Origin: Holdemania sp. Marseille-P2844
GTDB taxonomy: Bacteria; Bacillota_I; Bacilli_A; Erysipelotrichales; Erysipelotrichaceae
Assembly: GCF_900120005.1 (NCBI RefSeq)
Contig: NZ_LT635450.1
Location: 308,996-372,995 of the forward strand
Direction of reading: 5' to 3'
Length of the DNA stretch: 64,000 nucleotides
Numbering within the stretch: position 1 is the first letter of the stretch; every line of letters begins with the position of its first letter. Below are positions 1-64,000 of the stretch, in pieces. The translations under genes were made by a program, and so were the position numbers. The notes under the pieces were generated by a model. That model made no database searches. It saw only the letters and a program-made list of their open reading frames with translations, and was not told where the DNA came from.

Positions 1-285
1 GCGGCACAGATCAAGGTACACGCTGCAGGGCAGCTGCTTGATTATCGTCTCGCCGGTTTCCAGCCGTACCGCCGCGCCATTGCCGCCGATAAAATTAAAA
101 TCAAAGCCCAATTTCTCCGCAATGACCGGATAATGATGCAGCCCCCGGGCTGTCGCAACCGCAAATTTATTGCCATGTTCCACCCAGCGTCTGACCGCAT
201 TCAGGTTGTCTTGAAGCTGGTTGGGATTGGGAGATTCTTTTCGTGGGTACAACGTTCCGTCTAAATCTGAGATTAACAGTTTCAT
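1..285 (-). CDS. HAD-superfamily (Cof-type) sugar/nucleotide phosphatase, N-terminal part
   Basis: The gene runs off the left window edge, so only the first 95 residues are visible. The protein opens MKLLISDLDGTLYPRK; the DxDGT nucleophile motif (Asp7 and Asp9) is the signature of HAD hydrolases. It is followed by a helix-rich stretch ending ATARGLHHYPV, the usual motif II region of Cof-like phosphatases, which hydrolyse phosphorylated sugars, flavins or PLP in the cytosol. The start is the ATG at 283-285, preceded by CAGGTAAAAG. It has its own strong promoter with a palindromic operator upstream. The substrate cannot be told from this fragment. Confidence 0.85.
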   Translation of the reverse strand, partial: MKLLISDLDGTLYPRKESPNPNQLQDNLNAVRRWVEHGNKFAVATARGLHHYPVIAEKLGFDFNFIGGNGAAVRLETGETIIKQLPCSVYLDLCR

Positions 286-365
286 CTTTTACCTGGGGTC
301 CAACGAGATGAATGGCTGCTTTCCCCTCGGGCCCTTCCTTTCCGAATTGTATCTATATAGACATG

Positions 366-404
366 TTCTAATTAGAATATACTATATTCCTTCATTCCCG
401 TCAA
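366..404 (-). promoter_or_regulatory. Promoter with palindromic operator for the HAD gene
   Basis: On the minus strand a TTGACG box (399-404) is separated by 17 bases from TATATT (376-381). A perfect 12-bp palindrome TTCTAATTAGAA (366-377) overlaps the -10 box and the start site, a typical place for a repressor. About 85 bases of leader separate it from the HAD start codon. Confidence 0.65.
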
Positions 405-440
405 TTCCTGTTTACGAAGATTGAATAAATAACGGAAGTA

Positions 441-1025
441 TTACAAAGTTTCAACAAAGTGGTTGTCATAGCTGTCCCAATATTTACGGTATACCCGGCC
501 ATCGTTTCCATCTAAATTGAGCTGATACATTCTGAATGTAACCAGAAAGTTCTTTGGCTGCCACATTTCTTCATAAGAATATTGATAACGCATCCCAACT
601 GCCTGCATGACATGGCCGCTGCGCGGATTATTTACGTCATGCGTGGCCGTGACGTAGGGAAAACCGTCTTCTTGCACCTGATGAATCACCGCCCGGGCTG
701 CTTCTGCGGCAATTCCGCGATGCCAGAATTCGCGGCGTAAACCATATCCCAGATCATGGCTCTCGCCCGTGCTTACATGGATATAACCAATCGGAATTCC
801 GTCGCTTTTCAGACAAATCGCATAAGCATAGCCCTGCGGCTTTGCATAAACCGAAACAAAGTTCTCCTCGTAAAAAGTCTTCGCTTCAGCAACGCTGGTC
901 AGCGGATACCACGGCAGGTATGTATTGACTTCTTTGTCGCTGAAAATGGCATAGATTGCGGAAATATCCTGTTCTGTGAATTTCCTTAACCGCAGACGTT
1001 CTGTCTCCAATTCCGGTGTGTTCAT
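441..1025 (-). CDS. GNAT-family N-acetyltransferase (RimJ/RimL type)
   Basis: A 194-residue cytosolic acetyltransferase. It begins MNTPELETERLRLRKFTEQD, the typical first strand of RimJ/RimL-like GNAT enzymes, and carries the LGYGLRREFWHRGIAAEA segment that matches the acetyl-CoA pyrophosphate loop (Q/RxxGxG/A). These enzymes move acetyl from CoA to amino groups of proteins or small molecules; the substrate here is unknown. An ATG 21 bases further upstream lacks a ribosome site. The chosen ATG is preceded by GGAGGAAGGA, so it is preferred. The gene lies alone, with a possible TATAAT -10 box upstream around 1070. Confidence 0.85.
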   Translation of the reverse strand: MNTPELETERLRLRKFTEQDISAIYAIFSDKEVNTYLPWYPLTSVAEAKTFYEENFVSVYAKPQGYAYAICLKSDGIPIGYIHVSTGESHDLGYGLRREFWHRGIAAEAARAVIHQVQEDGFPYVTATHDVNNPRSGHVMQAVGMRYQYSYEEMWQPKNFLVTFRMYQLNLDGNDGRVYRKYWDSYDNHFVETL

Positions 1026-1249
1026 TCCTTCCTCCCCTTCTCTCATATTAAGTCTTTTGTCTTAATTATACGCAATGATTATGTCTATGAAAAATCATTC
1101 TTTCCGCAGCCCGTGATTTTCATCATAATCAAAGTCTTCCCTGTCCGTATTCTTTGAACTTTTCAGTCAGCTTTAACTATTACTGACTGATTTATCCATG
1201 TCTGATTCAATAATAGGGTAGAGGGAAAATAAATTTCGCCCCTCCCATT

Positions 1250-1280
1250 GCACCGTACGTACGGATCTCGTATACGGCGC
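1250..1280 (-). ncRNA. Group II intron domain V (catalytic hairpin)
   Basis: Minus strand GCGCCGTATACG..., a hairpin whose outer arms are GCGCCGTA and TACGGTGC. It is followed directly by a GC-rich domain VI stem (GGGAGGGG... CCCTCTACCC). The CGC at the base stands at the place of the catalytic triad. Confidence 0.8.
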
Positions 1281-1296
1281 TACATATGTATTGCTG

Positions 1297-2595
1297 TCAC
1301 GAATAACTTAGATAGTACTCTAAAGGATTGACTAAGCCTTGTCTTTCCTTTTTCTTTATGGCTAGTATTCTGGGATTTAAGATGTAGTTTACCACATTCA
1401 TTCCACATCTTCGATACCATCCTAGTCTTGAATTTGCTACTTTAAATATGTCTTCCTCTGTAAAGGAAAAATTTTGCAGTTTATTCAGTCTTTGCAGATT
1501 TATATAAATCCGTTTCGGTATCTTCCATTGCTTAATAATAACCACTCTTATTTTGTGTCTTAACCATTGTCCGAATTTATCCAAGAATTGTTTCATACTT
1601 CCGATACGGAAATAGTTTATCCATCCTCGTATAATTTGGTTTATTCTTTTAAATGTCTCTGCTAATGGTCTTGCTACTGCGTGTTTCCGTTTTAGTATTT
1701 CTTTGATTTTCATGCATAACTTCGCTTTCCTGTTATCGCTTGGCCTACACTTCCATCCCATACTTCCTTTCCAGAACGTAAAACCTAGAAAATTACTTTT
1801 CGTCGGTCTTACGATTTTGGTCTTTGTCGCACTCACTTTTAAGAATAGTTTTCTTTCTAGCCACCATGTGATTGATTTCATTACTCTTTCTGCTGCCATT
1901 TCGCTCTTTACGAAGATGTTACCATCATCAGCGTACCTCACAAAGCGCAGCCCTCTCTCTTCAAGTTCTTTATCAAGCTTATCTAAATATATATTTGATA
2001 GTACTGGACTGAGTGGTCCTCCTTGTGGTACTCCTGCTTCATTTGGACTTACTAGTCCATCTTCCATAACTCCTGCTTTTAAGAACGAACGTATCAGATG
2101 CAGTATTTCTCTTTCATTCACATGTTCTCTAAGTATTGAGATTAACTTGTCATGATGTACTGTATCGAAATATTTTTCTATATCTATGTCAATAACCCAT
2201 TCGTATCCTTCGTTTAGATATTCTAATACTTGTTCCATCGCATTATGTGCACTTCTATTGGGGCGAAACCCATAACTGTTTTCACTGAAATGTGGTTCAT
2301 ATATTTCGCTCAGTATCTGCGCTAATGCTTGTTGTATTACTCTATCTGTTACTGTCGGTATACCTAGCGGTCTTTGCTTTCCATCTGCTTTTGGTATATA
2401 GACTCTCCTTACTGGCTTTGGTTTATATTTCATATTCATGATTGCGGTTATAATTTCCTCTCCATGTATTTCAAAATATTTGTCAATTTCTTCCACCATC
2501 ATGTTATCAACACCCGGTGCGCCTTTGTTACTCTTGACTTTCTTTATCGCCAGTTCCATATTTCTTTTACTTAGCATCTTTTCTATCAATCTCAT
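1297..2595 (-). CDS. ltrA: Group IIC intron-encoded reverse transcriptase/maturase
   Basis: A 432-residue protein that splices its own intron RNA and reverse-transcribes it at the target. Reverse transcriptase blocks run from about residue 60 to 300, with the RT2-RT4 motifs QGGPLSP at 191 and YADD at 221-224. A group II maturase (X) domain follows around 340-420. There is no C-terminal HNH endonuclease, as expected for class C. The length is normal for the class, the frame is intact and GAGGAGGAACAGCGA precedes the ATG, so the intron may still be active. Confidence 0.95.
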   Translation of the reverse strand: MRLIEKMLSKRNMELAIKKVKSNKGAPGVDNMMVEEIDKYFEIHGEEIITAIMNMKYKPKPVRRVYIPKADGKQRPLGIPTVTDRVIQQALAQILSEIYEPHFSENSYGFRPNRSAHNAMEQVLEYLNEGYEWVIDIDIEKYFDTVHHDKLISILREHVNEREILHLIRSFLKAGVMEDGLVSPNEAGVPQGGPLSPVLSNIYLDKLDKELEERGLRFVRYADDGNIFVKSEMAAERVMKSITWWLERKLFLKVSATKTKIVRPTKSNFLGFTFWKGSMGWKCRPSDNRKAKLCMKIKEILKRKHAVARPLAETFKRINQIIRGWINYFRIGSMKQFLDKFGQWLRHKIRVVIIKQWKIPKRIYINLQRLNKLQNFSFTEEDIFKVANSRLGWYRRCGMNVVNYILNPRILAIKKKERQGLVNPLEYYLSYS

Positions 2596-3134
2596 TCGCT
2601 GTTCCTCCTCTACTCGTAGATTTATCCAAGACCATCCCCACTACTTTCCTCATCAATGATTACGATTCATTGTTTCAGAGTATCCTCATTTTCGGATTGC
2701 TTGAACATTTTCTCATAGTGATTCACACTATACATACATTAAGTCCTTCGTTATCTAGGCTGGATAACTAATATGACCTCAGCTGACTTCTTGTGATAAA
2801 CCTTTTTCGACCGATGCTACCATCCCTGATTTTAAAGTTTATTGGACTTCATCGTTCACAAGACCTCCCGGGGTAAGACATACATCTCTTTCCTATCTTC
2901 ACAAGTTCCTGATTTACTGTCTTGGTTTTACGTTTACCTTTTGGACTTTGGTTTGTTTCGCAACCTTATCCACCATTTAGCCTCATCAGGTTTCTGTTCG
3001 TAACCTCGAAGATTTTGCTACACCACTTCCTTCACCCTTAACATCACTGCTAACGACTTGTGGTTCACTACACTTGGCGGTAAATACCCGTGGTTGGATT
3101 TTCACCAACTAGATGTATGCCATGCCCGGCACAC

Positions 3135-3167
3135 GAAAAAAGGCCGGATACCTTAAGTATTCGGCCT
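3135..3167 (-). terminator. tRNA-Lys terminator, 5' exon of the intron
   Basis: Minus strand AGGCCG-AATACTTAAGGTATC-CGGCCT followed by TTTTTC. The intron begins at the very next base, so the hairpin itself is the insertion target. Confidence 0.9.
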
Positions 3168-3180
3168 GTTCGTAAGCAAA

Positions 3181-3256
3181 TGGTGTCCTCTTAGGGACTC
3201 GAACCCTAGACCCACTGATTAAGAGTCAGTTGCTCTACCAACTGAGCTAAGAAGAC
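3181..3256 (-). tRNA. tRNA-Lys (CTT)
   Basis: A 76-nt cloverleaf: acceptor arms GTCTTCT and AGAGGAC, D-arm TAGCTCAGTTGGTAGAGCA, anticodon loop CTCTTAA (anticodon CTT), T-loop GGTTCGAGTCC and an encoded CCA end. The acceptor pairs include one G-T. Confidence 0.96.
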
Positions 3257-3288
3257 ATATATATCAACAGCAAGATTTTAGCAAAATC

Positions 3289-3317
3289 ATCTTATCACAC
3301 CTGACGGCGGAATGCAA
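3289..3317 (-). promoter_or_regulatory. Promoter of tRNA-Lys
   Basis: TTGCAT (3312-3317), a 17-base spacer, then TAAGAT (3289-3294) on the minus strand, about 33 bases upstream of the tRNA. Confidence 0.7.
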
Positions 3318-3444
3318 TGTTTTGTTGAAAGCTTCCCAATTTTCAGGCGCTTTCTCTTGCCGTGCTTTGATATTATATTCCAGCACTCTAAGAAATGCAA
3401 GTCTTTTTTCTTTTTTTACAAATTTTTATGCACAAGTGAATTGA

Positions 3445-3458
3445 AAAAGTAAACGCAG
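3445..3458 (+). repeat. IS30 left inverted repeat
   Basis: AAAAGTAAACGCAG, the exact complement of 5107-5120. Confidence 0.65.
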
Positions 3459-3570
3459 CCTTAAAGCAAAAAGAAATTGCATTTACTTTTGCAAAGACGC
3501 GGACTGCATTTACTCGTGCAAATGAGTTATAGTCATCTTGTATCTCCCTGTCCAGATAGGAGTCCTCATT

Positions 3571-4878
3571 ATGAGCCACTTAACTTTGCAAGATCGGATT
3601 ACGATTCAATCCGAGTTGAATCAGGGTTCTTCTTTCAACACGATTGCTCGTTTGATTTCCAAGAGTCCTACCACTCTCTCCCGTGAAATTCGAAATCATC
3701 TGCTGATTCGCGATCGTTCTTCTTACCCTCAGTCTCGCATGATGAACGATTGCCTCCATCGCTTTGAATGCCGGCTAAAATTTGTCTGTCAGCCTCAGTG
3801 CCATTTTCAAAAGGGGAATTGTCGTTTTTGTGGTCATTGTTTCCGGGTTTGTCATGATTATGAAAAAGAGTGCTGTCCTTCTCTCTCTCATCCTCCTTAT
3901 GTTTGTAATGGCTGTCGGCAGCGTCAGCGCTGCTCCCTGGAACAACGTGATTATAAGGCAGCAGAAGCCCACCAGGAATATCGGCAGAGGCTCGTTGAAA
4001 CCCGTTCTGGATTTAATTTAACCGAAGCTGAATTGGCTTTGATTCAGCGGGAGCTTACTCCGCTTATTAAAGAGAATAAACAATCCGTACATCATGCTTG
4101 TCTGGTTAAAGCTGATATTCTCCCTTGTCATGAGAAAACCATTTATAATCTCATTGACGCCAACCTGCTTCCCGGTATCAAAAATTTAGATTTGCCTCGA
4201 AAGTGCCGCTTAAAACCTAGAAAATCAGGGCGGAAAGAACATAAGGTCGATAGTCAATGTCGGATTCACCGAACTTATGCAGACTACCTGGACTTCGTTC
4301 AAGCTCATCCGGATGTCTCCGTTGTAGAGATGGATACTGTTGAAGGGATTAAAGGCGGTAAGGTGATTCTCACGTTTCTCTTCAAGTCCTGCAATCTTCA
4401 ATTATTCTTCCTGGCCGACCACCATACCTCTCAAGCTACAATTCAACAGATGGATCAACTTTATGAACAACGATTCGGTCCTGAGTTATTCAAGAAAATA
4501 TTTGAAGTCATCCTGACGGATAATGGCTCCGAATTTTCCAATCCGACGGCGATTGAAAACGATGCCTTCCATCAATCCAGGTCTCGTTTATTCTACTGTG
4601 ATCCCGCTGCTTCCTATCAAAAAGGGACTTGCGAGAATAACCATGAAATGTTGCGCAGATTCTATCCTAAAGGATCATCTTTCGATCAGTTAACACAAGA
4701 TGAATTGAACCTCATTTCAAGCCATATCAATTCTTATAAAAGAAAAAGACTGAATGATCACTCGCCTCTTGAGTTATTCAGTCTTCTCTTCGGGAACGAA
4801 ACGCTCGATAAATTAGGGCTTGTTTCCATCGCTCCTGAAAGCGTTTGCCTTTCCCTCCGGGGTTTGTTCAACAAATAA
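3571..4878 (+). CDS. IS30-family DDE transposase with a cysteine-rich region
   Basis: A 435-residue transposase. An N-terminal helix-turn-helix (residues 1-45, LTLQDRITIQSEL...TLSREI) resembles that of IS30. Residues 61-121 contain 13 cysteines in CxxC-like spacing, probably a zinc-binding insert as seen in longer Firmicute IS30 members. The RNase H-fold core has Asp255 (VVEMD), Asp317 (ILTDNGSEF) and Glu355 (TCENNHEMLRR) as catalytic residues. The start at ATG 3571 follows GATAGGAGTCC; an earlier in-frame start at 3538 has no ribosome site. The frame is intact, so the element may be active. Confidence 0.93.
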   Translation: MSHLTLQDRITIQSELNQGSSFNTIARLISKSPTTLSREIRNHLLIRDRSSYPQSRMMNDCLHRFECRLKFVCQPQCHFQKGNCRFCGHCFRVCHDYEKECCPSLSHPPYVCNGCRQRQRCSLEQRDYKAAEAHQEYRQRLVETRSGFNLTEAELALIQRELTPLIKENKQSVHHACLVKADILPCHEKTIYNLIDANLLPGIKNLDLPRKCRLKPRKSGRKEHKVDSQCRIHRTYADYLDFVQAHPDVSVVEMDTVEGIKGGKVILTFLFKSCNLQLFFLADHHTSQATIQQMDQLYEQRFGPELFKKIFEVILTDNGSEFSNPTAIENDAFHQSRSRLFYCDPAASYQKGTCENNHEMLRRFYPKGSSFDQLTQDELNLISSHINSYKRKRLNDHSPLELFSLLFGNETLDKLGLVSIAPESVCLSLRGLFNK

Positions 4879-5106
4879 AGAATAGACACAGGGAGATCCA
4901 TTGACAAGCCAGCCTAAGAACGAATTTAGCACCTGCATTTACTCAACGAAATAAATTGCATTTCGCTAAATATCTTTTCTTGTACCCTTTTTTATCTGGT
5001 TTCTACGGATATTTTAACACTTTTCCCTCATTATCTGGCTCTTTTTTTGTTTCCTTTTACTCTGTTTCTCCTTTTACTCTGCCCCGATACACATTTTCTT
5101 CTTTAC

Positions 5107-5120
5107 CTGCGTTTACTTTT
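5107..5120 (-). repeat. IS30 right inverted repeat
   Basis: CTGCGTTTACTTTT on the plus strand, the exact complement of the left repeat. Confidence 0.65.
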
Positions 5121-5295
5121 ACTATTGACCATTTTTATGCACAGGTAATTTGAAAACGTCAGCGACAGGAATCATTGCGTTAACTTGGACAAAAGAGACC
5201 GTTTCCCTTCTGGCCGACGATTCCTTTATTCACAGATTCCACCGTTTATCCGGCTTTAACAAAGCATCGTGTTTTTTATTTTTTGTTTTGACCAA

Positions 5296-5320
5296 AAACA
5301 AAAAAGCCCTTGCGGACTTT
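5296..5320 (-). terminator. Terminator of the tRNA-Asn/tRNA-Glu unit
   Basis: Minus strand AAGTCC-GCAA-GGGCTT followed by TTTTGTTTTT. Confidence 0.8.
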
Positions 5321-5330
5321 TCATTTTTAA

Positions 5331-5407
5331 TGGTGACTCGTACGAGATTCGAACTCGTGAATGACGCCGTGAAAGGGCGCTGTGTTAAGCCACTTCACCA
5401 ACGAGCC
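5331..5407 (-). tRNA. tRNA-Glu (TTC)
   Basis: A 77-nt cloverleaf with acceptor arms GGCTCGT and ACGAGTC, anticodon stem CGCC/GGCG with loop CTTTCAC (anticodon TTC), T-loop AGTTCGAATCT and an encoded CCA end. Confidence 0.96.
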
Positions 5408-5415
5408 AAAAAAAA

Positions 5416-5491
5416 TGGCGCCTAAAACAGGGCTCGAACCTGTGACCTAACGGTTAACAGCCGTTTGCTCTACCGACTGAGCTATTTAGGC
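5416..5491 (-). tRNA. tRNA-Asn (GTT)
   Basis: A 76-nt cloverleaf with acceptor arms GCCTAAA and TTTAGGC, anticodon loop CTGTTAA (anticodon GTT), T-loop GGTTCGAGCC and an encoded CCA end. It is separated from tRNA-Glu by 8 bases and so is cotranscribed with it. Confidence 0.96.
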
Positions 5492-5503
5492 GTTTGCTTA
5501 ATT

Positions 5504-5532
5504 ATAATATCATAAGCCTTAAGGGTATGCAA
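5504..5532 (-). promoter_or_regulatory. Promoter of tRNA-Asn/tRNA-Glu
   Basis: TTGCAT (5527-5532), 17 bases, TATTAT (5504-5509) on the minus strand. Confidence 0.7.
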
Positions 5533-5587
5533 GCACTTTTTTTCGTTTTTTAAATTTTTTTAATTCCATTTTTTAACATTTCTCAAA

Positions 5588-5615
5588 GGAAAAGTCTGCC
5601 CGGATCCGGGCAGAC
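5588..5615 (-). terminator. Terminator of the first MATE gene
   Basis: A perfect 22-base palindrome GTCTGCCCGGA/TCCGGGCAGAC (5594-5615), followed on the minus strand by TTTTCCTTT. Confidence 0.88.
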
Positions 5616-5625
5616 CACCGCTGTT

Positions 5626-6990
5626 TCAAAATTGCGTTAAATTGACGACCCATTTCTCTTTCCGCACTAACGAATAGGCGATCACCAGCTTCAGAATATC
5701 CGTCATCTGTCCGATGACATACAACACCAGAATATCAACGCCGGTAAAATAGGTGAAGCAGCAGATCAGCGGAATGTTCACCGTCCACATATAGCCCGAA
5801 TCCATAAACAGAGTCGAACGCGTATCGCCGCCGGCGCGCAGAATGAAGTAGCACTGCGTGTTGCCCATATAAATCCAGAACATCACCGACATGATCCGCA
5901 GCACGTCCACCGCAACCTGCTTGGCGGTAGGCGACACCTGATAGAAATGCGGAACGACAAACGAAGAACCAAACATCAGAACCGCGAACAACAAGGAAAG
6001 CATGACGCTGAAGCCCAGCAGCTGATAACCATGATCGCGCGCTTCGTCCAGCTTGTTCGCACCCAACGGCTGCGAAACCAGAACCGTCGTCGCTGCGGCC
6101 ATCCCGCCGAACAGCACGAAGAAGATATCGCCGATCGTATTCGCAATCGAATAACCGGACATGACCTCCGGTCCGCGCGTCGCATAGAACTTGAACAACG
6201 TCGCCATTCCCAGCGACCACATGACTTCGTTGAGCGCCAACGGCGCCGCCTTGATCAGAATGCTGCGGGCCAGCTGGCCGGGAACGTGGAACAGCTGCGC
6301 CAATTTGGTTTTAAACGGCAGATCCAGCTTCGTCAATACGATCAGCAGCACGGCCGCTTCCAGCACCCGGGCGATCAACGTCGCGATCGCCGCGCCCTCA
6401 ACACCTAAGCGCGGAAAACCGAAATTCCCGAAGATCAGACAATAGTTCAGCACCGTGTTCGTCAGCACCGCCCCGGCGCTGATCACTAACGGAATTCTGG
6501 TTTCCCCCACCGCCCGCATCGCGCTGGAAATCCCCAATGACAACGCCATCGGCAAAAACGTAAACGCCGCAATCCGCATATAGGCGCTGCCCAGCTGAAT
6601 GATCACCGGGTCGCCCGTAAAGAAATGCACAATCTCCTGCGGCGCCAGAATCCCCAGGATGAAGAACGGGATCATGATCGCATACGCGCTTAAGATCGAG
6701 AACCGGAACGATTGCTTCATTCGTTCCTCATCCCGCGCCCCGAAGAACTGTGCGATGAAGATCGCCGCGGCCGCCAGCACGCCGTTGGTCCCATAGGTCG
6801 CGATAATATAGAACCGATTGACCGCCGCGACGCCGCCCAGCGCCGCATCCCCCAGCTGGCCGACCATTAAATTATCGACAAGGTTAACCGAACTGGTGAT
6901 CAGCTGCTGCATCATCAACGGGACCGCCACAGCCAGCGCCAGCTTGTAAAACTGCCGCGTTCCGAAAAACTTCGAGAATCTTTTTTTCAT
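5626..6990 (-). CDS. MATE-family efflux transporter
   Basis: A 454-residue inner-membrane protein with about twelve hydrophobic segments arranged as two six-helix halves. The first begins LAVAVPLMMQQLITSSVNLVDNLM, the typical first helix of MATE (NorM/DinF-like) exporters, which push cationic drugs or metabolites out in exchange for Na+ or H+. The start ATG is preceded by GGGAGGAAGGG. A strong terminator follows. About 200 bases separate it from the upstream deoxyribosyltransferase-like gene, so it probably has its own promoter. It is one of three MATE genes in this window; the substrate is unknown. Confidence 0.92.
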   Translation of the reverse strand: MKKRFSKFFGTRQFYKLALAVAVPLMMQQLITSSVNLVDNLMVGQLGDAALGGVAAVNRFYIIATYGTNGVLAAAAIFIAQFFGARDEERMKQSFRFSILSAYAIMIPFFILGILAPQEIVHFFTGDPVIIQLGSAYMRIAAFTFLPMALSLGISSAMRAVGETRIPLVISAGAVLTNTVLNYCLIFGNFGFPRLGVEGAAIATLIARVLEAAVLLIVLTKLDLPFKTKLAQLFHVPGQLARSILIKAAPLALNEVMWSLGMATLFKFYATRGPEVMSGYSIANTIGDIFFVLFGGMAAATTVLVSQPLGANKLDEARDHGYQLLGFSVMLSLLFAVLMFGSSFVVPHFYQVSPTAKQVAVDVLRIMSVMFWIYMGNTQCYFILRAGGDTRSTLFMDSGYMWTVNIPLICCFTYFTGVDILVLYVIGQMTDILKLVIAYSLVRKEKWVVNLTQF

Positions 6991-7191
6991 TTTTCCCTTC
7001 CTCCCTCTTTGAAATCAATGGTATCAGTTTATCATACTTTTCAAAGAAGGTCATCCTTCCCTTGAAGCAAACAGAAAAAGCCGCGGTTTCAGCTTCCTGC
7101 CGCTCTCTTCCGCCGCTCTTTCCTTTTCTGATAGATATTGTTTGAATTTCCGGCTTTTGCCGGACTACCGTTTGATTCCTCAGGCTTACGC

Positions 7192-7665
7192 TCAGCCTTC
7201 CAGATCCTTCAGGAACTGATCGCACGCCTGATCAAAGCTTGAATACGTCTGAATTCCGTTGGCTTTCAAGCCGCCGATCACAAACGCGTTGTAGCCGATC
7301 GGACAATCCAGGCCGGATGCCTGATTGCGTCCGATCCGGGAATCGGAGTACACCGGGTACAGCTGGATCGGCTTGCCGCTCAGCTTCTTCTCCAACAGAA
7401 TGCCCAGCGCCATGTGGCTGCCGGTATCTTCATTCGCCAGATCCAGGAACACGTGCGTCGCTTCGCACTGGAAATGATAATCGGCTTCAAAGATCGCTGC
7501 CGGCGTCGACGCGCCGCCTTCGTTTAAAGGCAGGTCGATCGGATTGACAAGCTGAACATCGACATCCCGCTTTGCCAGTTCCTGACGCAGCCGTTCCCCT
7601 TCCTTCCGGCGCTGATATTGATCGGCTTCGGTAAACAGCGGGCCGACAAGATAGACCGTGATCAT
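7192..7665 (-). CDS. Nucleoside 2-deoxyribosyltransferase-like protein
   Basis: A 157-residue cytosolic protein beginning MITVYLVGPLFTEADQ, the phosphate-binding first strand of the nucleoside 2-deoxyribosyltransferase family (transfer of deoxyribose between bases, nucleotide salvage). The segment DLANEDTGSHMALGI sits where family members carry their conserved acidic/Gly substrate loop, although it is less canonical than the usual D-x-x-G-T form. The start overlaps the stop of the upstream peptidase gene by the ATGA arrangement (7662-7665), so the two are translationally coupled. It could instead bind a nucleotide without transferase activity. Confidence 0.75.
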   Translation of the reverse strand: MITVYLVGPLFTEADQYQRRKEGERLRQELAKRDVDVQLVNPIDLPLNEGGASTPAAIFEADYHFQCEATHVFLDLANEDTGSHMALGILLEKKLSGKPIQLYPVYSDSRIGRNQASGLDCPIGYNAFVIGGLKANGIQTYSSFDQACDQFLKDLEG

Positions 7666-9671
7666 TCCTGCACCTCGCCTAACGCCCAGTCGATATAGCT
7701 CTGCATTTCAGCGATCGTTTTCAGATGGGCTTCGCCCTTGCCGCGGTCATGACTGCCGAGCGCCAGCACGCGCAGCAGCACCGGATGATCGCTCTGGTTG
7801 TTTTCCTGCAGTCTCGCGGCCATTTTCTTGCCATGATACGGCGGCACGTTGTTATCACATTCGCCAGTCTGGATATACGTTGCCGGATAAGCGATCCGGT
7901 GGATGTTGTGATATGGAGAATAGGAAAGCATGTACGAAAACAGCGCCGGATCCATCGGATCGCCGTATTCGGTGATATACATCGGTCCCCGGTCATCGTT
8001 GCGGAAACGGATCATATCGGTATGCGGCACCGAGGCGATGACGCAGCCCCACAGATCGGGCCGCATCGTCAGCAGCGCGCACATCAGCAGTCCGCCGTTG
8101 GAACCGCCGCAGATCGCTGTTTTCTCAGGGCAGGTCCAGCCTTCCTGCTGGATGCGCTCGGCGGTCGCGATGAAATCGGTGAAGCAGTTTTTCTTGTTTG
8201 CCAGGCTTCCCCCTTCATGCCAGCGGGTGCCGTATTCGCTGCCCCCGCGCAGGTTGATGCTGACATAGATCCGGCCCTGACTGACCCAGTCAACGATGTC
8301 CAGATCGACAAACGGATTATTATAGGAAGACAGGATCGCGTTGTTGTAGCCGCCGTAGCCATACATCAGCGTCGGGGTCTTTCCCGTTTTCTCCAACCCC
8401 TTCGGCATGACGACAAAGGCCGGGATGCGCTCGCCGTCCGGAGCCTCGGTGAAAATCTGCCGGACTTCGATATCCGCCGCCGTTTTGGGATTCGGCTGAT
8501 ACAGCACGCTCAGCTGATCGCCGGTCAGCTTCAAAAGCATCGGCGAATGGACAAACGATTCAAATTCCAGAATCAGTGAATCGGATTTGCGAATCCCGCG
8601 CCCATTCTGCATGGCCAGCGTGCACGCGCCCCATTGGCTCGGCAGCGACAGATCATGGACCTTCTTTCCTTCAGCGTCCACCACGCGGACGAACGACGCC
8701 GCATCTTTTAAATAGAACAGCACCAGCTGATCCCCTTGACGGATCGCATCTTCCAGCTTCATTTCACATTCTGCGACCAGCGTCCTGCCTTCCGCCAGCG
8801 TCTGGCCTTGCTTCACAGCGATCAGACGCCCCAGCGGCGCCTGAGACTGGGTCAGGAAAATCAGCTCCCCGTTCAGTGTATCGACATAGGTGAACGCGCC
8901 TTTTATGTTCGCGCTGACAGAGACAAATTCGCCGTTGTCCTGCTGCACAAAGATCACGGTATCGGCGTAATTTTCCATCACTTCCGCAACGACAGTAGCC
9001 CCGTCAGCGGAGCAGGCCAGACGTACCAGCACGGCGTTTTCACGGTAATCAAAGCAGGTTTGGATTTCATCCGTGTCGCAGTCATAACAGCGAACATGGT
9101 TGACGTTCAACCCTTTTTCCGGATCGGCGTCGGCGTCGGAATACAGAATCCGGCGGCCGGTCTTATCCCACAGCGAGTAGAAAATCCCGTCCAGTTTGCG
9201 GATCAGCTTGTTTTCCTTTTGATCGACGACCAGCACGCACGGGCGGCCAGCCCCGTCTTCCAGTCCGGTATAATAAATCAGATCCGGATCCGTAAAGGAC
9301 GGATTGGCCGTAAACACCGTAATTGTGTCCGGAATCAGGCTCAGATCCGCTTCCCGGATTTCTTTAAATTCCTTGTCCAAAACGACCAGTGTGCGCGTGC
9401 CGTCCGCGTTGGCCCGGGTTGCCCAATAGCCCTCTGGCGTTTCCGTGACGGCGGTATAGCTGGCGTAAAACGGCCGCGCCTGCAGCTGTTCCTTTTTCTT
9501 CGCATAGCCCGGCAGCGTGCTGAAAAACTGATCGGTCAGCGCATTTTCCCTGGCGACCCAGCTCAGCACCGCGGGATCCTTCGGCTGTTCCAGTCCGATA
9601 TACTCGTCCTTCATCGTCACGCCGAAGCGGGTTTCGGACCAGTCGGATTTTTTCCATTGCGGATAATTCAT
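7662..9671 (-). CDS. Prolyl oligopeptidase family serine peptidase (S9A)
   Basis: A 669-residue enzyme that cleaves short proline-containing peptides. The N-terminal two thirds form the seven-bladed propeller region. The C-terminal alpha/beta-hydrolase holds the nucleophile in CGGSNGGLL (Ser near 525), the Asp in TGECDNNVPP (about 605) and the His in LGSHDRGKG (about 640). There is no signal peptide, so it is probably cytosolic. The ATG is preceded by AAGGAGGGAAACAGAGTT, with an extended -10 box TGGTACAAT upstream. It forms a two-gene operon with the deoxyribosyltransferase-like gene; a functional link between them is not obvious. Confidence 0.92.
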   Translation of the reverse strand: MNYPQWKKSDWSETRFGVTMKDEYIGLEQPKDPAVLSWVARENALTDQFFSTLPGYAKKKEQLQARPFYASYTAVTETPEGYWATRANADGTRTLVVLDKEFKEIREADLSLIPDTITVFTANPSFTDPDLIYYTGLEDGAGRPCVLVVDQKENKLIRKLDGIFYSLWDKTGRRILYSDADADPEKGLNVNHVRCYDCDTDEIQTCFDYRENAVLVRLACSADGATVVAEVMENYADTVIFVQQDNGEFVSVSANIKGAFTYVDTLNGELIFLTQSQAPLGRLIAVKQGQTLAEGRTLVAECEMKLEDAIRQGDQLVLFYLKDAASFVRVVDAEGKKVHDLSLPSQWGACTLAMQNGRGIRKSDSLILEFESFVHSPMLLKLTGDQLSVLYQPNPKTAADIEVRQIFTEAPDGERIPAFVVMPKGLEKTGKTPTLMYGYGGYNNAILSSYNNPFVDLDIVDWVSQGRIYVSINLRGGSEYGTRWHEGGSLANKKNCFTDFIATAERIQQEGWTCPEKTAICGGSNGGLLMCALLTMRPDLWGCVIASVPHTDMIRFRNDDRGPMYITEYGDPMDPALFSYMLSYSPYHNIHRIAYPATYIQTGECDNNVPPYHGKKMAARLQENNQSDHPVLLRVLALGSHDRGKGEAHLKTIAEMQSYIDWALGEVQE

Positions 9672-9706
9672 AACTCTGTTTCCCTCCTTGAAATTTCATT
9701 GATCTC

Positions 9707-9712
9707 ATTGTA
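9707..9712 (-). promoter_or_regulatory. Extended -10 box of the peptidase operon
   Basis: Minus strand TGGTACAAT (TG-n-TACAAT), about 35 bases upstream of the start codon; no clear -35 box. Confidence 0.5.
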
Positions 9713-9838
9713 CCACAATGCGCGGGGAAAAAGGATCCTCTTCCGCCGCCGAACACGTCGTCATCGTTTCTTAAGAAACCTGTCATAGACCTTCACAAAG
9801 CGTCATGGGGAAGTAAAGAACTTAAGATCTTTTCCTTT

Positions 9839-9844
9839 TATACT
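9839..9844 (+). promoter_or_regulatory. Possible -10 box of the Van-like operon
   Basis: TATACT about 88 bases before the VanW-like start. The -35 region is not canonical, so an activator may be needed or the call may be wrong. No regulator gene is adjacent. Confidence 0.35.
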
Positions 9845-9931
9845 GAAAGTGACAAACAAGTCACCGGAGCGGCCATGGGAAAGTCATCTTCCGGTGGCAT
9901 AATAAGGGAAACTTCAAGGAGAGTGAATTGT

Positions 9932-10759
9932 ATGAGCCGACGTCGAGTTACGGAATTTCTGCCTTTTCTTCTGCCGCTGCGCAGAAAGCAGAAAATCTGG
10001 TGTTTTTATCAAAAAATGAAGCATGACGGGAATCGTTATGCGCGCAGGCAGGCCGAAGAACGGCTGCCGTATATCCAATATGAATGTACGCAGGGATTAA
10101 TCAATCCTGACAGCGGGTATGATATTCAATATCAATACAACAAGGCCCACAACCTGAAGGTGGTCTCCCGCCGCATGCAGCAGCTGATCATCGAACCGGG
10201 CGAGGTGTTCTCGTTCTGGCAGCTGGCACGGGGCGCCGATCACGATGATCCCTATCTGCCGGGGCTGGGGCTGCACGATGGTAAAATCGTACCGGTCCAT
10301 GGTGGCGGGCTGTGTTTTATGAGCGAACTGTTATATTGGATGGTGCTGCATACGCCGCTGACGGTGATCGAGAAGCATCCGCATCTGGTCATCTCGCTGC
10401 CGGCCAATCCAAATGCGGAAATGCCGGCGGGGATCGACGCGACGATTCAGGAGGGCTGGAGCGATCTGAAATTCCGCAACGATACGGATCAGCCGTTTCA
10501 GCTGATTCTGGACTTTGACGAGGATTCCGTTCACGCGCAGTTCCGATGCGCACAGCCGCCGCGCTGCCGCTACGAGGTGACTGGTTCCGCGCTGACTTAT
10601 TCGCGAAAAAAAGGACAGATCTTCCGCACACAGGATATTGCGCGCACGATCTACGACGCGCACAGCGGTGAACTTGTGCGCAAGGAAGCCTGTTACACCA
10701 GCCGCAGCCGGATCGATTATCCGCTGCCGCCGGAAACTGAAATTATCGAGGAGGACTAA
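9932..10759 (+). CDS. VanW-family protein
   Basis: A 275-residue protein with a VanW domain across about residues 60-240; key parts are the EPGEVFSFWQLA and VHGGGLCFMSELLYWM segments. VanW occurs in vanB and vanG glycopeptide-resistance operons and in many gut Firmicutes, but its biochemical role is not established. No clear signal peptide is seen; the N-terminus is basic (MSRRRVTEFLPFLLPLRRK). The start at 9932 is favoured by AAGGAGAGTGAATTGT; the longer frame from 9875 has no ribosome site. It is the first gene of a tight operon; the ligase start lies 3 bases after its stop. Confidence 0.88.
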   Translation: MSRRRVTEFLPFLLPLRRKQKIWCFYQKMKHDGNRYARRQAEERLPYIQYECTQGLINPDSGYDIQYQYNKAHNLKVVSRRMQQLIIEPGEVFSFWQLARGADHDDPYLPGLGLHDGKIVPVHGGGLCFMSELLYWMVLHTPLTVIEKHPHLVISLPANPNAEMPAGIDATIQEGWSDLKFRNDTDQPFQLILDFDEDSVHAQFRCAQPPRCRYEVTGSALTYSRKKGQIFRTQDIARTIYDAHSGELVRKEACYTSRSRIDYPLPPETEIIEED

Positions 10760-10762
10760 ATC

Positions 10763-11815
10763 ATGAACGAAAAATTGAACGTTGCCGTCCTGTTTGGCGG
10801 CTGCAGCGATGAATACCATGTTTCTTTGCATTCCGCGGCGGGCGTGCTGCGGGCACTGGATCCGCAGCGGTACACAGTTGTAAAAATCGGCATTGATCCT
10901 CAGGGCGACTGGTTTCTCACAAATGCAAGCGCGGCGGAAATCGAAGCAGATCAGTGGCATACAGCGTCGGATCTGCGTCTGCGACTGACCTTGGCTCGCA
11001 GCAACTTTGAATTAAAAAGTGAAAACGGTGAAACTGTAGCCGTCGACGTCTTCTTTCCGGTCCTGCATGGCCGCAATGGCGAGGATGGAACGCTTCAGGG
11101 CATGCTGGAATTGTTCCACATTCCTTTTGTCGGCTGCGGCATGGATGCTTCGCTGCTGGGCATGGACAAGGCGCTCAGCCATCAGCTGGCGCGGCAGAAC
11201 GGGATCGAAGTCAGTCCGTTCATCGTGTTCGCTTATTCTGAGATCGATCAAAAGCGAGAATCGCTGAAACGGCTGCATCTGCCCTGCTTCGTCAAACCGG
11301 CCCGCGGCGGTTCCTCGATCGGCATCACCAAGATCAACGCTTGGGAAGAACTCGACGCCGCCTGCGCGGCAGCGGCCGAACATGACAGCCGGATTTTAAT
11401 TGAAGAAGCCGTCGAGGGTGAGGAAATTGGCTGTTCCCTCCTTCAAACCTGCGACAGCCTCGTGACAGGTGCGGTCGACCGGATTCATTTAAACAGCGAT
11501 TTCTTCGATTATGAAGAAAAATATGTCGATACCCACGCGCAGGTGGAATGTCCGGCGCAGCTGCCGGATTTCATCAGCGAACAGATGCGCTGTCTGGCAC
11601 GGAAGTTGTGGGAAATCCACCATTGTCAGGGACTGGTGCGTGTGGATTGTTTCCTGACCCCGGACCAGCGAATCGTGTTTAATGAGATCAACACGTTGCC
11701 GGGCATGACCGCGACCAGCCGCTATCCGCGCATGATGGGACAGGCGGGTATTCCCTTTGAAACGATTCTGGACACGTTAATTGAAGACGCTTTGCGGCGG
11801 GGGAGGAACGCATGA
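10763..11815 (+). CDS. vanG: D-alanine--D-serine (VanG/VanC-type) ligase
   Basis: A 350-residue ATP-grasp ligase that would join D-Ala to D-Ser (or D-Ala) for the end of the peptidoglycan stem peptide. The N-terminal FGGCSDEYHVSL matches the D-Ala binding loop, and the metal-binding end NEINTLPGMT is at about 307-316. The omega-loop motif near 247-254 reads FFDYEEKY, close to the FDYxEKY of VanG/VanC-type D-Ala-D-Ser ligases and unlike VanA/VanB lactate ligases. The overall sequence recalls VanG (PVLHGRNGEDGTLQG). D-Ala-D-Ala activity cannot be excluded. The stop overlaps the start of the fusion gene by ATGA. Confidence 0.85.
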   Translation: MNEKLNVAVLFGGCSDEYHVSLHSAAGVLRALDPQRYTVVKIGIDPQGDWFLTNASAAEIEADQWHTASDLRLRLTLARSNFELKSENGETVAVDVFFPVLHGRNGEDGTLQGMLELFHIPFVGCGMDASLLGMDKALSHQLARQNGIEVSPFIVFAYSEIDQKRESLKRLHLPCFVKPARGGSSIGITKINAWEELDAACAAAAEHDSRILIEEAVEGEEIGCSLLQTCDSLVTGAVDRIHLNSDFFDYEEKYVDTHAQVECPAQLPDFISEQMRCLARKLWEIHHCQGLVRVDCFLTPDQRIVFNEINTLPGMTATSRYPRMMGQAGIPFETILDTLIEDALRRGRNA

Positions 11816-13635
11816 ACTGCGTACGGCTTGTCAACCGGGAACATCGCCTGGAAGCGGATGAATCTTACTGGACCCGCGAGCTGGTCTGGATTGATGAAAA
11901 CACTCAGCTGCAGCCGGTCTGCGCCCGCGCTTTAAACGCCTGGATTACCCATTGCGGCGGGGAAAACGAAGTGACGTTTGTCAGCGGCTGGCGCAGTTAT
12001 GATCAGCAGCGAACCCTCATGAGCGAAACGGAAAGTGAACGGGGATGGGATTACGCGCATCAGTTCGTCGCCGAGGTGCGGGCCAGCGAGCATCATACCG
12101 GGCTGGCCATCGACCTGGGCATCGCCGGCAAGGATCAGGATCTGATCTGCCCGGATTTCTCCGGTCCTCTGGCGGATCGGATGCGGGAATGCGCCGATCA
12201 GTTCGGCTTTATTTTCCGTTACCCCAAACACAAAACAGAAATTACCGGAATCAGCGAAGAACCCTGGCATTACCGTTATGTCGGACTGCCGCATGCGCAA
12301 ATCATCGCTGATCACGACTGGGTGCTGGAGGAATACGCCGCTTTTCTTAAAGCTTATACCAAGGCCAACCCCTATCGCTATGATGACGGACAACGCCGCT
12401 GGCAGCTGTGGACGCAGCCGCTGGCCGAAACGCTTCCGCCCGCTGAAAACACGTCGGTCGAAAGCTCACAGCTGGATGAAACGACTTGCTTATTCGTCGA
12501 AGCGCTGGATCCTGAACCGATTCCTGAAGGTCGGGATAGGGCCTGGGTCGAGCTGGACGGGATCGCGCTGCGGCACAATTTGACGATCTTGAGAAAAGCC
12601 ATGGCGCCGCAGCAGGAGCTGATGGCGGTCTTAAAGGCCAACGCTTATGGACATGGTCTGGAGCCGACCGCGGATTTCCTGAGCCGGCAGGGCGTTCGGC
12701 ATTTCGCCGTCGCCACCGTCGAGGAAGCCAAGGTGATCCGGGCGATCAATCCGACCGCGGAGATTCTGATCTTAGGCTATGTTCCACCGCAGCGGGCAGC
12801 AGAACTGTCGCGTCTGCATCTCTCCTTAACCTTAACCAGTTACGATCAGGCCTGTCAGCTGGATCAGACCGGCTGTCCGATCAGCGCACATCTGCCGGTG
12901 GACACCGGGATGCACCGTCTGGGTGAAACCGCGGAGGATCTGGACGCCATCGCGCGGTACTATGCGCTGCCTCATCTTCAGATTACCGGCCTTTATTCCC
13001 ATCTTTATGAAGCGGATAACCTGAGCGCTGAAGCCATTGCGCATACCCGGGCGCAGATCGAACGGTTCTTTCACGTCGTGGACGGTCTGAAACAGCGGGG
13101 AATCGATCCGGGCCGCGTGCATCTGCAGGGAAGTTATGGATTTCTGAATTATCCGGAGCTGCGGTGTGATCTTGTCCGCTGCGGAATCGCGCTGTTCGGC
13201 TGCATCGCCCCGTTCCGTTCCCGGATGGCGCTGGATTGGCGGCCAGTTGCTTCCGTCCGCACCCGGATTGCGGCGTTGCGGCCGTTGAAAAAAGGGGAGG
13301 GCGCAGGGTACAATCATGCCTGGGCCGCTCCTTGCGATACGACCGTCGCGATTCTTTCGATCGGTTATTCCGATGGTCTGCTTCGCAGTTCCTCCTTCCA
13401 GGGGGCAGAAGTTCTGATTCATGGACAACGCCGTCCGATCGTCGGCGCGATGTGCATGGATCAATGTCTTGTGGATCTCAGCTCTTTGCCCGCGGCTGTC
13501 GGGGATGAAGTCATCGTGATCGGCAAACAGGGAACCGGCCAAATCTCCGCACTGGAAGTCGCAGAAAAAACTGGAACGATTGTTCCGGAAACGTTAAGCA
13601 TGCTTCGTGGACGAATGCCGCGCATTCTGGTTTAA
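11812..13635 (+). CDS. VanXY-type D,D-peptidase fused to a VanT-type amino-acid racemase
   Basis: One 607-residue frame holds two enzymes that are normally separate. Residues 1-200 form a VanX/VanY-like zinc D,D-dipeptidase/carboxypeptidase: GWRSYDQQ, then SEHHTGLAID with ligands His94 and Asp101, then EPWH with Glu150 and His153. A charged linker covers about 205-243. Residues 244-607 form a PLP-dependent alanine/serine racemase: the PLP lysine is K275 in VLKANAYGHG, the catalytic tyrosine is Y500 in GEGAGYNHAW, and MCMDQ follows. VanT proteins normally carry an N-terminal membrane domain; here the peptidase takes its place and no membrane segment is present, so the protein should be cytosolic. 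The C-terminal YRVPR segment of alanine racemases reads LRGRMPRI. The ATGA overlap with the ligase implies coupled translation. Confidence 0.9.
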   Translation: MNCVRLVNREHRLEADESYWTRELVWIDENTQLQPVCARALNAWITHCGGENEVTFVSGWRSYDQQRTLMSETESERGWDYAHQFVAEVRASEHHTGLAIDLGIAGKDQDLICPDFSGPLADRMRECADQFGFIFRYPKHKTEITGISEEPWHYRYVGLPHAQIIADHDWVLEEYAAFLKAYTKANPYRYDDGQRRWQLWTQPLAETLPPAENTSVESSQLDETTCLFVEALDPEPIPEGRDRAWVELDGIALRHNLTILRKAMAPQQELMAVLKANAYGHGLEPTADFLSRQGVRHFAVATVEEAKVIRAINPTAEILILGYVPPQRAAELSRLHLSLTLTSYDQACQLDQTGCPISAHLPVDTGMHRLGETAEDLDAIARYYALPHLQITGLYSHLYEADNLSAEAIAHTRAQIERFFHVVDGLKQRGIDPGRVHLQGSYGFLNYPELRCDLVRCGIALFGCIAPFRSRMALDWRPVASVRTRIAALRPLKKGEGAGYNHAWAAPCDTTVAILSIGYSDGLLRSSSFQGAEVLIHGQRRPIVGAMCMDQCLVDLSSLPAAVGDEVIVIGKQGTGQISALEVAEKTGTIVPETLSMLRGRMPRILV

Positions 13636-13710
13636 TCTGGTCTAATAAACTTGGATTTTCATCCAGTTCCAACTGAAGTATATCCCCTGTCAGGGGCAAA
13701 GATAAAAAGG

Positions 13711-13758
13711 GCAGGCAAGATAACGTTTTATATAACGTTTTATCTTGCCTGCTTCTTT
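13711..13758 (+). terminator. Terminator of the Van-like operon
   Basis: GCAGGCAAGATAA (13711-13723) pairs with TTATCTTGCCTGC (13740-13752), followed by TTCTTTG. It may also serve the lipoprotein gene coming from the other side. Confidence 0.8.
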
Positions 13759-13830
13759 GTATGGAAATTCTATTCCTTCCCGAACCGAGTAAGAACTCAT
13801 AAAAAGATCATCGCCTTAATAAACTATAAT

Positions 13831-14421
13831 TTATTTCTCCATCAAATGATTCTTCACAAAATCAAGTAGCAACTCTTTAAATACACTTTCTTCTCCTTGG
13901 AAATCGCTGAAATAAATTTCTATTGAATCTTCGTCTAAATACTTTATAAAGTTTATAACAACTATATCATTATCACTATATACAATACTATCCTTTAATT
14001 CAGTATAGGTAAGTTTTACATCTTCCGTAAAATCAATATAACTATTCTTCAAAAAAGATTGTTTCTCATAAACTCCTAAAAAACCAATCAGCTTAGTATA
14101 TAAATCACCTTGTTCAATAGTATCTTCTGATAGTTTATAAGAAGCCATAAGATAAAACTGAATTTGGTTTGTAAATTTTTCTATTTTATCACAGAACGAA
14201 TTCTTAATGTCTCCTTGGCAGCTAAAACAATCTATGTATAACTCATCAAAATCGGCATATTCATAAATATTATAATTTCCCAACAAGTTTTTATATGGAA
14301 TGTGTATAGATTCCGGCGTTTCAATTTCCACACACACTAATTTATCCGTTTTTGTAAAAGTACAGGATGCTAAGAAGAATATCATAATGCAAATAAGCAA
14401 TTTTCTCACTTTATTCACCAC
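13831..14421 (-). CDS. Hypothetical lipoprotein, AT-rich
   Basis: A 196-residue protein, not recognised. The N-terminus is a lipoprotein signal: basic start, hydrophobic LLICIMIFFLA and lipobox LASC (Cys about residue 20), so it should be anchored outside the membrane. The rest is soluble and acidic, with several aromatic residues. Base composition is much more AT-rich than the neighbours, which suggests recent transfer. The start codon appears to be GTG, with only a weak ribosome site; an in-frame GTG four codons later is an alternative. Confidence 0.6.
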   Translation of the reverse strand: MVNKVRKLLICIMIFFLASCTFTKTDKLVCVEIETPESIHIPYKNLLGNYNIYEYADFDELYIDCFSCQGDIKNSFCDKIEKFTNQIQFYLMASYKLSEDTIEQGDLYTKLIGFLGVYEKQSFLKNSYIDFTEDVKLTYTELKDSIVYSDNDIVVINFIKYLDEDSIEIYFSDFQGEESVFKELLLDFVKNHLMEK

Positions 14422-14774
14422 GCTTTCTATAAATACAAGTGATGTTTTTTATCTTTAGTTTAATATGAACTCACATAAATACATAAGACTCAAATCAATT
14501 AGTTTCTGCCTATTATCCAGACAGAGTATCTCATTACAATTACAGTATAGTACAAAACAATCTATATAACAGGTTATTTAATCACAAATTCTTTGGATAC
14601 AATTAAATAGTTAGATATATATCGAAAGTAACAAAATTCATGGTCCAAATTTATTATCGAAACTCAAAAACAGGCTATTAAAAACATGAAATTAAACGAA
14701 GAAAAAGAAAATTTGGATTTATCAAATAGGTTTTTATTCAGTTTAGGATAGTCTAGAATTTCTATATAAAGAAA
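14422..14774. other. AT-rich intergenic stretch
   Basis: About 350 AT-rich bases between the lipoprotein start and the MATE terminator. I see no gene or RNA; it shares the composition of the lipoprotein gene and is probably part of the same acquired segment. Confidence 0.5.
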
Positions 14775-14818
14775 CAGGCAGTACAGAGCATATCGTGCCT
14801 TGTACCACCTGTATTTTT
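14775..14818 (-). terminator. Terminator of the second MATE gene
   Basis: CAGG..GTACA..GCA pairs with TGC..TGTAC..CCTG around a short loop, with T-rich flanks on both sides, so it may work in both directions. Confidence 0.7.
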
Positions 14819-14874
14819 ATATATTTTCCAAGTTTACAGTAAAATCATCTGTCTGTTTTTTCATTACTTTCTTC

Positions 14875-16221
14875 TCAATCAGCAAGTCTGTCGATCTGCC
14901 GGACTCTCACCCGGCGGTACATGACGGCACTGAACACCATGCACACCGCTTCAGAGAGCACAAATGCCAGCCACAGCGCGTTCAGCCCGCCCCAGGTTGA
15001 AAGCAGCCAGGCCAGCGGCAGCACCAGGATCAGCTGACGGCCCAGCGACACCCACAGCGAAAGCATGCCGTCGTCCAGCGCCTGGAAGATTGAGCACAGC
15101 ACGATCGACACCCCGGCAAACACAAACGACAACGAGATCGTCTTGAGCGCCGGAATGCCGATATCCAGCATCTCGGCGGATGCGTTGAACATTCCCAACA
15201 GGGCCTGCGGAAACGCCTGAAAGATCAAGGTTCCCAGCGCCATGATCATCACCGCGGCGATCAGCGAATACCGCGTCGCCTGGTAGATCCGTTGTTTTTT
15301 CTGCGCCCCGAAATTGTAGCCCACAATCGCGATCAATGCGCTGTTCATCCCCATGACCGGCATGAAGATAAACTGCTGCAGTTTGGCGTACACGCTGTAA
15401 ACCGAAATCGCCAGTTCCGAATACGGCATTAATATCATATTCATGCCCAGCGTCATCACCGACGCCACCGACTGCATGATGATCGCCGGGAAGCCGACCG
15501 AATAGATCTGGCGGCAGGTTTCCAGAGAAAACCGGAAATGATTCAGACCCAAGTGGATAAACGGAATCTTCTTATGAATGATCCACGCCCCCAGCACCAT
15601 CGCCAGAATCTGCCCGGCTACCGTGGCGATGGCCGCGCCCATGATGCCCATTTCCGGCAATCCGAACAAGCCGAAGATGAAGATCGGATCCAGAATGATG
15701 TTGACCAGCGCTCCGATGCCCTGCATGACCATGTTGTAAATCGCGTTGCCGGTCGCCTGCATGATCCGTTCCATCACAATCTGTACGAACACGCCGAAAC
15801 AGAATACCGTGACGATTCCCATATACAGCGCCGCCTGCGAAGCGATCGCTTCGGAGGTGGTAAACAGATTGGCGAACATCCGCGCTCCGCCTAAACCGAA
15901 AAGCGCAAACACCGCCGCGCTCAGCAGCGCCAGAACGACGCCGTGCTGCGCAGCCTGATTTACCTCTTCCATCCCGCCTTCGCCCAAGCGCCGGGCCAGA
16001 AGTGAATTGACGCCGACCGCGGTGCCGACCGACACCGCGATGATCAGCATCTGAATTGGAAACGCCAGCGATACCGCCGCCAGCGCGTCTTGTGAATACC
16101 GTGCGACAAACATACTGTCAACAATGTTGTAGCAGGCCTGAATCAACATCGAAAGCATGATCGGAAGCGACATCGCCGTCAACAGCTTCTTCATCGGCAT
16201 CGTCCCCATTTTATTCTCCAT
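14875..16221 (-). CDS. MATE-family efflux transporter
   Basis: A 448-residue membrane protein with about twelve hydrophobic segments. The first repeat opens LLTAMSLPIMLSMLIQACYN and includes IVDSMFVARYSQDALAAVSLAFPIQ, a hallmark of the MATE superfamily (drug/Na+ or H+ antiport). AAGGAGGAATAGA precedes the ATG at 16221. A promoter, a roughly 110-base leader and a terminator hairpin directly in front of the ribosome site suggest control by attenuation. The ligand is unknown. Confidence 0.92.
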   Translation of the reverse strand: MENKMGTMPMKKLLTAMSLPIMLSMLIQACYNIVDSMFVARYSQDALAAVSLAFPIQMLIIAVSVGTAVGVNSLLARRLGEGGMEEVNQAAQHGVVLALLSAAVFALFGLGGARMFANLFTTSEAIASQAALYMGIVTVFCFGVFVQIVMERIMQATGNAIYNMVMQGIGALVNIILDPIFIFGLFGLPEMGIMGAAIATVAGQILAMVLGAWIIHKKIPFIHLGLNHFRFSLETCRQIYSVGFPAIIMQSVASVMTLGMNMILMPYSELAISVYSVYAKLQQFIFMPVMGMNSALIAIVGYNFGAQKKQRIYQATRYSLIAAVMIMALGTLIFQAFPQALLGMFNASAEMLDIGIPALKTISLSFVFAGVSIVLCSIFQALDDGMLSLWVSLGRQLILVLPLAWLLSTWGGLNALWLAFVLSEAVCMVFSAVMYRRVRVRQIDRLAD

Positions 16222-16235
16222 TCTATTCCTCCTTC

Positions 16236-16271
16236 AAAATAAAAAACCACTCTGTGTTTTTTAGAGTGGTT
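16236..16271 (-). promoter_or_regulatory. Terminator hairpin in the MATE leader (candidate attenuator)
   Basis: Minus strand AACCACTCT-AAAAAACAC-AGAGTGGTT followed by TTTTATTTT, ending about 5 bases before the AAGGAGG of the MATE gene. It lies downstream of a TTGACA promoter, so it would stop that promoter's own transcript unless it is opened. It may also end the transcript of the upstream acetyltransferase gene. Confidence 0.65.
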
Positions 16272-16341
16272 TTGCCTCACTGATTTTTTGATTCCCTTTT
16301 TCGTCTTTCCCGCAGGCATTCCTGAGGGTCCGACCGGGATT

Positions 16342-16370
16342 AGTTTACGCTTTCCTGATCCGCTTGTCAA
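16342..16370 (-). promoter_or_regulatory. Promoter of the second MATE gene
   Basis: TTGACA (16365-16370), exactly 17 bases, TAAACT (16342-16347) on the minus strand. The following leader can form CCC-TC-AGG-AATG-CCT-GC-GGG before the attenuator hairpin. Confidence 0.75.
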
Positions 16371-16385
16371 GCAGATTTCTTTCCG

Positions 16386-17003
16386 TCAGTCCGTTTCCCC
16401 ATCTGCCTGCCACTCCTGTTGACGGGCCTGCCAGAACTGCCGGTCCTTGTCGGTGACAGGCCGCAGCACGCGGCAGGGATTCCCGGCCGCGATCACACCG
16501 TCAGGCAGATCGTGGGTCACAACGGTACCGGCGCCGATCACAACCTCATTGCCAATCGTCACGCCGGGATTGACGATCACATTGCCGCCGATCCAGACAG
16601 AATTGCCGATTGTAATCGGCTTGCCATACTCCAATCCGGTATCCCGGACCTCCGCGCTCAGCGGATGCGCCGCGGTGTACAGACACACCCGCGGTCCCAG
16701 CATGACATGATCGCCGATTGTAATCGGACACACATCCAGAAACAGACAATCATAATTCGCAAAAAAATGATCGCCAATTTCAATCTGACTGCCGTAATCA
16801 CACCGAAACGGCGGCATGATGACCACGTCTTCGCCGACGCTGCCCAGCAGCTCCTGCAACAACGTCTCGCGTTCCTCCTGCTGATCCTCTGCGGTCATGT
16901 TATAACGCCGGGTTAAGCGTAAAGCCCGCTGATGATCCGCCGTCAGCTGCGGATCCTGCGCGGTATACAGTTTCCCCGCCAACATTTTCGCCTGTTCATT
17001 CAT
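16386..17003 (-). CDS. Hexapeptide-repeat O-acetyltransferase (maltose/galactoside type)
   Basis: A 205-residue left-handed beta-helix acetyltransferase of the LacA/Maa group, which moves acetyl from CoA to sugar hydroxyls. The N-terminal MNEQAKMLAGKLYTAQDPQL is the typical Maa/LacA cap. The repeats run from about 65 to 190, with ITIGNSVWIGGNVIVNPGVT and GAGTVVTHDLPDG; the catalytic His lies in AAHPLSAEVR. The start at 17003 follows AAAGGAAACG; the frame is open for 50 more codons upstream, but that part lacks similarity and a ribosome site. The sugar acceptor is unknown. Confidence 0.92.
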   Translation of the reverse strand: MNEQAKMLAGKLYTAQDPQLTADHQRALRLTRRYNMTAEDQQEERETLLQELLGSVGEDVVIMPPFRCDYGSQIEIGDHFFANYDCLFLDVCPITIGDHVMLGPRVCLYTAAHPLSAEVRDTGLEYGKPITIGNSVWIGGNVIVNPGVTIGNEVVIGAGTVVTHDLPDGVIAAGNPCRVLRPVTDKDRQFWQARQQEWQADGETD

Positions 17004-17191
17004 CGTCGTTTCGTTTCCTTTCTTCGCTTTTCCTGTGCGCTTATTGCAGCGCAAGACCGTTTTAAGGAAAAGCTGCAAGATTCTCTTATTTTCCCGGGTT
17101 TTCCCAGGGATGGCAAGATGCTGCCCTACGCGCTTCAGTTTCAGAAGCGGCAACTGAGCCTGTTTGCGCGCCTGTTCAGTTTGCTTTCGTT

Positions 17192-17665
17192 TTAGAAGTC
17201 CACATTGGTGAAATCATCTCCATCGTCAAGCATGACGTGCGACTCCTCGTTGATTTTCTGCATCGCCAGCGTTAGCCGCTGCATGAACAGCTCGCGGTCT
17301 TCGTCCTCAAACGCCTCCGCCATCAGCGCCGCAAAATGCATGATGATCGCATCCGCTTTCCCGCAAACCTGCCGGCCATACGGCGTCGTTTTTAAATGCA
17401 GGCTGCGGCGATCCTTCTGTTCGATCTCCCGCTCGACAAAATCATTGCGCACAAAATAACTGATAATTTTGGTGACGTTCGATTTCGACATCCGGAAGAC
17501 TGCAGCCAGCTCGCCCGGTTTTACGCCTTCATGTTTTCGGATATACTCCAGCACCTTTAAATAATGAGGATTGATCCAGTTTGCGATCTGTTGATCGATT
17601 GACTGCGTATACGTCGTACATAACGCAGAAAGCAGCACGTAATATTGTCTCTCTTTCGCTTCCAT
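17192..17665 (-). CDS. MarR-family transcriptional regulator
   Basis: A 157-residue regulator. The winged helix lies at about residues 35-105, with the recognition part VFRMSKSNVTKIISYFVRND and the wing QKDRRSLHL, both typical of MarR (response to phenolics or drugs, or control of efflux). The start at 17665 follows GAAAGGGGGC; an ATG 36 bases upstream is less well placed. It stands upstream of the acetyltransferase and of the MATE gene, all in the same direction, and could control either one; no operator was identified. Confidence 0.88.
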   Translation of the reverse strand: MEAKERQYYVLLSALCTTYTQSIDQQIANWINPHYLKVLEYIRKHEGVKPGELAAVFRMSKSNVTKIISYFVRNDFVEREIEQKDRRSLHLKTTPYGRQVCGKADAIIMHFAALMAEAFEDEDRELFMQRLTLAMQKINEESHVMLDDGDDFTNVDF

Positions 17666-17796
17666 CCGCAGCCCCCTTTCGTCTTTCTCATTGTACCGCA
17701 CATCCGAAGAAAGGAAAATCCCTCTTGTGAGAATCCGCAGAATTTTCGTGATTTTTCACTTGTGCTGGCGGCTGAATTCGCTGATCGAACTTCAGA

Positions 17797-20280
17797 TTAA
17801 CGTGGATAAACGATCTGATTGCGGCCTCTGGCCTTTGCCTGATACAGCGCTTTATCCGCTTGTTGATAGAGCGTCTCAAACAGGCAGCCCGCTTTGGCAT
17901 AAGCACAGCCGGCGCTGACGCTCAGCCGGTCGGTCGCCGACAGCCGAATGTCCTGAACCCGCCGCCGCAGCTCTTCACAGCGGATTCGCACATTCTCCGC
18001 CTCACTCTGGCGAAGGTAGACGAGAAACTCATCACCGCCCGGCCGGCCGACAATTTCGCCGCTGAACACTTCCTGTAAAAGTTGGGCCACCTGCCCCAGC
18101 ACCTGATCCCCTGCCCAGTGACCATAATTGTCGTTGACTTCCTTGAAATGATCAATATCCAGAAGAATTAAAGCACCGGTCTGTTCCGACCGCAAAACCG
18201 CCAGTTCCGCTTCCACCTGTTTGCGCGAGGCCTCAGCGTTGAGAATATGCGTCAGACTGTCGCGCTCCGCTTTTAAGCGCAGCCGTTCTTTCTCTTTAAC
18301 CTGTTCGTCGATGTTGTTCAGCCGCCCGATCACATAGACGCAGCGCCCACTCGCATCCGTGATCGTCTGCATCGCGATGCGGAACCAGTGCGGCTGTTGC
18401 TGAGGATCACTCAGCGCAAGATCCCTTATCGTCTTTCCGCCGCTTTCCGTTTCCAGCAGCCGCGCAACTTCCTGCCTGATCTTCGCATAACGGAAGTCCG
18501 TGTGCGGCAGCTCGCGCATCTGTGCTGATTCCCCCGCAGCTTTCGCAGCCGGATCAAAAATCATCAGCTTCTGGGTTTTGATATCAAATTCAAAGAACAG
18601 GTCGTTGACCAGCTGGTATACCTGAAGATGTTTTTCCAACTCCAGCGAAATCTCACGATTCATTTTCGAACGCTGATGGCCGGCATACGCCAGCACAAGG
18701 ATGATCAGCAAGCCGACCGCGCTGATCAACGTCACCGCCGTCAACGAATTCTCACGGATAAAATCCGTCAACGTCATCGTGTGATGGAAAACTGTATTCT
18801 TATAAATCAGCGACTGTGTTTCCTCATCGCTGGTCGACAGAATCACTTTGTTCAAAAGGGTCAGCAGCTCCTGATTGCCGCGGTTGGCGACGCCGAAACA
18901 GATCTCGTGCGTCTGCGCGGTCAAAGGGATCAGCCGCAGGTTGTTATATTTGGGCTGATTCAGATAATACTGCGCCGCATAGCCGTCGGCGATCGTGTAA
19001 TCGGCCTGACCCTCATATACACTTTCCACGCAATCCTGCATCGAAGCGCAGACATGCGTCAGCGCCGTGTCTTCCCCATCAACCAATCCGCTGTTTTCGC
19101 TGAGAGCCATGACCTTGCCGCTCAAATTGGTTTCGTCAATGCGTTTGTTCAAAACCGCGACAAATTGGGAATTCAGATAGACCCGCGTCATTCCGAGGTT
19201 TCGCTTCTGGGCCAGATCATAGTCATAAGTCATCCCGGCGATCATTTCCACTTCGCCCGCAGCCGCCATTTGATCCAGCTGCGCCGTCGAGTCTGCCGGA
19301 ACAAATTCAAACGTCAGGCCGGTCTTTTCGCTGATTGAGCGCAGATAATCCACGGCAATCCCGGCCGGCTGGCCCTGATCCTCAAATTCCAGCGGCGGAT
19401 AATCACGCAGATAGCCCACGCGCACGCTCTGCGTCTTATCAATATACGCTTTCTCACTGTCCGAGAGCACAAGCCGGTTGGTTAAATTCCCGAAATACTT
19501 TTCTTCCAGCCGCGTGGAAAAGTAGGGATCCGACTGTTCAATGTTCTGCAAAGCATAGTTCAGTTCCTTGATCAGACCGCTGGTGTCCTTTTTGGAAGCG
19601 ATGAAATAATACGGTTTGGGGGCAAAACGGGCGATTGTCCGCAGTCCTTCGACCCGGTCAGCGCTTGTTTTCAGCACCGCGTCCGCAGCTTTGTTTTGCA
19701 GCAGCTCCAGAACATTCTGATCATCGTTATAATAAACCAGCCGGGGATTGACCTTATTGATTTCACAGAATTCAAGAAATTCGTTCTTCCGGGCAACCGA
19801 ATTTTCATGAATGGCGACCGTCAGATCCTGATCGATCCGCGAATCAATCACGATATCCCGCGTATCTTCCGCCGACACCTGCAGCACAGTTTCCACCATG
19901 CCGTAGCTGTATGCCGAGTAGTCATACTTTGCTTTCATGGATTCCGAGTACATCATCCCGCCCATTAAGTCGATCGTGCCCTCCGCCACCTGATCCATCA
20001 AAGCCAGAAGATCGTCGTCACTGTTGGAGCCGATGACAAATTCATATTCCCATCCGGTATACTGCGCGATTTCCTGTAAATATTCGTAGGTGTAGCCGCT
20101 CTTTTTACCATTTTCCTCAATTTGCGTCAAACCAGACTGAAGCGGATAGGCAATCCGGACAACACGTTTTTTCTGAGCCTGCACGGCAGGAAAATCCCAC
20201 ATAAAAAAGAGCAGAAAAATCATTCCGATTTTTCCCCAGAAGGATGCTTGTTTTTTCCTCGTAATGCCCGCTGATTTCAT
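17797..20280 (-). CDS. Diguanylate cyclase with two extracellular solute-binding (SBP_bac_3) sensor domains
   Basis: An 827-residue membrane sensor that should make cyclic di-GMP. After a signal/anchor helix (about 17-35) come two amino-acid-binding type domains (about 40-265 and 288-510, each opening VRIAYP or VRVGYL), a membrane helix (about 525-548), a PAS-like region and a GGDEF domain. GGDEF reads RPGGDEFLVYL (about 748-752) and is intact. The inhibitory RxxD site five residues upstream is absent, so feedback inhibition is unlikely. It probably links extracellular amino acids or related ligands to c-di-GMP. It is a single gene; no EAL protein is seen in the window. Confidence 0.93.
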   Translation of the reverse strand: MKSAGITRKKQASFWGKIGMIFLLFFMWDFPAVQAQKKRVVRIAYPLQSGLTQIEENGKKSGYTYEYLQEIAQYTGWEYEFVIGSNSDDDLLALMDQVAEGTIDLMGGMMYSESMKAKYDYSAYSYGMVETVLQVSAEDTRDIVIDSRIDQDLTVAIHENSVARKNEFLEFCEINKVNPRLVYYNDDQNVLELLQNKAADAVLKTSADRVEGLRTIARFAPKPYYFIASKKDTSGLIKELNYALQNIEQSDPYFSTRLEEKYFGNLTNRLVLSDSEKAYIDKTQSVRVGYLRDYPPLEFEDQGQPAGIAVDYLRSISEKTGLTFEFVPADSTAQLDQMAAAGEVEMIAGMTYDYDLAQKRNLGMTRVYLNSQFVAVLNKRIDETNLSGKVMALSENSGLVDGEDTALTHVCASMQDCVESVYEGQADYTIADGYAAQYYLNQPKYNNLRLIPLTAQTHEICFGVANRGNQELLTLLNKVILSTSDEETQSLIYKNTVFHHTMTLTDFIRENSLTAVTLISAVGLLIILVLAYAGHQRSKMNREISLELEKHLQVYQLVNDLFFEFDIKTQKLMIFDPAAKAAGESAQMRELPHTDFRYAKIRQEVARLLETESGGKTIRDLALSDPQQQPHWFRIAMQTITDASGRCVYVIGRLNNIDEQVKEKERLRLKAERDSLTHILNAEASRKQVEAELAVLRSEQTGALILLDIDHFKEVNDNYGHWAGDQVLGQVAQLLQEVFSGEIVGRPGGDEFLVYLRQSEAENVRIRCEELRRRVQDIRLSATDRLSVSAGCAYAKAGCLFETLYQQADKALYQAKARGRNQIVYPR

Positions 20281-20810
20281 TCCTTCACTCCTTGCCGCTG
20301 ATCTTCGCAGATGATTTAAGATCCAATTTTATTCGCCGCCGATCAGGCTTTGTTCGCCTGTTTTCGCAGTTATAATTATTTATTCTCAATAACTTTTAGT
20401 ATATCAAATATTTCGCGTTCCGGCAATCTGAACCGAGAAATCCAGAGCTGGATTTAAGTAAAAACAACATGAATTCAGTACATAAAGACACATCCTGCTT
20501 TTTGAGCCGCCCCTGGTAATTCGCGGATGCGGCTGTTCCTCATCCGCCTTCCTTTTTTCCAGCCGATCAGAATCCATTGGAAGCGAAGCCTCGCTTGGCG
20601 CTGGATCTTCCACTTTGGCATAAGATGCAACCCGCGCAGAAGAAAGCCGTTCTTATAACACCCGGCAATTTCTTTTCAAGCTCTGTTTTTTATACAGTGA
20701 TCTGTTACTCGTTCTCCCCCTGGCGGCTCATGAATTTCTCTCACGTTGATCCCGCTTGAGCAGATCGGGAAGCTTCATAATTTAAGATAGGGTGCTCTGG
20801 ATTTTATTGG
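20281..20810. other. Intergenic region between the cyclase and the GH123-like gene
   Basis: About 530 bases between two divergently read genes. Apart from the promoter at its right end I find no gene, RNA or clear repeat; short frames here have no ribosome sites. Confidence 0.5.
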
Positions 20811-20816
20811 TATAAT
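20811..20816 (+). promoter_or_regulatory. Extended -10 promoter of the GH123-like gene
   Basis: TGGTATAAT (TG-n-TATAAT) 60 bases before the start codon; the -35 region is weak. Confidence 0.6.
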
Positions 20817-20875
20817 AAAGTCAGAATCAAAAAGATTTCCGCTCTTCCGTTGGAAATTCAAGCGAAAGGAGACTT

Positions 20876-23065
20876 ATGAAAAACAGATTCCGCCGCTTTA
20901 TGACGCTATGCTTCTCCCTTGCCTTGTTTGGGGCAAGCGCCGCCAGTTCTCAAAGAATACTGGCTGAACCCCCGGCAGAACCGGATCGGACGATGGGCGC
21001 CGTCTTCGACACCCCTTACCGCCATACCCTGCAGTCGGATTATGCGGCGATCCGCCAATCCGATCTCAGCGAGTTGACGGACACCGTCTGGCAAAACGAT
21101 GTGCTGGACGCTAAAGTCACGGTCTGGGCAGGCAGTCAGCCGCTGGAGCAGGTGGAAATCCGCTGCGATGATTTCAGCAGCGGCAATCACCGCATCAGCG
21201 CGGAAAATGTTGATATCCGCTGGCTGTGGGAAACGCTCGCCAATATCGGCAGCGGGGATCCGGAAGCCCCCGTCATCGCTTATCCTGACGTGATCCATCA
21301 AGGCGGACCCGCGTCGATCGAAGCTCAGCAGCTCAAATCCGCCTGGATCTCGCTGACGATTCCCAGGGACACTGCCCCTGGCGTCTATACCGGGACGCTG
21401 AATGTCACTTCCGCCAATCATTCTCCCGTTCAGCTGACGCTGACTTTTGAAGTTCTCGATCTGACCGCGCCGGACCCGCAGGCAGGAGCGACGCAGGTTG
21501 AACTGTGGCAGCATCCCTACACAACCGCCCGCTATTATGGGGTAACGCCGTTTAGCGACGCACATAAAAATTACCTGCTTGATCAGCTGCGGGAATATGC
21601 GCAGATGGGCGGGCGCGGCGTGATTGCCACGATAGTGGAAGAAGCCTGGAACCACCAGTCCTATGACAGTGATCCGTCGATGATTCACTGGACCCAAACT
21701 GCGGATGGAACTTTCAGTTTCGATTATACCGATTTTGATCAGTGGATCGAGCTGGCCATTCAGGCAGGCGTCCTCGATCCGCAGACCGGCCGGGGACAGA
21801 TCAAAGCTTACAGCATCGCTCCCTGGGGCAACATTGTCACTGTTGTTGACGAAGCAAGCGGCACTTCCCGACGGCTGACGCTGACGCCCGGCAGCGATGA
21901 CTGGCAGGCAGCCTGGACGGCGTTTCTGGAAGATTTCCTGCGGCACACGGTGGAAAAGGGTTGGTTTGATCTCACGTATATTTCGATGGACGAGCGGGAA
22001 ATGGAAGTCCTGCAGCCCTGCGTCGAGCTGATAAAAGGGATCCGCAGCGAGGCTGGGAAATCCTTTAAAATCGCCTCGGCGATGAATTATTCCGACCTGG
22101 ACGATGATGCGTTTCTGGATCGGATTGACGATATTTCCGTCAGTTTGATCAACGTCAAGGACAAGTCGGACGCGATGCGGAAGCTGGCCTTGCATCGTCA
22201 GGAACAGGGCTTGTTAACAACGCTCTACACCTGTACCGGACAATATCCCAGCGCCTACACAATCTCCGATATGGCCGACACCGCCTGGACGATGTGGTAC
22301 ACCATGAAGCAGGGAACCGACGGCTTCTTAAGGTGGTCATGGGACGGCTGGGTTGAGGATCCGCTGACCGATGTATCCTACCGCACATTTGAGCCGGGAG
22401 ATCCGTGGTTGATTTATCCTGCGGAACGAGATTCAGTTGGCGATCATTTTTACGAATCGCCGCGGTATAAAATGTTGAAGCAGGGCATTCGGGATATCAA
22501 CAAAGCCAAATTGCTTCAAAGCTTATCTGCGGAATCCGAAGCAGCCGTGGATCAGTTAGTTCAGTCGCTGAAACGGCCGAAGATGAAAATCGACCGCTAT
22601 GGCAGCGCAACCTATGCCCGAAATTCTGATCGTGAGCTTGTCCAGAGCGAAGTGCTGCGAATGCGGAAAGGGATTGATGAGATCGCGAAGGCGTATCTGC
22701 AAGCGCGGGTTGTTCCGATTACCGGCATGGAATGCGGAGCGTCGATCATCCTGCGAGTTGGAAAAACCAGCGAAATTGCCATCGAACCATTTCCGTACAA
22801 CGCCAATCCGGTGACCTGGCGATACCACAGCAACGACGAGACGATCGCCACCGTCGATGAAACCGGATTGATCAGCGCAAAGAACCCGGGAACCACAACA
22901 ATTCTTGTGCAATGTGAGGAAAATGATCAGATCGAGAAAGAGATCTCGCTCATTGTCCTCGATCCTTCACAGGCTCCCCGCAAACGGACGTCGGTTTCCG
23001 CCGATCTGAAACTGCGGATACAGAAAATCCTTCAGGCCGCCGCAGCGGCAGAGAGCCATCCTTAA
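20876..23065 (+). CDS. Secreted DUF4091/GH123-like protein with a C-terminal Ig-like domain
   Basis: A 729-residue exported protein. Residues 1-31 form a signal peptide (MKNRFRRFMTLCFSLALFG, cut after the AxA-like region). An N-terminal beta-sandwich (about 60-200) is followed by a TIM-barrel of the DUF4091/GH123 type (about 200-540). GH123 enzymes are beta-N-acetylgalactosaminidases that use a neighbouring Asp-Glu pair; the pair here is Asp372-Glu373 in YISMDERE. A bacterial Ig-like (BIG2) domain lies at about 625-700 (DETIATVDETGLISAKNPGTT). There is no wall anchor. It may trim mucin-type sugars, but the substrate is an inference. GAAAGGAGACTT precedes the ATG. Confidence 0.82.
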   Translation: MKNRFRRFMTLCFSLALFGASAASSQRILAEPPAEPDRTMGAVFDTPYRHTLQSDYAAIRQSDLSELTDTVWQNDVLDAKVTVWAGSQPLEQVEIRCDDFSSGNHRISAENVDIRWLWETLANIGSGDPEAPVIAYPDVIHQGGPASIEAQQLKSAWISLTIPRDTAPGVYTGTLNVTSANHSPVQLTLTFEVLDLTAPDPQAGATQVELWQHPYTTARYYGVTPFSDAHKNYLLDQLREYAQMGGRGVIATIVEEAWNHQSYDSDPSMIHWTQTADGTFSFDYTDFDQWIELAIQAGVLDPQTGRGQIKAYSIAPWGNIVTVVDEASGTSRRLTLTPGSDDWQAAWTAFLEDFLRHTVEKGWFDLTYISMDEREMEVLQPCVELIKGIRSEAGKSFKIASAMNYSDLDDDAFLDRIDDISVSLINVKDKSDAMRKLALHRQEQGLLTTLYTCTGQYPSAYTISDMADTAWTMWYTMKQGTDGFLRWSWDGWVEDPLTDVSYRTFEPGDPWLIYPAERDSVGDHFYESPRYKMLKQGIRDINKAKLLQSLSAESEAAVDQLVQSLKRPKMKIDRYGSATYARNSDRELVQSEVLRMRKGIDEIAKAYLQARVVPITGMECGASIILRVGKTSEIAIEPFPYNANPVTWRYHSNDETIATVDETGLISAKNPGTTTILVQCEENDQIEKEISLIVLDPSQAPRKRTSVSADLKLRIQKILQAAAAAESHP

Positions 23066-23080
23066 TCGCATGGAAAACAA

Positions 23081-23128
23081 GAGGCTGGAAAGCTTTGATT
23101 TTGATCTTTTGCGTTCCAGCCTCAATTT
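23081..23128 (+). terminator. Terminator of the GH123-like gene
   Basis: GAGGCTGGAA (23081-23090) pairs with TTCCAGCCTC (23114-23123), followed by AATTTC; the T run is poor. Confidence 0.6.
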
Positions 23129-23370
23129 CAGTTATAGCCTGCCTGGCATCAATCCACACTCTTCATAATTCTGCACACACAAACGATAGGAAAGATGGGG
23201 AAAACTTCTTCCGATTTTCAAATTTCCCATAATAATCTCCAATCCGTTTCACTATCCCCCATTTGGAAAGCGGCAGCTGTATAAAAAGCAAGGTAAAAGG
23301 CGGTTTCATCGGCTAACTCATAAAACACCAGCGCAAACATGTGAATTGAGAAATTTAATTCAAAAATAGA

Positions 23371-23532
23371 TCAAACAAATCCCTGACCGGCGAGCTGGTT
23401 GAGATGGGTATCAGGGTAGTCCTTATTCTGCATTCTCCGGTGGGATTGGATTTGAAGCTGAGAAGGCAGAGTGATCATTAAAATTACAATCACGTAAATA
23501 AAGTAAAATGAAACCACAGAGGTTGCCTCCAT
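23371..23532 (-). pseudogene. Possible remnant of an ABC permease (FtsX/BceB-like)
   Basis: A 53-codon frame without a ribosome site. Its hydrophobic stretch SVVSFYFIYVIVILMIT resembles a transmembrane segment of BceB-type permeases and is followed by unrelated residues. It lies beside a decayed two-component system, a usual partner of such transporters. The identification is weak. The flanking 23129-23370 and 23533-23645 show nothing else. Confidence 0.25.
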
Positions 23533-23645
23533 AAATTCAGCTTTGGATGAAACTGGCTCTTACTTATAAAAAGTTTTGATGTCTTTCCCGGCATCTTTGT
23601 GATTTTGAGCGGAAGAACAAAATGGCCATGGAAATTTCCAAACAG

Positions 23646-24053
23646 TTATCCAGTCGATATGTTTGTTTCTATCTCATAAAGATTAGTTAAATTAACGATG
23701 ATTTCAAAAGATTTCTTTGTAATCGTTACCCTTGGTTCTTCACAACCTAATTGCATCAATAATTTTCTGACGATATATAACCCTTGACCTGAATTACCAT
23801 TACTTCTAGAAAAATCCCCTGAATAAAAACGATCAAAAATCCGCGTTGAATCCAGACTGGAATCTTCTTTGATCGAGTTTTGGATACTGATAATCAGCTG
23901 TTCATCGTTGAAAATTAAATTTATGTTCAGATTCCCAGCAGTTGAATGAACAGCGTTAACAATGAGATTTTGAAAAACTCGTGTTAGCGCCATTTTATCG
24001 GAAGCGATGAAAATTTCTTCTTCTATTAAATGAATTTCTGGAGTTATCTTAAC
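23646..24053 (-). pseudogene. Histidine kinase remnant (C-terminal ATPase half)
   Basis: The frame encodes the last part of a sensor kinase: an N-box ALTRVFQNLIVNAV, then RIFDRFYSGD (F-box region) and a G2 box NSGQGLYIVRKLL. The sensor, membrane and His-phosphorylation parts are missing. Reading upstream it continues in frame to about 24053 (ending IEEEIFIASDK before the first ATG), where it runs into the start of a response regulator in another frame. An internal deletion has joined the two genes. Confidence 0.8.
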
Positions 24054-24120
24054 TTTCCAGAAAATCAGTTAATATTTGACAAATTGCTTTGTCATCTTCT
24101 GCGATCAATATACGACTCAT
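24049..24120 (-). pseudogene. Response regulator remnant (first 23 codons)
   Basis: With a good ribosome site (GGAGGTCAAAAAAG) the frame starts MSRILIAEDDKAICQILTDF, the first strand and acidic pocket of an OmpR-type receiver domain. It then meets a stop codon right at the junction with the kinase remnant. The rest of the regulator is gone. Confidence 0.8.
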
Positions 24121-24486
24121 CTTTTTTGACCTCCGATTATTTAAAACATAACGTTTAAGCAGATGCTAATTTCGATGACAATGAAGTCCTTTCTGATCAA
24201 ATGCAGCCTTTATTGAAAGATTTTATTTGTTGCTTCGACTCTTTCCAACCCTAACAGCTTAAATATGAAGCTAACAATAAAACTGCCGATATTGCTTTAA
24301 TGGCCGTCCATCTCTGCTTGAAATCATGTTCATCTATGATCCGCAAACTCTATTTTCCTGATCAACTTTTATTTTTAAGTTTACTTCATTTCTAATCTTA
24401 TTTATAAACAACGATCCCTATTCAACGAAGAACTGGCAGCCCTATCCTCAGCGTGCCTCACACAGGCTCTTTATAAGCTCCTTTAT
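24121..24486. other. Intergenic, degenerate region
   Basis: About 365 AT-rich bases upstream of the decayed two-component system. No gene or structure is recognised; it is probably eroded flanking DNA. Confidence 0.4.
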
Positions 24487-24487
24487 A

Positions 24488-24523
24488 TACAAAAAAGGGA
24501 TGCGCTACTTTTAGCGATATCCC
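24488..24523 (-). terminator. Terminator of the tRNA-Ile/tRNA-Ala unit
   Basis: Minus strand GGGAT..CGCTA-AAAG-TAGCG..ATCCC followed by TTTTTT. Confidence 0.9.
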
Positions 24524-24539
24524 AATAATCTCATTAACA

Positions 24540-24615
24540 TGGTGGAGCATAACGGGATCGAACCGTTGACCTCCTGCGTGCAAAGCAGGCGCTCTCCCAG
24601 CTGAGCTAATACCCC
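24540..24615 (-). tRNA. tRNA-Ala (TGC)
   Basis: A 76-nt cloverleaf with acceptor arms GGGGTAT and ATGCTCC, anticodon stem CCTGC/GCAGG with loop TTTGCAC (anticodon TGC), T-loop GGTTCGATCC and an encoded CCA end. Confidence 0.96.
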
Positions 24616-24633
24616 ATGTATATTTAAATTCGA

Positions 24634-24710
<77 letters not shown>

Positions 24711-24740
24711 AATTAACTGTTTCCCATCGAATGCTTAATA

Positions 24741-24769
24741 AATATACCACGGAGAAAATAAAGTGTCAA
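24741..24769 (-). promoter_or_regulatory. Promoter of tRNA-Ile/tRNA-Ala
   Basis: TTGACA (24764-24769), 17 bases, TATATT (24741-24746) on the minus strand: a near-consensus stable-RNA promoter. Confidence 0.8.
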
Positions 24770-24870
24770 CAACTTTTTAAAATTTTTTGTTTTTTTTACA
24801 TACAATTTTTTTGCAAGACAAAATGCAGGCAGCCCCTTCCATTCAATTTCACAAAAGACAGGCAGACGCG

Positions 24871-25560
24871 CTATTCCAGAATCTTAACAAAATCGTCGAT
24901 TCCCTGAAAAATCGCATACGCGATTTCATCCAGATGTTCCTCTTTTTGCAGCGCAGTCAAATCCTGACCGTTGGATAAAAATCCAATCTCGGCCAGAATT
25001 CCCAGCGATGTCGTCTGTTTCAAGATGAAGATATTTCCGGTTTTGGGCTGAAACTTGGAGTTCGTCACCGGCCGCAGCCGTTCCAGAACAGCGGCGGCCA
25101 GCTGATGCGAATTTTCATTGCCCTGCTGATAATACACCTCTGCGCCATGTACCCGGCTGTCCAGCGAGATGTTGCAATGAATGCTGACAAACAACGTGAC
25201 CTGCGGCTGATTCATAATTTCAACCCGTCTTTTTAAATCCTCCCGCTTGACATTCTTCGCATCGGCGGGCGCCAGATCAACATCCTCCTCACGAATCATG
25301 ATGACCTCCGCGCCTGCCCCCTCCAATAGCCGCTGCAATTTCTTCGCCGTCTTCAAATTAATCTCATCTTCGTCAATCGCCTGACTCCGTGCTCCCGGAT
25401 CCTTTCCCCCATGTCCCGCATCGATCACGATTGTCATTCCGTTTAAACGCGTATCCGACATGACTGTGATCGCGCGGCTGAACGCCCGCATCACCAGAGC
25501 GGCGATCAACAGGACAATCAAGCTCCCTGTTGCCCAGCATTTTCGTTTTAATCGTTTCAT
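24871..25560 (-). CDS. N-acetylmuramoyl-L-alanine amidase (Amidase_3, CwlD-like)
   Basis: A 229-residue cell-wall hydrolase that cuts the bond between muramic acid and the stem peptide. An N-terminal membrane anchor (about residues 13-30) is followed by an amidase_3 domain with VIDAGHGGKDPGA (zinc His), EDEIN (zinc Glu), SIHCN (zinc His) and LAEIGFLSN (catalytic Glu). The short single-domain form with an N-terminal anchor is like CwlD. The start is taken at the ATG at 25560, which has only a weak ribosome site; the frame continues upstream into the end of the MATE gene, so translation may be coupled. Confidence 0.88.
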   Translation of the reverse strand: MKRLKRKCWATGSLIVLLIAALVMRAFSRAITVMSDTRLNGMTIVIDAGHGGKDPGARSQAIDEDEINLKTAKKLQRLLEGAGAEVIMIREEDVDLAPADAKNVKREDLKRRVEIMNQPQVTLFVSIHCNISLDSRVHGAEVYYQQGNENSHQLAAAVLERLRPVTNSKFQPKTGNIFILKQTTSLGILAEIGFLSNGQDLTALQKEEHLDEIAYAIFQGIDDFVKILE

Positions 25561-25589
25561 CGCTTCATTGTATGAAAAAAGCAGCGGTT

Positions 25590-26900
25590 CTATGCCGCTG
25601 CCCCTGACTTCGCTTTGCTTAACAGAATAAAGCTCAAGACCAGACATCCGCCTTCGCTCACCGTCGGCGTCAGCCAGATTCCCAACGCTCCGAAAATCGA
25701 CGACATCGCAAGCAGACTGATCAAAATTACGACAATCCCCCGGGCCAGCGACAAGGTCAGCGCCGCTTTCGGTTTCGCCAGCGCGACGAAGAATCCCGAA
25801 GTCAGCACATTATACCCCATAATCAGAAAACAAAAGGAATACAGGCGGAACGCCGCTACCGAACTGCCAAACAATGCCGTTTCCTGCGGCTGGATGAAAA
25901 CCGAAACGATCTGCGGCGTAAAAATCCAGCAGCCGCCAAAGCACAGCGCCGAAGTCAGCGCGACCGCTGTCATGCCATAACGATAGACCAATTTGATCGT
26001 TTTCGAATCCTGCTGCCCCAGCGCATAGCTGACCAACGGCTGACATCCCTGCGCAATGCCCACAAACGCCATTAAGACCAGATTGTAAACATACGTCATG
26101 ACCGTGTAGCTGACCACGCCCGAGGTTCCGATCACCGTCAGAATCTGATGATTAAACGCAAACACAATCACTCCGGCCGACAGTTCTGTAATGCAGTCGG
26201 CGATGCCGATCGGAACAATCCGCCGATACTGCGACAGCTCCAGCGAAAACCGGGTGAAATGAAAATGCGTTTTCCGGCTGAACAGGAAATGACTGAAAAA
26301 GACCAGGAAGGTCAGCAGCTGCGAGATCCCGGTCGCCCAGGCCGCTCCCGCCAGCCCCCAATGGAAGCCAAAGACAAACAATGCGTCAAGCACAATGTTC
26401 GTCACCGCGCCCAGCAGCACGCCGAAGGTGGATAACTGCGGAAAACCATCCGCCTTGATCAACACTTCAAACGAATAGGAAACGATGAAGAAAAAGCCAA
26501 AGCCGCCGATGATCCGGAGATATTCCGTTACATAGCTCAACGTATCGCTGCCCGCTCCCAGAAAGATCGCCAATGGTTTGGCGAAAAAGACACAGCATGC
26601 CGAGATCAACAACGCCAGGACCGACAGCACAGCCGTGTTCATCGTAAACAGCTCGTTCGCCCGCTCCGTTCGCCCCGCGCCTCGATGGATTGAAATCAAC
26701 GTCGACGCGCCGATCGACAACAGCAGAGAAAAAGCAAACATGAAATTGATAAACGGCATCGCCAGATTGACAGCCGCCAACGCCGTTTCTCCTGCGTAGT
26801 TGGCAATAAAGATGCCGTCTACCATCGTATATAAATTAAATACCAGCATCGACGCCATCGACGGCAGGACAAAACGTATAAATTTTCGTTTTAAACTCAT
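25590..26900 (-). CDS. MATE-family efflux transporter controlled by MerR
   Basis: A 436-residue membrane protein with about twelve hydrophobic segments, of the MATE superfamily: LYTMVDGIFIANYAGETALAAVNLAMPFI at the start and a second repeat from about 230. GGAAGGAGAAATT precedes the ATG. The promoter has the stretched 19-bp spacer of MerR-controlled genes, and the MerR gene is divergent, so expression probably rises when MerR senses a drug or toxic compound. The downstream amidase gene overlaps the end of the frame and may be co-expressed. Confidence 0.92.
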   Translation of the reverse strand: MSLKRKFIRFVLPSMASMLVFNLYTMVDGIFIANYAGETALAAVNLAMPFINFMFAFSLLLSIGASTLISIHRGAGRTERANELFTMNTAVLSVLALLISACCVFFAKPLAIFLGAGSDTLSYVTEYLRIIGGFGFFFIVSYSFEVLIKADGFPQLSTFGVLLGAVTNIVLDALFVFGFHWGLAGAAWATGISQLLTFLVFFSHFLFSRKTHFHFTRFSLELSQYRRIVPIGIADCITELSAGVIVFAFNHQILTVIGTSGVVSYTVMTYVYNLVLMAFVGIAQGCQPLVSYALGQQDSKTIKLVYRYGMTAVALTSALCFGGCWIFTPQIVSVFIQPQETALFGSSVAAFRLYSFCFLIMGYNVLTSGFFVALAKPKAALTLSLARGIVVILISLLAMSSIFGALGIWLTPTVSEGGCLVLSFILLSKAKSGAAA

Positions 26901-26919
26901 AATTTCTCCTTCCTGAACC

Positions 26920-26950
26920 AGTATAAACCTTGGTATAATACCAGAGTCAA
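26920..26950 (-). promoter_or_regulatory. MerR-type promoter and operator of the MATE gene
   Basis: TTGACT (26945-26950), a 19-base spacer and TATACT (26920-26925) on the minus strand. The spacer holds the perfect 13-base dyad TGGTATAATACCA (26931-26943). A 19-bp spacer with a central dyad is the known hallmark of MerR activation by DNA untwisting. Confidence 0.88.
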
Positions 26951-26961
26951 GAGGTGAAGGA

Positions 26962-27756
26962 ATGAAAAACCTGTATCAGATCCAGGAAATTTGCCGACTC
27001 TATCATATTGGAGCCGATTCCCTGCGCTATTACGAGAAAATCGGATTGATTCAGCCGCAGCGCAGCGCAGGCAATTACCGGCTGTATTCGCTCAGCGATA
27101 TCTGGCGGCTGAACGTTATCCGCGATTTACTAAAGCTGGGATTCAGCACAGGACAGATTAAAACCTACCTGGATGCCCGTTCCGTAGCGACGACCCGCAG
27201 TCTGCTGGGCGAAAAAGAAGCCATTCTGCGGCAGAGAATCAAGGAGATGGAGAAAGACCTCCAGGATGTACAAAAGCGCCGCCAGAGCCTCGAGGTGGCG
27301 CTCAGCGAGCCGATGAATCAGGTTTGCCGGCGGACATTGGAAAAACGACGATGTCTGCTTCTCAAAGAAAAGATTGAGCGTGACGAGGATATTGATTTCC
27401 TGCTGACCAAACTTTCCGGACGGCTGGAGGAACAACTCTCCATTCTCGGCAACGGCGATACGGGTTCAATTCTGGAGCTGCAGCCTGACGGTTCAGTCCG
27501 CTGCACGTCCGTTTTCATCTGCACAGAGGATGAATCGTATGATTTCATTCTGGAAGCAGGCGATTATCTCACGCTGACCTATAGCGGGCGCTATGATACC
27601 CACGACGAGCATCTGCGTCTTTTACAAGAAACAATCGAGAAACAAAACCTGAAGCCAGCGGGAAATTTCCTTGAATTTTTACTGATCGACGTTCATGAAA
27701 CCCAGCGTTACGAAGAATACGTAACCCAGCTTCAGGTGCGGGTCATTCCTGCCTGA
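26962..27756 (+). CDS. MerR-family regulator with an effector-binding C-terminal domain
   Basis: A 264-residue regulator. The N-terminal winged helix (residues 1-75) has YQIQEICRLYHIGADSLRYYEKIGLI and the GNYRLYS wing; a coiled coil (about 80-130) follows. The C-terminal part (about 165-264) looks like a GyrI/BmrR-type ligand-binding domain, as in multidrug-sensing MerR proteins. AGAGGTGAAGGA precedes the ATG. It is divergent to the MATE gene and shares its 62-base control region, so it is the likely drug sensor and also controls itself. Confidence 0.9.
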   Translation: MKNLYQIQEICRLYHIGADSLRYYEKIGLIQPQRSAGNYRLYSLSDIWRLNVIRDLLKLGFSTGQIKTYLDARSVATTRSLLGEKEAILRQRIKEMEKDLQDVQKRRQSLEVALSEPMNQVCRRTLEKRRCLLLKEKIERDEDIDFLLTKLSGRLEEQLSILGNGDTGSILELQPDGSVRCTSVFICTEDESYDFILEAGDYLTLTYSGRYDTHDEHLRLLQETIEKQNLKPAGNFLEFLLIDVHETQRYEEYVTQLQVRVIPA

Positions 27757-27774
27757 TCGCTTCCCTTAATTGAA

Positions 27775-27806
27775 AGGCACCCTTCTACTGCGAGGGTGCC
27801 TTTTAA
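27775..27806 (+). terminator. Bidirectional terminator between merR and gpmA
   Basis: AGGCACCCT-TCTACTGCG-AGGGTGCCT with a TTTT tail on the plus strand and an A run on the other side. Confidence 0.85.
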
Positions 27807-27896
27807 ATCATTGGGCTCAGAACTTTACGATTTCCAGAAATCGTTCCGGCATTTGTTAAACCTCAGATGAAATTCCAATCTGGATGACGAAATCGC

Positions 27897-28649
27897 TTAT
27901 CCGGCGGCGGAAACCTTGCCCTGATTCAAGACAACATCCGCTTTCTTTTCCAACTCGTCTGCATCCGTTAAATAAGCATGACTGAGGACGTTAAACTCCG
28001 CGTCAAATTCATAGACCAGCGGCGCAGCAGTCGGGATCGTTACTTCCATGATTTTTTCCGCGCTCAGCTGATCAAAATAGTTGACCAGCGCTCTTAAAGA
28101 ATTGCCATGCGCGACGATCAGCACTTTGTTTCCCGCCAGCATTTCCGGTTTGATCACAGCTTCAAAATAAGGGACGACGCGTTTGATCGTCGTTTCCAGA
28201 CTTTCGCCATCCGGCAGCAGAGCCGGATCCACCCGCCGATACATCGTCTGCCTAAGCGCACTGCGCGGATCCCCGGCAGGCAGGACTGGCGGCAGGACGG
28301 CATATGCACGGCGCCACAGCTTCACCTGTTCCTCACCGTACTTCGCCGCTGTTTCCGCTTTATTCAACCCCTGCAGAGCGCCGTAATGCCGTTCATTCAA
28401 TTTCCAGCTTTTGATCACCGGCAGCCAGCTGCGGTCCATCGCATCCAACATGTGATCCAGTGTATGAATGGCCCGCTTTAAAACTGACGTGTAACAGAGA
28501 TCAAAATCAAATCCCTGATCTTTCAAAATCCGGCCAGCCTGTTCAGCTTCCCGACGTCCAGTTTCACTTAAATCGACGTCTGTCCATCCGGTAAACAGGT
28601 TCAGCTTATTCCACTCACTTTCGCCATGACGAACCAGGACCAGTTTCAT
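27897..28649 (-). CDS. gpmA: 2,3-bisphosphoglycerate-dependent phosphoglycerate mutase
   Basis: A 250-residue glycolytic enzyme that interconverts 3- and 2-phosphoglycerate. It begins [22 protein letters not shown] with the phospho-acceptor RHGE (His8 region). [12 protein letters not shown] is the substrate loop, and the second active histidine is in [11 protein letters not shown]. The length matches the family. A near-consensus promoter lies upstream and the bidirectional terminator downstream. The sequence is unambiguous. Confidence 0.97.
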
Positions 28650-28695
28650 AACTATCCTTCTCTCTTAGTGTTAGTTAATTCTAACTTTCATTTTA

Positions 28696-28724
28696 ATTCT
28701 ATTTCTCCTCTCATGGATTGTCAA
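28696..28724 (-). promoter_or_regulatory. Promoter of gpmA
   Basis: TTGACA (28719-28724), 17 bases, TAGAAT (28696-28701) on the minus strand. Between it and the start is GTTAGaattaaCTAAC, a possible operator. Confidence 0.75.
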
Positions 28725-28872
28725 CGAAAACGACCGACGTCTCAAATCCTTTGAAGAAAAAGAAGAAATTCCGAAACAGAAATTCCCTTTGGCCACAGTT
28801 TTTTTGATCGGCATTCTTCATTCTTTCCATAGTTTATGCCAACGCAATCAAAACGGATCTAACCCCTGTTTT

Positions 28873-29085
28873 CTAATTTATCCTCGTTTCAACACACCGT
28901 TCACTTGCCTTCTCATTCATGGCCGCGGACATCGTTTCTCTCACGCCCATTTTCAGAACGAGGTCTCCTTGAGCAATCGTCCCCTGGTGTATTTCGATGA
29001 TAAGCCTCCTGCCTCTCTCTGTCAGAGGCTGCCGCTTGTCCGCAGATACCGTTTCCTTGCTTTGCCGACGACTCAGTGTGTCCAT
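28873..29085 (-). CDS. Small hypothetical protein or gene remnant
   Basis: A 70-residue frame preceded by GGGAGATGTAGAAA, with a charged, helix-prone composition (LTERGRRLIIEIHQG). No family is recognised. The surrounding 28725-28872 and 29086-29250 hold no gene I can support. It could be a leftover of a larger gene next to the element boundary. Confidence 0.3.
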   Translation of the reverse strand: MDTLSRRQSKETVSADKRQPLTERGRRLIIEIHQGTIAQGDLVLKMGVRETMSAAMNEKASERCVETRIN

Positions 29086-29250
29086 TTTCTACATCTCCCG
29101 CGTCAGTTCTTGCCTGCCGCATCACGAAAGAGCGGCAGCTCTTTTTTCAAACAGTCATGATCAGGCAGTGACCCATCCTCTGTTCCACCTTTGAAAATCA
29201 GGCGAAAGGAATTTTTCCTGAATCAAATTCCATCAGGTTTGATCAAAAGT

Positions 29251-29283
29251 AAAAGCCCGGAAAATTTAGCTTTTCCGGACTCT
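29251..29283 (-). terminator. Terminator downstream of rpsI
   Basis: Minus strand AGTCCGGAAAA-GCTAAA-TTTTCCGGGCT followed by TTTACTTTT. It lies just past the rpsI stop and would have ended the original rplM-rpsI transcript. Confidence 0.85.
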
Positions 29284-29306
29284 TTGAACCATTTTGAGAA
29301 TAAAGC

Positions 29307-29357
29307 TTAACGCTTGCTGAACTGCGGAGCGCGGCGAGCGGCCTTTAAGCCATACTT
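29307..29357 (-). pseudogene. rpsI: 3' end of rpsI (ribosomal protein S9), attachment-site copy
   Basis: The last 17 codons, reading KYGLKAARRAPQFSKR and stop, match the invariant C-terminus of S9. Nothing of the rest of S9 is upstream; instead a terminator and an integrase follow. This is what an element integrated in the 3' end of rpsI leaves at its distal end. The intact gene should lie beyond the other end of the element, outside this window. Confidence 0.88.
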
Positions 29358-29370
29358 GCGAACATTTTTC

Positions 29371-29398
29371 AAAAAACCCTTGTGGCACAAGGGTTTTT
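29371..29398 (-). terminator. Terminator behind integrase 1
   Basis: AACCCTTGTG-GCACAAGGGTT with T runs on both sides, so it works in both directions at the element end. A weaker hairpin (CCCATTnnnAATGGG type) is at 29425-29445. Confidence 0.85.
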
Positions 29399-29449
29399 GC
29401 CATTTTCATTAACAGTTAGCCTACCCATTAACATGAAAAATGGGTGATT

Positions 29450-30661
29450 TCACATGGCTGTCTGCTGTCCGAAAGCGGCGTTTACCACCCCTAAAAGTTC
29501 CTTTGGTTTATTATACTTTATTTTGGCGTAAATGTCCATAGTCGTCTTGCTGTTCTCATGTCCTGCAAGGTACTGAACGGTCTTGGGATCTACTCCGGCA
29601 TATAGGAGATTGGTAATATAAGTGTGCCGGAGCTGATGTGGCGTTACGCTAAAATCCAGACTGTACACGATCTTGCTGTTGTTTTTTGCATGACCGCCCA
29701 GCGGCTGCTCTACAACATACTTGATTCGCTGACCATTCACATATTTATAGCAGGTTCGATTTTTAGCGGTGCGAACTTTCACATAATTCCAGAGTCTGGC
29801 ATATTGAGAGTCAGACAACGCCTCTCCGTTTTTATCTGCTATTACAAAATCGGATATAGAGTTTTCTTTCGCTTCACGCAGACAATCTACAAGGCACTTG
29901 GGAATGGGAATATCACGCCGAGCAGCCTTTGTTTTAAGAACCGTAGAAACCTCCGGCCTGTTATTCTTTGTTCGCCATGCTCGCTGCACAGAAATGTAGG
30001 GAGTGGTCACATCCAAAAATACACAGTCCCACTGCAGACCGAGGATCTCTTCCCGGCGCAGTCCGGAGTATAAACCAATCATGATAAACAGATTAGTCGG
30101 CAGATCTCTGACCGTATCCAAAAGCTTCTGAACCTGTTCATCTGACAAGGCTTCTCTTGGCTTTGCGGGTACACCGCCCTTGGCGTTGATTTTTGCAGCC
30201 GGGTTGTAGTCGATCACTTCACTGCGTTCGGCATTATAAAATATACTCTTGAACAGCATATTAACTTGGTTATAAACCGCCGATGATTTCTTCGCTAACG
30301 GGATCATGGCGATTTTAATGTCATCTGAAGTTACATCAGACAGATACATAGTCCCCAGGGGCTTAACTATGTATTTATCCACTTGACGGCGATAGTTCTG
30401 TATGGTGTCATCGGACACGGTTGCAGATCGCATCAAGAGCCACTTTTCACAGTAATCCGCAACCGTTGGATTTTTTCTTCTGAAAATGATTTCCTGCACT
30501 TCCGCCCGTGCGGCCTGCTCTTTCTTATACAGTTCCTCACAGGTCAAAGCATATAGACTTGCCTGCTTACCGTCTGCATCCGTGATTCTGGTTCGGTAAT
30601 ACTGTTTACCTTTAATCGTGGTAGTTTTGTATTGCGGTATGTCTTGTTTTTTCTTTGCCAT
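29450..30661 (-). CDS. int: Tyrosine recombinase (integrase 1)
   Basis: A 403-residue site-specific recombinase that would integrate and excise the ICE. An N-terminal AP2-like arm-binding domain (about 10-60), a SAM-like core-binding domain (about 65-155) and a catalytic domain follow in order: Arg in YSGLRREEILGL, HQLRHT, GHENSKTTMDIY with the nucleophile Tyr. The start is ATG 30661 with GGAGGAACAACAAT; 49 extra in-frame codons upstream have no support. It is the gene nearest the rpsI junction, the usual place of int. Confidence 0.95.
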   Translation of the reverse strand: MAKKKQDIPQYKTTTIKGKQYYRTRITDADGKQASLYALTCEELYKKEQAARAEVQEIIFRRKNPTVADYCEKWLLMRSATVSDDTIQNYRRQVDKYIVKPLGTMYLSDVTSDDIKIAMIPLAKKSSAVYNQVNMLFKSIFYNAERSEVIDYNPAAKINAKGGVPAKPREALSDEQVQKLLDTVRDLPTNLFIMIGLYSGLRREEILGLQWDCVFLDVTTPYISVQRAWRTKNNRPEVSTVLKTKAARRDIPIPKCLVDCLREAKENSISDFVIADKNGEALSDSQYARLWNYVKVRTAKNRTCYKYVNGQRIKYVVEQPLGGHAKNNSKIVYSLDFSVTPHQLRHTYITNLLYAGVDPKTVQYLAGHENSKTTMDIYAKIKYNKPKELLGVVNAAFGQQTAM

Positions 30662-30792
30662 ATTGTTGTTCCTCCAATCGTGATATGTATTCTGATACCA
30701 CTGTTCTATCAAGAAACAGCATTTATAGCAAAGGTGCGATTTGGTATGTAAAGAGGGCGGAGAAATCATCCCTGCCCTTGCGTATTTTTGTA

Positions 30793-32004
30793 TTAAGAAG
30801 CATCCCATTGAGAGAATGCGCAGCCCATTGCTTTTACTACATCATCCGGTCTGTTGTATTTCACTTTTGCGTAAATATCCATTGTAATCTTGCTGCTTTC
30901 ATGACCGGCCAGATACTGAACCGTCTTAGGATCAACCGATGCGTGGATCAGATTGGTAATGTATGTGTGTCGTAACTGGTGTGGTGTCACTTCAAAATCC
31001 AGACTATAAACCACTTTTCCGTTATGAGCAGCTTTTTCACCCAATTTGGGCGTTACGATGTGTTTCACACGCACCCCGTTTTCATAGCGGTAATAGCACC
31101 GTTCCTTAGTCGTTCTCGTGACAATATACTGCCAAAGCCGCTTAAACTGCGTGTAACTCAACGGATCTCCGTCCCGGTTTGCAACCACATATTCCGATGT
31201 AGAATTGGTCTTTGCCTCTCTCAAACATTCAGCCAGACAATCGGGCAGGGGAATGTTGCGTTCTGCAGCCTTAGTCTTTAATTCCGTAAGAATAATCGGT
31301 CTGTTACTTTCCGTGTGCCATGCCCGTCGAACAGTAAGATAAGGGGCATCCTCGTCCAAATACACCGAGTCCCATTTCAATCCGAGGATTTCTTCACGGC
31401 GCAATCCCGCATACAAACCAAGCATTACGAATACATACGGCGGAAGTCCTCTAATCGCACTTAGAAGCCGTTCCACCTGTTCATCGGTCAATGCTTTCTT
31501 ATCTTCCTGCGGAACACCACCACCCTTGGCAGATAAATGAACCGTTGGATCGTGGTCGATTACTCTGCTTTCCAACGCAGCTCGGAAAATACACCTGTAA
31601 ATGACGATTACTGACTTATAGACCGAAGCGGACTTTTTGGACACCGGAACGAGCGCAAGCTGAATATCATCCAGCGTTACATCTGCGATCCTCATCTCGC
31701 CAATATACGGGATAATATTACGGCGCACCTTAGAAGTATAGTCAGTCAAGGTGGTAGTGCGAACATGAACGGATTGCATTAATAGCCATTTTTCGCAATA
31801 CTCTTTTACAGTAGGCGATTTTTTTCTGAACTGTTCGTTTTCAATTTTCTCTATCGCATCCAGTTCCTTGTCATACAATTCTTGACGGGTCTTTCCATAG
31901 AGAGAAATCTGCTTGCCCTCGTTATCCGTAACAGTTGTTCGATAATAGGTATGACCACCGATGGTTACGGTTCCATACCTTGGGATTCTTTTCTTTGTAG
32001 CCAA
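30793..32004 (-). CDS. Tyrosine recombinase (integrase 2), tandem paralogue
   Basis: Also 403 residues and clearly homologous to integrase 1 over its full length (shared PTVxxYCEKWLLM, GLRREEILGL, TPHQLRHTYITN, VDPKTVQYLAGHE). All catalytic residues are intact: Arg, HxxR, Gly-His and Tyr in MDIYAK. The start is taken as TTG at 32004, preceded by GGAGGTGAAGAAA, which gives the same N-terminus as integrase 1; no ATG fits. A 131-base gap separates the two genes. It could act together with integrase 1 or use another attachment site. Confidence 0.93.
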   Translation of the reverse strand: MATKKRIPRYGTVTIGGHTYYRTTVTDNEGKQISLYGKTRQELYDKELDAIEKIENEQFRKKSPTVKEYCEKWLLMQSVHVRTTTLTDYTSKVRRNIIPYIGEMRIADVTLDDIQLALVPVSKKSASVYKSVIVIYRCIFRAALESRVIDHDPTVHLSAKGGGVPQEDKKALTDEQVERLLSAIRGLPPYVFVMLGLYAGLRREEILGLKWDSVYLDEDAPYLTVRRAWHTESNRPIILTELKTKAAERNIPLPDCLAECLREAKTNSTSEYVVANRDGDPLSYTQFKRLWQYIVTRTTKERCYYRYENGVRVKHIVTPKLGEKAAHNGKVVYSLDFEVTPHQLRHTYITNLIHASVDPKTVQYLAGHESSKITMDIYAKVKYNRPDDVVKAMGCAFSQWDAS

Positions 32005-32090
32005 TTTCTTCACCTCCAAAATATTCACATCGCTGTGTTGCTTTTGTTTTACCAAAAACACATCAATCCATCAAAGGTGCGAATTTGCCC

Positions 32091-32318
32091 TTATTTGCCG
32101 TTTCGCACATTACGGTAGGTTGTTCTTTTTTCCATGGGTTTTGCTCTGTGTGTGCTTTTAGCGATATATTCCTGTAATCCGGTGTCGGTGAAGTAAACGC
32201 TGCCATTTGGTACATATTGGATATAAGAAATCAAGCCATTATTTCTGGCTTCATCCAGAGTGGCCAGACTGATTCCCAAAAGTTTTGCCGCCTCCTTGCG
32301 TGTAATCAGTTTTTCCAT
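32091..32318 (-). CDS. xis: Excisionase-like helix-turn-helix protein
   Basis: A 75-residue protein with a MerR/excisionase-type winged helix: ITRKEAAKLLGISLATLDEARNNG, then a wing VPNGSVYFTDTGLQEYI and a basic tail. Such proteins bend DNA at the attachment site and direct the integrase to excision. It lies 86 bases upstream of integrase 2 on the same strand, the Tn916/Tn1549 arrangement. Confidence 0.88.
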   Translation of the reverse strand: MEKLITRKEAAKLLGISLATLDEARNNGLISYIQYVPNGSVYFTDTGLQEYIAKSTHRAKPMEKRTTYRNVRNGK

Positions 32319-32375
32319 ATTGAAAAATCACTTCCTTCCTATTAAATACATTCAAGCTGTGTCAAAGAACGCGAC

Positions 32376-32894
32376 TTATTTTTTCATCACGGTGTAGTCA
32401 TATCCACGACGCTGACCGCAGTAAGTGCAGGTATCCTTTTCAACGGCATCCTGATCAATCCGCTTCAAAACAAAAGCACCCGTGCCGTAAAAATTGTTGG
32501 CACAAGTGCTGCAAAAGCAAAGTGTTAAGTTTTGCGGAGCCGGTTCAATCAGTCCAATGCTGATGGCCAGCGCATGGTTTATGCCCTGGAGGTGCTTCTC
32601 AGACAGCTTTCCGATCCTCTGTCCCAGACGATGCTTGTCTATGGTTCTAATCTGCTCCAGAAGAACCACAGAAGGCTCCCTAAGCCCGTCCTCGGCGTTA
32701 ATATAGTAATGGGTAGGTAGTTTGCTTTTGCCGACAATACGGCTGGAAATCGACGCCACAATGACGGTGGGGCTATGTCTGTTACCCACATCATTCTGAA
32801 TGATGACAACAGGGCGATACCCCTCCTGCTCGGAGCCGATGCCTTTGCCCAAGTCGGCATAGTATATCTCGCCCCTCAAATATGTTCTGTTCAT
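32376..32894 (-). CDS. MazF/PemK-like endoribonuclease with a C-terminal zinc-ribbon
   Basis: A 172-residue protein. Residues 1-115 match the MazF/PemK toxin fold: YLRGEIYYADLG, GSEQEGYRPVVIIQND, a serine/threonine-rich strand and EQIRTIDKHRLGQRIG. MazF toxins cut mRNA. The C-terminal 55 residues carry CFCSTC and CTYCGQ, a likely zinc ribbon that ordinary MazF lacks. The start at 32894 follows AGGAGGTTTCACTAT. No antitoxin frame is adjacent, so it may be regulated otherwise or act as a processing RNase of the ICE. Confidence 0.85.
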   Translation of the reverse strand: MNRTYLRGEIYYADLGKGIGSEQEGYRPVVIIQNDVGNRHSPTVIVASISSRIVGKSKLPTHYYINAEDGLREPSVVLLEQIRTIDKHRLGQRIGKLSEKHLQGINHALAISIGLIEPAPQNLTLCFCSTCANNFYGTGAFVLKRIDQDAVEKDTCTYCGQRRGYDYTVMKK

Positions 32895-33541
32895 ATAGTG
32901 AAACCTCCTATTGAATTTTAGGCAGTATGTACCGCCTATGTAGGAGGTCAGACGACGAAACAATATTGGTTTGAAATGTTATTTACACACATAGCCCGAT
33001 TAGCTGTACGCCGCCTGACCTTATGATACAGAGATTTCATTTGTCCTCGACACCCCAAATCTCCATTGGGAAGTCATCAAGCGGCTGACAGCGTATCAGC
33101 TCCACGGGAATTTCACCCTCACATGGTTCTCATGCAACCGCCCCCATTGCCTGCGACGGCTTCACGCCGGAACACGCTTATCACGCTCGGACTGTGGCTG
33201 GACGGGAGTCTCATTATCCCTATTGCCGGTCATGGCCATACCGGGAGCCGCCCGGTACTGATAACACACTGTTTCTCGCTCCATGACGGAAAGCTAAAAG
33301 CACACAGACCATAATCTACACAGTGAAATCTTGTTGCTTTATCCTCCCGGCACATCGTGGCGCAGCAGCTAAAGCGGCTTATGCTCATCGCAATGGCAAT
33401 AGGATCGTACTTGATGAATGGGTATTCGGTTGTCAAGGAACACCCCATTCGCCGTACAAACGGAAAACGGGCAAGAAGCTATCCGTGGCCTCTCACCCGT
33501 TTCCTCACTCAAAGGGCAAAAGTTAAGCCCTTTTCAGAAAA
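32895..33541. other. Region without a supported gene between mazF-like and sigma-like genes
   Basis: About 650 bases of normal GC content. Several short frames exist on both strands, but none has a convincing ribosome site or recognisable product. At the right end AAGGGC-TTAACTTTT-GCCCTT (33513-33534) can form a terminator-like hairpin for the sigma-like gene. The rest may encode an RNA or a small protein that I cannot identify. Confidence 0.45.
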
Positions 33542-34051
33542 TTATTCAATTATTTTTTTCAGTGATGCCAATGCCTTATCAATGGTGTACTTGACGGCCA
33601 CCTTGCTGCACCCATCTAGATCAGCAATCTCCTGATAGGTCAGATTGCCGAAATAATACAGAAGCACTCTGCGTTGCTGTACCTCCGGGAGCGTGGCAAT
33701 AGCCTTATGTAACATTTCAATTTCGATATGTCGAAAAACTTCTTCCTCCACGGATTCTCTGCGTTGTGTTGCTCTGGCCATCAAGGTTGCTTCCGTCTGC
33801 TCACTTTGCTCCAGATGCCTGTCCCATTCATTGAGAAATGACAGATCATCCAATTCGAAGCTGTCCAGCAGGTCGAACAATTCTTTTGGGATCTCCAAAC
33901 AATGCTCAACACGAAAACCATCCTTAAATCGTATATAATACCTTGGAGCATCTGTTTCGATGCCGACGGTAAAGATTTCATAAGGGTTGTCCTTATCCCT
34001 GCGCCGCTTTGGGCGTGGGTCAATGTTATTTTTCGGATGTATTGCATCCAT
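33542..34051 (-). CDS. Sigma-70 region 4-like regulator of the ICE
   Basis: A 169-residue protein typical of Tn916/Tn1549-type elements. The C-terminal 60 residues hold a sigma region 4 helix-turn-helix: LPEVQQRRVLLYYFGNLTYQ, then EIADLDGCSKVAVKYTIDKA. Region 2 is not evident, so it may be an auxiliary regulator rather than a full sigma factor. CAGGAGGAAAACAAA precedes the ATG. It probably activates ICE genes such as xis and int. Confidence 0.85.
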   Translation of the reverse strand: MDAIHPKNNIDPRPKRRRDKDNPYEIFTVGIETDAPRYYIRFKDGFRVEHCLEIPKELFDLLDSFELDDLSFLNEWDRHLEQSEQTEATLMARATQRRESVEEEVFRHIEIEMLHKAIATLPEVQQRRVLLYYFGNLTYQEIADLDGCSKVAVKYTIDKALASLKKIIE

Positions 34052-34087
34052 TTTGTTTTCCTCCTGTCAATCGTTTTTGAAAAATGT

Positions 34088-34372
34088 TCAAAACGATTGA
34101 TTGGGAGGACTGCGGCAGCCGACGCCGCTTATATGGTCACGGGCAAAGGGAAAAAGGCCGTGACGAAAAACGCCAAACTCACCCCTTGAAAAACAAAAGG
34201 TAAATTTGGCGTTACGGTTAGGATTAAGTTTGCCGGGAGGCTTGTCCGAGCCTTCACCTTTCTTCGGCGCTTCGCAATGCTGCCAGTGCGTATGGTTGGT
34301 TCGGTGACCACCTCTGTGTATTGTCCATCGTATATGGGCAAGATGGATTATGTAAGGGTGTTTGTTCGCCAT
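34088..34372 (-). CDS. Doubtful small hypothetical protein
   Basis: A frame of 94 codons starting MANKHPYIIHLAHIRW, with GCGAGG nine bases upstream. The product is rich in His, Arg and Pro and resembles no known family. Part of it overlaps a strong hairpin, which argues against coding. Listed because no better explanation of this stretch was found. Confidence 0.22.
   Translation of the reverse strand: MANKHPYIIHLAHIRWTIHRGGHRTNHTHWQHCEAPKKGEGSDKPPGKLNPNRNAKFTFCFSRGEFGVFRHGLFPFARDHISGVGCRSPPNQSF
34165..34212 (-). terminator. Terminator-like hairpin upstream of the sigma-like gene
   Basis: Minus strand AACGCCAAA (34204-34212) pairs with TTTGGCGTT (34170-34178), followed by TTTCG. A second stem CCGTAAGG/CCTTACGG lies at 34387-34414. 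Confidence 0.55.
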
Positions 34373-34425
34373 TGGTAACATCCTCGCCGTAAGGGCAGCA
34401 CAGCCGCCTTACGGGGGATGTGTTG

Positions 34426-34509
34426 CTATTGCGGTAGGCTATGCTGCCACGCCATTTTCGTATACATATTCGTATTTTTGATTTCTTCGGAGACTATTTC
34501 TTCGTCCAT
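34426..34509 (-). CDS. 27-residue short open reading frame (possible leader peptide)
   Basis: ATG at 34509, preceded by a near-perfect AGGAGGTGTGCATC, encodes MDEEIVSEEIKNTNMYTKMA and 7 more residues before TAG. Directly after the stop is the 34387-34414 hairpin, and further on the 34165-34212 terminator-like hairpin and the sigma-like gene. The layout is that of a leader peptide with attenuation, as known for Tn916. The function is inferred only from this layout. Confidence 0.5.
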   Translation of the reverse strand: MDEEIVSEEIKNTNMYTKMAWQHSLPQ

Positions 34510-34588
34510 GATGCACACCTCCTGACTGTTGAAAGATGTCTTGTTTTATTGTCTTTTTTCATATTCAGGGTTATTATGTCGAACAGAT

Positions 34589-34632
34589 AAAAAAGAGAGC
34601 GCCCAATCTGCTTTTACAGATCGGACGCTCTC
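34589..34632 (-). terminator. Terminator of the surface-protein/sortase operon
   Basis: Minus strand GAGAGCGTCCGATCTG-TAAAAG-CAGATTGGGCGCTCTC, then TTTTTT. Very strong. Confidence 0.92.
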
Positions 34633-34707
34633 CGTATATTCAATGCCGATGGTCGGCACCCTGGGCTATTCAATTTCATCTTAGATGCCTCCTTTCGGCA
34701 AACAGGA

Positions 34708-35520
34708 TTATGGGTTGCTTTCCACGCCTATCACGATGATCCGGTCACTTTTGGTTGCTCCGTAGCAGGTGGACAGCGTAAGGAGCTGCTGACCGTATTC
34801 GGGCGTGATGCTGGTGTCATACAAGGCACGGCGCTTTATTTCAGCAATTTTGTTATTATAATCAGTTTCATCGGCGGCAGTATGGAAGTCATACCAGCCG
34901 TCGTTATTTTTCACATACACTACTGCAAAAACAGTATACAGTTTCAGTCCCCGTGCGGTCTCAAACTCAATAACCGGATGTTCTGTGAAGTAATCCTCGT
35001 TTCGGTACTGCGTCACATCGGAGAACATGGTGCCATTTCTCATGTTGTGACCGTAGATGATCAAGTTGTCACAGTCCAGCGTGTTATCGCCGTCAAGAAA
35101 GGGGATACCGGCATTGCTGTACTCTTTATCAAAATTCAGCCGCAGATAGCGTTGCGGTTCGCTGGGCGTGTGCATCACGGGATAATCCACCGCCGTGTCC
35201 TCGATATACACCCAGCCGATGCAGTCTGCGTTTTTCTCAAACAGCGGTGTAAGGTTACGGGTAAACACGGGCGCAGGTTCCTGCGGCTCGGTTACTTCGA
35301 TCACTTCGGCTTCTTCGACGCTTGCGGTTTCGCTGTTTTCCGGTTCGGTTATATCCTCAGATTTATCAGGGACGGTAACATCGGCAATAAGGTCTGCAAG
35401 CTCATTGAAATCGTCGATCTCCTGCTGGCGGTCTTTGACCTCGCCAATGATCATTATGATTGCCACGACCATGACTGCAGCAAAAAAGAGAGTCAAGAAT
35501 GGCAATATTTTCTTAACCAT
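34708..35520 (-). CDS. Class B sortase (cargo module)
   Basis: A 270-residue membrane-anchored transpeptidase that links surface proteins to the cell wall. One N-terminal membrane helix (about 5-25), an acidic stalk rich in Glu/Pro/Thr (about 30-85), then the sortase B fold with YGHNM (catalytic His), TLSTC (catalytic Cys) and KSDRIIVIG (Arg). AAAGGAGGGTCTTGA precedes the ATG. It is the last gene of the unit starting at the two-TM protein at 39246, behind a surface protein ending in SPQTG, its likely substrate. Confidence 0.93.
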   Translation of the reverse strand: MVKKILPFLTLFFAAVMVVAIIMIIGEVKDRQQEIDDFNELADLIADVTVPDKSEDITEPENSETASVEEAEVIEVTEPQEPAPVFTRNLTPLFEKNADCIGWVYIEDTAVDYPVMHTPSEPQRYLRLNFDKEYSNAGIPFLDGDNTLDCDNLIIYGHNMRNGTMFSDVTQYRNEDYFTEHPVIEFETARGLKLYTVFAVVYVKNNDGWYDFHTAADETDYNNKIAEIKRRALYDTSITPEYGQQLLTLSTCYGATKSDRIIVIGVESNP

Positions 35521-35559
35521 TCAAGACCCTCCTTTATTGGTCAAGGTTATTGCTTTCAT

Positions 35560-36033
35560 TTATTTGTTTTCGATCCTTGTCAATTCATAAGTGCCGCCGA
35601 TGGTTCCTTCGCCGCCTACAAGGGTCATTTTGTCATCATCAACCGTAAAAGTATAACTGCCGTCGTGGACGGATTCGTTTTCATAGTCGATGTGGATCTG
35701 ATCTTTTTCAATCGTATAGGTAAACACATAGGACGTACCCGGCAAAATCATCATGCCGCTTCCGTCATCGTAAAACTCATAAAAGGTCGTGCCATCCACA
35801 TCCCATTTTCCAATAATGGAATTCGAAGCGCCGGAACAGCCCTTACAAATCAGCACGATAATAAGGATCAGTATAGCCAGCGCAATAGCGGCGAGGATAC
35901 CTCGCTGCATCATAATCTGGCGGTGGCGTTTTTTCTTTCTGCGCAGTCTTTCCGCATTGCTGAGATATCGTCCACCATTTGACCTCTGCGACGGATAGGT
36001 ACGTTCTGCGGGCTGGTTGTTTTGCTCGTTCAT
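35560..36033 (-). CDS. Membrane-anchored DUF5640-like protein
   Basis: A 157-residue protein: a basic cytoplasmic N-terminus (RLRRKKKRHRQ), one membrane helix (about 45-65) and an extracellular lipocalin-like beta domain (SIIGKWDVDGTTFYEFYDDG ...). Such domains occur with sortase and surface proteins in gut Firmicutes; the function is unknown. TTTGGAGAGATTAT precedes the ATG. It sits between the surface protein and the sortase on the same strand. Confidence 0.72.
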   Translation of the reverse strand: MNEQNNQPAERTYPSQRSNGGRYLSNAERLRRKKKRHRQIMMQRGILAAIALAILILIIVLICKGCSGASNSIIGKWDVDGTTFYEFYDDGSGMMILPGTSYVFTYTIEKDQIHIDYENESVHDGSYTFTVDDDKMTLVGGEGTIGGTYELTRIENK

Positions 36034-36062
36034 ATAATCTCTCCAAACTTATACCCACCATA

Positions 36063-36096
36063 AAGGGCGGTGGCGGAATTGACCGTCACCGCCCTT
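36063..36096 (-). terminator. Hairpin behind the surface-protein gene
   Basis: AAGGGCGGTG pairs with CACCGCCCTT across a 14-base loop. It lacks a long T run, so it may only reduce read-through or protect the mRNA end. Confidence 0.5.
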
Positions 36097-36118
36097 CGTT
36101 TAAAGGTGTGGTATCAAT

Positions 36119-38911
36119 TTACTTTACGGAAAATTTCTTTTTTCCGAATACAGTTGTTGCTACTACGCCTGCACCGCTGATGAACAGCAGAGCGATCCAA
36201 AGGAACATATTGCTGTTATCACCAGTCTGCGGAGATTTGGTATCATCAGTCAGTTTGGCAATCACGGTTGCGGCCTTTGTGATTTCATTCTTTGCATCCG
36301 CATCCGAGAAATACTTGCCGCAGTCCTCGCAATACCAATACTCAATATTTCCCTCCGCGTTTTTCGTCGCCGCCTTCGCTTTGATGTGCTTGAGGTCGGT
36401 ATGGTTGTTGGCGTTGATCTCACCATAGGCTGTACCGCAAACCTCACACTTTGCTTTTTCGGTACAGGTAGCCGTACCGCCAGTATGTCCGTCATTGACA
36501 GTCACGGTCATTTCAGCCTTGTTTCCTGCCTTGTCGGTTACAACAATGGTCTGTTTGCCATCAGCCGGCGAAAGAGTAAATTTCCCGTCCGTGAGGGTAA
36601 CAGCCGTTCCGTCCATGGTGACGCTGTCAACATACTTTTCATCAATCGTAACCGTCTGCGCTTCACAATAGGTCTTGCCGTCTATAATGCCGGAAATCAA
36701 AGGATCAACATTATCCAGCACAACGCCGTTGGAATTGATATAGCAGATGTTACCGGAGCTATCGGTCAGCTTTGCGTAGATCACATATTCGTTATTCGGT
36801 TCAATGTAAAACGCACCCGTGTATGCAGTAAATACGCTGGCGTTCAGTTCGTCAACGGTAAGCTCCTTGTCGCTTAACAAATAGGTAATGGTAACATTAT
36901 CACCGCTGTTGTCGCTTGCCGTGATCGTCACTTTCTGTGTATCCTTAAAGAACAAGCCAAAGGTAATGTTGTTAAAGAACGTATTCCATTTGCTTTTGTC
37001 AACCGTAATTTCGCCTGTCGGGCAGGTAACATCTTTCCACTTTGCGTAGAGCGTCAGGCTCTCGGTGACGGTGGTGGTGAAGTCATACTCTGTGGTGCAA
37101 CCCGCTTCAGTGTACCAGCCGCCAAAGGTGTAGCCCTCGTAGGTGGGAGCGGTGGGTTCGGTTACCGTGCCGCCGTGGCTGACAGTCTGGCTGTCCACCT
37201 TGCTTCCGCCCTGGCTGTCAAAGGTGACCGTGTAAGTATTCAGCGTCCACTTTGCGTAGAGCGTCAGGCTCTCGGTGACGGTGGTGGTGAAGTCATACTC
37301 TGTGGTGCAACCCGCTTCAGTGTACCAGCCGCCAAAGGTGTAGCCCTCGTAGGTGGGAGCGGTGGGTTCGGTTACCGTGCCGCCGTGGCTGACAGTCTGG
37401 CTGTCTACCTTGCTTCCGCCCTGGCTGTCAAAGGTGACCGTGTAAGTATTCAGCGTCCACTTTGCGTAGAGCGTCAGGCTCTCGGTGACGGCGGTGGTGA
37501 AGTCATACTCTGTGGTGCAACCCGCTTCAGTGTACCAGCCGCCAAAGGTGTAGCCCTCGTAGGTGGGAGCAGTGGGTTCGGTTACCGTGCCGCCGTGGCT
37601 GACAGTCTGGCTGTCTACCTTGCTTCCGCCCTGGCTGTCAAAGGTGACCGTGTAAGTATTCAGCGTCAGCGCAGGCGTGCCAAGTTCACAGGTTATCTGG
37701 AGCTGAATCGGCACACTATCTCTGGTTGCAATCGTACAATCTTCCGGCGTCTTGCCGTTCATGGTGACAGCCGGCGCCAGCTCCAGACCTTTGTTGTCCA
37801 GACACAGCCAGAGTGTATACTGCGTGCCGGCCTGAAACACTTCGGTTTCACCCATGGGGCGCCACTGGTAGCCCTCTATATAAAAAACATATTTTGACCA
37901 GCCAATATCCTGAATATCGTCGGCGCTGAATTCGACGCCCGGTATCGTGGATTCAAAGCTGTAGGTGATGTCGTTCGGCGTATTGCCCACCTCGAAGCCG
38001 TCGACCGTGACGGCGAGGGCCGGCGCCACCGGCGTGCCGAATTCACAATCCATCATGATACTCCGATCGCCCGTGTTGAACCCGCAAGACTCCGGTGTTT
38101 TGCCGTTTATCGTGACAGCCGGCAGTTCAGAAAGACCCTTGTCTTTCAGTTCGAGTACGAGCTGATAGCGCGTGCCTGCCTCGAACCACTCATCGTCATA
38201 AATAATACTTTCCCACCCGCCGATTTCTTCGACGTATTTGTTCCAAGCAATCAACGCCACATCGTCTTTGCCGAAGGTGACGCCCGGGATCGTGGATTCG
38301 AAGCTGTAGGTGCAGTCGGCCGGCGTTTTGCCCACCTCGAAGCCGTTGACCGTGATGGCGAGGCCGCCCGTTTCGCCGGCGGATAAAGGCTTATACGTTG
38401 CAGTCACACTTACCGGCCCTGCAGGCATGGTAAAGGTGGTCGTTGCACTGTTTGCGTCTGCAAGGGTAACATTGCTGCCACTCTCTACAATCCACTTATC
38501 AAATACCATGGCGTCAGAAGGGTCCATACCGTCAGGAGGCGAATCTGCGGTCAGGGTAACCCTTGTACCCTCTGCTGCTTCGCTGATTTCAGTGCCGCAT
38601 GCGGTTGCTTTACCGTTTGTTACGGTAATGCCGCTTTCCGGTAATTCAAGAGAGCGTTGAAGTTCTGTCAAATCGCTGTAGTTTACCACGCCGTCTCCAT
38701 TAAAATCTGCGACAACGAGTTGTTCATTGATGAAACTTTCAAGACCTTCAAGATAATTTTGAAGGAGGATGGCGTCTCTTTTCGTAACTGATCCGTCTCC
38801 GTTTATATCGCCTACTATGGTATCGAGCGGCACATCCGCAAAAGCCGTCACCGGGCAGAGCATCAGCACCATGCAAAGGGTAAGCAGGATGCTCAAAATT
38901 CGTTTTTTCAT
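36119..38911 (-). CDS. Large sortase-anchored surface protein with dockerin and InlB-type repeats
   Basis: A 930-residue exported protein. In order: signal peptide (1-25, AFA); a dockerin-like pair of calcium loops (about 34-88, GDINGDGSVTKRDA and ADFNGDGVVNYSDL); a beta domain; two related domains of about 110 residues (183-290 and 295-410, each with TYSFESTIPGV); three nearly identical 70-residue Listeria-Bacteroides (InlB B) repeats (415-624); Ig-like parts; a Cys-containing segment; then SPQTGD, a membrane helix and a basic tail. SPQTG is a type of motif known to be used by sortase B of Clostridioides difficile. It is probably an adhesin displayed by ICE-carrying cells. Confidence 0.9.
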   Translation of the reverse strand: MKKRILSILLTLCMVLMLCPVTAFADVPLDTIVGDINGDGSVTKRDAILLQNYLEGLESFINEQLVVADFNGDGVVNYSDLTELQRSLELPESGITVTNGKATACGTEISEAAEGTRVTLTADSPPDGMDPSDAMVFDKWIVESGSNVTLADANSATTTFTMPAGPVSVTATYKPLSAGETGGLAITVNGFEVGKTPADCTYSFESTIPGVTFGKDDVALIAWNKYVEEIGGWESIIYDDEWFEAGTRYQLVLELKDKGLSELPAVTINGKTPESCGFNTGDRSIMMDCEFGTPVAPALAVTVDGFEVGNTPNDITYSFESTIPGVEFSADDIQDIGWSKYVFYIEGYQWRPMGETEVFQAGTQYTLWLCLDNKGLELAPAVTMNGKTPEDCTIATRDSVPIQLQITCELGTPALTLNTYTVTFDSQGGSKVDSQTVSHGGTVTEPTAPTYEGYTFGGWYTEAGCTTEYDFTTAVTESLTLYAKWTLNTYTVTFDSQGGSKVDSQTVSHGGTVTEPTAPTYEGYTFGGWYTEAGCTTEYDFTTTVTESLTLYAKWTLNTYTVTFDSQGGSKVDSQTVSHGGTVTEPTAPTYEGYTFGGWYTEAGCTTEYDFTTTVTESLTLYAKWKDVTCPTGEITVDKSKWNTFFNNITFGLFFKDTQKVTITASDNSGDNVTITYLLSDKELTVDELNASVFTAYTGAFYIEPNNEYVIYAKLTDSSGNICYINSNGVVLDNVDPLISGIIDGKTYCEAQTVTIDEKYVDSVTMDGTAVTLTDGKFTLSPADGKQTIVVTDKAGNKAEMTVTVNDGHTGGTATCTEKAKCEVCGTAYGEINANNHTDLKHIKAKAATKNAEGNIEYWYCEDCGKYFSDADAKNEITKAATVIAKLTDDTKSPQTGDNSNMFLWIALLFISGAGVVATTVFGKKKFSVK
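37038..37667 (-). repeat. Three tandem 210-bp repeats inside the surface-protein gene
   Basis: The units at 37038, 37248 and 37458 differ by only a few bases, each encoding one InlB B-repeat. Such near identity invites copy-number change by recombination or slippage. Confidence 0.93.
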
Positions 38912-39246
38912 GTTTGCTCCTCACTTTCTCCCGCATCCTCCGTGCGGTTTGTTTTTTTCTTTTTGAGCCGGATGCAGATCACGGTCAGCGTCACGCCTAC
39001 CACAAAGGCGGCGATGCCGACCACGATGTACGCGCCCGCATCCTCCCGCAGCAGCACCGAGCCGTAGCCCTCCGCCACAGCGGAGACGCCCGGCGCCTGT
39101 ACGCCTTGCAGGAGAACGCTGATACCGGCAAGGAGAAACAGGCCAAACACTGTAAGAGAAAAAAGCTCACGGTTTTCACGCCGCCGCCTGTACCGCCGCG
39201 TCCTGCGGCGGATCTCCCGCACCCGGATTTCCGTCCTACCGGTCAT
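38908..39246 (-). CDS. Small two-TM membrane protein, paralogue of the sigma-linked protein
   Basis: A 112-residue protein: Arg-rich cytoplasmic N-terminus (RRRTRRYRRRR), membrane helix, short extracellular loop (about 30 residues), second helix and a Lys/Glu tail. It resembles the protein encoded at 40658-41008 in layout and in sequence of the loop and second helix (GVS...SL, AFxxGVxxTV). The start is the ATG at 39246 after AGGAGGTTTTGATT. Its stop overlaps the start of the surface-protein gene, so the two are coupled. The function is unknown; it may sense or help export. Confidence 0.72.
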   Translation of the reverse strand: MTGRTEIRVREIRRRTRRYRRRRENRELFSLTVFGLFLLAGISVLLQGVQAPGVSAVAEGYGSVLLREDAGAYIVVGIAAFVVGVTLTVICIRLKKKKTNRTEDAGESEEQT

Positions 39247-39365
39247 AATCAAAACCTCCTTTCGCGTTTTGTCATCGGGGCGTCTTTTGCACCCCTCTAC
39301 TATCCTAAATACAAAAAATCAGAAATCCTCTCACCCAAAATCAAAATTTTTTCAAAAAAATTTTC

Positions 39366-39401
39366 AAAAAAATTGGAGCCGCCCCGATTTGGGACGGCTC
39401 C
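39366..39401 (-). terminator. Terminator of the ECF sigma/PrsW operon
   Basis: Minus strand GGAGCCGTCCC-AAAT-CGGGGCGGCTCC then AATTTTTTT. It separates this operon from the surface-protein operon. Confidence 0.92.
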
Positions 39402-39418
39402 ATGCGCCAGTCAGCGTA

Positions 39419-40060
39419 TTATTTCAAATGAATATTCAGGTTTGGCAAGGACCGCTTTACCACGAACAGACAGGCGATCAGCAGCGACGGGAACAGGTAG
39501 CCCGTCATGTTCCACGGGCTGTCCGCCGTAATGAGCAGGTTATAGATGGCGTGAAAGCCGGTGCAGGCTCCGAGGATGCCCGCCGTGCCGGTCAGCGCCA
39601 GCCAGCGGCGTCGGAACACATAGGAAATACCAAAGCCCGTCAAAATCCCACAGAGGATGTGAATCGCACCGGCGGAGATCCCGCGAATGAGCAGAAAGGT
39701 AAAGTCCTCCGCACCGTTCTCCGTCAGGTAACACACGTTTTCAAAGGTGGCAAAGCCCACGGCAATAGCGATGGCCGCAGACGGCAGCTCTTTTGGCTCC
39801 GGCTCGAAGATCAGAAAGTAGAACAGCAGCGGCAGCAGCTTCATCACTTCCTCGCAGACCGGCGTGATCTCAATGGCGGCAACTGTGGTATCCACGCCGT
39901 AATACCCCATGAAAAAGCTGCTGACGTAGGCACCCAGCAGACAAACGCCCATGCCGACGGTGAGAAACAGCGTAAAGCTGCGGGCGCGGCCTTTCGTGAA
40001 GAACAGGGACAAAATCAGCGGAATGGCAAGACAGATAAAGATATTTTCGATATAGGTCAT
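39419..40060 (-). CDS. PrsW-family intramembrane metalloprotease
   Basis: A 213-residue polytopic membrane protein (about seven helices). It shows all PrsW signatures: PVCEEVMKLLP (Glu70-Glu71), ATFENVCYL (Glu107), HILCGILTG (His134) and GFHAIYN (His170). In Bacillus, PrsW makes the first cut in the anti-sigma factor RsiW and frees SigW. Here it is the last gene of an operon with an ECF sigma factor and small membrane proteins. It overlaps the gene before it by ATGA. A role in releasing this sigma factor is inferred from that. Confidence 0.88.
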   Translation of the reverse strand: MTYIENIFICLAIPLILSLFFTKGRARSFTLFLTVGMGVCLLGAYVSSFFMGYYGVDTTVAAIEITPVCEEVMKLLPLLFYFLIFEPEPKELPSAAIAIAVGFATFENVCYLTENGAEDFTFLLIRGISAGAIHILCGILTGFGISYVFRRRWLALTGTAGILGACTGFHAIYNLLITADSPWNMTGYLFPSLLIACLFVVKRSLPNLNIHLK

Positions 40061-40668
40061 TTCTCCGCCACCTCCCGCAAATTAAGGATCAGCAGCGCCA
40101 CAAGGGAGAGCGTCAGCATAATGTCCACGGCGAAGTAGAGATTGAACCTTGTAAAATCCTCCATGAACGCAGACACAAAAAAGAGGCCCACCTGCAGCGC
40201 GGTGCAGACGGCAAAGCAGACATCTGTCCGCCGGTGCGCCGTACCTCTTTGCAGCCGGAACAGGGACAGATACGCAACTGCACTCACCGGAACCGCGAAC
40301 AGCCCCGACACCAGATAGGACGCCATGAACCGGAAGGCCAGGATAGACGCCGCAATCAGACCCGCACATACAGCGGGGACGGGCAAAACGCAAAGTTTCA
40401 TGCCCTCCGTCCGCATAATTTGGAGCGAAAGAAAGAAAAACCACGATGCGATCCATGATATTTCCGCCACATAGAACACACGCGGAGTGTCGCCGGTGAT
40501 AGCGAGGTGCAGCACATAATACAGCGTTCCCATGAAAAAGCAGGCATAAGCAAGGGCGAGGATCAGGCAGCGGCGGTCTTTGTACCGGAACAGGTGAACC
40601 ACAGCCACCAGCACGGCGCAGGCCAGGACCGCCACCTGAAAAAGATTGTCAATGATTTCAAAGTTCAT
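40057..40668 (-). CDS. Polytopic membrane protein of the sigma operon
   Basis: A 203-residue protein with about six hydrophobic segments and short loops; not recognised. It has no transporter motif. Its start lies within the end of the two-TM gene and its stop overlaps prsW, so all are made together. It may be a sensor or partner for the protease. Confidence 0.7.
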   Translation of the reverse strand: MNFEIIDNLFQVAVLACAVLVAVVHLFRYKDRRCLILALAYACFFMGTLYYVLHLAITGDTPRVFYVAEISWIASWFFFLSLQIMRTEGMKLCVLPVPAVCAGLIAASILAFRFMASYLVSGLFAVPVSAVAYLSLFRLQRGTAHRRTDVCFAVCTALQVGLFFVSAFMEDFTRFNLYFAVDIMLTLSLVALLILNLREVAEK

Positions 40669-41008
40669 CGTCCCTGTCCTCCCGCTGCCTGCGTTCCTTC
40701 CTGCGGCGCAGACGGTACAAAAGCACCGTCACGCACACGCCCAGCAAAAAGGCCAGAAGTCCCATCAGGATATAGCCCAGCGCCGCATGGCTTCCCACAA
40801 GGCTTGCCGCGCCCGAAGCATGGCTTACGCCGCTTTCGGAGACACCCGCCATCAGGCCGGGCATCCACGCGCCAATGCCGACCACCAGCAGCAGACAGGC
40901 CGCTATGCAGGCCGCGTCCAGCCGACGCTGTTTCTTTTTCTGGTTTTCCCGCTTTATTTCTGCCGTCCGTTTGTGAATCAGACGGGTCCGTTCCTCATTC
41001 GTCCGCAT
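40658..41008 (-). CDS. Two-TM membrane protein, candidate anti-sigma factor
   Basis: A 116-residue protein: strongly charged cytoplasmic N-terminus of about 35 residues, membrane helix, extracellular loop rich in Ala, Gly and Ser (SESGVSHASGAASLVGS), second helix and a basic tail. It directly follows and overlaps the ECF sigma gene by 14 bases, the usual place of an anti-sigma factor, but no zinc anti-sigma motif is seen. AGGAGGGATTTACCT precedes the ATG. It is a paralogue of the protein at 38908-39246. The anti-sigma role is an inference from position only. Confidence 0.62.
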   Translation of the reverse strand: MRTNEERTRLIHKRTAEIKRENQKKKQRRLDAACIAACLLLVVGIGAWMPGLMAGVSESGVSHASGAASLVGSHAALGYILMGLLAFLLGVCVTVLLYRLRRRKERRQREDRDDEL

Positions 41009-41549
41009 AGGTAAATCCCTCCTGCTCTAAAATCGTTTTGAGGCTTTGCTTCCCCCGATAAACCAGATTGGAAATCTGCTTCTCGGTCTGCGCCATAACC
41101 GCCGCCGCGTCCCGGTAGCTCATATTCTCAAAGTAGACAAGGTACAGGGCTTCCCGGTACTCTGCCTTCAGCTTCTCCATTGCGGCGTAAAGCTGCCGGT
41201 CACGCTCGCTGCGAATAAGCTCCGTATCGGCCAGCGTGTCGCTTTTGGGTTCAAAGGTCAGCTCGTCGAAGCGCAGGAAGCGGATGCGGTGTTTCTGCTT
41301 GTGCCGCAGGGCAAGGTTGCGGGCGGTTTTATATAAATACGCCTTAAAGCTGCCCTCATCCTTAATCGGGCGTTCCTTTGCAAAGAGCTGGGAAAAGGCT
41401 TCGATCATCAAGTCCTCGGCCTCGTGAATGTCTTTCAGATAGCCGTTTATGTAGAGCGTCAGCGCATCGCCGTACTTTTCAACCAGCGTGTCGGCGGCCT
41501 TGTCCTCGCCGTCCAGATAACGCCGGTATAATATTTCATCGGAAATCAT
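40995..41549 (-). CDS. ECF-type RNA polymerase sigma factor
   Basis: A 184-residue sigma-70 family protein: region 2 (about 15-85, EAEDLMIEAFSQLFAKE and FKAYLYKTARNLALRHKQK) and region 4 (about 118-172, YREALYLVYFENMSYRDAA, then VMAQTEKQISNLVYRGK). The lack of regions 1 and 3 marks the ECF group. It would direct polymerase to a small set of promoters, perhaps the surface-protein operon behind it. It overlaps both neighbours by a few bases. Confidence 0.9.
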   Translation of the reverse strand: MISDEILYRRYLDGEDKAADTLVEKYGDALTLYINGYLKDIHEAEDLMIEAFSQLFAKERPIKDEGSFKAYLYKTARNLALRHKQKHRIRFLRFDELTFEPKSDTLADTELIRSERDRQLYAAMEKLKAEYREALYLVYFENMSYRDAAAVMAQTEKQISNLVYRGKQSLKTILEQEGFTYADE

Positions 41550-41737
41550 GTCTGCCGCCTCCCTCCGCGTTTTTCTATGCGCGGGTCAGCCGGCTTTTTG
41601 GCGTCCTCCGGGATTGCCCAGGATCGTCCAAAGCGGGACGCGCCGGGGATGCGTCCCTGTGCCACATATTGATTGACACGGCGCTCCGATATACCCCATT
41701 TGTAGGAAGTTTCCCGTATGGAGAGATAACCTTTCAT
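41546..41737 (-). CDS. Small helix-turn-helix DNA-binding protein
   Basis: A 63-residue excisionase/MerR-like winged helix: YLSIRETSYKWGISERRVNQ with a wing GRSWAIPEDAKKP. AAAGGAGAGCGT precedes the ATG. It is the first gene of the ECF sigma operon and its stop overlaps the sigma start (ATGA). It may regulate the operon's own promoter, which lies 39 bases upstream. Confidence 0.8.
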   Translation of the reverse strand: MKGYLSIRETSYKWGISERRVNQYVAQGRIPGASRFGRSWAIPEDAKKPADPRIEKRGGRRQT

Positions 41738-41775
41738 ACGCTCTCCTTTCTAATCGACACAATAATACAAAATAT

Positions 41776-41804
41776 ATTATATACGAATATCCGTAGATTT
41801 GCAA
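41776..41804 (-). promoter_or_regulatory. Promoter of the ECF sigma/PrsW operon
   Basis: TTGCAA (41799-41804), 17 bases, TATAAT (41776-41781) on the minus strand: a housekeeping-type promoter. Confidence 0.75.
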
Positions 41805-41822
41805 GAGATTCAGGAAAATATG

Positions 41823-41848
41823 TAGGCAGCCTCATACGAGGCTACCTA
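41823..41848 (-). terminator. Hairpin behind the CHAP hydrolase gene
   Basis: TAGGTAGCCTC-GTAT-GAGGCTGCCTA on the minus strand, followed by CATATTTTC; it probably ends the transfer operon. Confidence 0.65.
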
Positions 41849-41850
41849 TT

Positions 41851-43656
41851 TTAATAGGCCGGGATACCGTAGCCGAGAATTTCATAATAGCCGAGAGGAT
41901 AATCCCGCCTGTTGCAGCTATCGCTCGTGTTACCCTCAATGGTATAAACTCTGCCATTCTCTACTTTCTCAACGATACCCACATGGTCGGAAAGTCCGTC
42001 CTGCGGACCGGAGGAACCATCAGGATTGTCCCAATCGAAGAAGATAATCATGCCCGGTGTAGGCTGTGCGCTGTTGTCTGCCCATTGCCCACGATCTTTG
42101 AACCACTGTACGCCGTTGACACAACCGGCGAATTTCGGGATAATGCCGTTTTCGATATAGCCGCACTCGTTGGCACACCACGATACGAAGCAGGCGCACC
42201 ATTCCACACGGCTTCCAAAGCCATACCATGACCAATAAGGCTCACCGCCAACATTACCGATCTGCGACATGGCAACGGCGACAATGGCATCATCTGTTGC
42301 ACCGATCCCATACAAAGCAGCCGCCCACAGGGAATTGTTTTCATCGGATAACAGTTCCGTAAGCTGCGCCCTCTGGTCATCATTAAAACCGAAGTGGTCT
42401 GCCATTTCATCGGCAGTCTTGTGACTGACTGTGATATACAGATAGGTTTGGGTCACGGTGGTTTCCGTTTCCACGATATTTCCGTTGCCGTCATCCGTTT
42501 CTGTAATGACAGTTTCCGTCTTGCTTTCCGTCCGGGAAGATATGGCGTTCATCTGCCAGAATATATCCTTTAGGATCGCTTTCTTGGATTCATCCATAGA
42601 CGCCACATCCTGGGCATTGTCCGGGTCGGTGGTGGTCTTAACGGCATAGACTGCCAGCACCTCCGGCCATACCGCACGGGAGCCGGACATTTCCAATACA
42701 TCGTAACTGATATTCGCCTTTGTGGTGTCGATCTGACTTTGATAATCGTCATTGATCTCCTGTACCACGGTCTGCATGGTCATCCCGGAGCCGGTATCCT
42801 CACCGGAAAAGAAGATACCGAAGCAGGAGCCGACGATCAGTGCAATCAGACAGATAACAACGATAATAACCACAGCTACCCAGCCTCCTGCAGCAATAGC
42901 GGCAACCAATGCTTTCACACCGGCAATAATCGCTTTCACGGCTGCAACTGTTGCTTTCGCCACGGCCTTGGCAGCTACAACCGCTGCCTTTGCCGCCGCC
43001 CGTGCAGCCTGCGCCGCAGCTCTGGCGGCTTTAGCCGTTGCCTGTGCGGTTTTCTGCGCCGTTTTCGCTGTAGCCTGTGCCGTCTTAACAGTGGTCTTTG
43101 CTGTCTGTTCTGCGGTCTTTATGGTTTTCTGTGTTGCTTTTACAGAACCCTTTGCCGTCTTGACCGTAGCCTTGCCAGTAGATTTCGCGGTCTGCTTTAC
43201 AGTCTTTTTTCCACGCTCCACAGTTTTGACCGTCTTATCCGCAGAATGGGATACACGCTGCCCGGTACGCTGGGCACCTTTTTTCTGCATCTGCTTTTCA
43301 GCCTGTTTCTGTGCCTGCTGCTTTGCCGCTTGTTGTGGCGTTTTGGGTTCGGATGGGGTCTTTTTCTTTTGCTGAACATAGTCCCGTGCCTTGGAGATGT
43401 TTTCCTTGGTGGTTTCCAAACCCTTGCGCCCCTGCTTATCAAATTGGTGGACAGCTTCATAGGTGACAGCTTCGGTAGCACCCGTCATGCGGTCAGCGGC
43501 ATATTCATCCGGGTTGTTTTCCGCAGAATATACGCCATGCTCCGCCTTGTCCTTGGTACGCACATAGGCATCCTTCATGCGCTCTCCGGCAACCGCCGCT
43601 TTGTCTATGGTTTTAATGGTGCCTTTGACAACATCCCTTGTTTTAATATCAGCCAT
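41851..43656 (-). CDS. CHAP-domain peptidoglycan hydrolase of the conjugation system
   Basis: A 601-residue protein. A long, Lys/Ala/Thr-rich, probably coiled cytoplasmic region (1-260) is followed by one membrane helix (about 265-290), an extracellular alpha region similar to conjugative lytic proteins (about 300-470) and a CHAP amidase domain (about 475-601) with WCACFVSWC (catalytic Cys) and LSDHVGIVE (catalytic His). It locally opens the wall for the transfer channel (VirB1/Tn916 Orf14 role). The start follows GGGGAGGTGGTGTCC and overlaps the end of the sortase gene. Confidence 0.88.
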
Positions 43657-44482
43657 CGGACACCACCTCCCCATCGGGAGGCAGGATCAGCTTTGCCACA
43701 ACGACCATTCTGCCATTGGTACGGCTGTACTCGCAGGTGGAGAGTGTGATCAGCCTGTCGCCGTACTCGGCAGATACCCCGGTATCATACAGGGACAATT
43801 CCTTGCACCCGGCAATATAGGCATCAAACGCCGCTTCATCCTCCGCATCTATAAAGTGGTAATACTTAAAGCCCTCGACGGCAGTAGCCACGGTCTTGAA
43901 TACAGCTATGATCTCATACTTACCAAAAGCAGACAGCGTATCAAAACGGATGGTTTTGTGCTGCTCATAGAAATCCCTGCTTTTGTATTGGTTCAGGTCG
44001 GCAAACATGGAGCCGTTCTTCATGTTGTGTCCGTAAATAATAAGGTTGTCGGAGTTGTCAATATCACATTCCTCCTGCACATACGGCACACCGTAGTCAC
44101 TGTAATTCTTATCAAAGCCGTGCTTCAGATAAAAGTCGGGATTGTCCGGGGTCTGCATGACGGGATAATCAATGCTTGTTCCCTCAATGCTGATCCAGCC
44201 GATAAAATCATTATTCTGCTCATATACTGCACCGTACTTGTCATAGGGCGTAGGCTGCGGGGCTGTTTCCGGCTCATCCGTTCCCGGTAGCGTTTTGCTT
44301 GGCTCCGTCTGTCCGGTTTCATCGGTCTGCACGGCAACTTCTGTGTTCAAAAGGGCGGAAACACTTTCAAAGGCTTCTTTGCTTTCCTGCTCCGCCGCAT
44401 AATGGCGGTACACCATCACGCCGGAGAACAGAAAGAGGACGGCGAAGATCACCGTCCCGGTTATCAAAAATATACGCTTCAT
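43649..44482 (-). CDS. Class B sortase of the transfer operon
   Basis: A 277-residue membrane-anchored sortase B: N-terminal helix (about 5-25), stalk, then YGHNM (His), TLSTCEYS (Cys) and RTNGRMVVVA (Arg). The start at 44482 follows ATGGAGGTTACTGCC; the longer frame has no ribosome site. It is related to, but different from, the sortase at 34708-35520. It lies between VirB4 and the wall hydrolase, so it probably anchors a conjugation-linked surface protein or helps fix the channel to the wall. Confidence 0.93.
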   Translation of the reverse strand: MKRIFLITGTVIFAVLFLFSGVMVYRHYAAEQESKEAFESVSALLNTEVAVQTDETGQTEPSKTLPGTDEPETAPQPTPYDKYGAVYEQNNDFIGWISIEGTSIDYPVMQTPDNPDFYLKHGFDKNYSDYGVPYVQEECDIDNSDNLIIYGHNMKNGSMFADLNQYKSRDFYEQHKTIRFDTLSAFGKYEIIAVFKTVATAVEGFKYYHFIDAEDEAAFDAYIAGCKELSLYDTGVSAEYGDRLITLSTCEYSRTNGRMVVVAKLILPPDGEVVSDG

Positions 44483-44498
44483 GGCAGTAACCTCCATA

Positions 44499-46826
44499 TC
44501 ATCCCTGGGTGAATACACCCTCGCCGGGTTTTGTGGTAATCAGTTCGTAGAGCTTCGTATCCCTTGGGAATTTATTGATGAACGGCACAAGGGCACTGCC
44601 GTAACGCATCAGTCCGCAACCGGCATCTGCATTTGTAACATAGCTCATCTGCTCCGGGGAAATATTGAGAAGCTGGGCCAGCTTTTCACGGTCAGAAGCC
44701 GCCTGACTGAGCATTACAATAAATTCACTATTGGACAGCATGGTGCTGGCCTGCACGGAGTCCAGAAGATACTCCACATTCTGCGTGATGGCGCAGGGGT
44801 AAGCATTACGCTTTCTGAACTGTCGCCATGCAGAGGTAAAGAAGTTTCCGCTGTACTCGTTTTCATAGACAATATGAAATTCATCCACGAAAATGTGGGT
44901 ACGCTTTCCACGCTTCCAGTTCAGTGTAACACGGTTAAGCATGGCATCCGTAATCGTCAGCAGACCCGCAGGCTTTAACTGTGCGCCGAGATCGTGAATA
45001 TCATAGGAAATAATGCGGTTGTTGGTGTCCACATTGGTTTCATGGGCAAAGATGTCAAGGGAACCGGAGGTAAACAGCTCCATAGCAAGGGCAAGGTCAC
45101 GGGCTTCCGGCTCCGGCTGTTGCAACAGCTTTTCACGGAGGGTACAAAGGGTCGGCACCTTGCCGGTCTTTTCCTGCTCCCGGTACACCTCTGCGGTACA
45201 GCGGTCAATGATGGATTTCTGATGTGCGCCCACGCCGTTTTTGTCGATCTGCTCGATCAGCGACATGATAAACTGCGACTTTTCCACGATGGGGTTATTG
45301 TCGCCATAGCCCTCCACCATTTCCATAGCGTTCACACGATCTTTGCCGCCTGCGGCAATACGCACCACGGAACCACGCAAGGCACGGACAAGGGGCGAAT
45401 ATTCGCCCTCCGGGTCACAGATCAGAATATCCTCATCCGGGCAGGACAGCGCCAGAAAGATGATAAGCAGCTTCGCAAAGAAAGATTTGCCTGCGCCCGG
45501 AACGCCCAGCAGGAACATGGACTGATTCAAGAGGTTGGCAAGGTTGCAAAGGATCAGATTGTGGGAAATGGCGTTTTCCCCAAAGTAAATGCCGCCCACT
45601 TCCTGTATCTCCTGAACCTTAAAGGGCATGAACACCGCAAGACTTTCCGTGGTAAGGGTACGCAGGGCGTTGATCTTTCTCACACCGATAGGCAGTGCCG
45701 TGTTAAGTGCATCAAGCTGCTGATACTTCATCGTGGCAAGCTGGCACAGGTGCTTTCTTGCCGTGGACAACAGGATCTCCGTGTCGGAGTCAAGCTGTTC
45801 CTTGGTATCCGCCACATGAACCATGGTAATGACGGCAAACATCATGCGCTGGTCACGGCTGGTAAGGTCATTGAGAAATTCCTTGGTTTCTCTGCGCTGC
45901 AATTCCATATCGTAGGGAACCACAGCAGAGAAATTGTTGTTGGCGTTCTGCCTGCGCTGCCAGTTGGTAATGTTGGTTTCAATGCCCAGCATACGGTTTT
46001 CCACTTCACGCACCGCTTCATCCGTGGATACCGGGATGATGTCAATGGAAAGCATCATATTCCGGTTCAGATCGGTCAGCTCCGTTACCATGTCATCCTT
46101 AATATAGGAAGCATAGTCTTTCAGGAAAATGACACGGGCGAATTTGTCGCCCAGCTTGATATAATCTGCGTGTTTTTCCAAGCTGTCCGGGCAGATATAG
46201 TCACGGAAGTCGTGACCTTTACGCATCATGTCACGGGCATCAAAATGGAACGAGGTTTCTTCTCCGCTGCGGTAGAAGTCATGCAGGATACGCAGCTTTT
46301 CCGTTGCGTCCAGAGGCACACACTTGGAGCCGAGGGCGGTAAAATGGGCGGTAAGGTCTGCGCCCACACGGGCAAAGTACGCCCTTGCTTCCTCCACATT
46401 CTTCTTGTGGATGGAAATGGTGATATATTTCTCCTGCATGATGCCGTTTGCGCCGGTGGCTTTATCAAGGAGCATCTGGTTATACTCACGGCGGTATTCG
46501 TCCAGTTCATCCCCGGCCATGGGCAGGAGGATGGCTTCCTCAAAGTCCTTGCGGTTCATACGGCGGTTGTTAATGGTGATCTTGGTGGTGGCACCGCAAT
46601 CCAAACTGTTCAGCAGTTCGGAGTAGGTCAGAAACATGGCTTCCTTATCCTCACGGGATGCCACAAAATAATTGATGTCGGTAAATCTGAAGGTCTTGGC
46701 AAATTTATTTCCGACTATAAAAATACCGTCCTTCCAGATGCGGCGAATGGGTATCACATCCTGCACCTTGCGAGGGACGGTATATTTTTCTTTATCCAGC
46801 TTGAAAAGTTTACTGAGTGCTTTCAT
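44499..46826 (-). CDS. VirB4-family conjugation ATPase
   Basis: A 775-residue ATPase that powers the type IV secretion channel. An N-terminal CagE/TrbE/VirB4 region (1-400) is followed by an ATPase core with Walker A GVPGAGKSFF (about 436) and Walker B HIFVDEFHIVY (about 643). AAAAGGAGGCGTAACCC precedes the ATG. It is directly behind PrgI, as in other Firmicute ICEs. The long opposite-strand frame over it is a composition artefact. Confidence 0.96.
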   Translation of the reverse strand: MKALSKLFKLDKEKYTVPRKVQDVIPIRRIWKDGIFIVGNKFAKTFRFTDINYFVASREDKEAMFLTYSELLNSLDCGATTKITINNRRMNRKDFEEAILLPMAGDELDEYRREYNQMLLDKATGANGIMQEKYITISIHKKNVEEARAYFARVGADLTAHFTALGSKCVPLDATEKLRILHDFYRSGEETSFHFDARDMMRKGHDFRDYICPDSLEKHADYIKLGDKFARVIFLKDYASYIKDDMVTELTDLNRNMMLSIDIIPVSTDEAVREVENRMLGIETNITNWQRRQNANNNFSAVVPYDMELQRRETKEFLNDLTSRDQRMMFAVITMVHVADTKEQLDSDTEILLSTARKHLCQLATMKYQQLDALNTALPIGVRKINALRTLTTESLAVFMPFKVQEIQEVGGIYFGENAISHNLILCNLANLLNQSMFLLGVPGAGKSFFAKLLIIFLALSCPDEDILICDPEGEYSPLVRALRGSVVRIAAGGKDRVNAMEMVEGYGDNNPIVEKSQFIMSLIEQIDKNGVGAHQKSIIDRCTAEVYREQEKTGKVPTLCTLREKLLQQPEPEARDLALAMELFTSGSLDIFAHETNVDTNNRIISYDIHDLGAQLKPAGLLTITDAMLNRVTLNWKRGKRTHIFVDEFHIVYENEYSGNFFTSAWRQFRKRNAYPCAITQNVEYLLDSVQASTMLSNSEFIVMLSQAASDREKLAQLLNISPEQMSYVTNADAGCGLMRYGSALVPFINKFPRDTKLYELITTKPGEGVFTQG

Positions 46827-46831
46827 CCGGG

Positions 46832-47182
46832 TTACGCCTCCTTTTCATGTTTTGCGATACAGTCCTTTAGGGCTTCGTAGTAATAATCGGTAGGCTCAAA
46901 GCGGATTTCCCGTGGCTCGATCATCTCCGAGCGCAGCCATGCCCACAAAAACTGTTCGGCGGTCATGCCGTGGTAAGTGATAAAGCCCATAGCGGCAAAG
47001 GGAGCCGCACCGAGAATACACATCCAGGATACGGTTTCCGTTCCCACATAGGGCTTCATTACAAAGTAAAGCAGCACGGCAACGCCCACTGCCAACAGCG
47101 AAAAAATGAACTGCCGCATGGACAGTCCAAAGAACATGGATTCCGTATAGTTACGGATCTCACGATTGATTTTCACTTCCAT
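46832..47182 (-). CDS. PrgI-family membrane protein
   Basis: A 116-residue protein with two membrane helices (about 25-45 and 52-70) and the PrgI pattern (MEVKINREIRNYTESMFFGL, then FLWAWLRSE). PrgI (VirB3-like) lies next to the ATPase VirB4 in Gram-positive transfer systems and forms part of the channel. GAGGGGTGAGATATAG precedes the ATG. Five bases separate it from virB4. Confidence 0.92.
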   Translation of the reverse strand: MEVKINREIRNYTESMFFGLSMRQFIFSLLAVGVAVLLYFVMKPYVGTETVSWMCILGAAPFAAMGFITYHGMTAEQFLWAWLRSEMIEPREIRFEPTDYYYEALKDCIAKHEKEA

Positions 47183-47189
47183 CTATATC

Positions 47190-47405
47190 TCACCCCTCTT
47201 TCACATCGCCGGTGGAGATATAGACGATACTGCTCTTGGGAACATAGGCAAAGCCCACAATGGGATCGCCAAATTCCAGAATTTCATTGGGTTCTGCATT
47301 TTTGTATCTGCCGATCAGTCCATTTTCCATAGGCAGGTCATAATCTTCGGACACCTCAATCATTGAGCCATCCAGCAAATGAAGTAAATACATCTGATAG
47401 CACAT
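47190..47405 (-). CDS. Small conserved-position ICE protein, function unknown
   Basis: A 71-residue acidic protein without a membrane helix (SMIEVSEDYDLPMENGLIGR). AAAGGAGCAAGAAATT precedes the ATG. It lies within the transfer operon between the VirB6-like and PrgI genes and is therefore probably made with them. No family is recognised. Confidence 0.7.
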   Translation of the reverse strand: MCYQMYLLHLLDGSMIEVSEDYDLPMENGLIGRYKNAEPNEILEFGDPIVGFAYVPKSSIVYISTGDVKEG

Positions 47406-47427
47406 AATTTCTTGCTCCTTTCATCGG

Positions 47428-48264
47428 TTATAAGCCCATCATTTCACGCACAACACGGTCAGCCATTTTCACAGCACCGACCAAGACGAGCATATTGAAA
47501 ACCAATTCTCCGATATAGCTCCAGACCATCGACACTGCTGCGGCATTGGGATCGACCACAGGAGGCGATGCGGCAAACAGGGAGAAAATAATACAGCCCA
47601 GCACGATAATTGCGCCCTCCAGACAGACGGCGGCGTAAGACTTGATAAAGGCCACGCCTACGCTCTGCGTCGGTTCGCCTGCAAAGGTCGCCAGCGGCAC
47701 CGGGGATATGGCGGTATAAAGGTACAGCTTAAAAAATCTGCCGTACACGGTCATAATCATAATAAAGGACAATACCGTGACAAACAGACCGCCGATCAGC
47801 GTGACCGCCCATAGCGGGATGCTTTCAAAAAAGCCGCAGTCCTCAACAGCGGTTACGATCTCCGAGGGGAGAACGGTCTGCTGTGCTGTACCAAAGCCTG
47901 CGGCGGTCATAATGGTGGAAATAAGCCCCTGCACGATACTGAATAATGCCAGCATCAGCTCCATGCCGTAAGTGACAACGCCTTTTGCCATCGCAAAGCG
48001 GATAAACAGCTTTAATGCCGTTTCCGGGCGTTTGGTTTCGGCAAAGGAACCGCAGGTGCGCATCACACCCACCACAAAGAACAGCACAAGCAGGGCAAGG
48101 CCGATTGCCTGTACTGCGCCGTTGATGTTGACAATAACATTCCAGATCGTGCCGCCCTTAAACTGCTGGGGAGACTGCGTGATGAGCGTCCATATTTCCG
48201 CCAGCTTCTCATTCCATGTTTCCAGAGCGTTCTCAAGGTTTTGTACGACCCAGTTATCTGACAT
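47428..48264 (-). CDS. VirB6/TrbL-like channel membrane protein
   Basis: A 278-residue protein with about six membrane helices and an N-terminal amphipathic part; the long VYGRFFKLYLYTAISPVPLA region is typical of the VirB6/CD0411-like proteins of CTn elements. It should be a core part of the inner-membrane channel. AAAGGAGGAACCCGAA precedes the ATG. Confidence 0.88.
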   Translation of the reverse strand: MSDNWVVQNLENALETWNEKLAEIWTLITQSPQQFKGGTIWNVIVNINGAVQAIGLALLVLFFVVGVMRTCGSFAETKRPETALKLFIRFAMAKGVVTYGMELMLALFSIVQGLISTIMTAAGFGTAQQTVLPSEIVTAVEDCGFFESIPLWAVTLIGGLFVTVLSFIMIMTVYGRFFKLYLYTAISPVPLATFAGEPTQSVGVAFIKSYAAVCLEGAIIVLGCIIFSLFAASPPVVDPNAAAVSMVWSYIGELVFNMLVLVGAVKMADRVVREMMGL

Positions 48265-48330
48265 TTCGGGTTCCTCCTTTCAGCGAAATAGCGGCAGGAC
48301 GGTTGCCCGTCCCGCCGCACACCGCATAGA

Positions 48331-48684
48331 TTAGCCAGTAATGAGGGTCAGAATTTCCTTGGCGAAGGTGATAACGATACCACCTGCAAGGGTCAGGAAG
48401 CCGTTGGAACGCTGAGAAGGGTCATGGGACTGGAGGGAAAGACCCACCTGCACAATACCCCAGCCGAGCAGGATCAGACCTACAGCACGGATCAGTCCAA
48501 AGATGAAGTCGGACAGGTTGTTGACAACGGTAAGAGGGTCGGTGCCTGCGGCAAAGGCCGTCATGGACATACCCATTACAAGGGTCAGTGCCAGCACGGT
48601 CATCACATAAAAACGGAAGCCCTTTTTTACCTTTCCGGGCATAGGCAGCTTGTTGGTGTTCTTGGTGTTGTTCAGTTTCTTCAT
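48331..48684 (-). CDS. Maff2-family small membrane protein (VirB2-like)
   Basis: A 117-residue protein with a basic N-terminus, a signal-like helix ending in AFA (about 30-48), and two further hydrophobic helices (IFGLIRAVGLILLGWGIVQV). Maff2 proteins accompany VirD4 and VirB6 in Tn1549-like elements and resemble pilin-like VirB2. AACAGGAGGTAAATTACC precedes the ATG. Confidence 0.88.
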   Translation of the reverse strand: MKKLNNTKNTNKLPMPGKVKKGFRFYVMTVLALTLVMGMSMTAFAAGTDPLTVVNNLSDFIFGLIRAVGLILLGWGIVQVGLSLQSHDPSQRSNGFLTLAGGIVITFAKEILTLITG

Positions 48685-48700
48685 GGTAATTTACCTCCTG

Positions 48701-50494
48701 TTAATTGGTCAGAGCTTCCATTTCCTCGTCGGAAATCAGCTCATAATCGGTTTCGGTTGCTTCAAACTCCGGCAGACCGTCAAGGTCAATATCCAGAGCA
48801 GAAAGGGTTGCAACGGCGTGTTCTGTGCCGCCGTGCTGATATGCTTTTCCTTGCCCGTCGGTGGTGTACTGCACATTCGGGTGTTGGAGAAGATCATACT
48901 TTTCGTCCATAATGGGATATTCGCCACGGATAAACAGCAGCGCATAGCGGTTGTCCAGCATACGCACCTCCGATGCGTCCAGCAGCTCACGCCCCGTGAT
49001 CTGATAGTTGGTGCTGTAATTGCCGCTTCGTCCGGTGGACTTTCCGTAGGTGTTGGTGTCGATTGTCTGCTTGCCGAGGTAGGATTCTGCGATCATCTTG
49101 TGCGTCCCGGTTTCGTTACCGCCGAGATAGAGAAATTCATCGCAGTTGCCCAAAATGCTTTCCCATTGTTTTTCAAACAGGGCTTTAAGCTGGGCGATAT
49201 TCTGAATGATGATGGACACGCTGATATTTCTGGAACGCATGGTAGCCAGCAGCTTGTCGAAGTCATCGGGCAATGAAACATTGGCAAACTCGTCCATCAG
49301 AAAATGCACCGGCACGGGCAGGGAACCACCGTACCTGTGGTCAGCAAGATAAAATAACTGCTCAAAGGTGGAGCCGTAGAGCATACTGACCAAAAAATTG
49401 AAGCTCACATCATGGTCGGGGATCAGCGCAAAGAGCGCCATTTTCTTTTCGCCCAGGGATGCAAGCTCCAGTTCGTCCGTTGCAGTCAGCGCCGCAACGC
49501 TGGACAGGTTAAATTTCTCCAGTCTTGCCGCAAGGGTGATCTGGATGGATTTCAGCGTTTTGGCAGAACCGGAGTGATAGTCCTTGTAATACTTCACGGC
49601 GATGTGTTCCGGGTCACGCATTTCCAGCCTTTCAAACAGCTCATCAAGGGGCGATTGATAGGTGTCATCGTCCTCCCGGACTTCACCGGCACGAAGCATC
49701 TCCATAACCATCGGGAAGTTCTGTTCATCCTTTGGCGCTTCATAACGCAGGTAGAACAAAATGGCAAGCAAAAGCATTTGGGCAGCGGTATCCCAAAAAG
49801 GATCTTGTGTCTGACTGCCTTTTGGTGTAGTCGCCTTAAAGAGATTTGTGACCAGCTTTTGCACATCGTTGTCACAATGCAGATAGGCAAAGGGGTTATA
49901 GCAATGACTTTTTTCCATGTTCAAAAGGTCAACCACCTTTATCTCATAGCCACGCATGGCAAGCAGTGCGCCCGTATCCCGAAGCAGCTCGCCCTTACAG
50001 TCCAGCACAAAAAAGGATGTGTTTGCCTGAAGCAGATTCACTTTCGCATAGAAGCGGCTTTTACCGGCACCGCTGCCGCCCACACAGACGGTATTGAGAT
50101 TACGCCTGTGTTTTCTGCCGTCCAGACCCATGCGAAAGTTCTTTGTAAAGATACGGTTTGCATACGGGTCACTATGGTCGCAATACTTTTTGTTGATCGC
50201 TCTGACATTGCCCCATCTGGCAGAGCCGTGTTCTTCCCCTTTGCGGTAATTGCGTCGGGTGGAAAGGAAAATACCAATACCCAAGCCATAAGCGCATAAA
50301 AAAATGAGGACAGTTTTTAGGCTGTCCTCACATAGCGTAATATGGAATGGGTTATTCATGGCTTCCGGGAACCGTACAATAATTTCCGGCAACCCACCCG
50401 GCAAGGCAGGCGCAAGGAGCAATCCCAGCCATGTCACCGGGATAATACCCAGCAGGCACAGGATGTTCCTTGCACGGCGGTCATCGTTCTTCAC
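48701..50494 (-). CDS. VirD4/TraG-type coupling protein
   Basis: A 597-residue ATPase that brings the relaxase-DNA complex to the channel. Two N-terminal membrane helices (about 10-28 and 60-80) are followed by Walker A GGSGAGKSRF (about 141) and Walker B FLMDEFAN (about 400), with SIIIQNIAQLKALFE after it. The start appears to be GTG at 50494, inside the end of the preceding gene, so translation is coupled; a later ATG cannot be ruled out. Confidence 0.96.
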   Translation of the reverse strand: MKNDDRRARNILCLLGIIPVTWLGLLLAPALPGGLPEIIVRFPEAMNNPFHITLCEDSLKTVLIFLCAYGLGIGIFLSTRRNYRKGEEHGSARWGNVRAINKKYCDHSDPYANRIFTKNFRMGLDGRKHRRNLNTVCVGGSGAGKSRFYAKVNLLQANTSFFVLDCKGELLRDTGALLAMRGYEIKVVDLLNMEKSHCYNPFAYLHCDNDVQKLVTNLFKATTPKGSQTQDPFWDTAAQMLLLAILFYLRYEAPKDEQNFPMVMEMLRAGEVREDDDTYQSPLDELFERLEMRDPEHIAVKYYKDYHSGSAKTLKSIQITLAARLEKFNLSSVAALTATDELELASLGEKKMALFALIPDHDVSFNFLVSMLYGSTFEQLFYLADHRYGGSLPVPVHFLMDEFANVSLPDDFDKLLATMRSRNISVSIIIQNIAQLKALFEKQWESILGNCDEFLYLGGNETGTHKMIAESYLGKQTIDTNTYGKSTGRSGNYSTNYQITGRELLDASEVRMLDNRYALLFIRGEYPIMDEKYDLLQHPNVQYTTDGQGKAYQHGGTEHAVATLSALDIDLDGLPEFEATETDYELISDEEMEALTN

Positions 50495-50672
50495 GGGAAC
50501 CGAAACGAACCTTTTTCACCGGGGCATCAATGGTTTTTAAGAGAATTTCATCCACAATATCCGTGGGACGATCTTCTCCAATCAGGTCGTTTCTCATTTC
50601 ATTCAGAGCGTTTATCACAACGCCGTGTTCATACTTGTCCAGAGTTAATACACGCTTTTCTTCCTTTCCCAT
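50481..50672 (-). CDS. Small ICE protein preceding virD4
   Basis: A 63-residue charged helical protein (LTLDKYEHGVVINALNEMRN), without a membrane part. ACAGGAGCGATAAGCC precedes the ATG, and the end overlaps the VirD4 start. Such small proteins stand at this place in Tn1549-like elements; the function is unknown. Confidence 0.75.
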   Translation of the reverse strand: MGKEEKRVLTLDKYEHGVVINALNEMRNDLIGEDRPTDIVDEILLKTIDAPVKKVRFGSREER

Positions 50673-50675
50673 GGC

Positions 50676-51566
50676 TTATCGCTCCTGTTCCTTGGATTTG
50701 GGAGCCCTGTTCTGCTCAAAGACACGGGCCATCCTTGCGGAGATCTCGCTGGCGGCATCCCGGATCTCCGTCAGCGTGGCTCGGACGCTTTGTGCATCCG
50801 CTTCACGGAAATCGTCGGGCAGACGGCTGAAATCATAACCGCTGCAATCAATACCGTTTTTGCGGCACAGCATATAGGACACGCTGTATGCCGCAAACGC
50901 CGCACCCTCACGGGTGTAGTTTTCATTGACGGCGGCAAGCTCGGCATGGGCAAGCTCCTTGGATACGCTGCGGAAAATATCGTCTGCCGTCATGCCACGG
51001 CGGACGAAAATGACCTGCTGATCGTGGTCATACAGTGCGCCCATGTGATTGGGAAGCTCGTTTACCGTCTGCATCGGCACGGGAGGATTGCTGATAAGAC
51101 CACGGAGCAAAAGCCGGTCATCCATGCTGACCGAAGGCTGAGCCTTGGTTCTTGTTGTGGTCTGGGACACATCAAACACACGCTTCACATTGTAGGAAGT
51201 GGCACGGGTGCCGTCCTCACGCTCATACTCATCACCGGGTTCCAGAATGGAAATACTCTGCGGATTTTTCTTGACATAGACGCCGGCAGCTTTCCAACCG
51301 TCAAAATCTTTCAGTTGGGTAGCCTGCGGCATCTGCGCCAGAATCAGCAGCGCATTGGTTGCGGAGTATCGGTCAAACCGTGCCTGCACATCCAGATAAT
51401 CCCGGTATCTGCCACCGTCCGCACTGACGGCTTCTGCGGTGGTATCCGCAAGGTCATAGACGGCCTTGCGCTCTGCCTGCTTTTTTTCTGCCCATGCTTC
51501 TTTGTCGAAGGGCTGGTCGGTTTTCCGTGCAGGCTGAGCATCAAAAATATCATCAAAATTGCTCAT
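50676..51566 (-). CDS. ArdC/LtrC-like ssDNA-binding protein with a degenerate peptidase-like part
   Basis: A 296-residue cytosolic protein. The N-terminal half (about 55-130) fits the ArdC-type ssDNA-binding domain (RYSATNALLILAQMPQATQL, GWKAAGVYVKK); the C-terminal half resembles ImmA/ArdC metallopeptidases, but the HExxH site reads KELAHAEL, so the metal site is incomplete. ArdC proteins protect incoming single-stranded DNA from restriction. GCGAGGTAACAAAA precedes the ATG. Confidence 0.8.
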   Translation of the reverse strand: MSNFDDIFDAQPARKTDQPFDKEAWAEKKQAERKAVYDLADTTAEAVSADGGRYRDYLDVQARFDRYSATNALLILAQMPQATQLKDFDGWKAAGVYVKKNPQSISILEPGDEYEREDGTRATSYNVKRVFDVSQTTTRTKAQPSVSMDDRLLLRGLISNPPVPMQTVNELPNHMGALYDHDQQVIFVRRGMTADDIFRSVSKELAHAELAAVNENYTREGAAFAAYSVSYMLCRKNGIDCSGYDFSRLPDDFREADAQSVRATLTEIRDAASEISARMARVFEQNRAPKSKEQER

Positions 51567-51571
51567 TTTTG

Positions 51572-52381
51572 TTACCTCGCTTTCGATTTATGCTTTTTCT
51601 TTCTGTTACCCGGCTGCTTGTGCTGGTTGGTTTTCTGCTGCGGTTTCTTGCCGGGTTGTTCTTTGGCTGGAGCCGCAGGTTTCTCCGCTGTTTCCTGCCT
51701 TGCAGCCTTGATCTCCCTTAGTTCCTCACGGACAGAGGGGCGGTCATCGGCTTTTTTAGCAGTACCCTCGGCGGTTCTGCTTGGCTTCTTTGAGGTAGGC
51801 TCGGACGGAGGGGATTTTTCCATCTTCGCCGCAGAGGGGTTTGAGCTTGCAGGTTCCTCCTTTTGGATGGGCGCACCCAGCATTTCATCCAGCAGCTTAT
51901 CCTCGGCGGATTTGTCCGGTGTAGTGTGTTCCGGTGCTGCAGGTGTCGCCGCACTTGCAGCTCTGCTCTGTTCAATGTCATGCTTGATGGATGCAGCATC
52001 CACGGTAGCCAGCTTGAAGCGTTCTACAATGCGGTTGATCTTGGACGCATCCTCCGCACGAACCATTACATCCACCAGCCCATCCTCGGATTTTCCCTTG
52101 CCACGCAGGGCGCAGTACACGACACCGTACCGCTTGGCTTCCTCGGCAAACTGTTTCAGATGTTCCTCGCTGATGGTAAATACCTTTAATTCCTTGCCGC
52201 TTTTCAGCATGGCGGTCAAACGTTGACGGCCTTTCAGCTTGTTCTTATCCTTATTCTTCAGAACGGTGTAGATCGCTGCGGCAATGTTTTTGGCGGCGGA
52301 ACCGGTCAGGCGCAGAGCAACCTCTGTACCCTCCAATGACATCCTAACGATTTGTTCCGCTGCGTCGCCTGTATTGTTCAT
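51572..52381 (-). CDS. pcfB: PcfB-family (DUF3801) relaxosome accessory protein
   Basis: A 269-residue protein. Residues 1-150 match PcfB/DUF3801 (VALRLTGSAAKNIAAAIYTV, RLTAMLKSGKELKVFTI), followed by a long, disordered Lys/Pro/Glu-rich tail ending in KKKHKSKAR. PcfB of pCF10 links relaxase and coupling protein. The start at 52381 follows AAAGGAGCAAAACC and overlaps the relaxase end. Confidence 0.88.
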   Translation of the reverse strand: MNNTGDAAEQIVRMSLEGTEVALRLTGSAAKNIAAAIYTVLKNKDKNKLKGRQRLTAMLKSGKELKVFTISEEHLKQFAEEAKRYGVVYCALRGKGKSEDGLVDVMVRAEDASKINRIVERFKLATVDAASIKHDIEQSRAASAATPAAPEHTTPDKSAEDKLLDEMLGAPIQKEEPASSNPSAAKMEKSPPSEPTSKKPSRTAEGTAKKADDRPSVREELREIKAARQETAEKPAAPAKEQPGKKPQQKTNQHKQPGNRKKKHKSKAR

Positions 52382-53783
52382 CTCGGTTTTGCTCCTTTCC
52401 CTTAGATTGCTCGTCCTCACGGACGGCTTTGATTTTTTCTTTCATTACGCCGGAGCGCATAGCAATATCGTCACATAGTTTCACCTCCCGTCGTATGGTC
52501 GAAAGCTCTTTTGAAAGCACGGCAATTTGCTCCTTTACCTCGGATAAAAAAGCTTCATCGGATTTCACCGCCACGGTGCGCTGCTTCTTATACAGCCGCC
52601 TGCGATCTGCGGTCAGTGTTTCCGCCTTGCTTTCCAGTTCGCTTCTATATGAAGAAAGCTGCTCGGCGGTATCTATGCGATGCCGTGCAAGCAGCCTTAC
52701 TTCCTCGGATATGGCATCCATCTTCATCAGGTCCTCACGGAGCAGAAAATGGAGGCGTTTATTGCTGCGCTGTTTACCCTTGGGGAAATAACCCAGCAGA
52801 TAGCAGTAATGAAAATATAAAGCACGGAAGCCTGTGACTTTCCGTGCGGTTTTGAAATTGCCCTTCAGCTTTGCCCGATACACCTTGCGTTTGGATTCCG
52901 GCTCCGGGAGTACCCTGCGGTGCTGGGAGAGGATTCGCTGACGGATTCCGTCTATGGTGTAATCCTCACCAAAGTTCCGTGCCAGCCGCACAAAGCGTTC
53001 CTTGCCCGGAGGACGCACGGAAATGTCTTTGCCCATTTTAATCTCATATCCTTTTTTGCGGAGCGCATCAAAAAACTGGCGTTCCGTCATGGACTGGCGG
53101 ATCGCTTCATCCATATCCGCACGAACAATACCACGCCATGTGGGGCGCTGTTCCTGTTCCGCCCGCCATTCTCCGTAGTGCTTGGATTTTCCCGGCTGGG
53201 GATCTTCAATAACGGACAGACGATATTTTAGGCACAGTTCATCGGATGCCTTACGCATATCCCGATAATCCTGCTTGGTGCGGTGATATTTGATGCCGTC
53301 CACAAAGGAAACCGTATTCAGCACAAAATGGTTATGCAGATGATTGTCCTTGTCAAGATGGGTGGCAACGACCACCTGGTACTTGTCGCCCCAAAGCTGC
53401 TGGGCCAGTTCAATGCCGATTTGGTGTGCCAGCTCCGGTGTCGCTTCGCCGGGGGCAAAGGACTGATACCCATGATAGGCCACAGTGCCGTCCTCTTTCC
53501 CGAACCGGCGCTTGACTGCCAGCATTTCCTCACGGGCGGTACTTGGATGGCAGTTTACTCCGGACACAAAGCTCTGCATGACCTGTGCGCTTTCGTCATC
53601 CATCTGCTGTGTCTTTTCGCTGTTTACCGCATACTCGATCACATCAGACAGTCCCTGTGTCTGCCTGTCGGTCATATCCTGCTTTTCATAAAATGCGGGG
53701 TTGGTAGTCTTGTCCGGGTTCTCCACATAAATGACCACCTTGCCCAGCCAGCCGTTGACACGCCAGATAGATGTGGTAGCCAT
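52344..53783 (-). CDS. MobA/VirD2-type relaxase (MOBP)
   Basis: A 479-residue nickase that cuts oriT and pilots the strand into the recipient. It begins MATTSIWRVNGWLGKVVIY, the typical start of Tn1549-family relaxases (Tyr nucleophile region), and has the metal-binding HLDKDNHLHNHFVLN around residue 140. The C-terminal half is a long coiled coil with basic stretches. The frame is open 18 codons further upstream, but the typical N-terminus favours 53783, although the ribosome site is weak; coupling to MobC is likely. Confidence 0.94.
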   Translation of the reverse strand: MATTSIWRVNGWLGKVVIYVENPDKTTNPAFYEKQDMTDRQTQGLSDVIEYAVNSEKTQQMDDESAQVMQSFVSGVNCHPSTAREEMLAVKRRFGKEDGTVAYHGYQSFAPGEATPELAHQIGIELAQQLWGDKYQVVVATHLDKDNHLHNHFVLNTVSFVDGIKYHRTKQDYRDMRKASDELCLKYRLSVIEDPQPGKSKHYGEWRAEQEQRPTWRGIVRADMDEAIRQSMTERQFFDALRKKGYEIKMGKDISVRPPGKERFVRLARNFGEDYTIDGIRQRILSQHRRVLPEPESKRKVYRAKLKGNFKTARKVTGFRALYFHYCYLLGYFPKGKQRSNKRLHFLLREDLMKMDAISEEVRLLARHRIDTAEQLSSYRSELESKAETLTADRRRLYKKQRTVAVKSDEAFLSEVKEQIAVLSKELSTIRREVKLCDDIAMRSGVMKEKIKAVREDEQSKGKEQNRDEQYRRRSGTNR

Positions 53784-53787
53784 TTCG

Positions 53788-54222
53788 TCACACCGCACTG
53801 CGCTTGTCGCTTTTGCCGCCAACGGCAAAAGGCTCATCGCTCCGTGGGCGTTCCTCTCCCCGCAAAGCCTTTTGGCTTTGTGGGGTCACCATGTTGCTCA
53901 TAGGCTGCGGCGATACCACCGCATCGGTGATTTTCTTTACCGCATCCTCAAAGAGCTTTACTCCGGCATCGTAACGCTGCACATCAATGACATTCAGCGT
54001 ATGGGCTTTCTGTGCCACTTGGTTCAGACTGTTGCCGATACGGTACAGTTCGCGCATCATATCATAATAGTCCGGCGGTGGTGCTTCACGGGGAACGCTG
54101 CCGTTAATGAGGTGGCGGAGATAGCTTTCTCTGGAAAGGCGGCTTTTCTTCACACGCTTATCCAACACCTCCATTTCCTTACGGTTCAAACGCACTTTGA
54201 TTTCAATGTTTCGTTTACTCAT
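53788..54222 (-). CDS. mobC: MobC-like relaxosome protein
   Basis: A 144-residue DNA-binding accessory: ribbon-helix-helix N-terminus (NIEIKVRLNRKEMEVLDKRV, SRLSRESYLRHLI) and the MobC helix (MMRELYRIGNSLNQVAQKAH). It opens oriT for the relaxase. AAAAGGAGGATACCC precedes the ATG. It lies 4 bases before the relaxase start and overlaps the DUF3789 gene. Confidence 0.92.
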   Translation of the reverse strand: MSKRNIEIKVRLNRKEMEVLDKRVKKSRLSRESYLRHLINGSVPREAPPPDYYDMMRELYRIGNSLNQVAQKAHTLNVIDVQRYDAGVKLFEDAVKKITDAVVSPQPMSNMVTPQSQKALRGEERPRSDEPFAVGGKSDKRSAV

Positions 54223-54328
54223 GGGTATCCTCCTTTTCGTTACGGTTGATCTGAATGACGCACATGGTCAGCACACCGGCCATGCCGCCGATGATAAGAC
54301 CGATCACAAAAAACGATGCTTCGTACAT
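54215..54328 (-). CDS. DUF3789-type small membrane protein
   Basis: A 37-residue protein: MYEASFFVIGLIIGGMAGV plus a short charged tail. One membrane helix fills most of it. Proteins of this size and pattern (DUF3789) stand directly before mobC in many Tn1549-like ICEs. An ATG four codons upstream is also possible. It overlaps mobC by 8 bases. Confidence 0.8.
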   Translation of the reverse strand: MYEASFFVIGLIIGGMAGVLTMCVIQINRNEKEDTHE

Positions 54329-54359
54329 GGTGTAATCCATCCTTTCATTTGAGGGGTTT

Positions 54360-54463
54360 TAGGGGGTCTGCCCCTAACAAGCTGCCTTTTGTCCCCAAAA
54401 GGCGATGCTTGCTGGTATAGTGCATATCGTTCTCCCTTGGGTCGAACATTTTTTGATACCAGC
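54360..54463. other. Candidate origin of transfer (oriT)
   Basis: The non-coding stretch just upstream of mobC and the relaxase holds GGGGGTCTGCCCC (small hairpin, then TAACAAGC), AAAAGGCG repeats and a perfect 8-bp inverted repeat GCTGGTAT (54411-54418) / ATACCAGC (54456-54463). Position and repeats fit an oriT; the nick site was not identified. Confidence 0.5.
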
Positions 54464-54487
54464 CGAAAACAAATCACATTTGGGCAG

Positions 54488-54519
54488 AAAAAAAGCAGCC
54501 TGTATTTCTACAAGCTGCT
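54488..54519 (-). terminator. Terminator of the AAA-ATPase unit
   Basis: Minus strand AGCAGCTTGTAGAAATACAGG then CTGCT and TTTTTTT. Confidence 0.85.
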
Positions 54520-54553
54520 CTGTAATATAACAATATGAAATTATTCATGGGAT

Positions 54554-54727
54554 TTAATCTTCGCCGGATTTCTCACCATCAAGACGGATGCTTATATTAA
54601 GTTCCTGACCATCTAATGAATGTTGGCGTTCCAAGACGGTAATTTCAAAATTCTCCGTCAGGACTTTCCATACCTTTGCAGACAGTTTTGCATCCATCTC
54701 AATGGTATACTGTGTCTTTTGTTTCAT
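54554..54727 (-). CDS. 57-residue protein downstream of the AAA ATPase
   Basis: A small acidic protein (MKQKTQYTIEMDAKLSAKVW ... then a beta-strand-like NISIRLDGEK end), without a membrane helix and not recognised. It starts 12 bases after the ATPase stop and ends before a terminator, so the two form one transcript. The ribosome site is weak (GTAGAAG). It could be a partner of the ATPase. Confidence 0.6.
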   Translation of the reverse strand: MKQKTQYTIEMDAKLSAKVWKVLTENFEITVLERQHSLDGQELNISIRLDGEKSGED

Positions 54728-54739
54728 CTTCTACATCCT

Positions 54740-56146
54740 TTACACATTCTGTTCATCGCAGAGAAGAACATCATCTCTGGTTGCTGCCAGTGCGGTGAGT
54801 TCGTCTGAAAAGCCCGATGCACTGAATAACACATACCAAACTTTTCTGTTGTTTCGTTCCCATGTGACAGAATCGGTCTTTGCTTCCAGATCCCGAAGTA
54901 CGCTTACTCCTACCGGCTCCTGCCAGTATTTACATTCACCGAGAATCAGATTCTTTCCTTCCGGATCAAGTGCTGCAATATCAATTTCCGTCTTTGCATC
55001 CCAATACCGGCCTATCTTGGTGAAGTTGAAGGGCCAAGCATTATCGGCATTCAGTTCCCACATCCGTTCTTTGCAGACATCCTCATATACAAATGCAATA
55101 TGGTTTATCACAAGACTTTTTTTGATCTTGTTCATCACAATGCGGCTGTGGCCACTCTCAATAAAGCTCATATTCGGGTACACGAAAGCAAACCAAAACC
55201 GCAGGTAATTGTCTTTGATCTTATAAAGTCCTTTCTTGCTCTTTTCCGGATTATCTTCCGTAATCGGGACTTCGCGTTCCAATATATCCAGATCTATGAG
55301 CGTTTTCAGGTACTTGGTCAGACTGGTAGCCTTGATTTCCAGAACGGCTGAGATGGCAGATAATTTACTGTTTCCTGCAGCAATTGCCTTAATGATAGAG
55401 AAATAACTACCTACCTCAGTAACTTCCTGCTGAAGCAAGAAATGGGGTTCGTCATATAGATACCCGGACCGATTCAGTACACATTTTTGAATAGCACTGT
55501 AAATGTCTTTGCTTTCAGAGAACAGTTCAATATACTTCGGTACACCACCGGTGACAGAATACATTTCAATAAGTTCTCTGCGAGTCTTATTCGGGAAAAA
55601 CTTGTGATAATAACCGAACGGAATTTGTTTTAGCCGAATTTGTGCTGTCCGTCTGCCATATAAAGGACTGCCATACGCAAGTGTCTGGGACTCCATCATA
55701 GAGATCAGAGATCCGCAGAGGATTACCATAACGGATTTGTCCTTTAATATTTCCTCCCAAATTCTCTGGAAGATTGACGGGAAAGCAGGATTGCTCTTGC
55801 CTAAATACTGAAACTCATCCAACACGATTACCGGTTTGCTCTCAAATGGCGTATCCATGATAGACTTAAAAAGCACATCCCAGCTCTTAACATCCGCACT
55901 CCGAAGGAGATCACTGTTAATAAATTCCGCAACCTTTTCTTTAAATGCAATTCGGTTTTGGGTTTCGGCTTCCTCGCTGGCAAGGAAGAACAGAGCGTTC
56001 TTATCCTTAATAAACTCTGAGATCAGTGTAGTCTTTCCAACTCTCCGTCGTCCATATAGAACAACTAAAGCACTTCCGTCTCTTTCGTATTCGTTTTGCA
56101 GGGTTTCCATTTCCTGCTCCCGGTCAACAAAATGCTTCACTTGCAT
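54740..56146 (-). CDS. AAA ATPase with C-terminal DUF234 nuclease-like domain
   Basis: A 468-residue protein. The N-terminal AAA/STAND-like ATPase has Walker A VLYGRRRVGKTTLI (about 30-43) and Walker B VIVLDEFQYL (about 107). A winged helix lies at about 250-310. The C-terminal DUF234 domain has EIDIAALDP then ILGECKYW, the D-ExK pattern of PD-(D/E)XK nucleases. These archaeal-type ATPases occur in many gut anaerobes; the function is unknown. The gene has its own promoter with a palindrome and is more AT-rich than the ICE backbone, so it is an inserted passenger. Confidence 0.88.
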   Translation of the reverse strand: MQVKHFVDREQEMETLQNEYERDGSALVVLYGRRRVGKTTLISEFIKDKNALFFLASEEAETQNRIAFKEKVAEFINSDLLRSADVKSWDVLFKSIMDTPFESKPVIVLDEFQYLGKSNPAFPSIFQRIWEEILKDKSVMVILCGSLISMMESQTLAYGSPLYGRRTAQIRLKQIPFGYYHKFFPNKTRRELIEMYSVTGGVPKYIELFSESKDIYSAIQKCVLNRSGYLYDEPHFLLQQEVTEVGSYFSIIKAIAAGNSKLSAISAVLEIKATSLTKYLKTLIDLDILEREVPITEDNPEKSKKGLYKIKDNYLRFWFAFVYPNMSFIESGHSRIVMNKIKKSLVINHIAFVYEDVCKERMWELNADNAWPFNFTKIGRYWDAKTEIDIAALDPEGKNLILGECKYWQEPVGVSVLRDLEAKTDSVTWERNNRKVWYVLFSASGFSDELTALAATRDDVLLCDEQNV

Positions 56147-56167
56147 CGCCTCACTTTCTTTATCTAT

Positions 56168-56195
56168 ATTATACCCGAAATTATAATAATTTCAA
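56168..56195 (-). promoter_or_regulatory. Promoter and palindromic operator of the ATPase unit
   Basis: TTGAAA (56190-56195), 16 bases, TATAAT (56168-56173) on the minus strand. A perfect 17-base palindrome GAAATTATAATAATTTC (56177-56193) lies between the boxes, where a bound repressor would block polymerase. Confidence 0.75.
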
Positions 56196-56285
56196 GTATA
56201 ATCTGTAATTTTGTTGATAGGAGCAGGATTTTTTCAGAACACACCTTACCAATCGTCAGGATCGTTATCAGAAAACAGTAGTTAT

Positions 56286-56978
56286 TTAGTCCATGTTCCG
56301 TGACATATAAATCTGTTCAGATACAGATTCCAAAAAATGCTCCACATAAAAATCACCGGTCAGCGCTGCGTAGCTACCGGTTACGGGATAACGATATTCA
56401 GCGGTTTCATAATATTTGCCATCCCTGTCTGCAACTGTCATCTGACAGCAGAAGGTCACGGCAAGGCTCATATCTTCAAGCAACCACAATTCGTAGCTTT
56501 CAGTTACGGTACTCATAGCCGCCGTGCCTTTTTCCACGGAGCTGTCCAGCCGGTAGCCATTCATACCAAACAGACGGTTATGACGGTAGGTGTGGGACAT
56601 TTCCTCGGTGCCGTCCACCTCAAAGCCACAGATAGGAACAAACTGCCAGTAAAGCAGGGGATCAAAGCCGCTGTCCCAATATAATTCATCCAGCATCTCA
56701 CGGATTTCTTCTTCATCAAACTCTGCCGTCTGCTCCATGCAGAAACGAAGCAGGGACATATACATTCTGTCCTTGGCTGACATGGCCAGCTTATCCACCG
56801 GCGTTTCCAGTTCCGTGGCCTGTACTGCCAGCTCATCCACATCTTCATTTGTGAAATTGAGCATATCCGTCTGATGGTACATACGGGCAGCCAGCCCCTC
56901 CGCCGCACGTTCATTGTCGGCGCAGATCTCGACCTTTTTATATGAGGTCGCCATAAGGGTCACTTCATAATTCTTCAT
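56286..56978 (-). CDS. DpnD/PcfM-like ICE protein
   Basis: A 230-residue cytosolic acidic protein. The N-terminal MKNYEVTLMATSYKKVEICA resembles the DpnD/PcfM small beta domain; the remaining part (about 60-230) is not recognised but is rich in aromatic and acidic residues. AAAGGAGTATGTGCA precedes the ATG at 56978; the longer frame overlapping the upstream gene lacks support. It is part of the replication-type gene group. Confidence 0.7.
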   Translation of the reverse strand: MKNYEVTLMATSYKKVEICADNERAAEGLAARMYHQTDMLNFTNEDVDELAVQATELETPVDKLAMSAKDRMYMSLLRFCMEQTAEFDEEEIREMLDELYWDSGFDPLLYWQFVPICGFEVDGTEEMSHTYRHNRLFGMNGYRLDSSVEKGTAAMSTVTESYELWLLEDMSLAVTFCCQMTVADRDGKYYETAEYRYPVTGSYAALTGDFYVEHFLESVSEQIYMSRNMD

Positions 56979-56995
56979 TGCACATACTCCTTTAA

Positions 56996-57955
56996 TTATC
57001 GTTCTTTTACTTTGGGTTTTACACTTGTGATGGGAATGCCCAGCCGGTAGCACAGGCAATCGTTATAGTCCTTGCCGATGGGTGGAGGGTACACGCTAAC
57101 CTCATACCGATCCTGCAGCAGAGCTTTCAGCGTACTTGCTGCCAGCTTGCCGGTGGCATCTTTGTCCAGGCGCAGACATACCCGTTTAATCTCCGAATGA
57201 TCAGAAAGATACTGTTTCAAGGCCAGCGGGAGGGCTGTTTCTTCGATATTCTCCTTGGGCTTATATACACCGGCAAGGGATACAAGGTGGTCGCCGTTCC
57301 ACACCATACCTTCCTGTTTGCGGATGGTGGCATAGGATAACAGATCAATGGCACTTTCAAACAAATGCACCGTGTCACTGTCCTTTGCCGGAATACTGAA
57401 AGAAAACCGCTTATCGCTGCCGTTGGCTTCGCCTTTGAAATCGGAGCCAATACCACGCAGATTCGCATACCGTGGCTTGTTGTACTTATCAAGGCCCACG
57501 AATACAACATTATGATGAGGATAGCTTTCGTACAGCCGCCCGGTAGAAAAGCAGTATTCGATCAGCTCAGGATCGATGCCACGGCGAATAAGGTAATTTG
57601 CCGCATGGGTGGCACAGCGGCTTGCCTGCGGCAGTAGTACAGCCTTGGGTTTCTCTTTTTTGGGGGTGTTTACCGCTACGGGAGGAAGTACCGCTGACCG
57701 TCCCATGATGGTTTCCACCGCTTCCATAAACGGCAGTTCTTTGACCTTAATGAGATAGTCCAACGCCGTATAGCCGCCGATACCACGGGAGAACCAATAC
57801 CATTTACCATTGGAAATCTTCAAGCTGTCATGCTCACGGGTACAATAGGTGTTGCCGCCAAAATGCACCAGCTCATGGGGTTCATAGTTTCGCAGATAGG
57901 TCAGCAAGTCCATTTCTCTTGCCTTGGCTACCACCTCCGGGGAAATATACGGCAT
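56996..57955 (-). CDS. DUF3991/Toprim domain primase-like protein
   Basis: A 319-residue protein. The N-terminus (1-100) looks like a DnaG-type zinc-finger region without a full set of cysteines (LVHFGGNTYCTREHDSLKIS). The centre is DUF3991, and the C-terminus a Toprim domain with VHLFESAIDLLSY (the Glu motif) and VCLRLDKDATGK (the DxD-like motif). It probably primes the strand received in conjugation or acts in element replication. The start at 57955 (MPYISPEVVAKAREMD) fits the family; the longer frame adds three residues. Confidence 0.87.
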   Translation of the reverse strand: MPYISPEVVAKAREMDLLTYLRNYEPHELVHFGGNTYCTREHDSLKISNGKWYWFSRGIGGYTALDYLIKVKELPFMEAVETIMGRSAVLPPVAVNTPKKEKPKAVLLPQASRCATHAANYLIRRGIDPELIEYCFSTGRLYESYPHHNVVFVGLDKYNKPRYANLRGIGSDFKGEANGSDKRFSFSIPAKDSDTVHLFESAIDLLSYATIRKQEGMVWNGDHLVSLAGVYKPKENIEETALPLALKQYLSDHSEIKRVCLRLDKDATGKLAASTLKALLQDRYEVSVYPPPIGKDYNDCLCYRLGIPITSVKPKVKER

Positions 57956-57964
57956 AAGCAGCAC

Positions 57965-58300
57965 CTACCTTTCTGCCCGTCTGGATGCAATAAATTCCTC
58001 ACGCATGACCTTATTGGCACGACATTCAACGGCATTTCGTATCTGCTCCATGTGTCCATGCTCCTGATTGCGGAAATACTTATATACATCTGCAAGTGGA
58101 CAGGGAGATTTCAGCAGCGCCCGTGCCTGTTTTTCTGTCAAGTGCATTTCCTCCATCGCTGTGAGAATATCCTGCCGCATGGTGTACTCATAGGTGTGGT
58201 TTAGGATCTCATTGGGAGGCTGGGTCAGCAACCACTCGTGGTACTGCTGTTGTTCGGCTTCCATCTTTTCATAAAGCCGGGTATTCAGTTCATTACTCAT
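57965..58300 (-). CDS. DUF3848-type ICE protein
   Basis: A 111-residue helical protein (ELNTRLYEKMEAEQQQYHEW, EEMHLTEKQARALLKSPCPL). Proteins like this lie between the primase-like gene and the large helicase in Tn1549-like elements; the function is unknown. AAAGGAGTGAACCCCA precedes the ATG. It starts behind two terminator-like hairpins. Confidence 0.82.
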   Translation of the reverse strand: MSNELNTRLYEKMEAEQQQYHEWLLTQPPNEILNHTYEYTMRQDILTAMEEMHLTEKQARALLKSPCPLADVYKYFRNQEHGHMEQIRNAVECRANKVMREEFIASRRAER

Positions 58301-58317
58301 TGGGGTTCACTCCTTTG

Positions 58318-58363
58318 CAAAAAAATTAGCCGGGAGATCTTCGTAGTGAAAACCTCTCGGCTA
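58318..58363 (-). terminator. Terminator 2 behind the methylase-helicase gene
   Basis: Minus strand TAGCCGAGAGG...CTCCCGGCTA then ATTTTTTT. Confidence 0.75.
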
Positions 58364-58366
58364 TGT

Positions 58367-58390
58367 AAAACGGCACGTTTTCCCGTGCCG
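58367..58390 (-). terminator. Terminator 1 behind the methylase-helicase gene
   Basis: Minus strand CGGCACG-GGAAAA-CGTGCCG then TTTT. It begins 7 bases after the stop codon. Confidence 0.75.
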
Positions 58391-58396
58391 CAGGGA

Positions 58397-61300
58397 TTAT
58401 CTTTCATAATCCCGTGTTTTTGTTTTCTCCGGTGCATCTTCCTCCGGTACATCATCCAGCAGCGACCTGTCTTTCTGATCCATGTTCAACAGGATGTTCA
58501 GCTCTTTCAGCCGTGCAGATTTGGCATTTAGCTCTGCTTCTTTGGAAAACGGGGTGTTCATTTCTGTCCGGGCATTTTCAAGCTGAGTCTGTGTTTCGGT
58601 CAGTTCTTCACGGGCAACATCCAATTTCCCCTGCAGGCCGTCAATGACATTATCCATACGGGTAATGTTACCGAAAATATCAGCGCCCAGCACAGTGGTG
58701 TGGGACAGGGTTCCCTTCATGGTCATGCGGTACTCATTGCTGGCACCGTCATAGGCAAGGACAGTAGAAAAGCCCCGGTACTGTCCTAAAAAGACAGCAT
58801 CGGAGCCGGTCATGGTGGTGCAGGCGTCGATGATCGCTTTGCCTGCGGCTTCCTTATCCTCGTAGAAGGTGCCGAGTATTTCCATACCCACAAATCCCTC
58901 TGTCGGTTTTGGGTGTTCTGCAGCGACGGCTATATCCTTTTCATAGCCTGCGATACGCTCTGTGAGCCGCTGTATGGTTTCGGGGTACTTACGCAGCACC
59001 AATTCCTCCAACGCATACCTTTGGTTCAGGTGATTGGCTTTGAGCATATTCAGCTTTGCCACCTCCATATCCAGATTGCACTTTTCAATAATCAGCGGAT
59101 TGCCGGTGGCAAGGGCCTTGATTTCGGAGTAACTGAGGGCGGTTTCGTCCACATCCTCCGCAGCTCTTACCGGAGCTTTGCTGGTCATGATCTGTGCGAT
59201 GAATTTCTGCTTGTTTTCTACAAGCTGATAAAGGTAGGCATCAAAGGTGTTTTCCGTCACATAACGGTAGATCTCAACCTCCGGGTTTTGGTTGCCCTGT
59301 CGGACAATACGGCCCAAACGCTGGGCAAGGTCGGAAGGTCGCCACGGGCAGTCCAGGTCATGCAGGGCAATGAGGCGGTCTTGGCAGTTGGTGCCTGCGC
59401 CCATCTTCTGCGTACTGCCAATCAGGACACGCACCTGCCCGGAGCGCACCTTGGCAAACAGTTCCTTTTTCCGTGCTTCGGTGTTGGCATCGTGAATAAA
59501 GGCAATTTCTTCCTCCGGCACACCCTTTGCCATGAGTTTCTTTTTCAGATCGTCATAGACATTAAAGGAGCCGTCGCCCTTCGGTGTGGAAAGGTCACAG
59601 AACACCATCTGTGCGCTGCGCTGTTCCTTGGTACGCTCCCAAATATCAAAGACATTCCGGGCGCATACAGATACCTTGCCGTTTTCATCGTCAGCGGCAA
59701 GCGGATTGATAAGACGCATATCCAATGCCAGCTTTCTGCCGTCGTTGGTAATGCGGAGCATATTGTCGATGTGCGGGTCAACACCGCCTGCACGGATGGC
59801 TTCAGCTCGCTCTGCCAGTCCCTTAATCATTTCCTGCTGTATTTCAGAGGGTTTTATGACCTCTGTGTGGAAATTTGCTTTGGGAACAGGCAGATGAAGC
59901 ATATCGGCGGTCTGAATATCAGCCACCATTTTGAAGGTGGACATCAGCTCCGGCAGATTGTAAAACTTGGCGAACCTCGTCTTGCTGCGGTAGCCGCTGC
60001 CCTCCGGTGACAGTTCGATGGCGGTAATGGTTTCACCGTAGTTTGCCGCCCAATCATCAAAGTGCAGCATATCCATATCCGCAAGGGTGCTGTACTGCAA
60101 GTAACGCTGGATGGTGTATAGCTCCACCATGCTGTTGGAGATCGGTGTGCCGGTGGCAAACACTACACCACGCCCTCCGGTGATCTCGTCAAGATACTGA
60201 CATTTCATAAAAAGGTCGGAGGATTTCTGCGCTTCGGTCTGTGCAATGCCGCCCACATTCCGCATTTTTGTCGCCAAAAAGAGGTTCTTAAAATAATGGC
60301 TTTCATCCACAAAAATGCGGTCAACACCCAACTGCTCAAAGGTCACAACATCGTCCTTGCGGCTTTGGTCGTTCAGCTTGGCAATGCGGGTTTCCAGTGA
60401 TTTCTTCGTCCGTTCAAGCTGCTTGATGGTGTAACGCTCGGCCTTGGCTCGTTTGGCTTCCTGGATACCGAACATGATGTCATCAATCTGACGCTGCAGA
60501 ATGATCTCCTGCCGTTCTCTGGACATGGGGATCTTTTCAAACTGGCTGTGACCGATGATGATAGCATCGTAGTCGCCGGTGGCGATCCTGCCGCAGAATT
60601 TTTTGCGGTTACGGGTTTCAAAATCCTTCTTGGTCGCCACAAGGATATTGGCTGAGGGGTAAAGCTGGAGCCATTCAGCCGCCCATTGCTCCGTGATATG
60701 GTTGGGAACCACGATCAGCGACTTGGTGCATAGCCCCAGCCGTTTGCTTTCCATCGCTGCCGCAACCATCTCGAAGGTCTTGCCGGCACCCACTTCGTGG
60801 GCAAGCAGCGTATTACCGCCATACATGATGTGGGCGATGGCGTTGATTTGATGGGGTCTTAGCTGAATTTCCGGGTTCATACCGTAAAAACGGATATGCT
60901 GACCGTCAAATTCACGGGGACGGATGGAGTTAAAGGTTTCGTTGTAGATACGGCACAAAAGCTCACGGCGGTCAATATCTTTCCACAGCCATTCAGCAAA
61001 CTTGGATTTGATAAGTTCCTGCCTGTCCTGTGCGATAGCGGTTTCCTTCTTATTGAGGACACGCTGCTCATTGCCATGTTCATCATAAACGGTATCAAAG
61101 ATACGCACATCCTTTTGGTTCAGTGTCTGCTCCAGAATGTGATACGCATTGATACGCTTGGTGCCATAGGTGCTGAAGGTACGGACATTGCCGCTGTCAG
61201 AGCTTTTATTGGTAATGTTCCATTCGCCGGTTGCCTTGGAATGGAGGATCTTGATTTTGCTCTTGGCATAGCCGCCCGTGCCGAACAGCTCATACATGAA

Positions 61301-64000
61301 TTTCTCGTAAATTTCGGTGGGTATCCAGTTCACACCGATACGCACACCGATCTCACCGGCAGTCAGATCCACGGGCTGTACGGCTTCCAGAGCCGATACA
61401 TAGCTGCTGACGGTATCTTTCTTTTCGGATGGTAATGCCATCTGCAAGGCTTTTGCCATACGCAGCTTTCGGCGCACATTGCCGGAAAGATATTCGTCAG
61501 CCGTCACAAAGGGATAGCGTTCAAGGTCTGTATGGGCCGGGGAAATATCTGCGGCATCTTCTGCACAGCGAATATCCCGGTAGATAACACCTGCAAGTTC
61601 TGTTTCCAGTTCCTCCGGGGTTTTACCGGACAGCGCAGACATATATTCCATATCCACCCGTGCCTTTTCCGCAATGGATACGGCAAGAGCTTCACTGGCA
61701 GTATCAACGCTTGTTACAGCCTCATGGGGACGGATGGTGCGTTTGGTAAACATATCCGCCTTGCGCTTGAAGTTACCTTCTTCGTCCAGCACCTCCAAAG
61801 AACACAGGAGGTAATAGCTGGAGTCATCGCTGAACGCAAGGCTGTTGCCACGGCTGCATATCAGCCCGTATTTTGTAGTGTACTCGTCATACAGGGTATT
61901 AAGCTGTGCCTGCTCTTTCAGAATGTCCTCATCCGGGTATCCCTCGGTCTGGAGGTCGATCAGCTTACGGACACATTCTCGCAGGGCGATCATGCCACGG
62001 ATGCGATTTTCTGCTGTGACGGACACTTCCACCGGGTACATACGGCTGTTTTCACGGAAATACACCTTGCCGTCTGAAATGGTATAACTGAAATTCCGTA
62101 CATCCGGGTCGGCTGGGATGGAATGATCTTCCTCGTCCAGTTCCTCTGCTTCATATTCCGTGATCTGTGCGTGGAGGGTCTGCACTGCTTCGGCAAGCAT
62201 ATCGGACAAGTCTGCATTTTCGTAAGGCTTGCAGGTACTGTCCATGCCAAATCGTGTGCTTTCCATGACCATTTCGCCCAGCACCATTTCTTGATTCTGC
62301 ACATAATAGCTGTTCATACGGATACCGTTTTCATCTGTATCCAGATGCACCCAATCCGGCTCAATATCCGTTATGCGGTCACGCTTCTGCAGGAACAGAA
62401 TATCGCTTGTGACCTCTGTGCCTGCATTTCGCTTGAACGCATCATTGGGCAGACGGATTGCTCCGATCAGGTCTGCTCTCTGTGCAAGGTACTTGCGGAC
62501 AGCAGAGTTTTCCTTGTCCATCGTTCCCTTGGAAGTGATAAATGCCACAATACCGCCCGGTCTGACCTTATCCAATGCCTTTCCGAAAAAGTAATCGTGT
62601 ATCAGCCAATGGTATTTGTCGTATTTCTTGTCCAGCACCTTAAAGTCGCCAAACGGCACATTGCCGATTGCCACATCAAAAAAGCTGTCTGGCATCTGCA
62701 CCTTTTCAAAACCGGTTACGGCAATGGAGCTGTTTTGATAAAGCTGCTGGGCAATGCGCCCAGAGATGGAGTCCAGTTCCACACCATAGACTTGGCTGCC
62801 TGCCATTCTGTCCGGGAGCATACCGATGAAGTTACCGACGCCGCAGGACGGCTCCAGAATATTGCCCTGTCGAAAGCCCATTTGTGACAATGCCTGATAC
62901 ATCGCCCGGATAACGATTGGGGAGGTATAAAAGGCTGTAAGGGAGCTTGCTCTGGCGGCGGCATATTCTTCTTCGGTCAGTAAGGATTTCAGTTCCTGGT
63001 ACTTGGCATGACGGTCATCAAAGCAATCGGCAAGACCGCCCCAGCCTACATAGCGGGATAAGATTTCCTGTTCTTCGGGTGTGGCAAGTCGGTTTTCTTC
63101 CTCGATACGCTTCAAACAGCGAATAGCCGCTACATTGGCGGCGTATTTCTCGCTGGCTGTGCCGTAGCCCAACTCCGGGTCATCAATGATATAATCATGC
63201 CGCTGCTCCTTTGAGATTTCCGGGTGAAGGGTTGTAAACACGATGCGCTCACGCTTTGGCTTGGGAGGGGCAAGTTTTACAGGCGGTGCGAGTGCCGGTT
63301 CCTCCTTTACCGCCGCAGGGCGATGGGAACGGAGGGTGTTTTCTGCTTCTTCCAGAGTGGCAAAACCGCCTGCGGTGGATGCGGCATCGCCGGTCTGCTC
63401 ATCATAGCCGTAGCGATTGTAATACTGACCGTTGGGATACTGCTGGATAACGATATGCTCATTGTCAGAGCGATACTGGGCAACAATCAGTGCGGATGGT
63501 TCTTCCTGCGCAGCTTCGGCATCTGCCATGACCTGCCGTATAAACGGGTCACTGTTTAAGGCTTCTTCATCCACCACCTGACCGTCCACAATACCACGCT
63601 GGGCAAGTTTCTGACGGATAGCAGCAGGGTCAACATCGTCAAGGAAGTCCCTGTCAGCGTTGTTTTGCTGATATGCTTCGTCTGCCAGCGCCACCATCAC
63701 ATCAAAGTCAAGGTTTGCAAGATATTCATGCAAGTTCCCCATGCTGTCGCAGGCAATTTCATGGACAGTTTCGCCGTCCACCTGGTACACCAGACGATAC
63801 CGCATAAGGTCGGCAAAAATCTCAACATTGTGCATACTGTCTGCTGTGGAGCTGAACGCCAGATCCACATGATACAGATCGGTATAATCCGCACCCTGTT
63901 CAAAGACTTCCATACAGTATTCATCAATGAGTTTCTTTGCGATGATGAAATCGGCTGTATTCTTAGCGGGGCCGGAACCATACTCGGCTATGCTTGTATC
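58397..64000 (-). CDS. Giant SNF2-type helicase with DNA methylase domain (5' end beyond window)
   Basis: At least 1867 residues; the frame is open to the window edge, so the true start lies outside and the first ATG in view at 63913 is internal. Parts in order: an N-terminal region (DUF3849/LPD-like); an N6-methylase fold with LEPSCGVGNF (about 62.84 kb) and IGNVPFGDF (about 62.66 kb, where NPPF is usual); a long linker; an SNF2/DEAD helicase with HEVGAGKTFE (Walker A, about 60.8 kb), VDESHYFKN (about 60.3 kb) and the C-lobe GSTQKMGAGTNCQDR and QRLGRIVRQG (about 59.3-59.4 kb); and a coiled C-terminus. Such proteins are hallmarks of Tn1549-like ICEs; they may protect element DNA from host defences. 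The NVPF change questions methyl transfer. Confidence 0.92.
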   Translation of the reverse strand, partial: DTSIAEYGSGPAKNTADFIIAKKLIDEYCMEVFEQGADYTDLYHVDLAFSSTADSMHNVEIFADLMRYRLVYQVDGETVHEIACDSMGNLHEYLANLDFDVMVALADEAYQQNNADRDFLDDVDPAAIRQKLAQRGIVDGQVVDEEALNSDPFIRQVMADAEAAQEEPSALIVAQYRSDNEHIVIQQYPNGQYYNRYGYDEQTGDAASTAGGFATLEEAENTLRSHRPAAVKEEPALAPPVKLAPPKPKRERIVFTTLHPEISKEQRHDYIIDDPELGYGTASEKYAANVAAIRCLKRIEEENRLATPEEQEILSRYVGWGGLADCFDDRHAKYQELKSLLTEEEYAAARASSLTAFYTSPIVIRAMYQALSQMGFRQGNILEPSCGVGNFIGMLPDRMAGSQVYGVELDSISGRIAQQLYQNSSIAVTGFEKVQMPDSFFDVAIGNVPFGDFKVLDKKYDKYHWLIHDYFFGKALDKVRPGGIVAFITSKGTMDKENSAVRKYLAQRADLIGAIRLPNDAFKRNAGTEVTSDILFLQKRDRITDIEPDWVHLDTDENGIRMNSYYVQNQEMVLGEMVMESTRFGMDSTCKPYENADLSDMLAEAVQTLHAQITEYEAEELDEEDHSIPADPDVRNFSYTISDGKVYFRENSRMYPVEVSVTAENRIRGMIALRECVRKLIDLQTEGYPDEDILKEQAQLNTLYDEYTTKYGLICSRGNSLAFSDDSSYYLLCSLEVLDEEGNFKRKADMFTKRTIRPHEAVTSVDTASEALAVSIAEKARVDMEYMSALSGKTPEELETELAGVIYRDIRCAEDAADISPAHTDLERYPFVTADEYLSGNVRRKLRMAKALQMALPSEKKDTVSSYVSALEAVQPVDLTAGEIGVRIGVNWIPTEIYEKFMYELFGTGGYAKSKIKILHSKATGEWNITNKSSDSGNVRTFSTYGTKRINAYHILEQTLNQKDVRIFDTVYDEHGNEQRVLNKKETAIAQDRQELIKSKFAEWLWKDIDRRELLCRIYNETFNSIRPREFDGQHIRFYGMNPEIQLRPHQINAIAHIMYGGNTLLAHEVGAGKTFEMVAAAMESKRLGLCTKSLIVVPNHITEQWAAEWLQLYPSANILVATKKDFETRNRKKFCGRIATGDYDAIIIGHSQFEKIPMSRERQEIILQRQIDDIMFGIQEAKRAKAERYTIKQLERTKKSLETRIAKLNDQSRKDDVVTFEQLGVDRIFVDESHYFKNLFLATKMRNVGGIAQTEAQKSSDLFMKCQYLDEITGGRGVVFATGTPISNSMVELYTIQRYLQYSTLADMDMLHFDDWAANYGETITAIELSPEGSGYRSKTRFAKFYNLPELMSTFKMVADIQTADMLHLPVPKANFHTEVIKPSEIQQEMIKGLAERAEAIRAGGVDPHIDNMLRITNDGRKLALDMRLINPLAADDENGKVSVCARNVFDIWERTKEQRSAQMVFCDLSTPKGDGSFNVYDDLKKKLMAKGVPEEEIAFIHDANTEARKKELFAKVRSGQVRVLIGSTQKMGAGTNCQDRLIALHDLDCPWRPSDLAQRLGRIVRQGNQNPEVEIYRYVTENTFDAYLYQLVENKQKFIAQIMTSKAPVRAAEDVDETALSYSEIKALATGNPLIIEKCNLDMEVAKLNMLKANHLNQRYALEELVLRKYPETIQRLTERIAGYEKDIAVAAEHPKPTEGFVGMEILGTFYEDKEAAGKAIIDACTTMTGSDAVFLGQYRGFSTVLAYDGASNEYRMTMKGTLSHTTVLGADIFGNITRMDNVIDGLQGKLDVAREELTETQTQLENARTEMNTPFSKEAELNAKSARLKELNILLNMDQKDRSLLDDVPEEDAPEKTKTRDYER

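Follow-up and report, generated by a model that had tools for sequence, protein, structure and literature searches.

In Holdemania sp. Marseille-P2844, a window of 64,000 nucleotides (the whole stretch of DNA that was analysed) harbors three adjoining genes that resemble those of vancomycin-resistance clusters, and the question arises whether they form an intrinsic system for D-Ala-D-Ser-ended wall precursors and whether such a system is regulated at all. An earlier note, made from the letters of the sequence, described a glycopeptide-resistance-like operon without VanR/VanS and regarded it as a possible streamlined version of the system known from Clostridium innocuum. The analysis described here revealed that the operon is a real, genus-wide and intrinsic cluster of the D-Ala-D-Ser type, which is distinguished by a new fusion and by an unlinked regulator.

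Architecture and enzymes of the operon

The three genes are arranged on the plus strand in the order vanW, D-Ala:D-Ser-type ligase and VanXY–VanT fusion (Table 1), and the tight packing with 3-base and 4-base joints reported earlier corresponds to a 3-base gap between vanW and the ligase gene and an ATGA overlap between the ligase and fusion genes. The terminator postulated behind them is probably the inverted repeat listed in Table 1, which is absent from the list of the consensus terminator scan. A divergent prolyl oligopeptidase gene lies upstream, while a convergent small ORF and a MATE transporter gene border the other side; as had been remarked, no sensor, regulator, VanH or mobile-element gene adjoins the operon.

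Table 1. Features of the operon and its promoter region, with positions in the window
Feature	Position	Strand	Size or residues	Basis
Candidate VanR-type operator	9760-9818	+		Conserved in four Holdemania; pattern and matrix scans
Candidate -10 element TATACT	9839-9844	+		Read by eye; conserved in alignment
Ribosome-binding site AAGGAG before vanW	9916-9921	+		Sequence; conserved in four Holdemania
vanW	9932-10759	+	275 aa	NCBIfam vanW-gen 397 bits (cut-off 365); Pfam VanW
D-Ala:D-Ser-type ligase (probable)	10763-11815	+	350 aa; D239, F248, R320	Pfam; nearest model VanG; signature against named controls
VanXY–VanT fusion gene	11812-13635	+	607 aa	
Predicted VanXY domain of fusion	11812-12411	+	about residues 1-200	Pfam VanY; 4mur and 4f78 alignments; genus-invariant motifs
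VanT-like racemase domain of fusion	12529-13635	+	about residues 240-607	Pfam Ala_racemase_N and _C; VanTG 4ecl; residue comparison
Inverted repeat 3' of fusion, probable terminator	13711-13752		13-bp perfect arms; weak T run	Read by eye

The names first given to the proteins (VanW-like, VanG-like ligase and fusion) are upheld by comparisons with Pfam, NCBIfam and the sequences of solved structures, and on these grounds the genes are vanW and VanG/VanXY/VanT-like. The best NCBIfam model for the ligase is VanG (386.6 bits, under the cut-off of 495), to which the protein is about 42% identical while standing outside the VanG clade, and the ligase tree leaves its placement between the van clusters and the murF operons unsettled. 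D243, F252 and R324 of VanG, positions which we take from VanG/VanC2 mutagenesis to decide for D-Ser, align with the residues D239, F248 and R320. This Asp-Phe-Arg trio is common to VanG, VanC1, VanN and the Holdemania ligase, and the Ddl controls differ there, with Ile, Tyr and Leu in Enterococcus gallinarum Ddl and Gly, Tyr and Met in Mycobacterium tuberculosis Ddl. The signature residues indicate that the ligase is probably of the D-Ala:D-Ser type, in line with the type proposed in the earlier note.

The VanXY half of the fusion protein obtained 183 bits against the curated NCBIfam VanXY cut-off of 250, and the racemase half 406 bits against the cut-off of 460 for the catalytic part of VanT; with scores below the curated cut-offs, the ligase, VanXY and VanT parts should be considered relatives rather than typical members of these families. 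Among sequences of solved structures, the peptidase half is nearest to VanXY-C (4mur) and VanXY-G (4f78), and the racemase half to VanTG (4ecl). The motifs SEHHTGLAID and EPWH are intact in the VanXY half, its SxHxxGxAxD, Glu and His positions are invariant across the four Holdemania genomes, and no signal peptide was seen in it; this half is thus predicted, with its catalytic motifs kept, as a D,D-dipeptidase/carboxypeptidase. In the racemase half the PLP lysine K275 is kept, and the substrate position is occupied by Pro592, in contrast to Tyr354 in alanine racemase and Asn in VanT-G, -C and -N. The substrate suggested by these residues is less sure, since the Tyr of alanine racemase is lost, yet Pro is present instead of the Asn of VanT. 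Profile searches of the operon proteins detected no VanT membrane domain, the racemase being joined to VanXY instead.

Outside Holdemania, the fusion was found in none of 395 genomes of the class and 60 relatives, nor were its relatives found in viral contigs, and a full-text search that left most subscription journals uncovered gave no report of a VanXY-VanT fusion. Plasmid matches spanning both domains were rejected as fusions because separate vanXY and vanT/alr annotations underlie them; in the three that were inspected, from VanC, VanN and a Paenibacillus plasmid, the two domains are encoded separately. A predicted structure of the fusion, with a mean pLDDT of 48 from a four-row alignment, was set aside.

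According to one alternative, the operon would be a spare alanine system, in which the ligase mostly produces D-Ala-D-Ala, the racemase acts on alanine, and VanXY recycles or edits wall peptides. Such a function would agree with Pro592 in place of Asn and with the score of the racemase half against the general alanine-racemase model, which at 299 bits is well above the cut-off of 168. It is nevertheless decidedly unlikely, as all three signature residues of the ligase are of the D-Ser type, a housekeeping Ddl and a separate alanine racemase are already encoded in the genome, and a D-Ala-D-Ala dipeptidase next to a ligase making D-Ala-D-Ala would be futile. The separate Ddl also means that D-Ala-D-Ala is there for VanXY to remove. 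The idea that this Ddl is degenerate, which came from a Gly/Lys/Ser-rich insert, was dropped because conservation within the genus extends over the entire protein.

The fusion is 89% identical in H. filiformis DSM 12042, 76-77% in H. massiliensis AP2 and 58% in an uncultured Holdemania. In all four Holdemania genomes the order prolyl oligopeptidase, vanW, ligase, fusion and MATE transporter is identical, dN is far below dS for every part of the operon in the genus comparison, which denotes purifying selection, and phage records held no match to this DNA. Comparison with related genomes thereby agrees with the intrinsic nature initially suspected from the missing mobile element, and the gene order and sequences point to an intrinsic operon passed on vertically within the genus. 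That the van cluster is silent or a remnant, leaving the wall unaffected in nature, is very unlikely in view of the purifying selection on every part and the strong conservation of the promoter across the genus.

Promoter and unlinked regulators

In the other van clusters of the family, vanR and vanS are located directly upstream. When a VanS protein from such a vanRS-linked cluster was used as the query, an unlinked vanR–vanS pair was disclosed in 4/4 Holdemania genomes, always flanked by an M16 peptidase gene on one side and ffh on the other, the neighbours being identical throughout. The match in the source genome shows 41% identity over nearly the full length (E 2.7e-84; next kinase 2.9e-32). 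Holdemania VanR, with 377 bits, is above the curated VanR cut-off of 350, and VanS, with 360 bits, is below its cut-off of 400; the region upstream of vanR contains no operator-like repeats. The absence of VanR/VanS is consequently true of the locus and untrue of the genome.

The promoter carries a candidate VanR-type operator consisting of the half-sites GTCATC (9760), TTAAGA (9771), GTCATA (9782), TTCACA (9792), GTCATG (9802) and GTAAAG (9813), which are spaced by 10-11 bp and end 20 bp before TATACT. The latter is missing from the list of the consensus promoter scan, and no good -35 hexamer stands at the usual spacing before it, as would be expected of an activated promoter. Within the 260-bp region before vanW the repeat block is strongly conserved, while synonymous substitutions have nearly reached saturation in the comparison with H. 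massiliensis, and the spaced pattern derived from it has a single perfect occurrence in each Holdemania genome, at the operon promoter. A strict three-site pattern scan of the relatives' van promoters gave nothing above chance, and a looser half-site matrix, built only from promoters of vanRS-linked relatives, was used instead. With this matrix the operator stretch scored highest of all 64 kb, and its five-site score was reached by 0/300 shuffles, evidence that is good but not blind, because the relatives' half-sites were picked by eye after the likeness had been seen.

These features bear on the streamlined version proposed in the earlier note, namely a constitutively expressed D-Ser operon, devoid of its former regulation and comparable to the two-gene system ascribed to C. 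innocuum. In that organism resistance has been put down to two chromosomal genes (PMC8888209), and a regulator gene is indeed absent beside the Holdemania operon; however, vanRS are present, though unlinked, in all four genomes, the conserved operator-like promoter block is unique in each, and VanXY and VanW are retained, unlike in the two-gene form, so that the proposal is not supported in this respect and loss of regulation is unlikely. Regulation of the operon is probably intact and exerted in trans through the candidate operator.

Taken together, we consider it likely that the locus is an intrinsic VanG/VanC-like D-Ala-D-Ser operon, whose VanXY removes D-Ala-D-Ala and which is probably switched on by the unlinked VanS-VanR. 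The racemase domain of the fusion would supply D-Ser in the cytoplasm, and the ligase, by virtue of its signature residues, would couple D-Ser to D-Ala; the dipeptide would then be loaded onto the precursor by MurF, giving lipid II with a D-Ala-D-Ser ending that would bind vancomycin weakly. Meanwhile, the VanXY domain would hydrolyse the D-Ala-D-Ala from the housekeeping Ddl and trim those pentapeptides that still end in D-Ala. The presence of both activities in one chain would fix the ratio of D-Ser supply to D-Ala-D-Ala removal, and the unlinked VanS-VanR would probably turn on the operon through the direct-repeat operator. The Holdemania genes would thus probably rebuild cell-wall precursors to D-serine ends, weakening the binding of vancomycin.

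Several observations stand against this mechanism, namely Pro592, the sub-cut-off scores of ligase, VanXY, VanT and VanS, the eye-picked half-sites and the repeat-free region upstream of vanR.

The operon can be viewed as a van-type cluster that has become a fixed trait of the genus, in which two enzymes were joined and the sensor was relocated, and because of this displacement scans of gene neighbourhoods would call it unregulated.

The murF-linked operons of the Erysipelotrichaceae

Outside the van clusters, a form composed of murF, a D-Ser-type ligase and a soluble racemase is found in the family. Matches to the Holdemania ligase at E 1e-40 or better, a count that takes in Ddl-type matches, were present in 128 of the 244 genomes sampled and in 48 of 59 genera. 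Among the ligase rows read, the D-F-R signature was found in 93/109 VanG-type rows, some loci being counted twice. In 80 other loci (tree rows) murF adjoins the ligase, and in seven of them MurF and ligase constitute one open frame, one case being confirmed by profile; no murF is directly upstream of, or fused to, the Holdemania ligase, where the divergent prolyl oligopeptidase lies in all Holdemania. The racemases beside D-F-R ligases have, at the substrate position, Asn in 79 cases, Pro in three (Holdemania), and Val, Ile and Tyr in one each, a further seven rows being incomplete or unaligned, whereas those beside Tyr + Leu ligases have Asp or Ser in 10/10, and the racemase next to the single D-Y-R ligase has Tyr. 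Many of these rows are close kin, so the counts do not represent independent events.

A Pfam ligase-domain search of 22 near-complete genomes retrieved one strong D-Ala ligase per genome, the remaining matches being much lower-scoring ATP-grasp proteins, many of them as long as CarB. The murF-linked D-F-R enzyme is the sole D-Ala ligase found in 19 of these 22 genomes, Erysipelothrix included; of the other three, G026 and G029 have the Tyr/Leu signature, and G197 has a van cluster carrying Tyr. A Ddl-type ligase at E 1e-50 was detected in 14/15 genomes with van-type clusters versus 21/69 with murF-type operons, the latter count depending on search sensitivity (Fisher p 8e-6, which is too small owing to relatedness). 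This distribution fits the retention of VanXY where D-Ala-D-Ala is available for removal. From its gene context, the murF-linked two-gene form is a housekeeping operon in Erysipelotrichaceae, and in relatives such as Erysipelothrix D-serine chemistry seems to be the sole route for that part of the wall.

The genus carried as g60 was identified as Erysipelothrix with MO101/MO102, a primer pair published for that genus (PMC9416451). Neither this pair nor the species-specific pair matched exactly, and with up to two mismatches allowed the genus primer matched; the lack of a match for the species-specific pair limits the claim to the genus. With one or two mismatches, MO101 has a site in 9/12 genomes of this genus and in 0/12 of the other genera tested, MO102 matches exactly with a 401-408-bp product in 6/6 loci examined, and in the single locus scanned the product falls within an rRNA operon. 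The Erysipelothrix operon murF-ligase-racemase combines a racemase with Asn and a D-F-R ligase, besides which no other ligase was found in these genomes.

In 2022, a genome paper reported a vancomycin MIC of 32 mg/L for E. rhusiopathiae, proposed the vex23-vncRS locus as the cause, deduced from the annotated murF that the ends are D-Ala-D-Ala, and called for further work, leaving the cause open (PMC9637936). No report of D-Ala-D-Ser in Erysipelothrix came up in the full texts searched, most subscription journals lying outside that search. The murF-ligase-racemase operon is a candidate cause simpler than vex23-vncRS. The chances are even, in our estimate, that D-Ala-D-Ser is the default ending in much of the Erysipelotrichaceae by way of this housekeeping operon, that many species, Erysipelothrix among them, have no D-Ala ligase but this one, so that the intrinsic vancomycin resistance of Erysipelothrix would arise from normal wall synthesis, and that clusters of the van type, the Holdemania one included, are the form kept by species also possessing a D-Ala-D-Ala ligase. 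If the sole ligase is the murF-linked housekeeping one, the 'resistance' pathway would be normal wall synthesis in part of a gut family, and D-Ala-D-Ser precursors, if present, would provide the direct cause of Erysipelothrix resistance left open in PMC9637936. The murF-linked form, which lies outside the operon coordinates, is a more interesting point than the Holdemania operon itself.

Comparison with known systems

The vanG cluster of Enterococcus faecalis BM4518 has the same order of vanW, D-Ala:D-Ser ligase, VanXY and VanT (PMC4405338), and its ligase bears the same residues D, F and R. In contrast, Holdemania combines VanXY and VanT in one chain without the VanT membrane domain, its vanRS are unlinked, and vanY and vanU are absent from the operon.

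The vanC cluster of Enterococcus gallinarum is likewise intrinsic, with the order ligase-VanXY-VanT and the same ligase signature, but it lacks vanW, is directly followed by vanR and vanS, and possesses VanT as a single protein that is bound to the membrane and carries Asn as its substrate-position residue. Its vanXY and vanT overlap by four bases, while Holdemania has both in one chain; since split vanW-ligase-VanXY-racemase orders also occur in Erysipelotrichaceae, fusion with loss of the membrane domain would have been a short step.

In C. innocuum, the ligase and racemase genes are chromosomal and the precursors are D-Ser-ended (PMC8888209). The likeness suggested earlier holds for kinship within the Erysipelotrichaceae and for the chromosomal, D-Ser-type character; compared by description, Holdemania additionally possesses vanW, VanXY and an unlinked vanRS pair, and the counterpart in the family is a different operon, murF-ligase-racemase, set against vanW and VanXY without murF in Holdemania. 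These murF-linked operons share with Holdemania the ligase signature and a soluble VanT-type racemase devoid of a membrane domain, whereas they are embedded in a housekeeping context with murF and contain neither VanXY nor VanW.

Window gene, housekeeping Ddl and genus assignment

The protein whose gene adjoins that of the prolyl oligopeptidase had no Pfam match, and its likeness to nucleoside deoxyribosyltransferases, judged by eye, is tentative. The Holdemania housekeeping D-Ala-D-Ala ligase (Ddl) carries a Gly/Lys/Ser-rich insert of variable sequence, located C-terminal to its KYLG motif, and ends in a GTKGTKGTK tail. Related Holdemania species share the insert and the tail. In the family-sample genus g60, the Erysipelothrix genus primer sites are present in several rRNA copies (L197 to L201 and the g60 genomes).

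Features and loci
Feature	Location	Strand or source
157-aa protein	window 7192-7665	-
Housekeeping Ddl	L002:1063-2295	own genome, contig C15
Separate VanT membrane-half gene	L081:8350-9384	
Separate VanT membrane-half gene	L064:8310-9356	
MurF and D-Ser-type ligase in one frame	L074, L126, L135, L146, L147, L149, L156	
Tyr/Leu-ligase murF clade	L159, L160, L162, L163, L165, L167, L168, L170, L171, L172	

A murF-operon clade with an altered ligase signature

In one murF-operon clade, the Phe and Arg of the ligase are replaced by Tyr and Leu, and the substrate position of the accompanying racemase is occupied by either Asp or Ser. These residues might reflect either a reversion to D-Ala or a third specificity.

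Splitting and fusion of pathway genes

In relatives, the membrane half of VanT is encoded by its own gene adjoining a soluble racemase gene, which implies that the VanT halves have split repeatedly. A single open frame of approximately 770-815 codons spans MurF and the D-Ser-type ligase at seven loci, and it constitutes a second fusion type within the putative D-Ala-D-Ser pathway, besides VanXY-VanT.

Follow-up and report, generated by a model that had tools for sequence, protein, structure and literature searches.

In Holdemania, a genus of the human gut, the D,D-peptidase VanXY and the racemase VanT are joined in one uninterrupted gene, which was present in every genome of the genus that was sampled. 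VanXY and VanT normally correspond to separate vancomycin-resistance genes, one product removing the target of the drug and the other making the replacement building block. The joined gene (11812-13635 on the forward strand, stop codon included; 607 amino acids) lies in a 64,000-nucleotide stretch, designated here as the window, of the 3.68 Mb genome of Holdemania sp. Marseille-P2844. The original prediction had described it as a natural VanXY-VanT fusion, a description supported by domain scans, structural models, trees, genus-wide conservation and selection on both halves. The single frame indeed carries the peptidase residues (His94, Asp101, Glu150 and His153) and the racemase residues (Lys275 and Tyr500) that had been claimed, all of which were invariant in an alignment of the four Holdemania fusions. 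A Pfam scan recognised a VanY domain (residues 33-158) and two alanine-racemase domains (252-464 and 479-605), all above cut-off, and the structural model of the whole protein was confident (mean pLDDT 89.4, pTM 0.89). Annotation based on domains or profiles would label such a gene as a VanY peptidase or simply as an alanine racemase. It is probable that the gene belongs to a VanG-type D-Ala-D-Ser operon in which fusion of vanXY and vanT has generated a soluble double enzyme, leading to D-Ser-ended precursors.

The surrounding genes follow the VanG-type order vanW-ligase-vanXY-vanT, all on the forward strand. The gene of the accessory protein VanW (9932-10759) was identified with NCBIfam NF033128 (396.6 bits, cut-off 365), its start being set at residue 20 of the frame in agreement with the starts of homologues. 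It is preceded by a putative leader or promoter region (9760-9931, forward strand) with repeated GTCAT/GTGACA words, conserved in an alignment of the four Holdemania intergenic regions and including a 17-base block, GAAGTAAAGAACTTAAG (9810-9826, forward strand), invariant in the four species. The ligase gene (10763-11815) had VanG as its best profile (386.6 bits, below the cut-off of 495). At the positions of VanG Asp243, Phe252 and Arg324, which we take to be typical of D-Ala:D-Ser ligases, the residues D, F and R occur in all four Holdemania ligases, as in VanC, VanN and VanG; the Ddl of M. tuberculosis presents G, Y and M, and a second, ordinary Ddl encoded elsewhere in the Holdemania genome does not match either. 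This pattern supports a D-Ala-D-Ser pathway and the predicted D-Ser-type ligase beside the fusion, the placement of the ligase in its tree being less well resolved (support 0.11). The start of the fusion overlaps the ligase stop (ATGA) and is preceded by GGGGGAGG (11799-11806), a strong ribosome-binding site. A hairpin at 13710-13753 of the forward strand (-31.6 kcal/mol for 13695-13765, z -8.7 against shuffled sequences) closes the operon and is likely its terminator. The neighbours were the same in all four genomes, that is, an S9 peptidase gene in the opposite direction upstream, vanW, the ligase, the fusion and then a MATE-type gene.

Elsewhere, the window holds a group II intron (1297-3053), with a reverse transcriptase and Rfam matches to its domains, a minus-strand pemK RNA motif (33102-33217, Rfam RF02913) and a mobile-element-like region (36119-63913). 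The latter encodes a dockerin and InlB-repeat protein, a HerA/TraG-type ATPase, a CHAP protein and an 1838-residue helicase with an Eco57I-like methylase domain.

In E. faecalis, vanG, vanXYG and vanTG are the three genes strictly required for VanG resistance (PMC4405338), and therefore the expected job of the Holdemania protein would be both the supply of D-Ser and the removal of D-Ala-D-Ala by a single soluble protein. In the proposed pathway the fusion product would reside in the cytoplasm as a double enzyme and probably form dimers via its racemase half, which would convert L-Ser to D-Ser with PLP. The ligase encoded upstream would couple D-Ala to D-Ser, and the zinc peptidase half would destroy D-Ala-D-Ala and trim D-Ala off the normal precursors, leaving wall precursors with D-Ser at their end. 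Having both activities in the same place may be of benefit to the cell. The fusion would thus unite, in a single ready-made chain devoid of a membrane domain, two of the three enzymes on which VanG resistance depends.

Vancomycin resistance conferred by this operon is not claimed here. The operon contains no vanRS or vanURS genes, the flanks in all four genomes being the S9 peptidase and MATE-type genes. An unlinked pair composed of a VanR (377 bits, cut-off 350) and a VanS-like protein (360 bits, below the cut-off of 400) is encoded at about 292.8-294.6 kb of contig C12 of the same assembly (locus L107, 5822-7628), and this pair could regulate the fusion operon in trans. It adjoins an ffh-like gene, far from the operon. 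Conservation of the leader in four species suggests regulation. A VanR-box search with a consensus yielded no enrichment, the leader of vanW was found to share no motif with the VanRS locus, and no sigma-70-type match was detected ahead of vanW on the operon strand.

These features are relevant to the possibility that the operon is a quiet D-Ser cluster, poorly expressed or expressed only upon induction and providing no useful vancomycin resistance, which has a nearly even chance of being correct. It is favoured by the lack of vanRS next to the operon, by the unlinked position of the VanRS-like pair, by the result of the sigma-70 search and by H. massiliensis AP2, which carries the fusion (locus L035) and has been described as vancomycin-susceptible (PMC4062643). 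This description came without an MIC, however, and D-Ser types confer only low-level resistance (PMC11326576). Moreover, the strong purifying selection acting on both halves of the fusion and the conserved leader argue that the operon is in use. A quiet cluster would bear on what the operon is for and does not conflict with the proposed enzyme activities. A further reading, which we regard as unlikely, is that the fused enzyme serves normal Holdemania wall metabolism rather than drug resistance, as a soluble D-Ser machine whose two active sites operate as a unit without the acyltransferase part of VanT.

Returning to the D-Ala-D-Ser reading, the peptidase half (residues 1-232; 11812-12507, forward strand) appears as a complete VanXYG-like enzyme in which the small beta part at the C-terminus (residues 188-232) is also present. 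When residues 1-240 were modelled (mean pLDDT 91.4), the model matched VanXYG (4F78) over 228 residues (model residues 2-232) with a VIA Z of 31.5 and an rmsd of 1.7, and with Foldseek TM scores of 0.89/0.85, and the match to VanXYC reached only residues 1-186. The zinc site (SxHxxGxAxD and ExxH, with the catalytic Glu) is present between 12091 and 12270 of the forward strand, as deduced from alignment: His94 (12091-12093), Asp101 (12112-12114), Glu150 (12259-12261) and His153 (12268-12270), which were invariant among 17 aligned VanXY-type proteins. The fusion scored 183.4 bits with the VanXY model NCBIfam NF000380, below the cut-off of 250, as did unfused vanXY products encoded next to VanT-type racemases (for example, 192 at locus L063 and 219 at L096). 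By sequence, the C-terminal tail was unrecognisable (-2.5 to 2.7 bits, with shuffled sequences reaching 4.0). The idea that residues 190-235 constituted a new linker domain was dropped because, in the model, the fold of this tail matches the C-terminal part of VanXYG; the linker-like segment is thus assigned to that part by its modelled fold, and sequence alone would have missed it. Placement of the peptidase half in its tree was less well resolved (support 0.87).

The racemase half (residues 239-607; 12526-13632, forward strand) corresponds, in the model, to a complete VanTG-like racemase domain. Residues 239-607 of the full model superimposed on VanTG (4ECL) over 369 residues (VIA Z 46.9, rmsd 1.5). 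VanTG was the best racemase match both by structure, alanine racemases scoring lower (next Z 42.9), and by sequence among PDB entries. Besides the VanTG-like fold, this half presents the PLP lysine (Lys275, 12634-12636) and the catalytic tyrosine (Tyr500, 13309-13311), both located by alignment on the forward strand (12634-13311). No AT3 (acyltransferase) N-terminal membrane domain was detected by Pfam in the fusion protein. The predicted absence of this domain therefore stood, but not as a special trait, since many VanT proteins of the Erysipelotrichales are soluble or split and the domain is missing from many linked relatives.

The substrate of this half is less straightforward. Asn at the position of VanTG Asn696 is presumably a mark of VanT racemases, alanine racemases having Tyr (Tyr354) in agreement with the alignment column; all four fusions carry Pro there instead (Pro592, 13585-13587, forward strand), and Pro also at the position of Bst Lys129. 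In addition, the score with the alanine racemase model TIGR00492 was above its cut-off, while the VanT profiles scored below theirs, NCBIfam vanT-G-Cterm reaching 406.1 bits against a cut-off of 460 and being nevertheless the best of the racemase profiles of the protein. Accordingly, the racemase could be mainly an alanine or broad-specificity enzyme that feeds D-amino acids to the wall instead of D-Ser to a D-Ala-D-Ser pathway. This was judged rather improbable, as VanTG is the best match by structure and sequence, well above alanine racemases, and the tree groups this half with VanT-type racemases of ligase- or vanXY-linked clusters (support 0.92 for the immediate group). Furthermore, the genome has its own alanine racemase, of the Tyr type and separate in the tree. 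At the Asn696 position, relatives mostly have Asn, with Ile, Val, Leu or Asp in some, meaning that the site is not strictly Asn within the order, and the non-Asn, non-Tyr residues Ile, Val and Leu recur in ligase-linked relatives. Production of D-Ser by the fusion racemase is what we infer, with Pro in place of the Asn mark. Altogether, the evidence against the D-Ala-D-Ser reading comprises the missed VanXY and VanT cut-offs of NCBIfam, the two Pro substitutions, the lack of vanRS in the operon and the recorded susceptibility of AP2.

The two halves meet at a junction of about six residues (233-238; 12508-12525, forward strand), since the VanXYG match ends at residue 232 and the VanTG match begins at 239. 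It could be imagined that the frame yields two proteins through internal initiation, the fusion being only apparent, and an ATG, GTG or TTG does exist near residues 233-237 in three of the four Holdemania genomes. Yet the window gene has ATT at the putative internal start, no ribosome-binding site precedes this codon in any of the four, and the next downstream starts (residues 249-264) fall within the racemase fold. With neither a conserved internal start codon nor a ribosome-binding site at the junction in the four Holdemania genomes, this source of two proteins was rejected as highly improbable. A sequencing or assembly error merging two genes is practically inconceivable, and was refuted by the presence of the same in-frame fusion in four separate assemblies (58-89% identity). 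The original prediction had proposed reading the 12.4-12.6 kb junction in independent genomes and had named a hidden stop codon between residues 200 and 245 as refuting evidence; no such stop was found, the four assemblies reading through, and the lengths of the fusions (607, 607, 603 and 602 amino acids) differ by whole codons.

The four genomes with the in-frame fusion are the window genome, H. filiformis (DSM 12042, 89% identity to the window protein), H. massiliensis AP2 and an uncultured Holdemania genome, the three relatives showing 89, 77 and 58% identity. In the order (316 genomes), full-length matches were confined to these four Holdemania among the matches listed, and in a class-wide sample of 392 genomes no fusion was found outside Holdemania. 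The two samples add up to about 650 distinct genomes, the wider one being apparently composed of members of the same class only. A pattern scan of 84,980 species-level genomes, which detects close relatives only, also returned Holdemania only, and no VanXY-VanT fusion was found in the phage, plasmid and viral collections. Both halves are under purifying selection, with dN/dS values of 0.09-0.25 for the peptidase and 0.08-0.21 for the racemase, and the C-terminal part plus junction is looser (0.24-0.70), synonymous sites being near saturation in the wider pairs.

The layouts of unfused relatives could plausibly represent intermediate stages toward the fusion. A full VanT with the AT3 membrane domain follows vanXY at two loci (L096 and L097), the membrane part is shortened at another (L094), and vanXY is followed by a soluble racemase as a separate gene in genome G036 (L093). 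In one family of the order (f2), AT3 and racemase are separate neighbouring genes (L010, 489-1502), and many family members have a ligase and a soluble racemase with vanXY absent from the stretch read. In genome G292 (L063, 789-2595), vanXY and a soluble vanT-like racemase gene overlap by 8 bases in different frames, an arrangement that is likely the pre-fusion one and in which one small indel close to the overlap could merge the genes; in the vanC and vanN operons the vanXY/vanT overlap is 4 bases. The fusion would accordingly have arisen when, once VanT had lost its membrane domain, the overlapping frames of vanXY and the soluble vanT became joined. A separate observation is a Paenibacillus amylolyticus plasmid (L100, 3986-7018) with racemase, vanXY and VanG-like ligase genes in the reverse order, the racemase having Gln at the Asn696 position.

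According to a 2025 paper (PMC12423673), VanT resistance mutations fall in the AT3 part, whose role has so far gone unconsidered. The series formed by full, shortened, split and absent AT3, and by its absence combined with fusion, offers a natural experiment on that role.

No earlier description of a VanXY-VanT fusion was found in the papers covered, a partial sample of the literature. The closest known system is the vanG operon of E. faecalis (VanW, VanG, VanXYG and VanTG), which has the same gene order and a D-Ser-type ligase, and whose VanXYG and VanTG structures are fitted end to end by the two halves. It differs in that Holdemania has vanXY and vanT as one gene, no AT3, an operon devoid of vanURS and vanY, and Pro instead of Asn696. 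The vanC and vanN operons (E. gallinarum and E. faecium) share the ligase-vanXY-vanT order; however, VanXYC and VanXYN lack the C-terminal part kept by the fusion, their VanT is membrane-bound and vanRS follows the operon. The soluble or split VanT proteins of the Erysipelotrichales, such as those of G292 and G036, likewise include a racemase that has no membrane domain and immediately follows vanXY or the ligase, but the genes are separate, the AT3 part being a gene of its own in family f2. A split VanT is also found in vanL. The bifunctional MurF-alanine racemase (NF008897) is another racemase fused to a wall enzyme, although with another partner and unconnected with D-Ser, and the Holdemania fusion scored 223.8, far below the cut-off of 804. 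In summary, the parts and the pathway are known, and the novelty lies in the fusion of the two genes, in its occurrence across all genomes sampled from the genus and in the loss of AT3.
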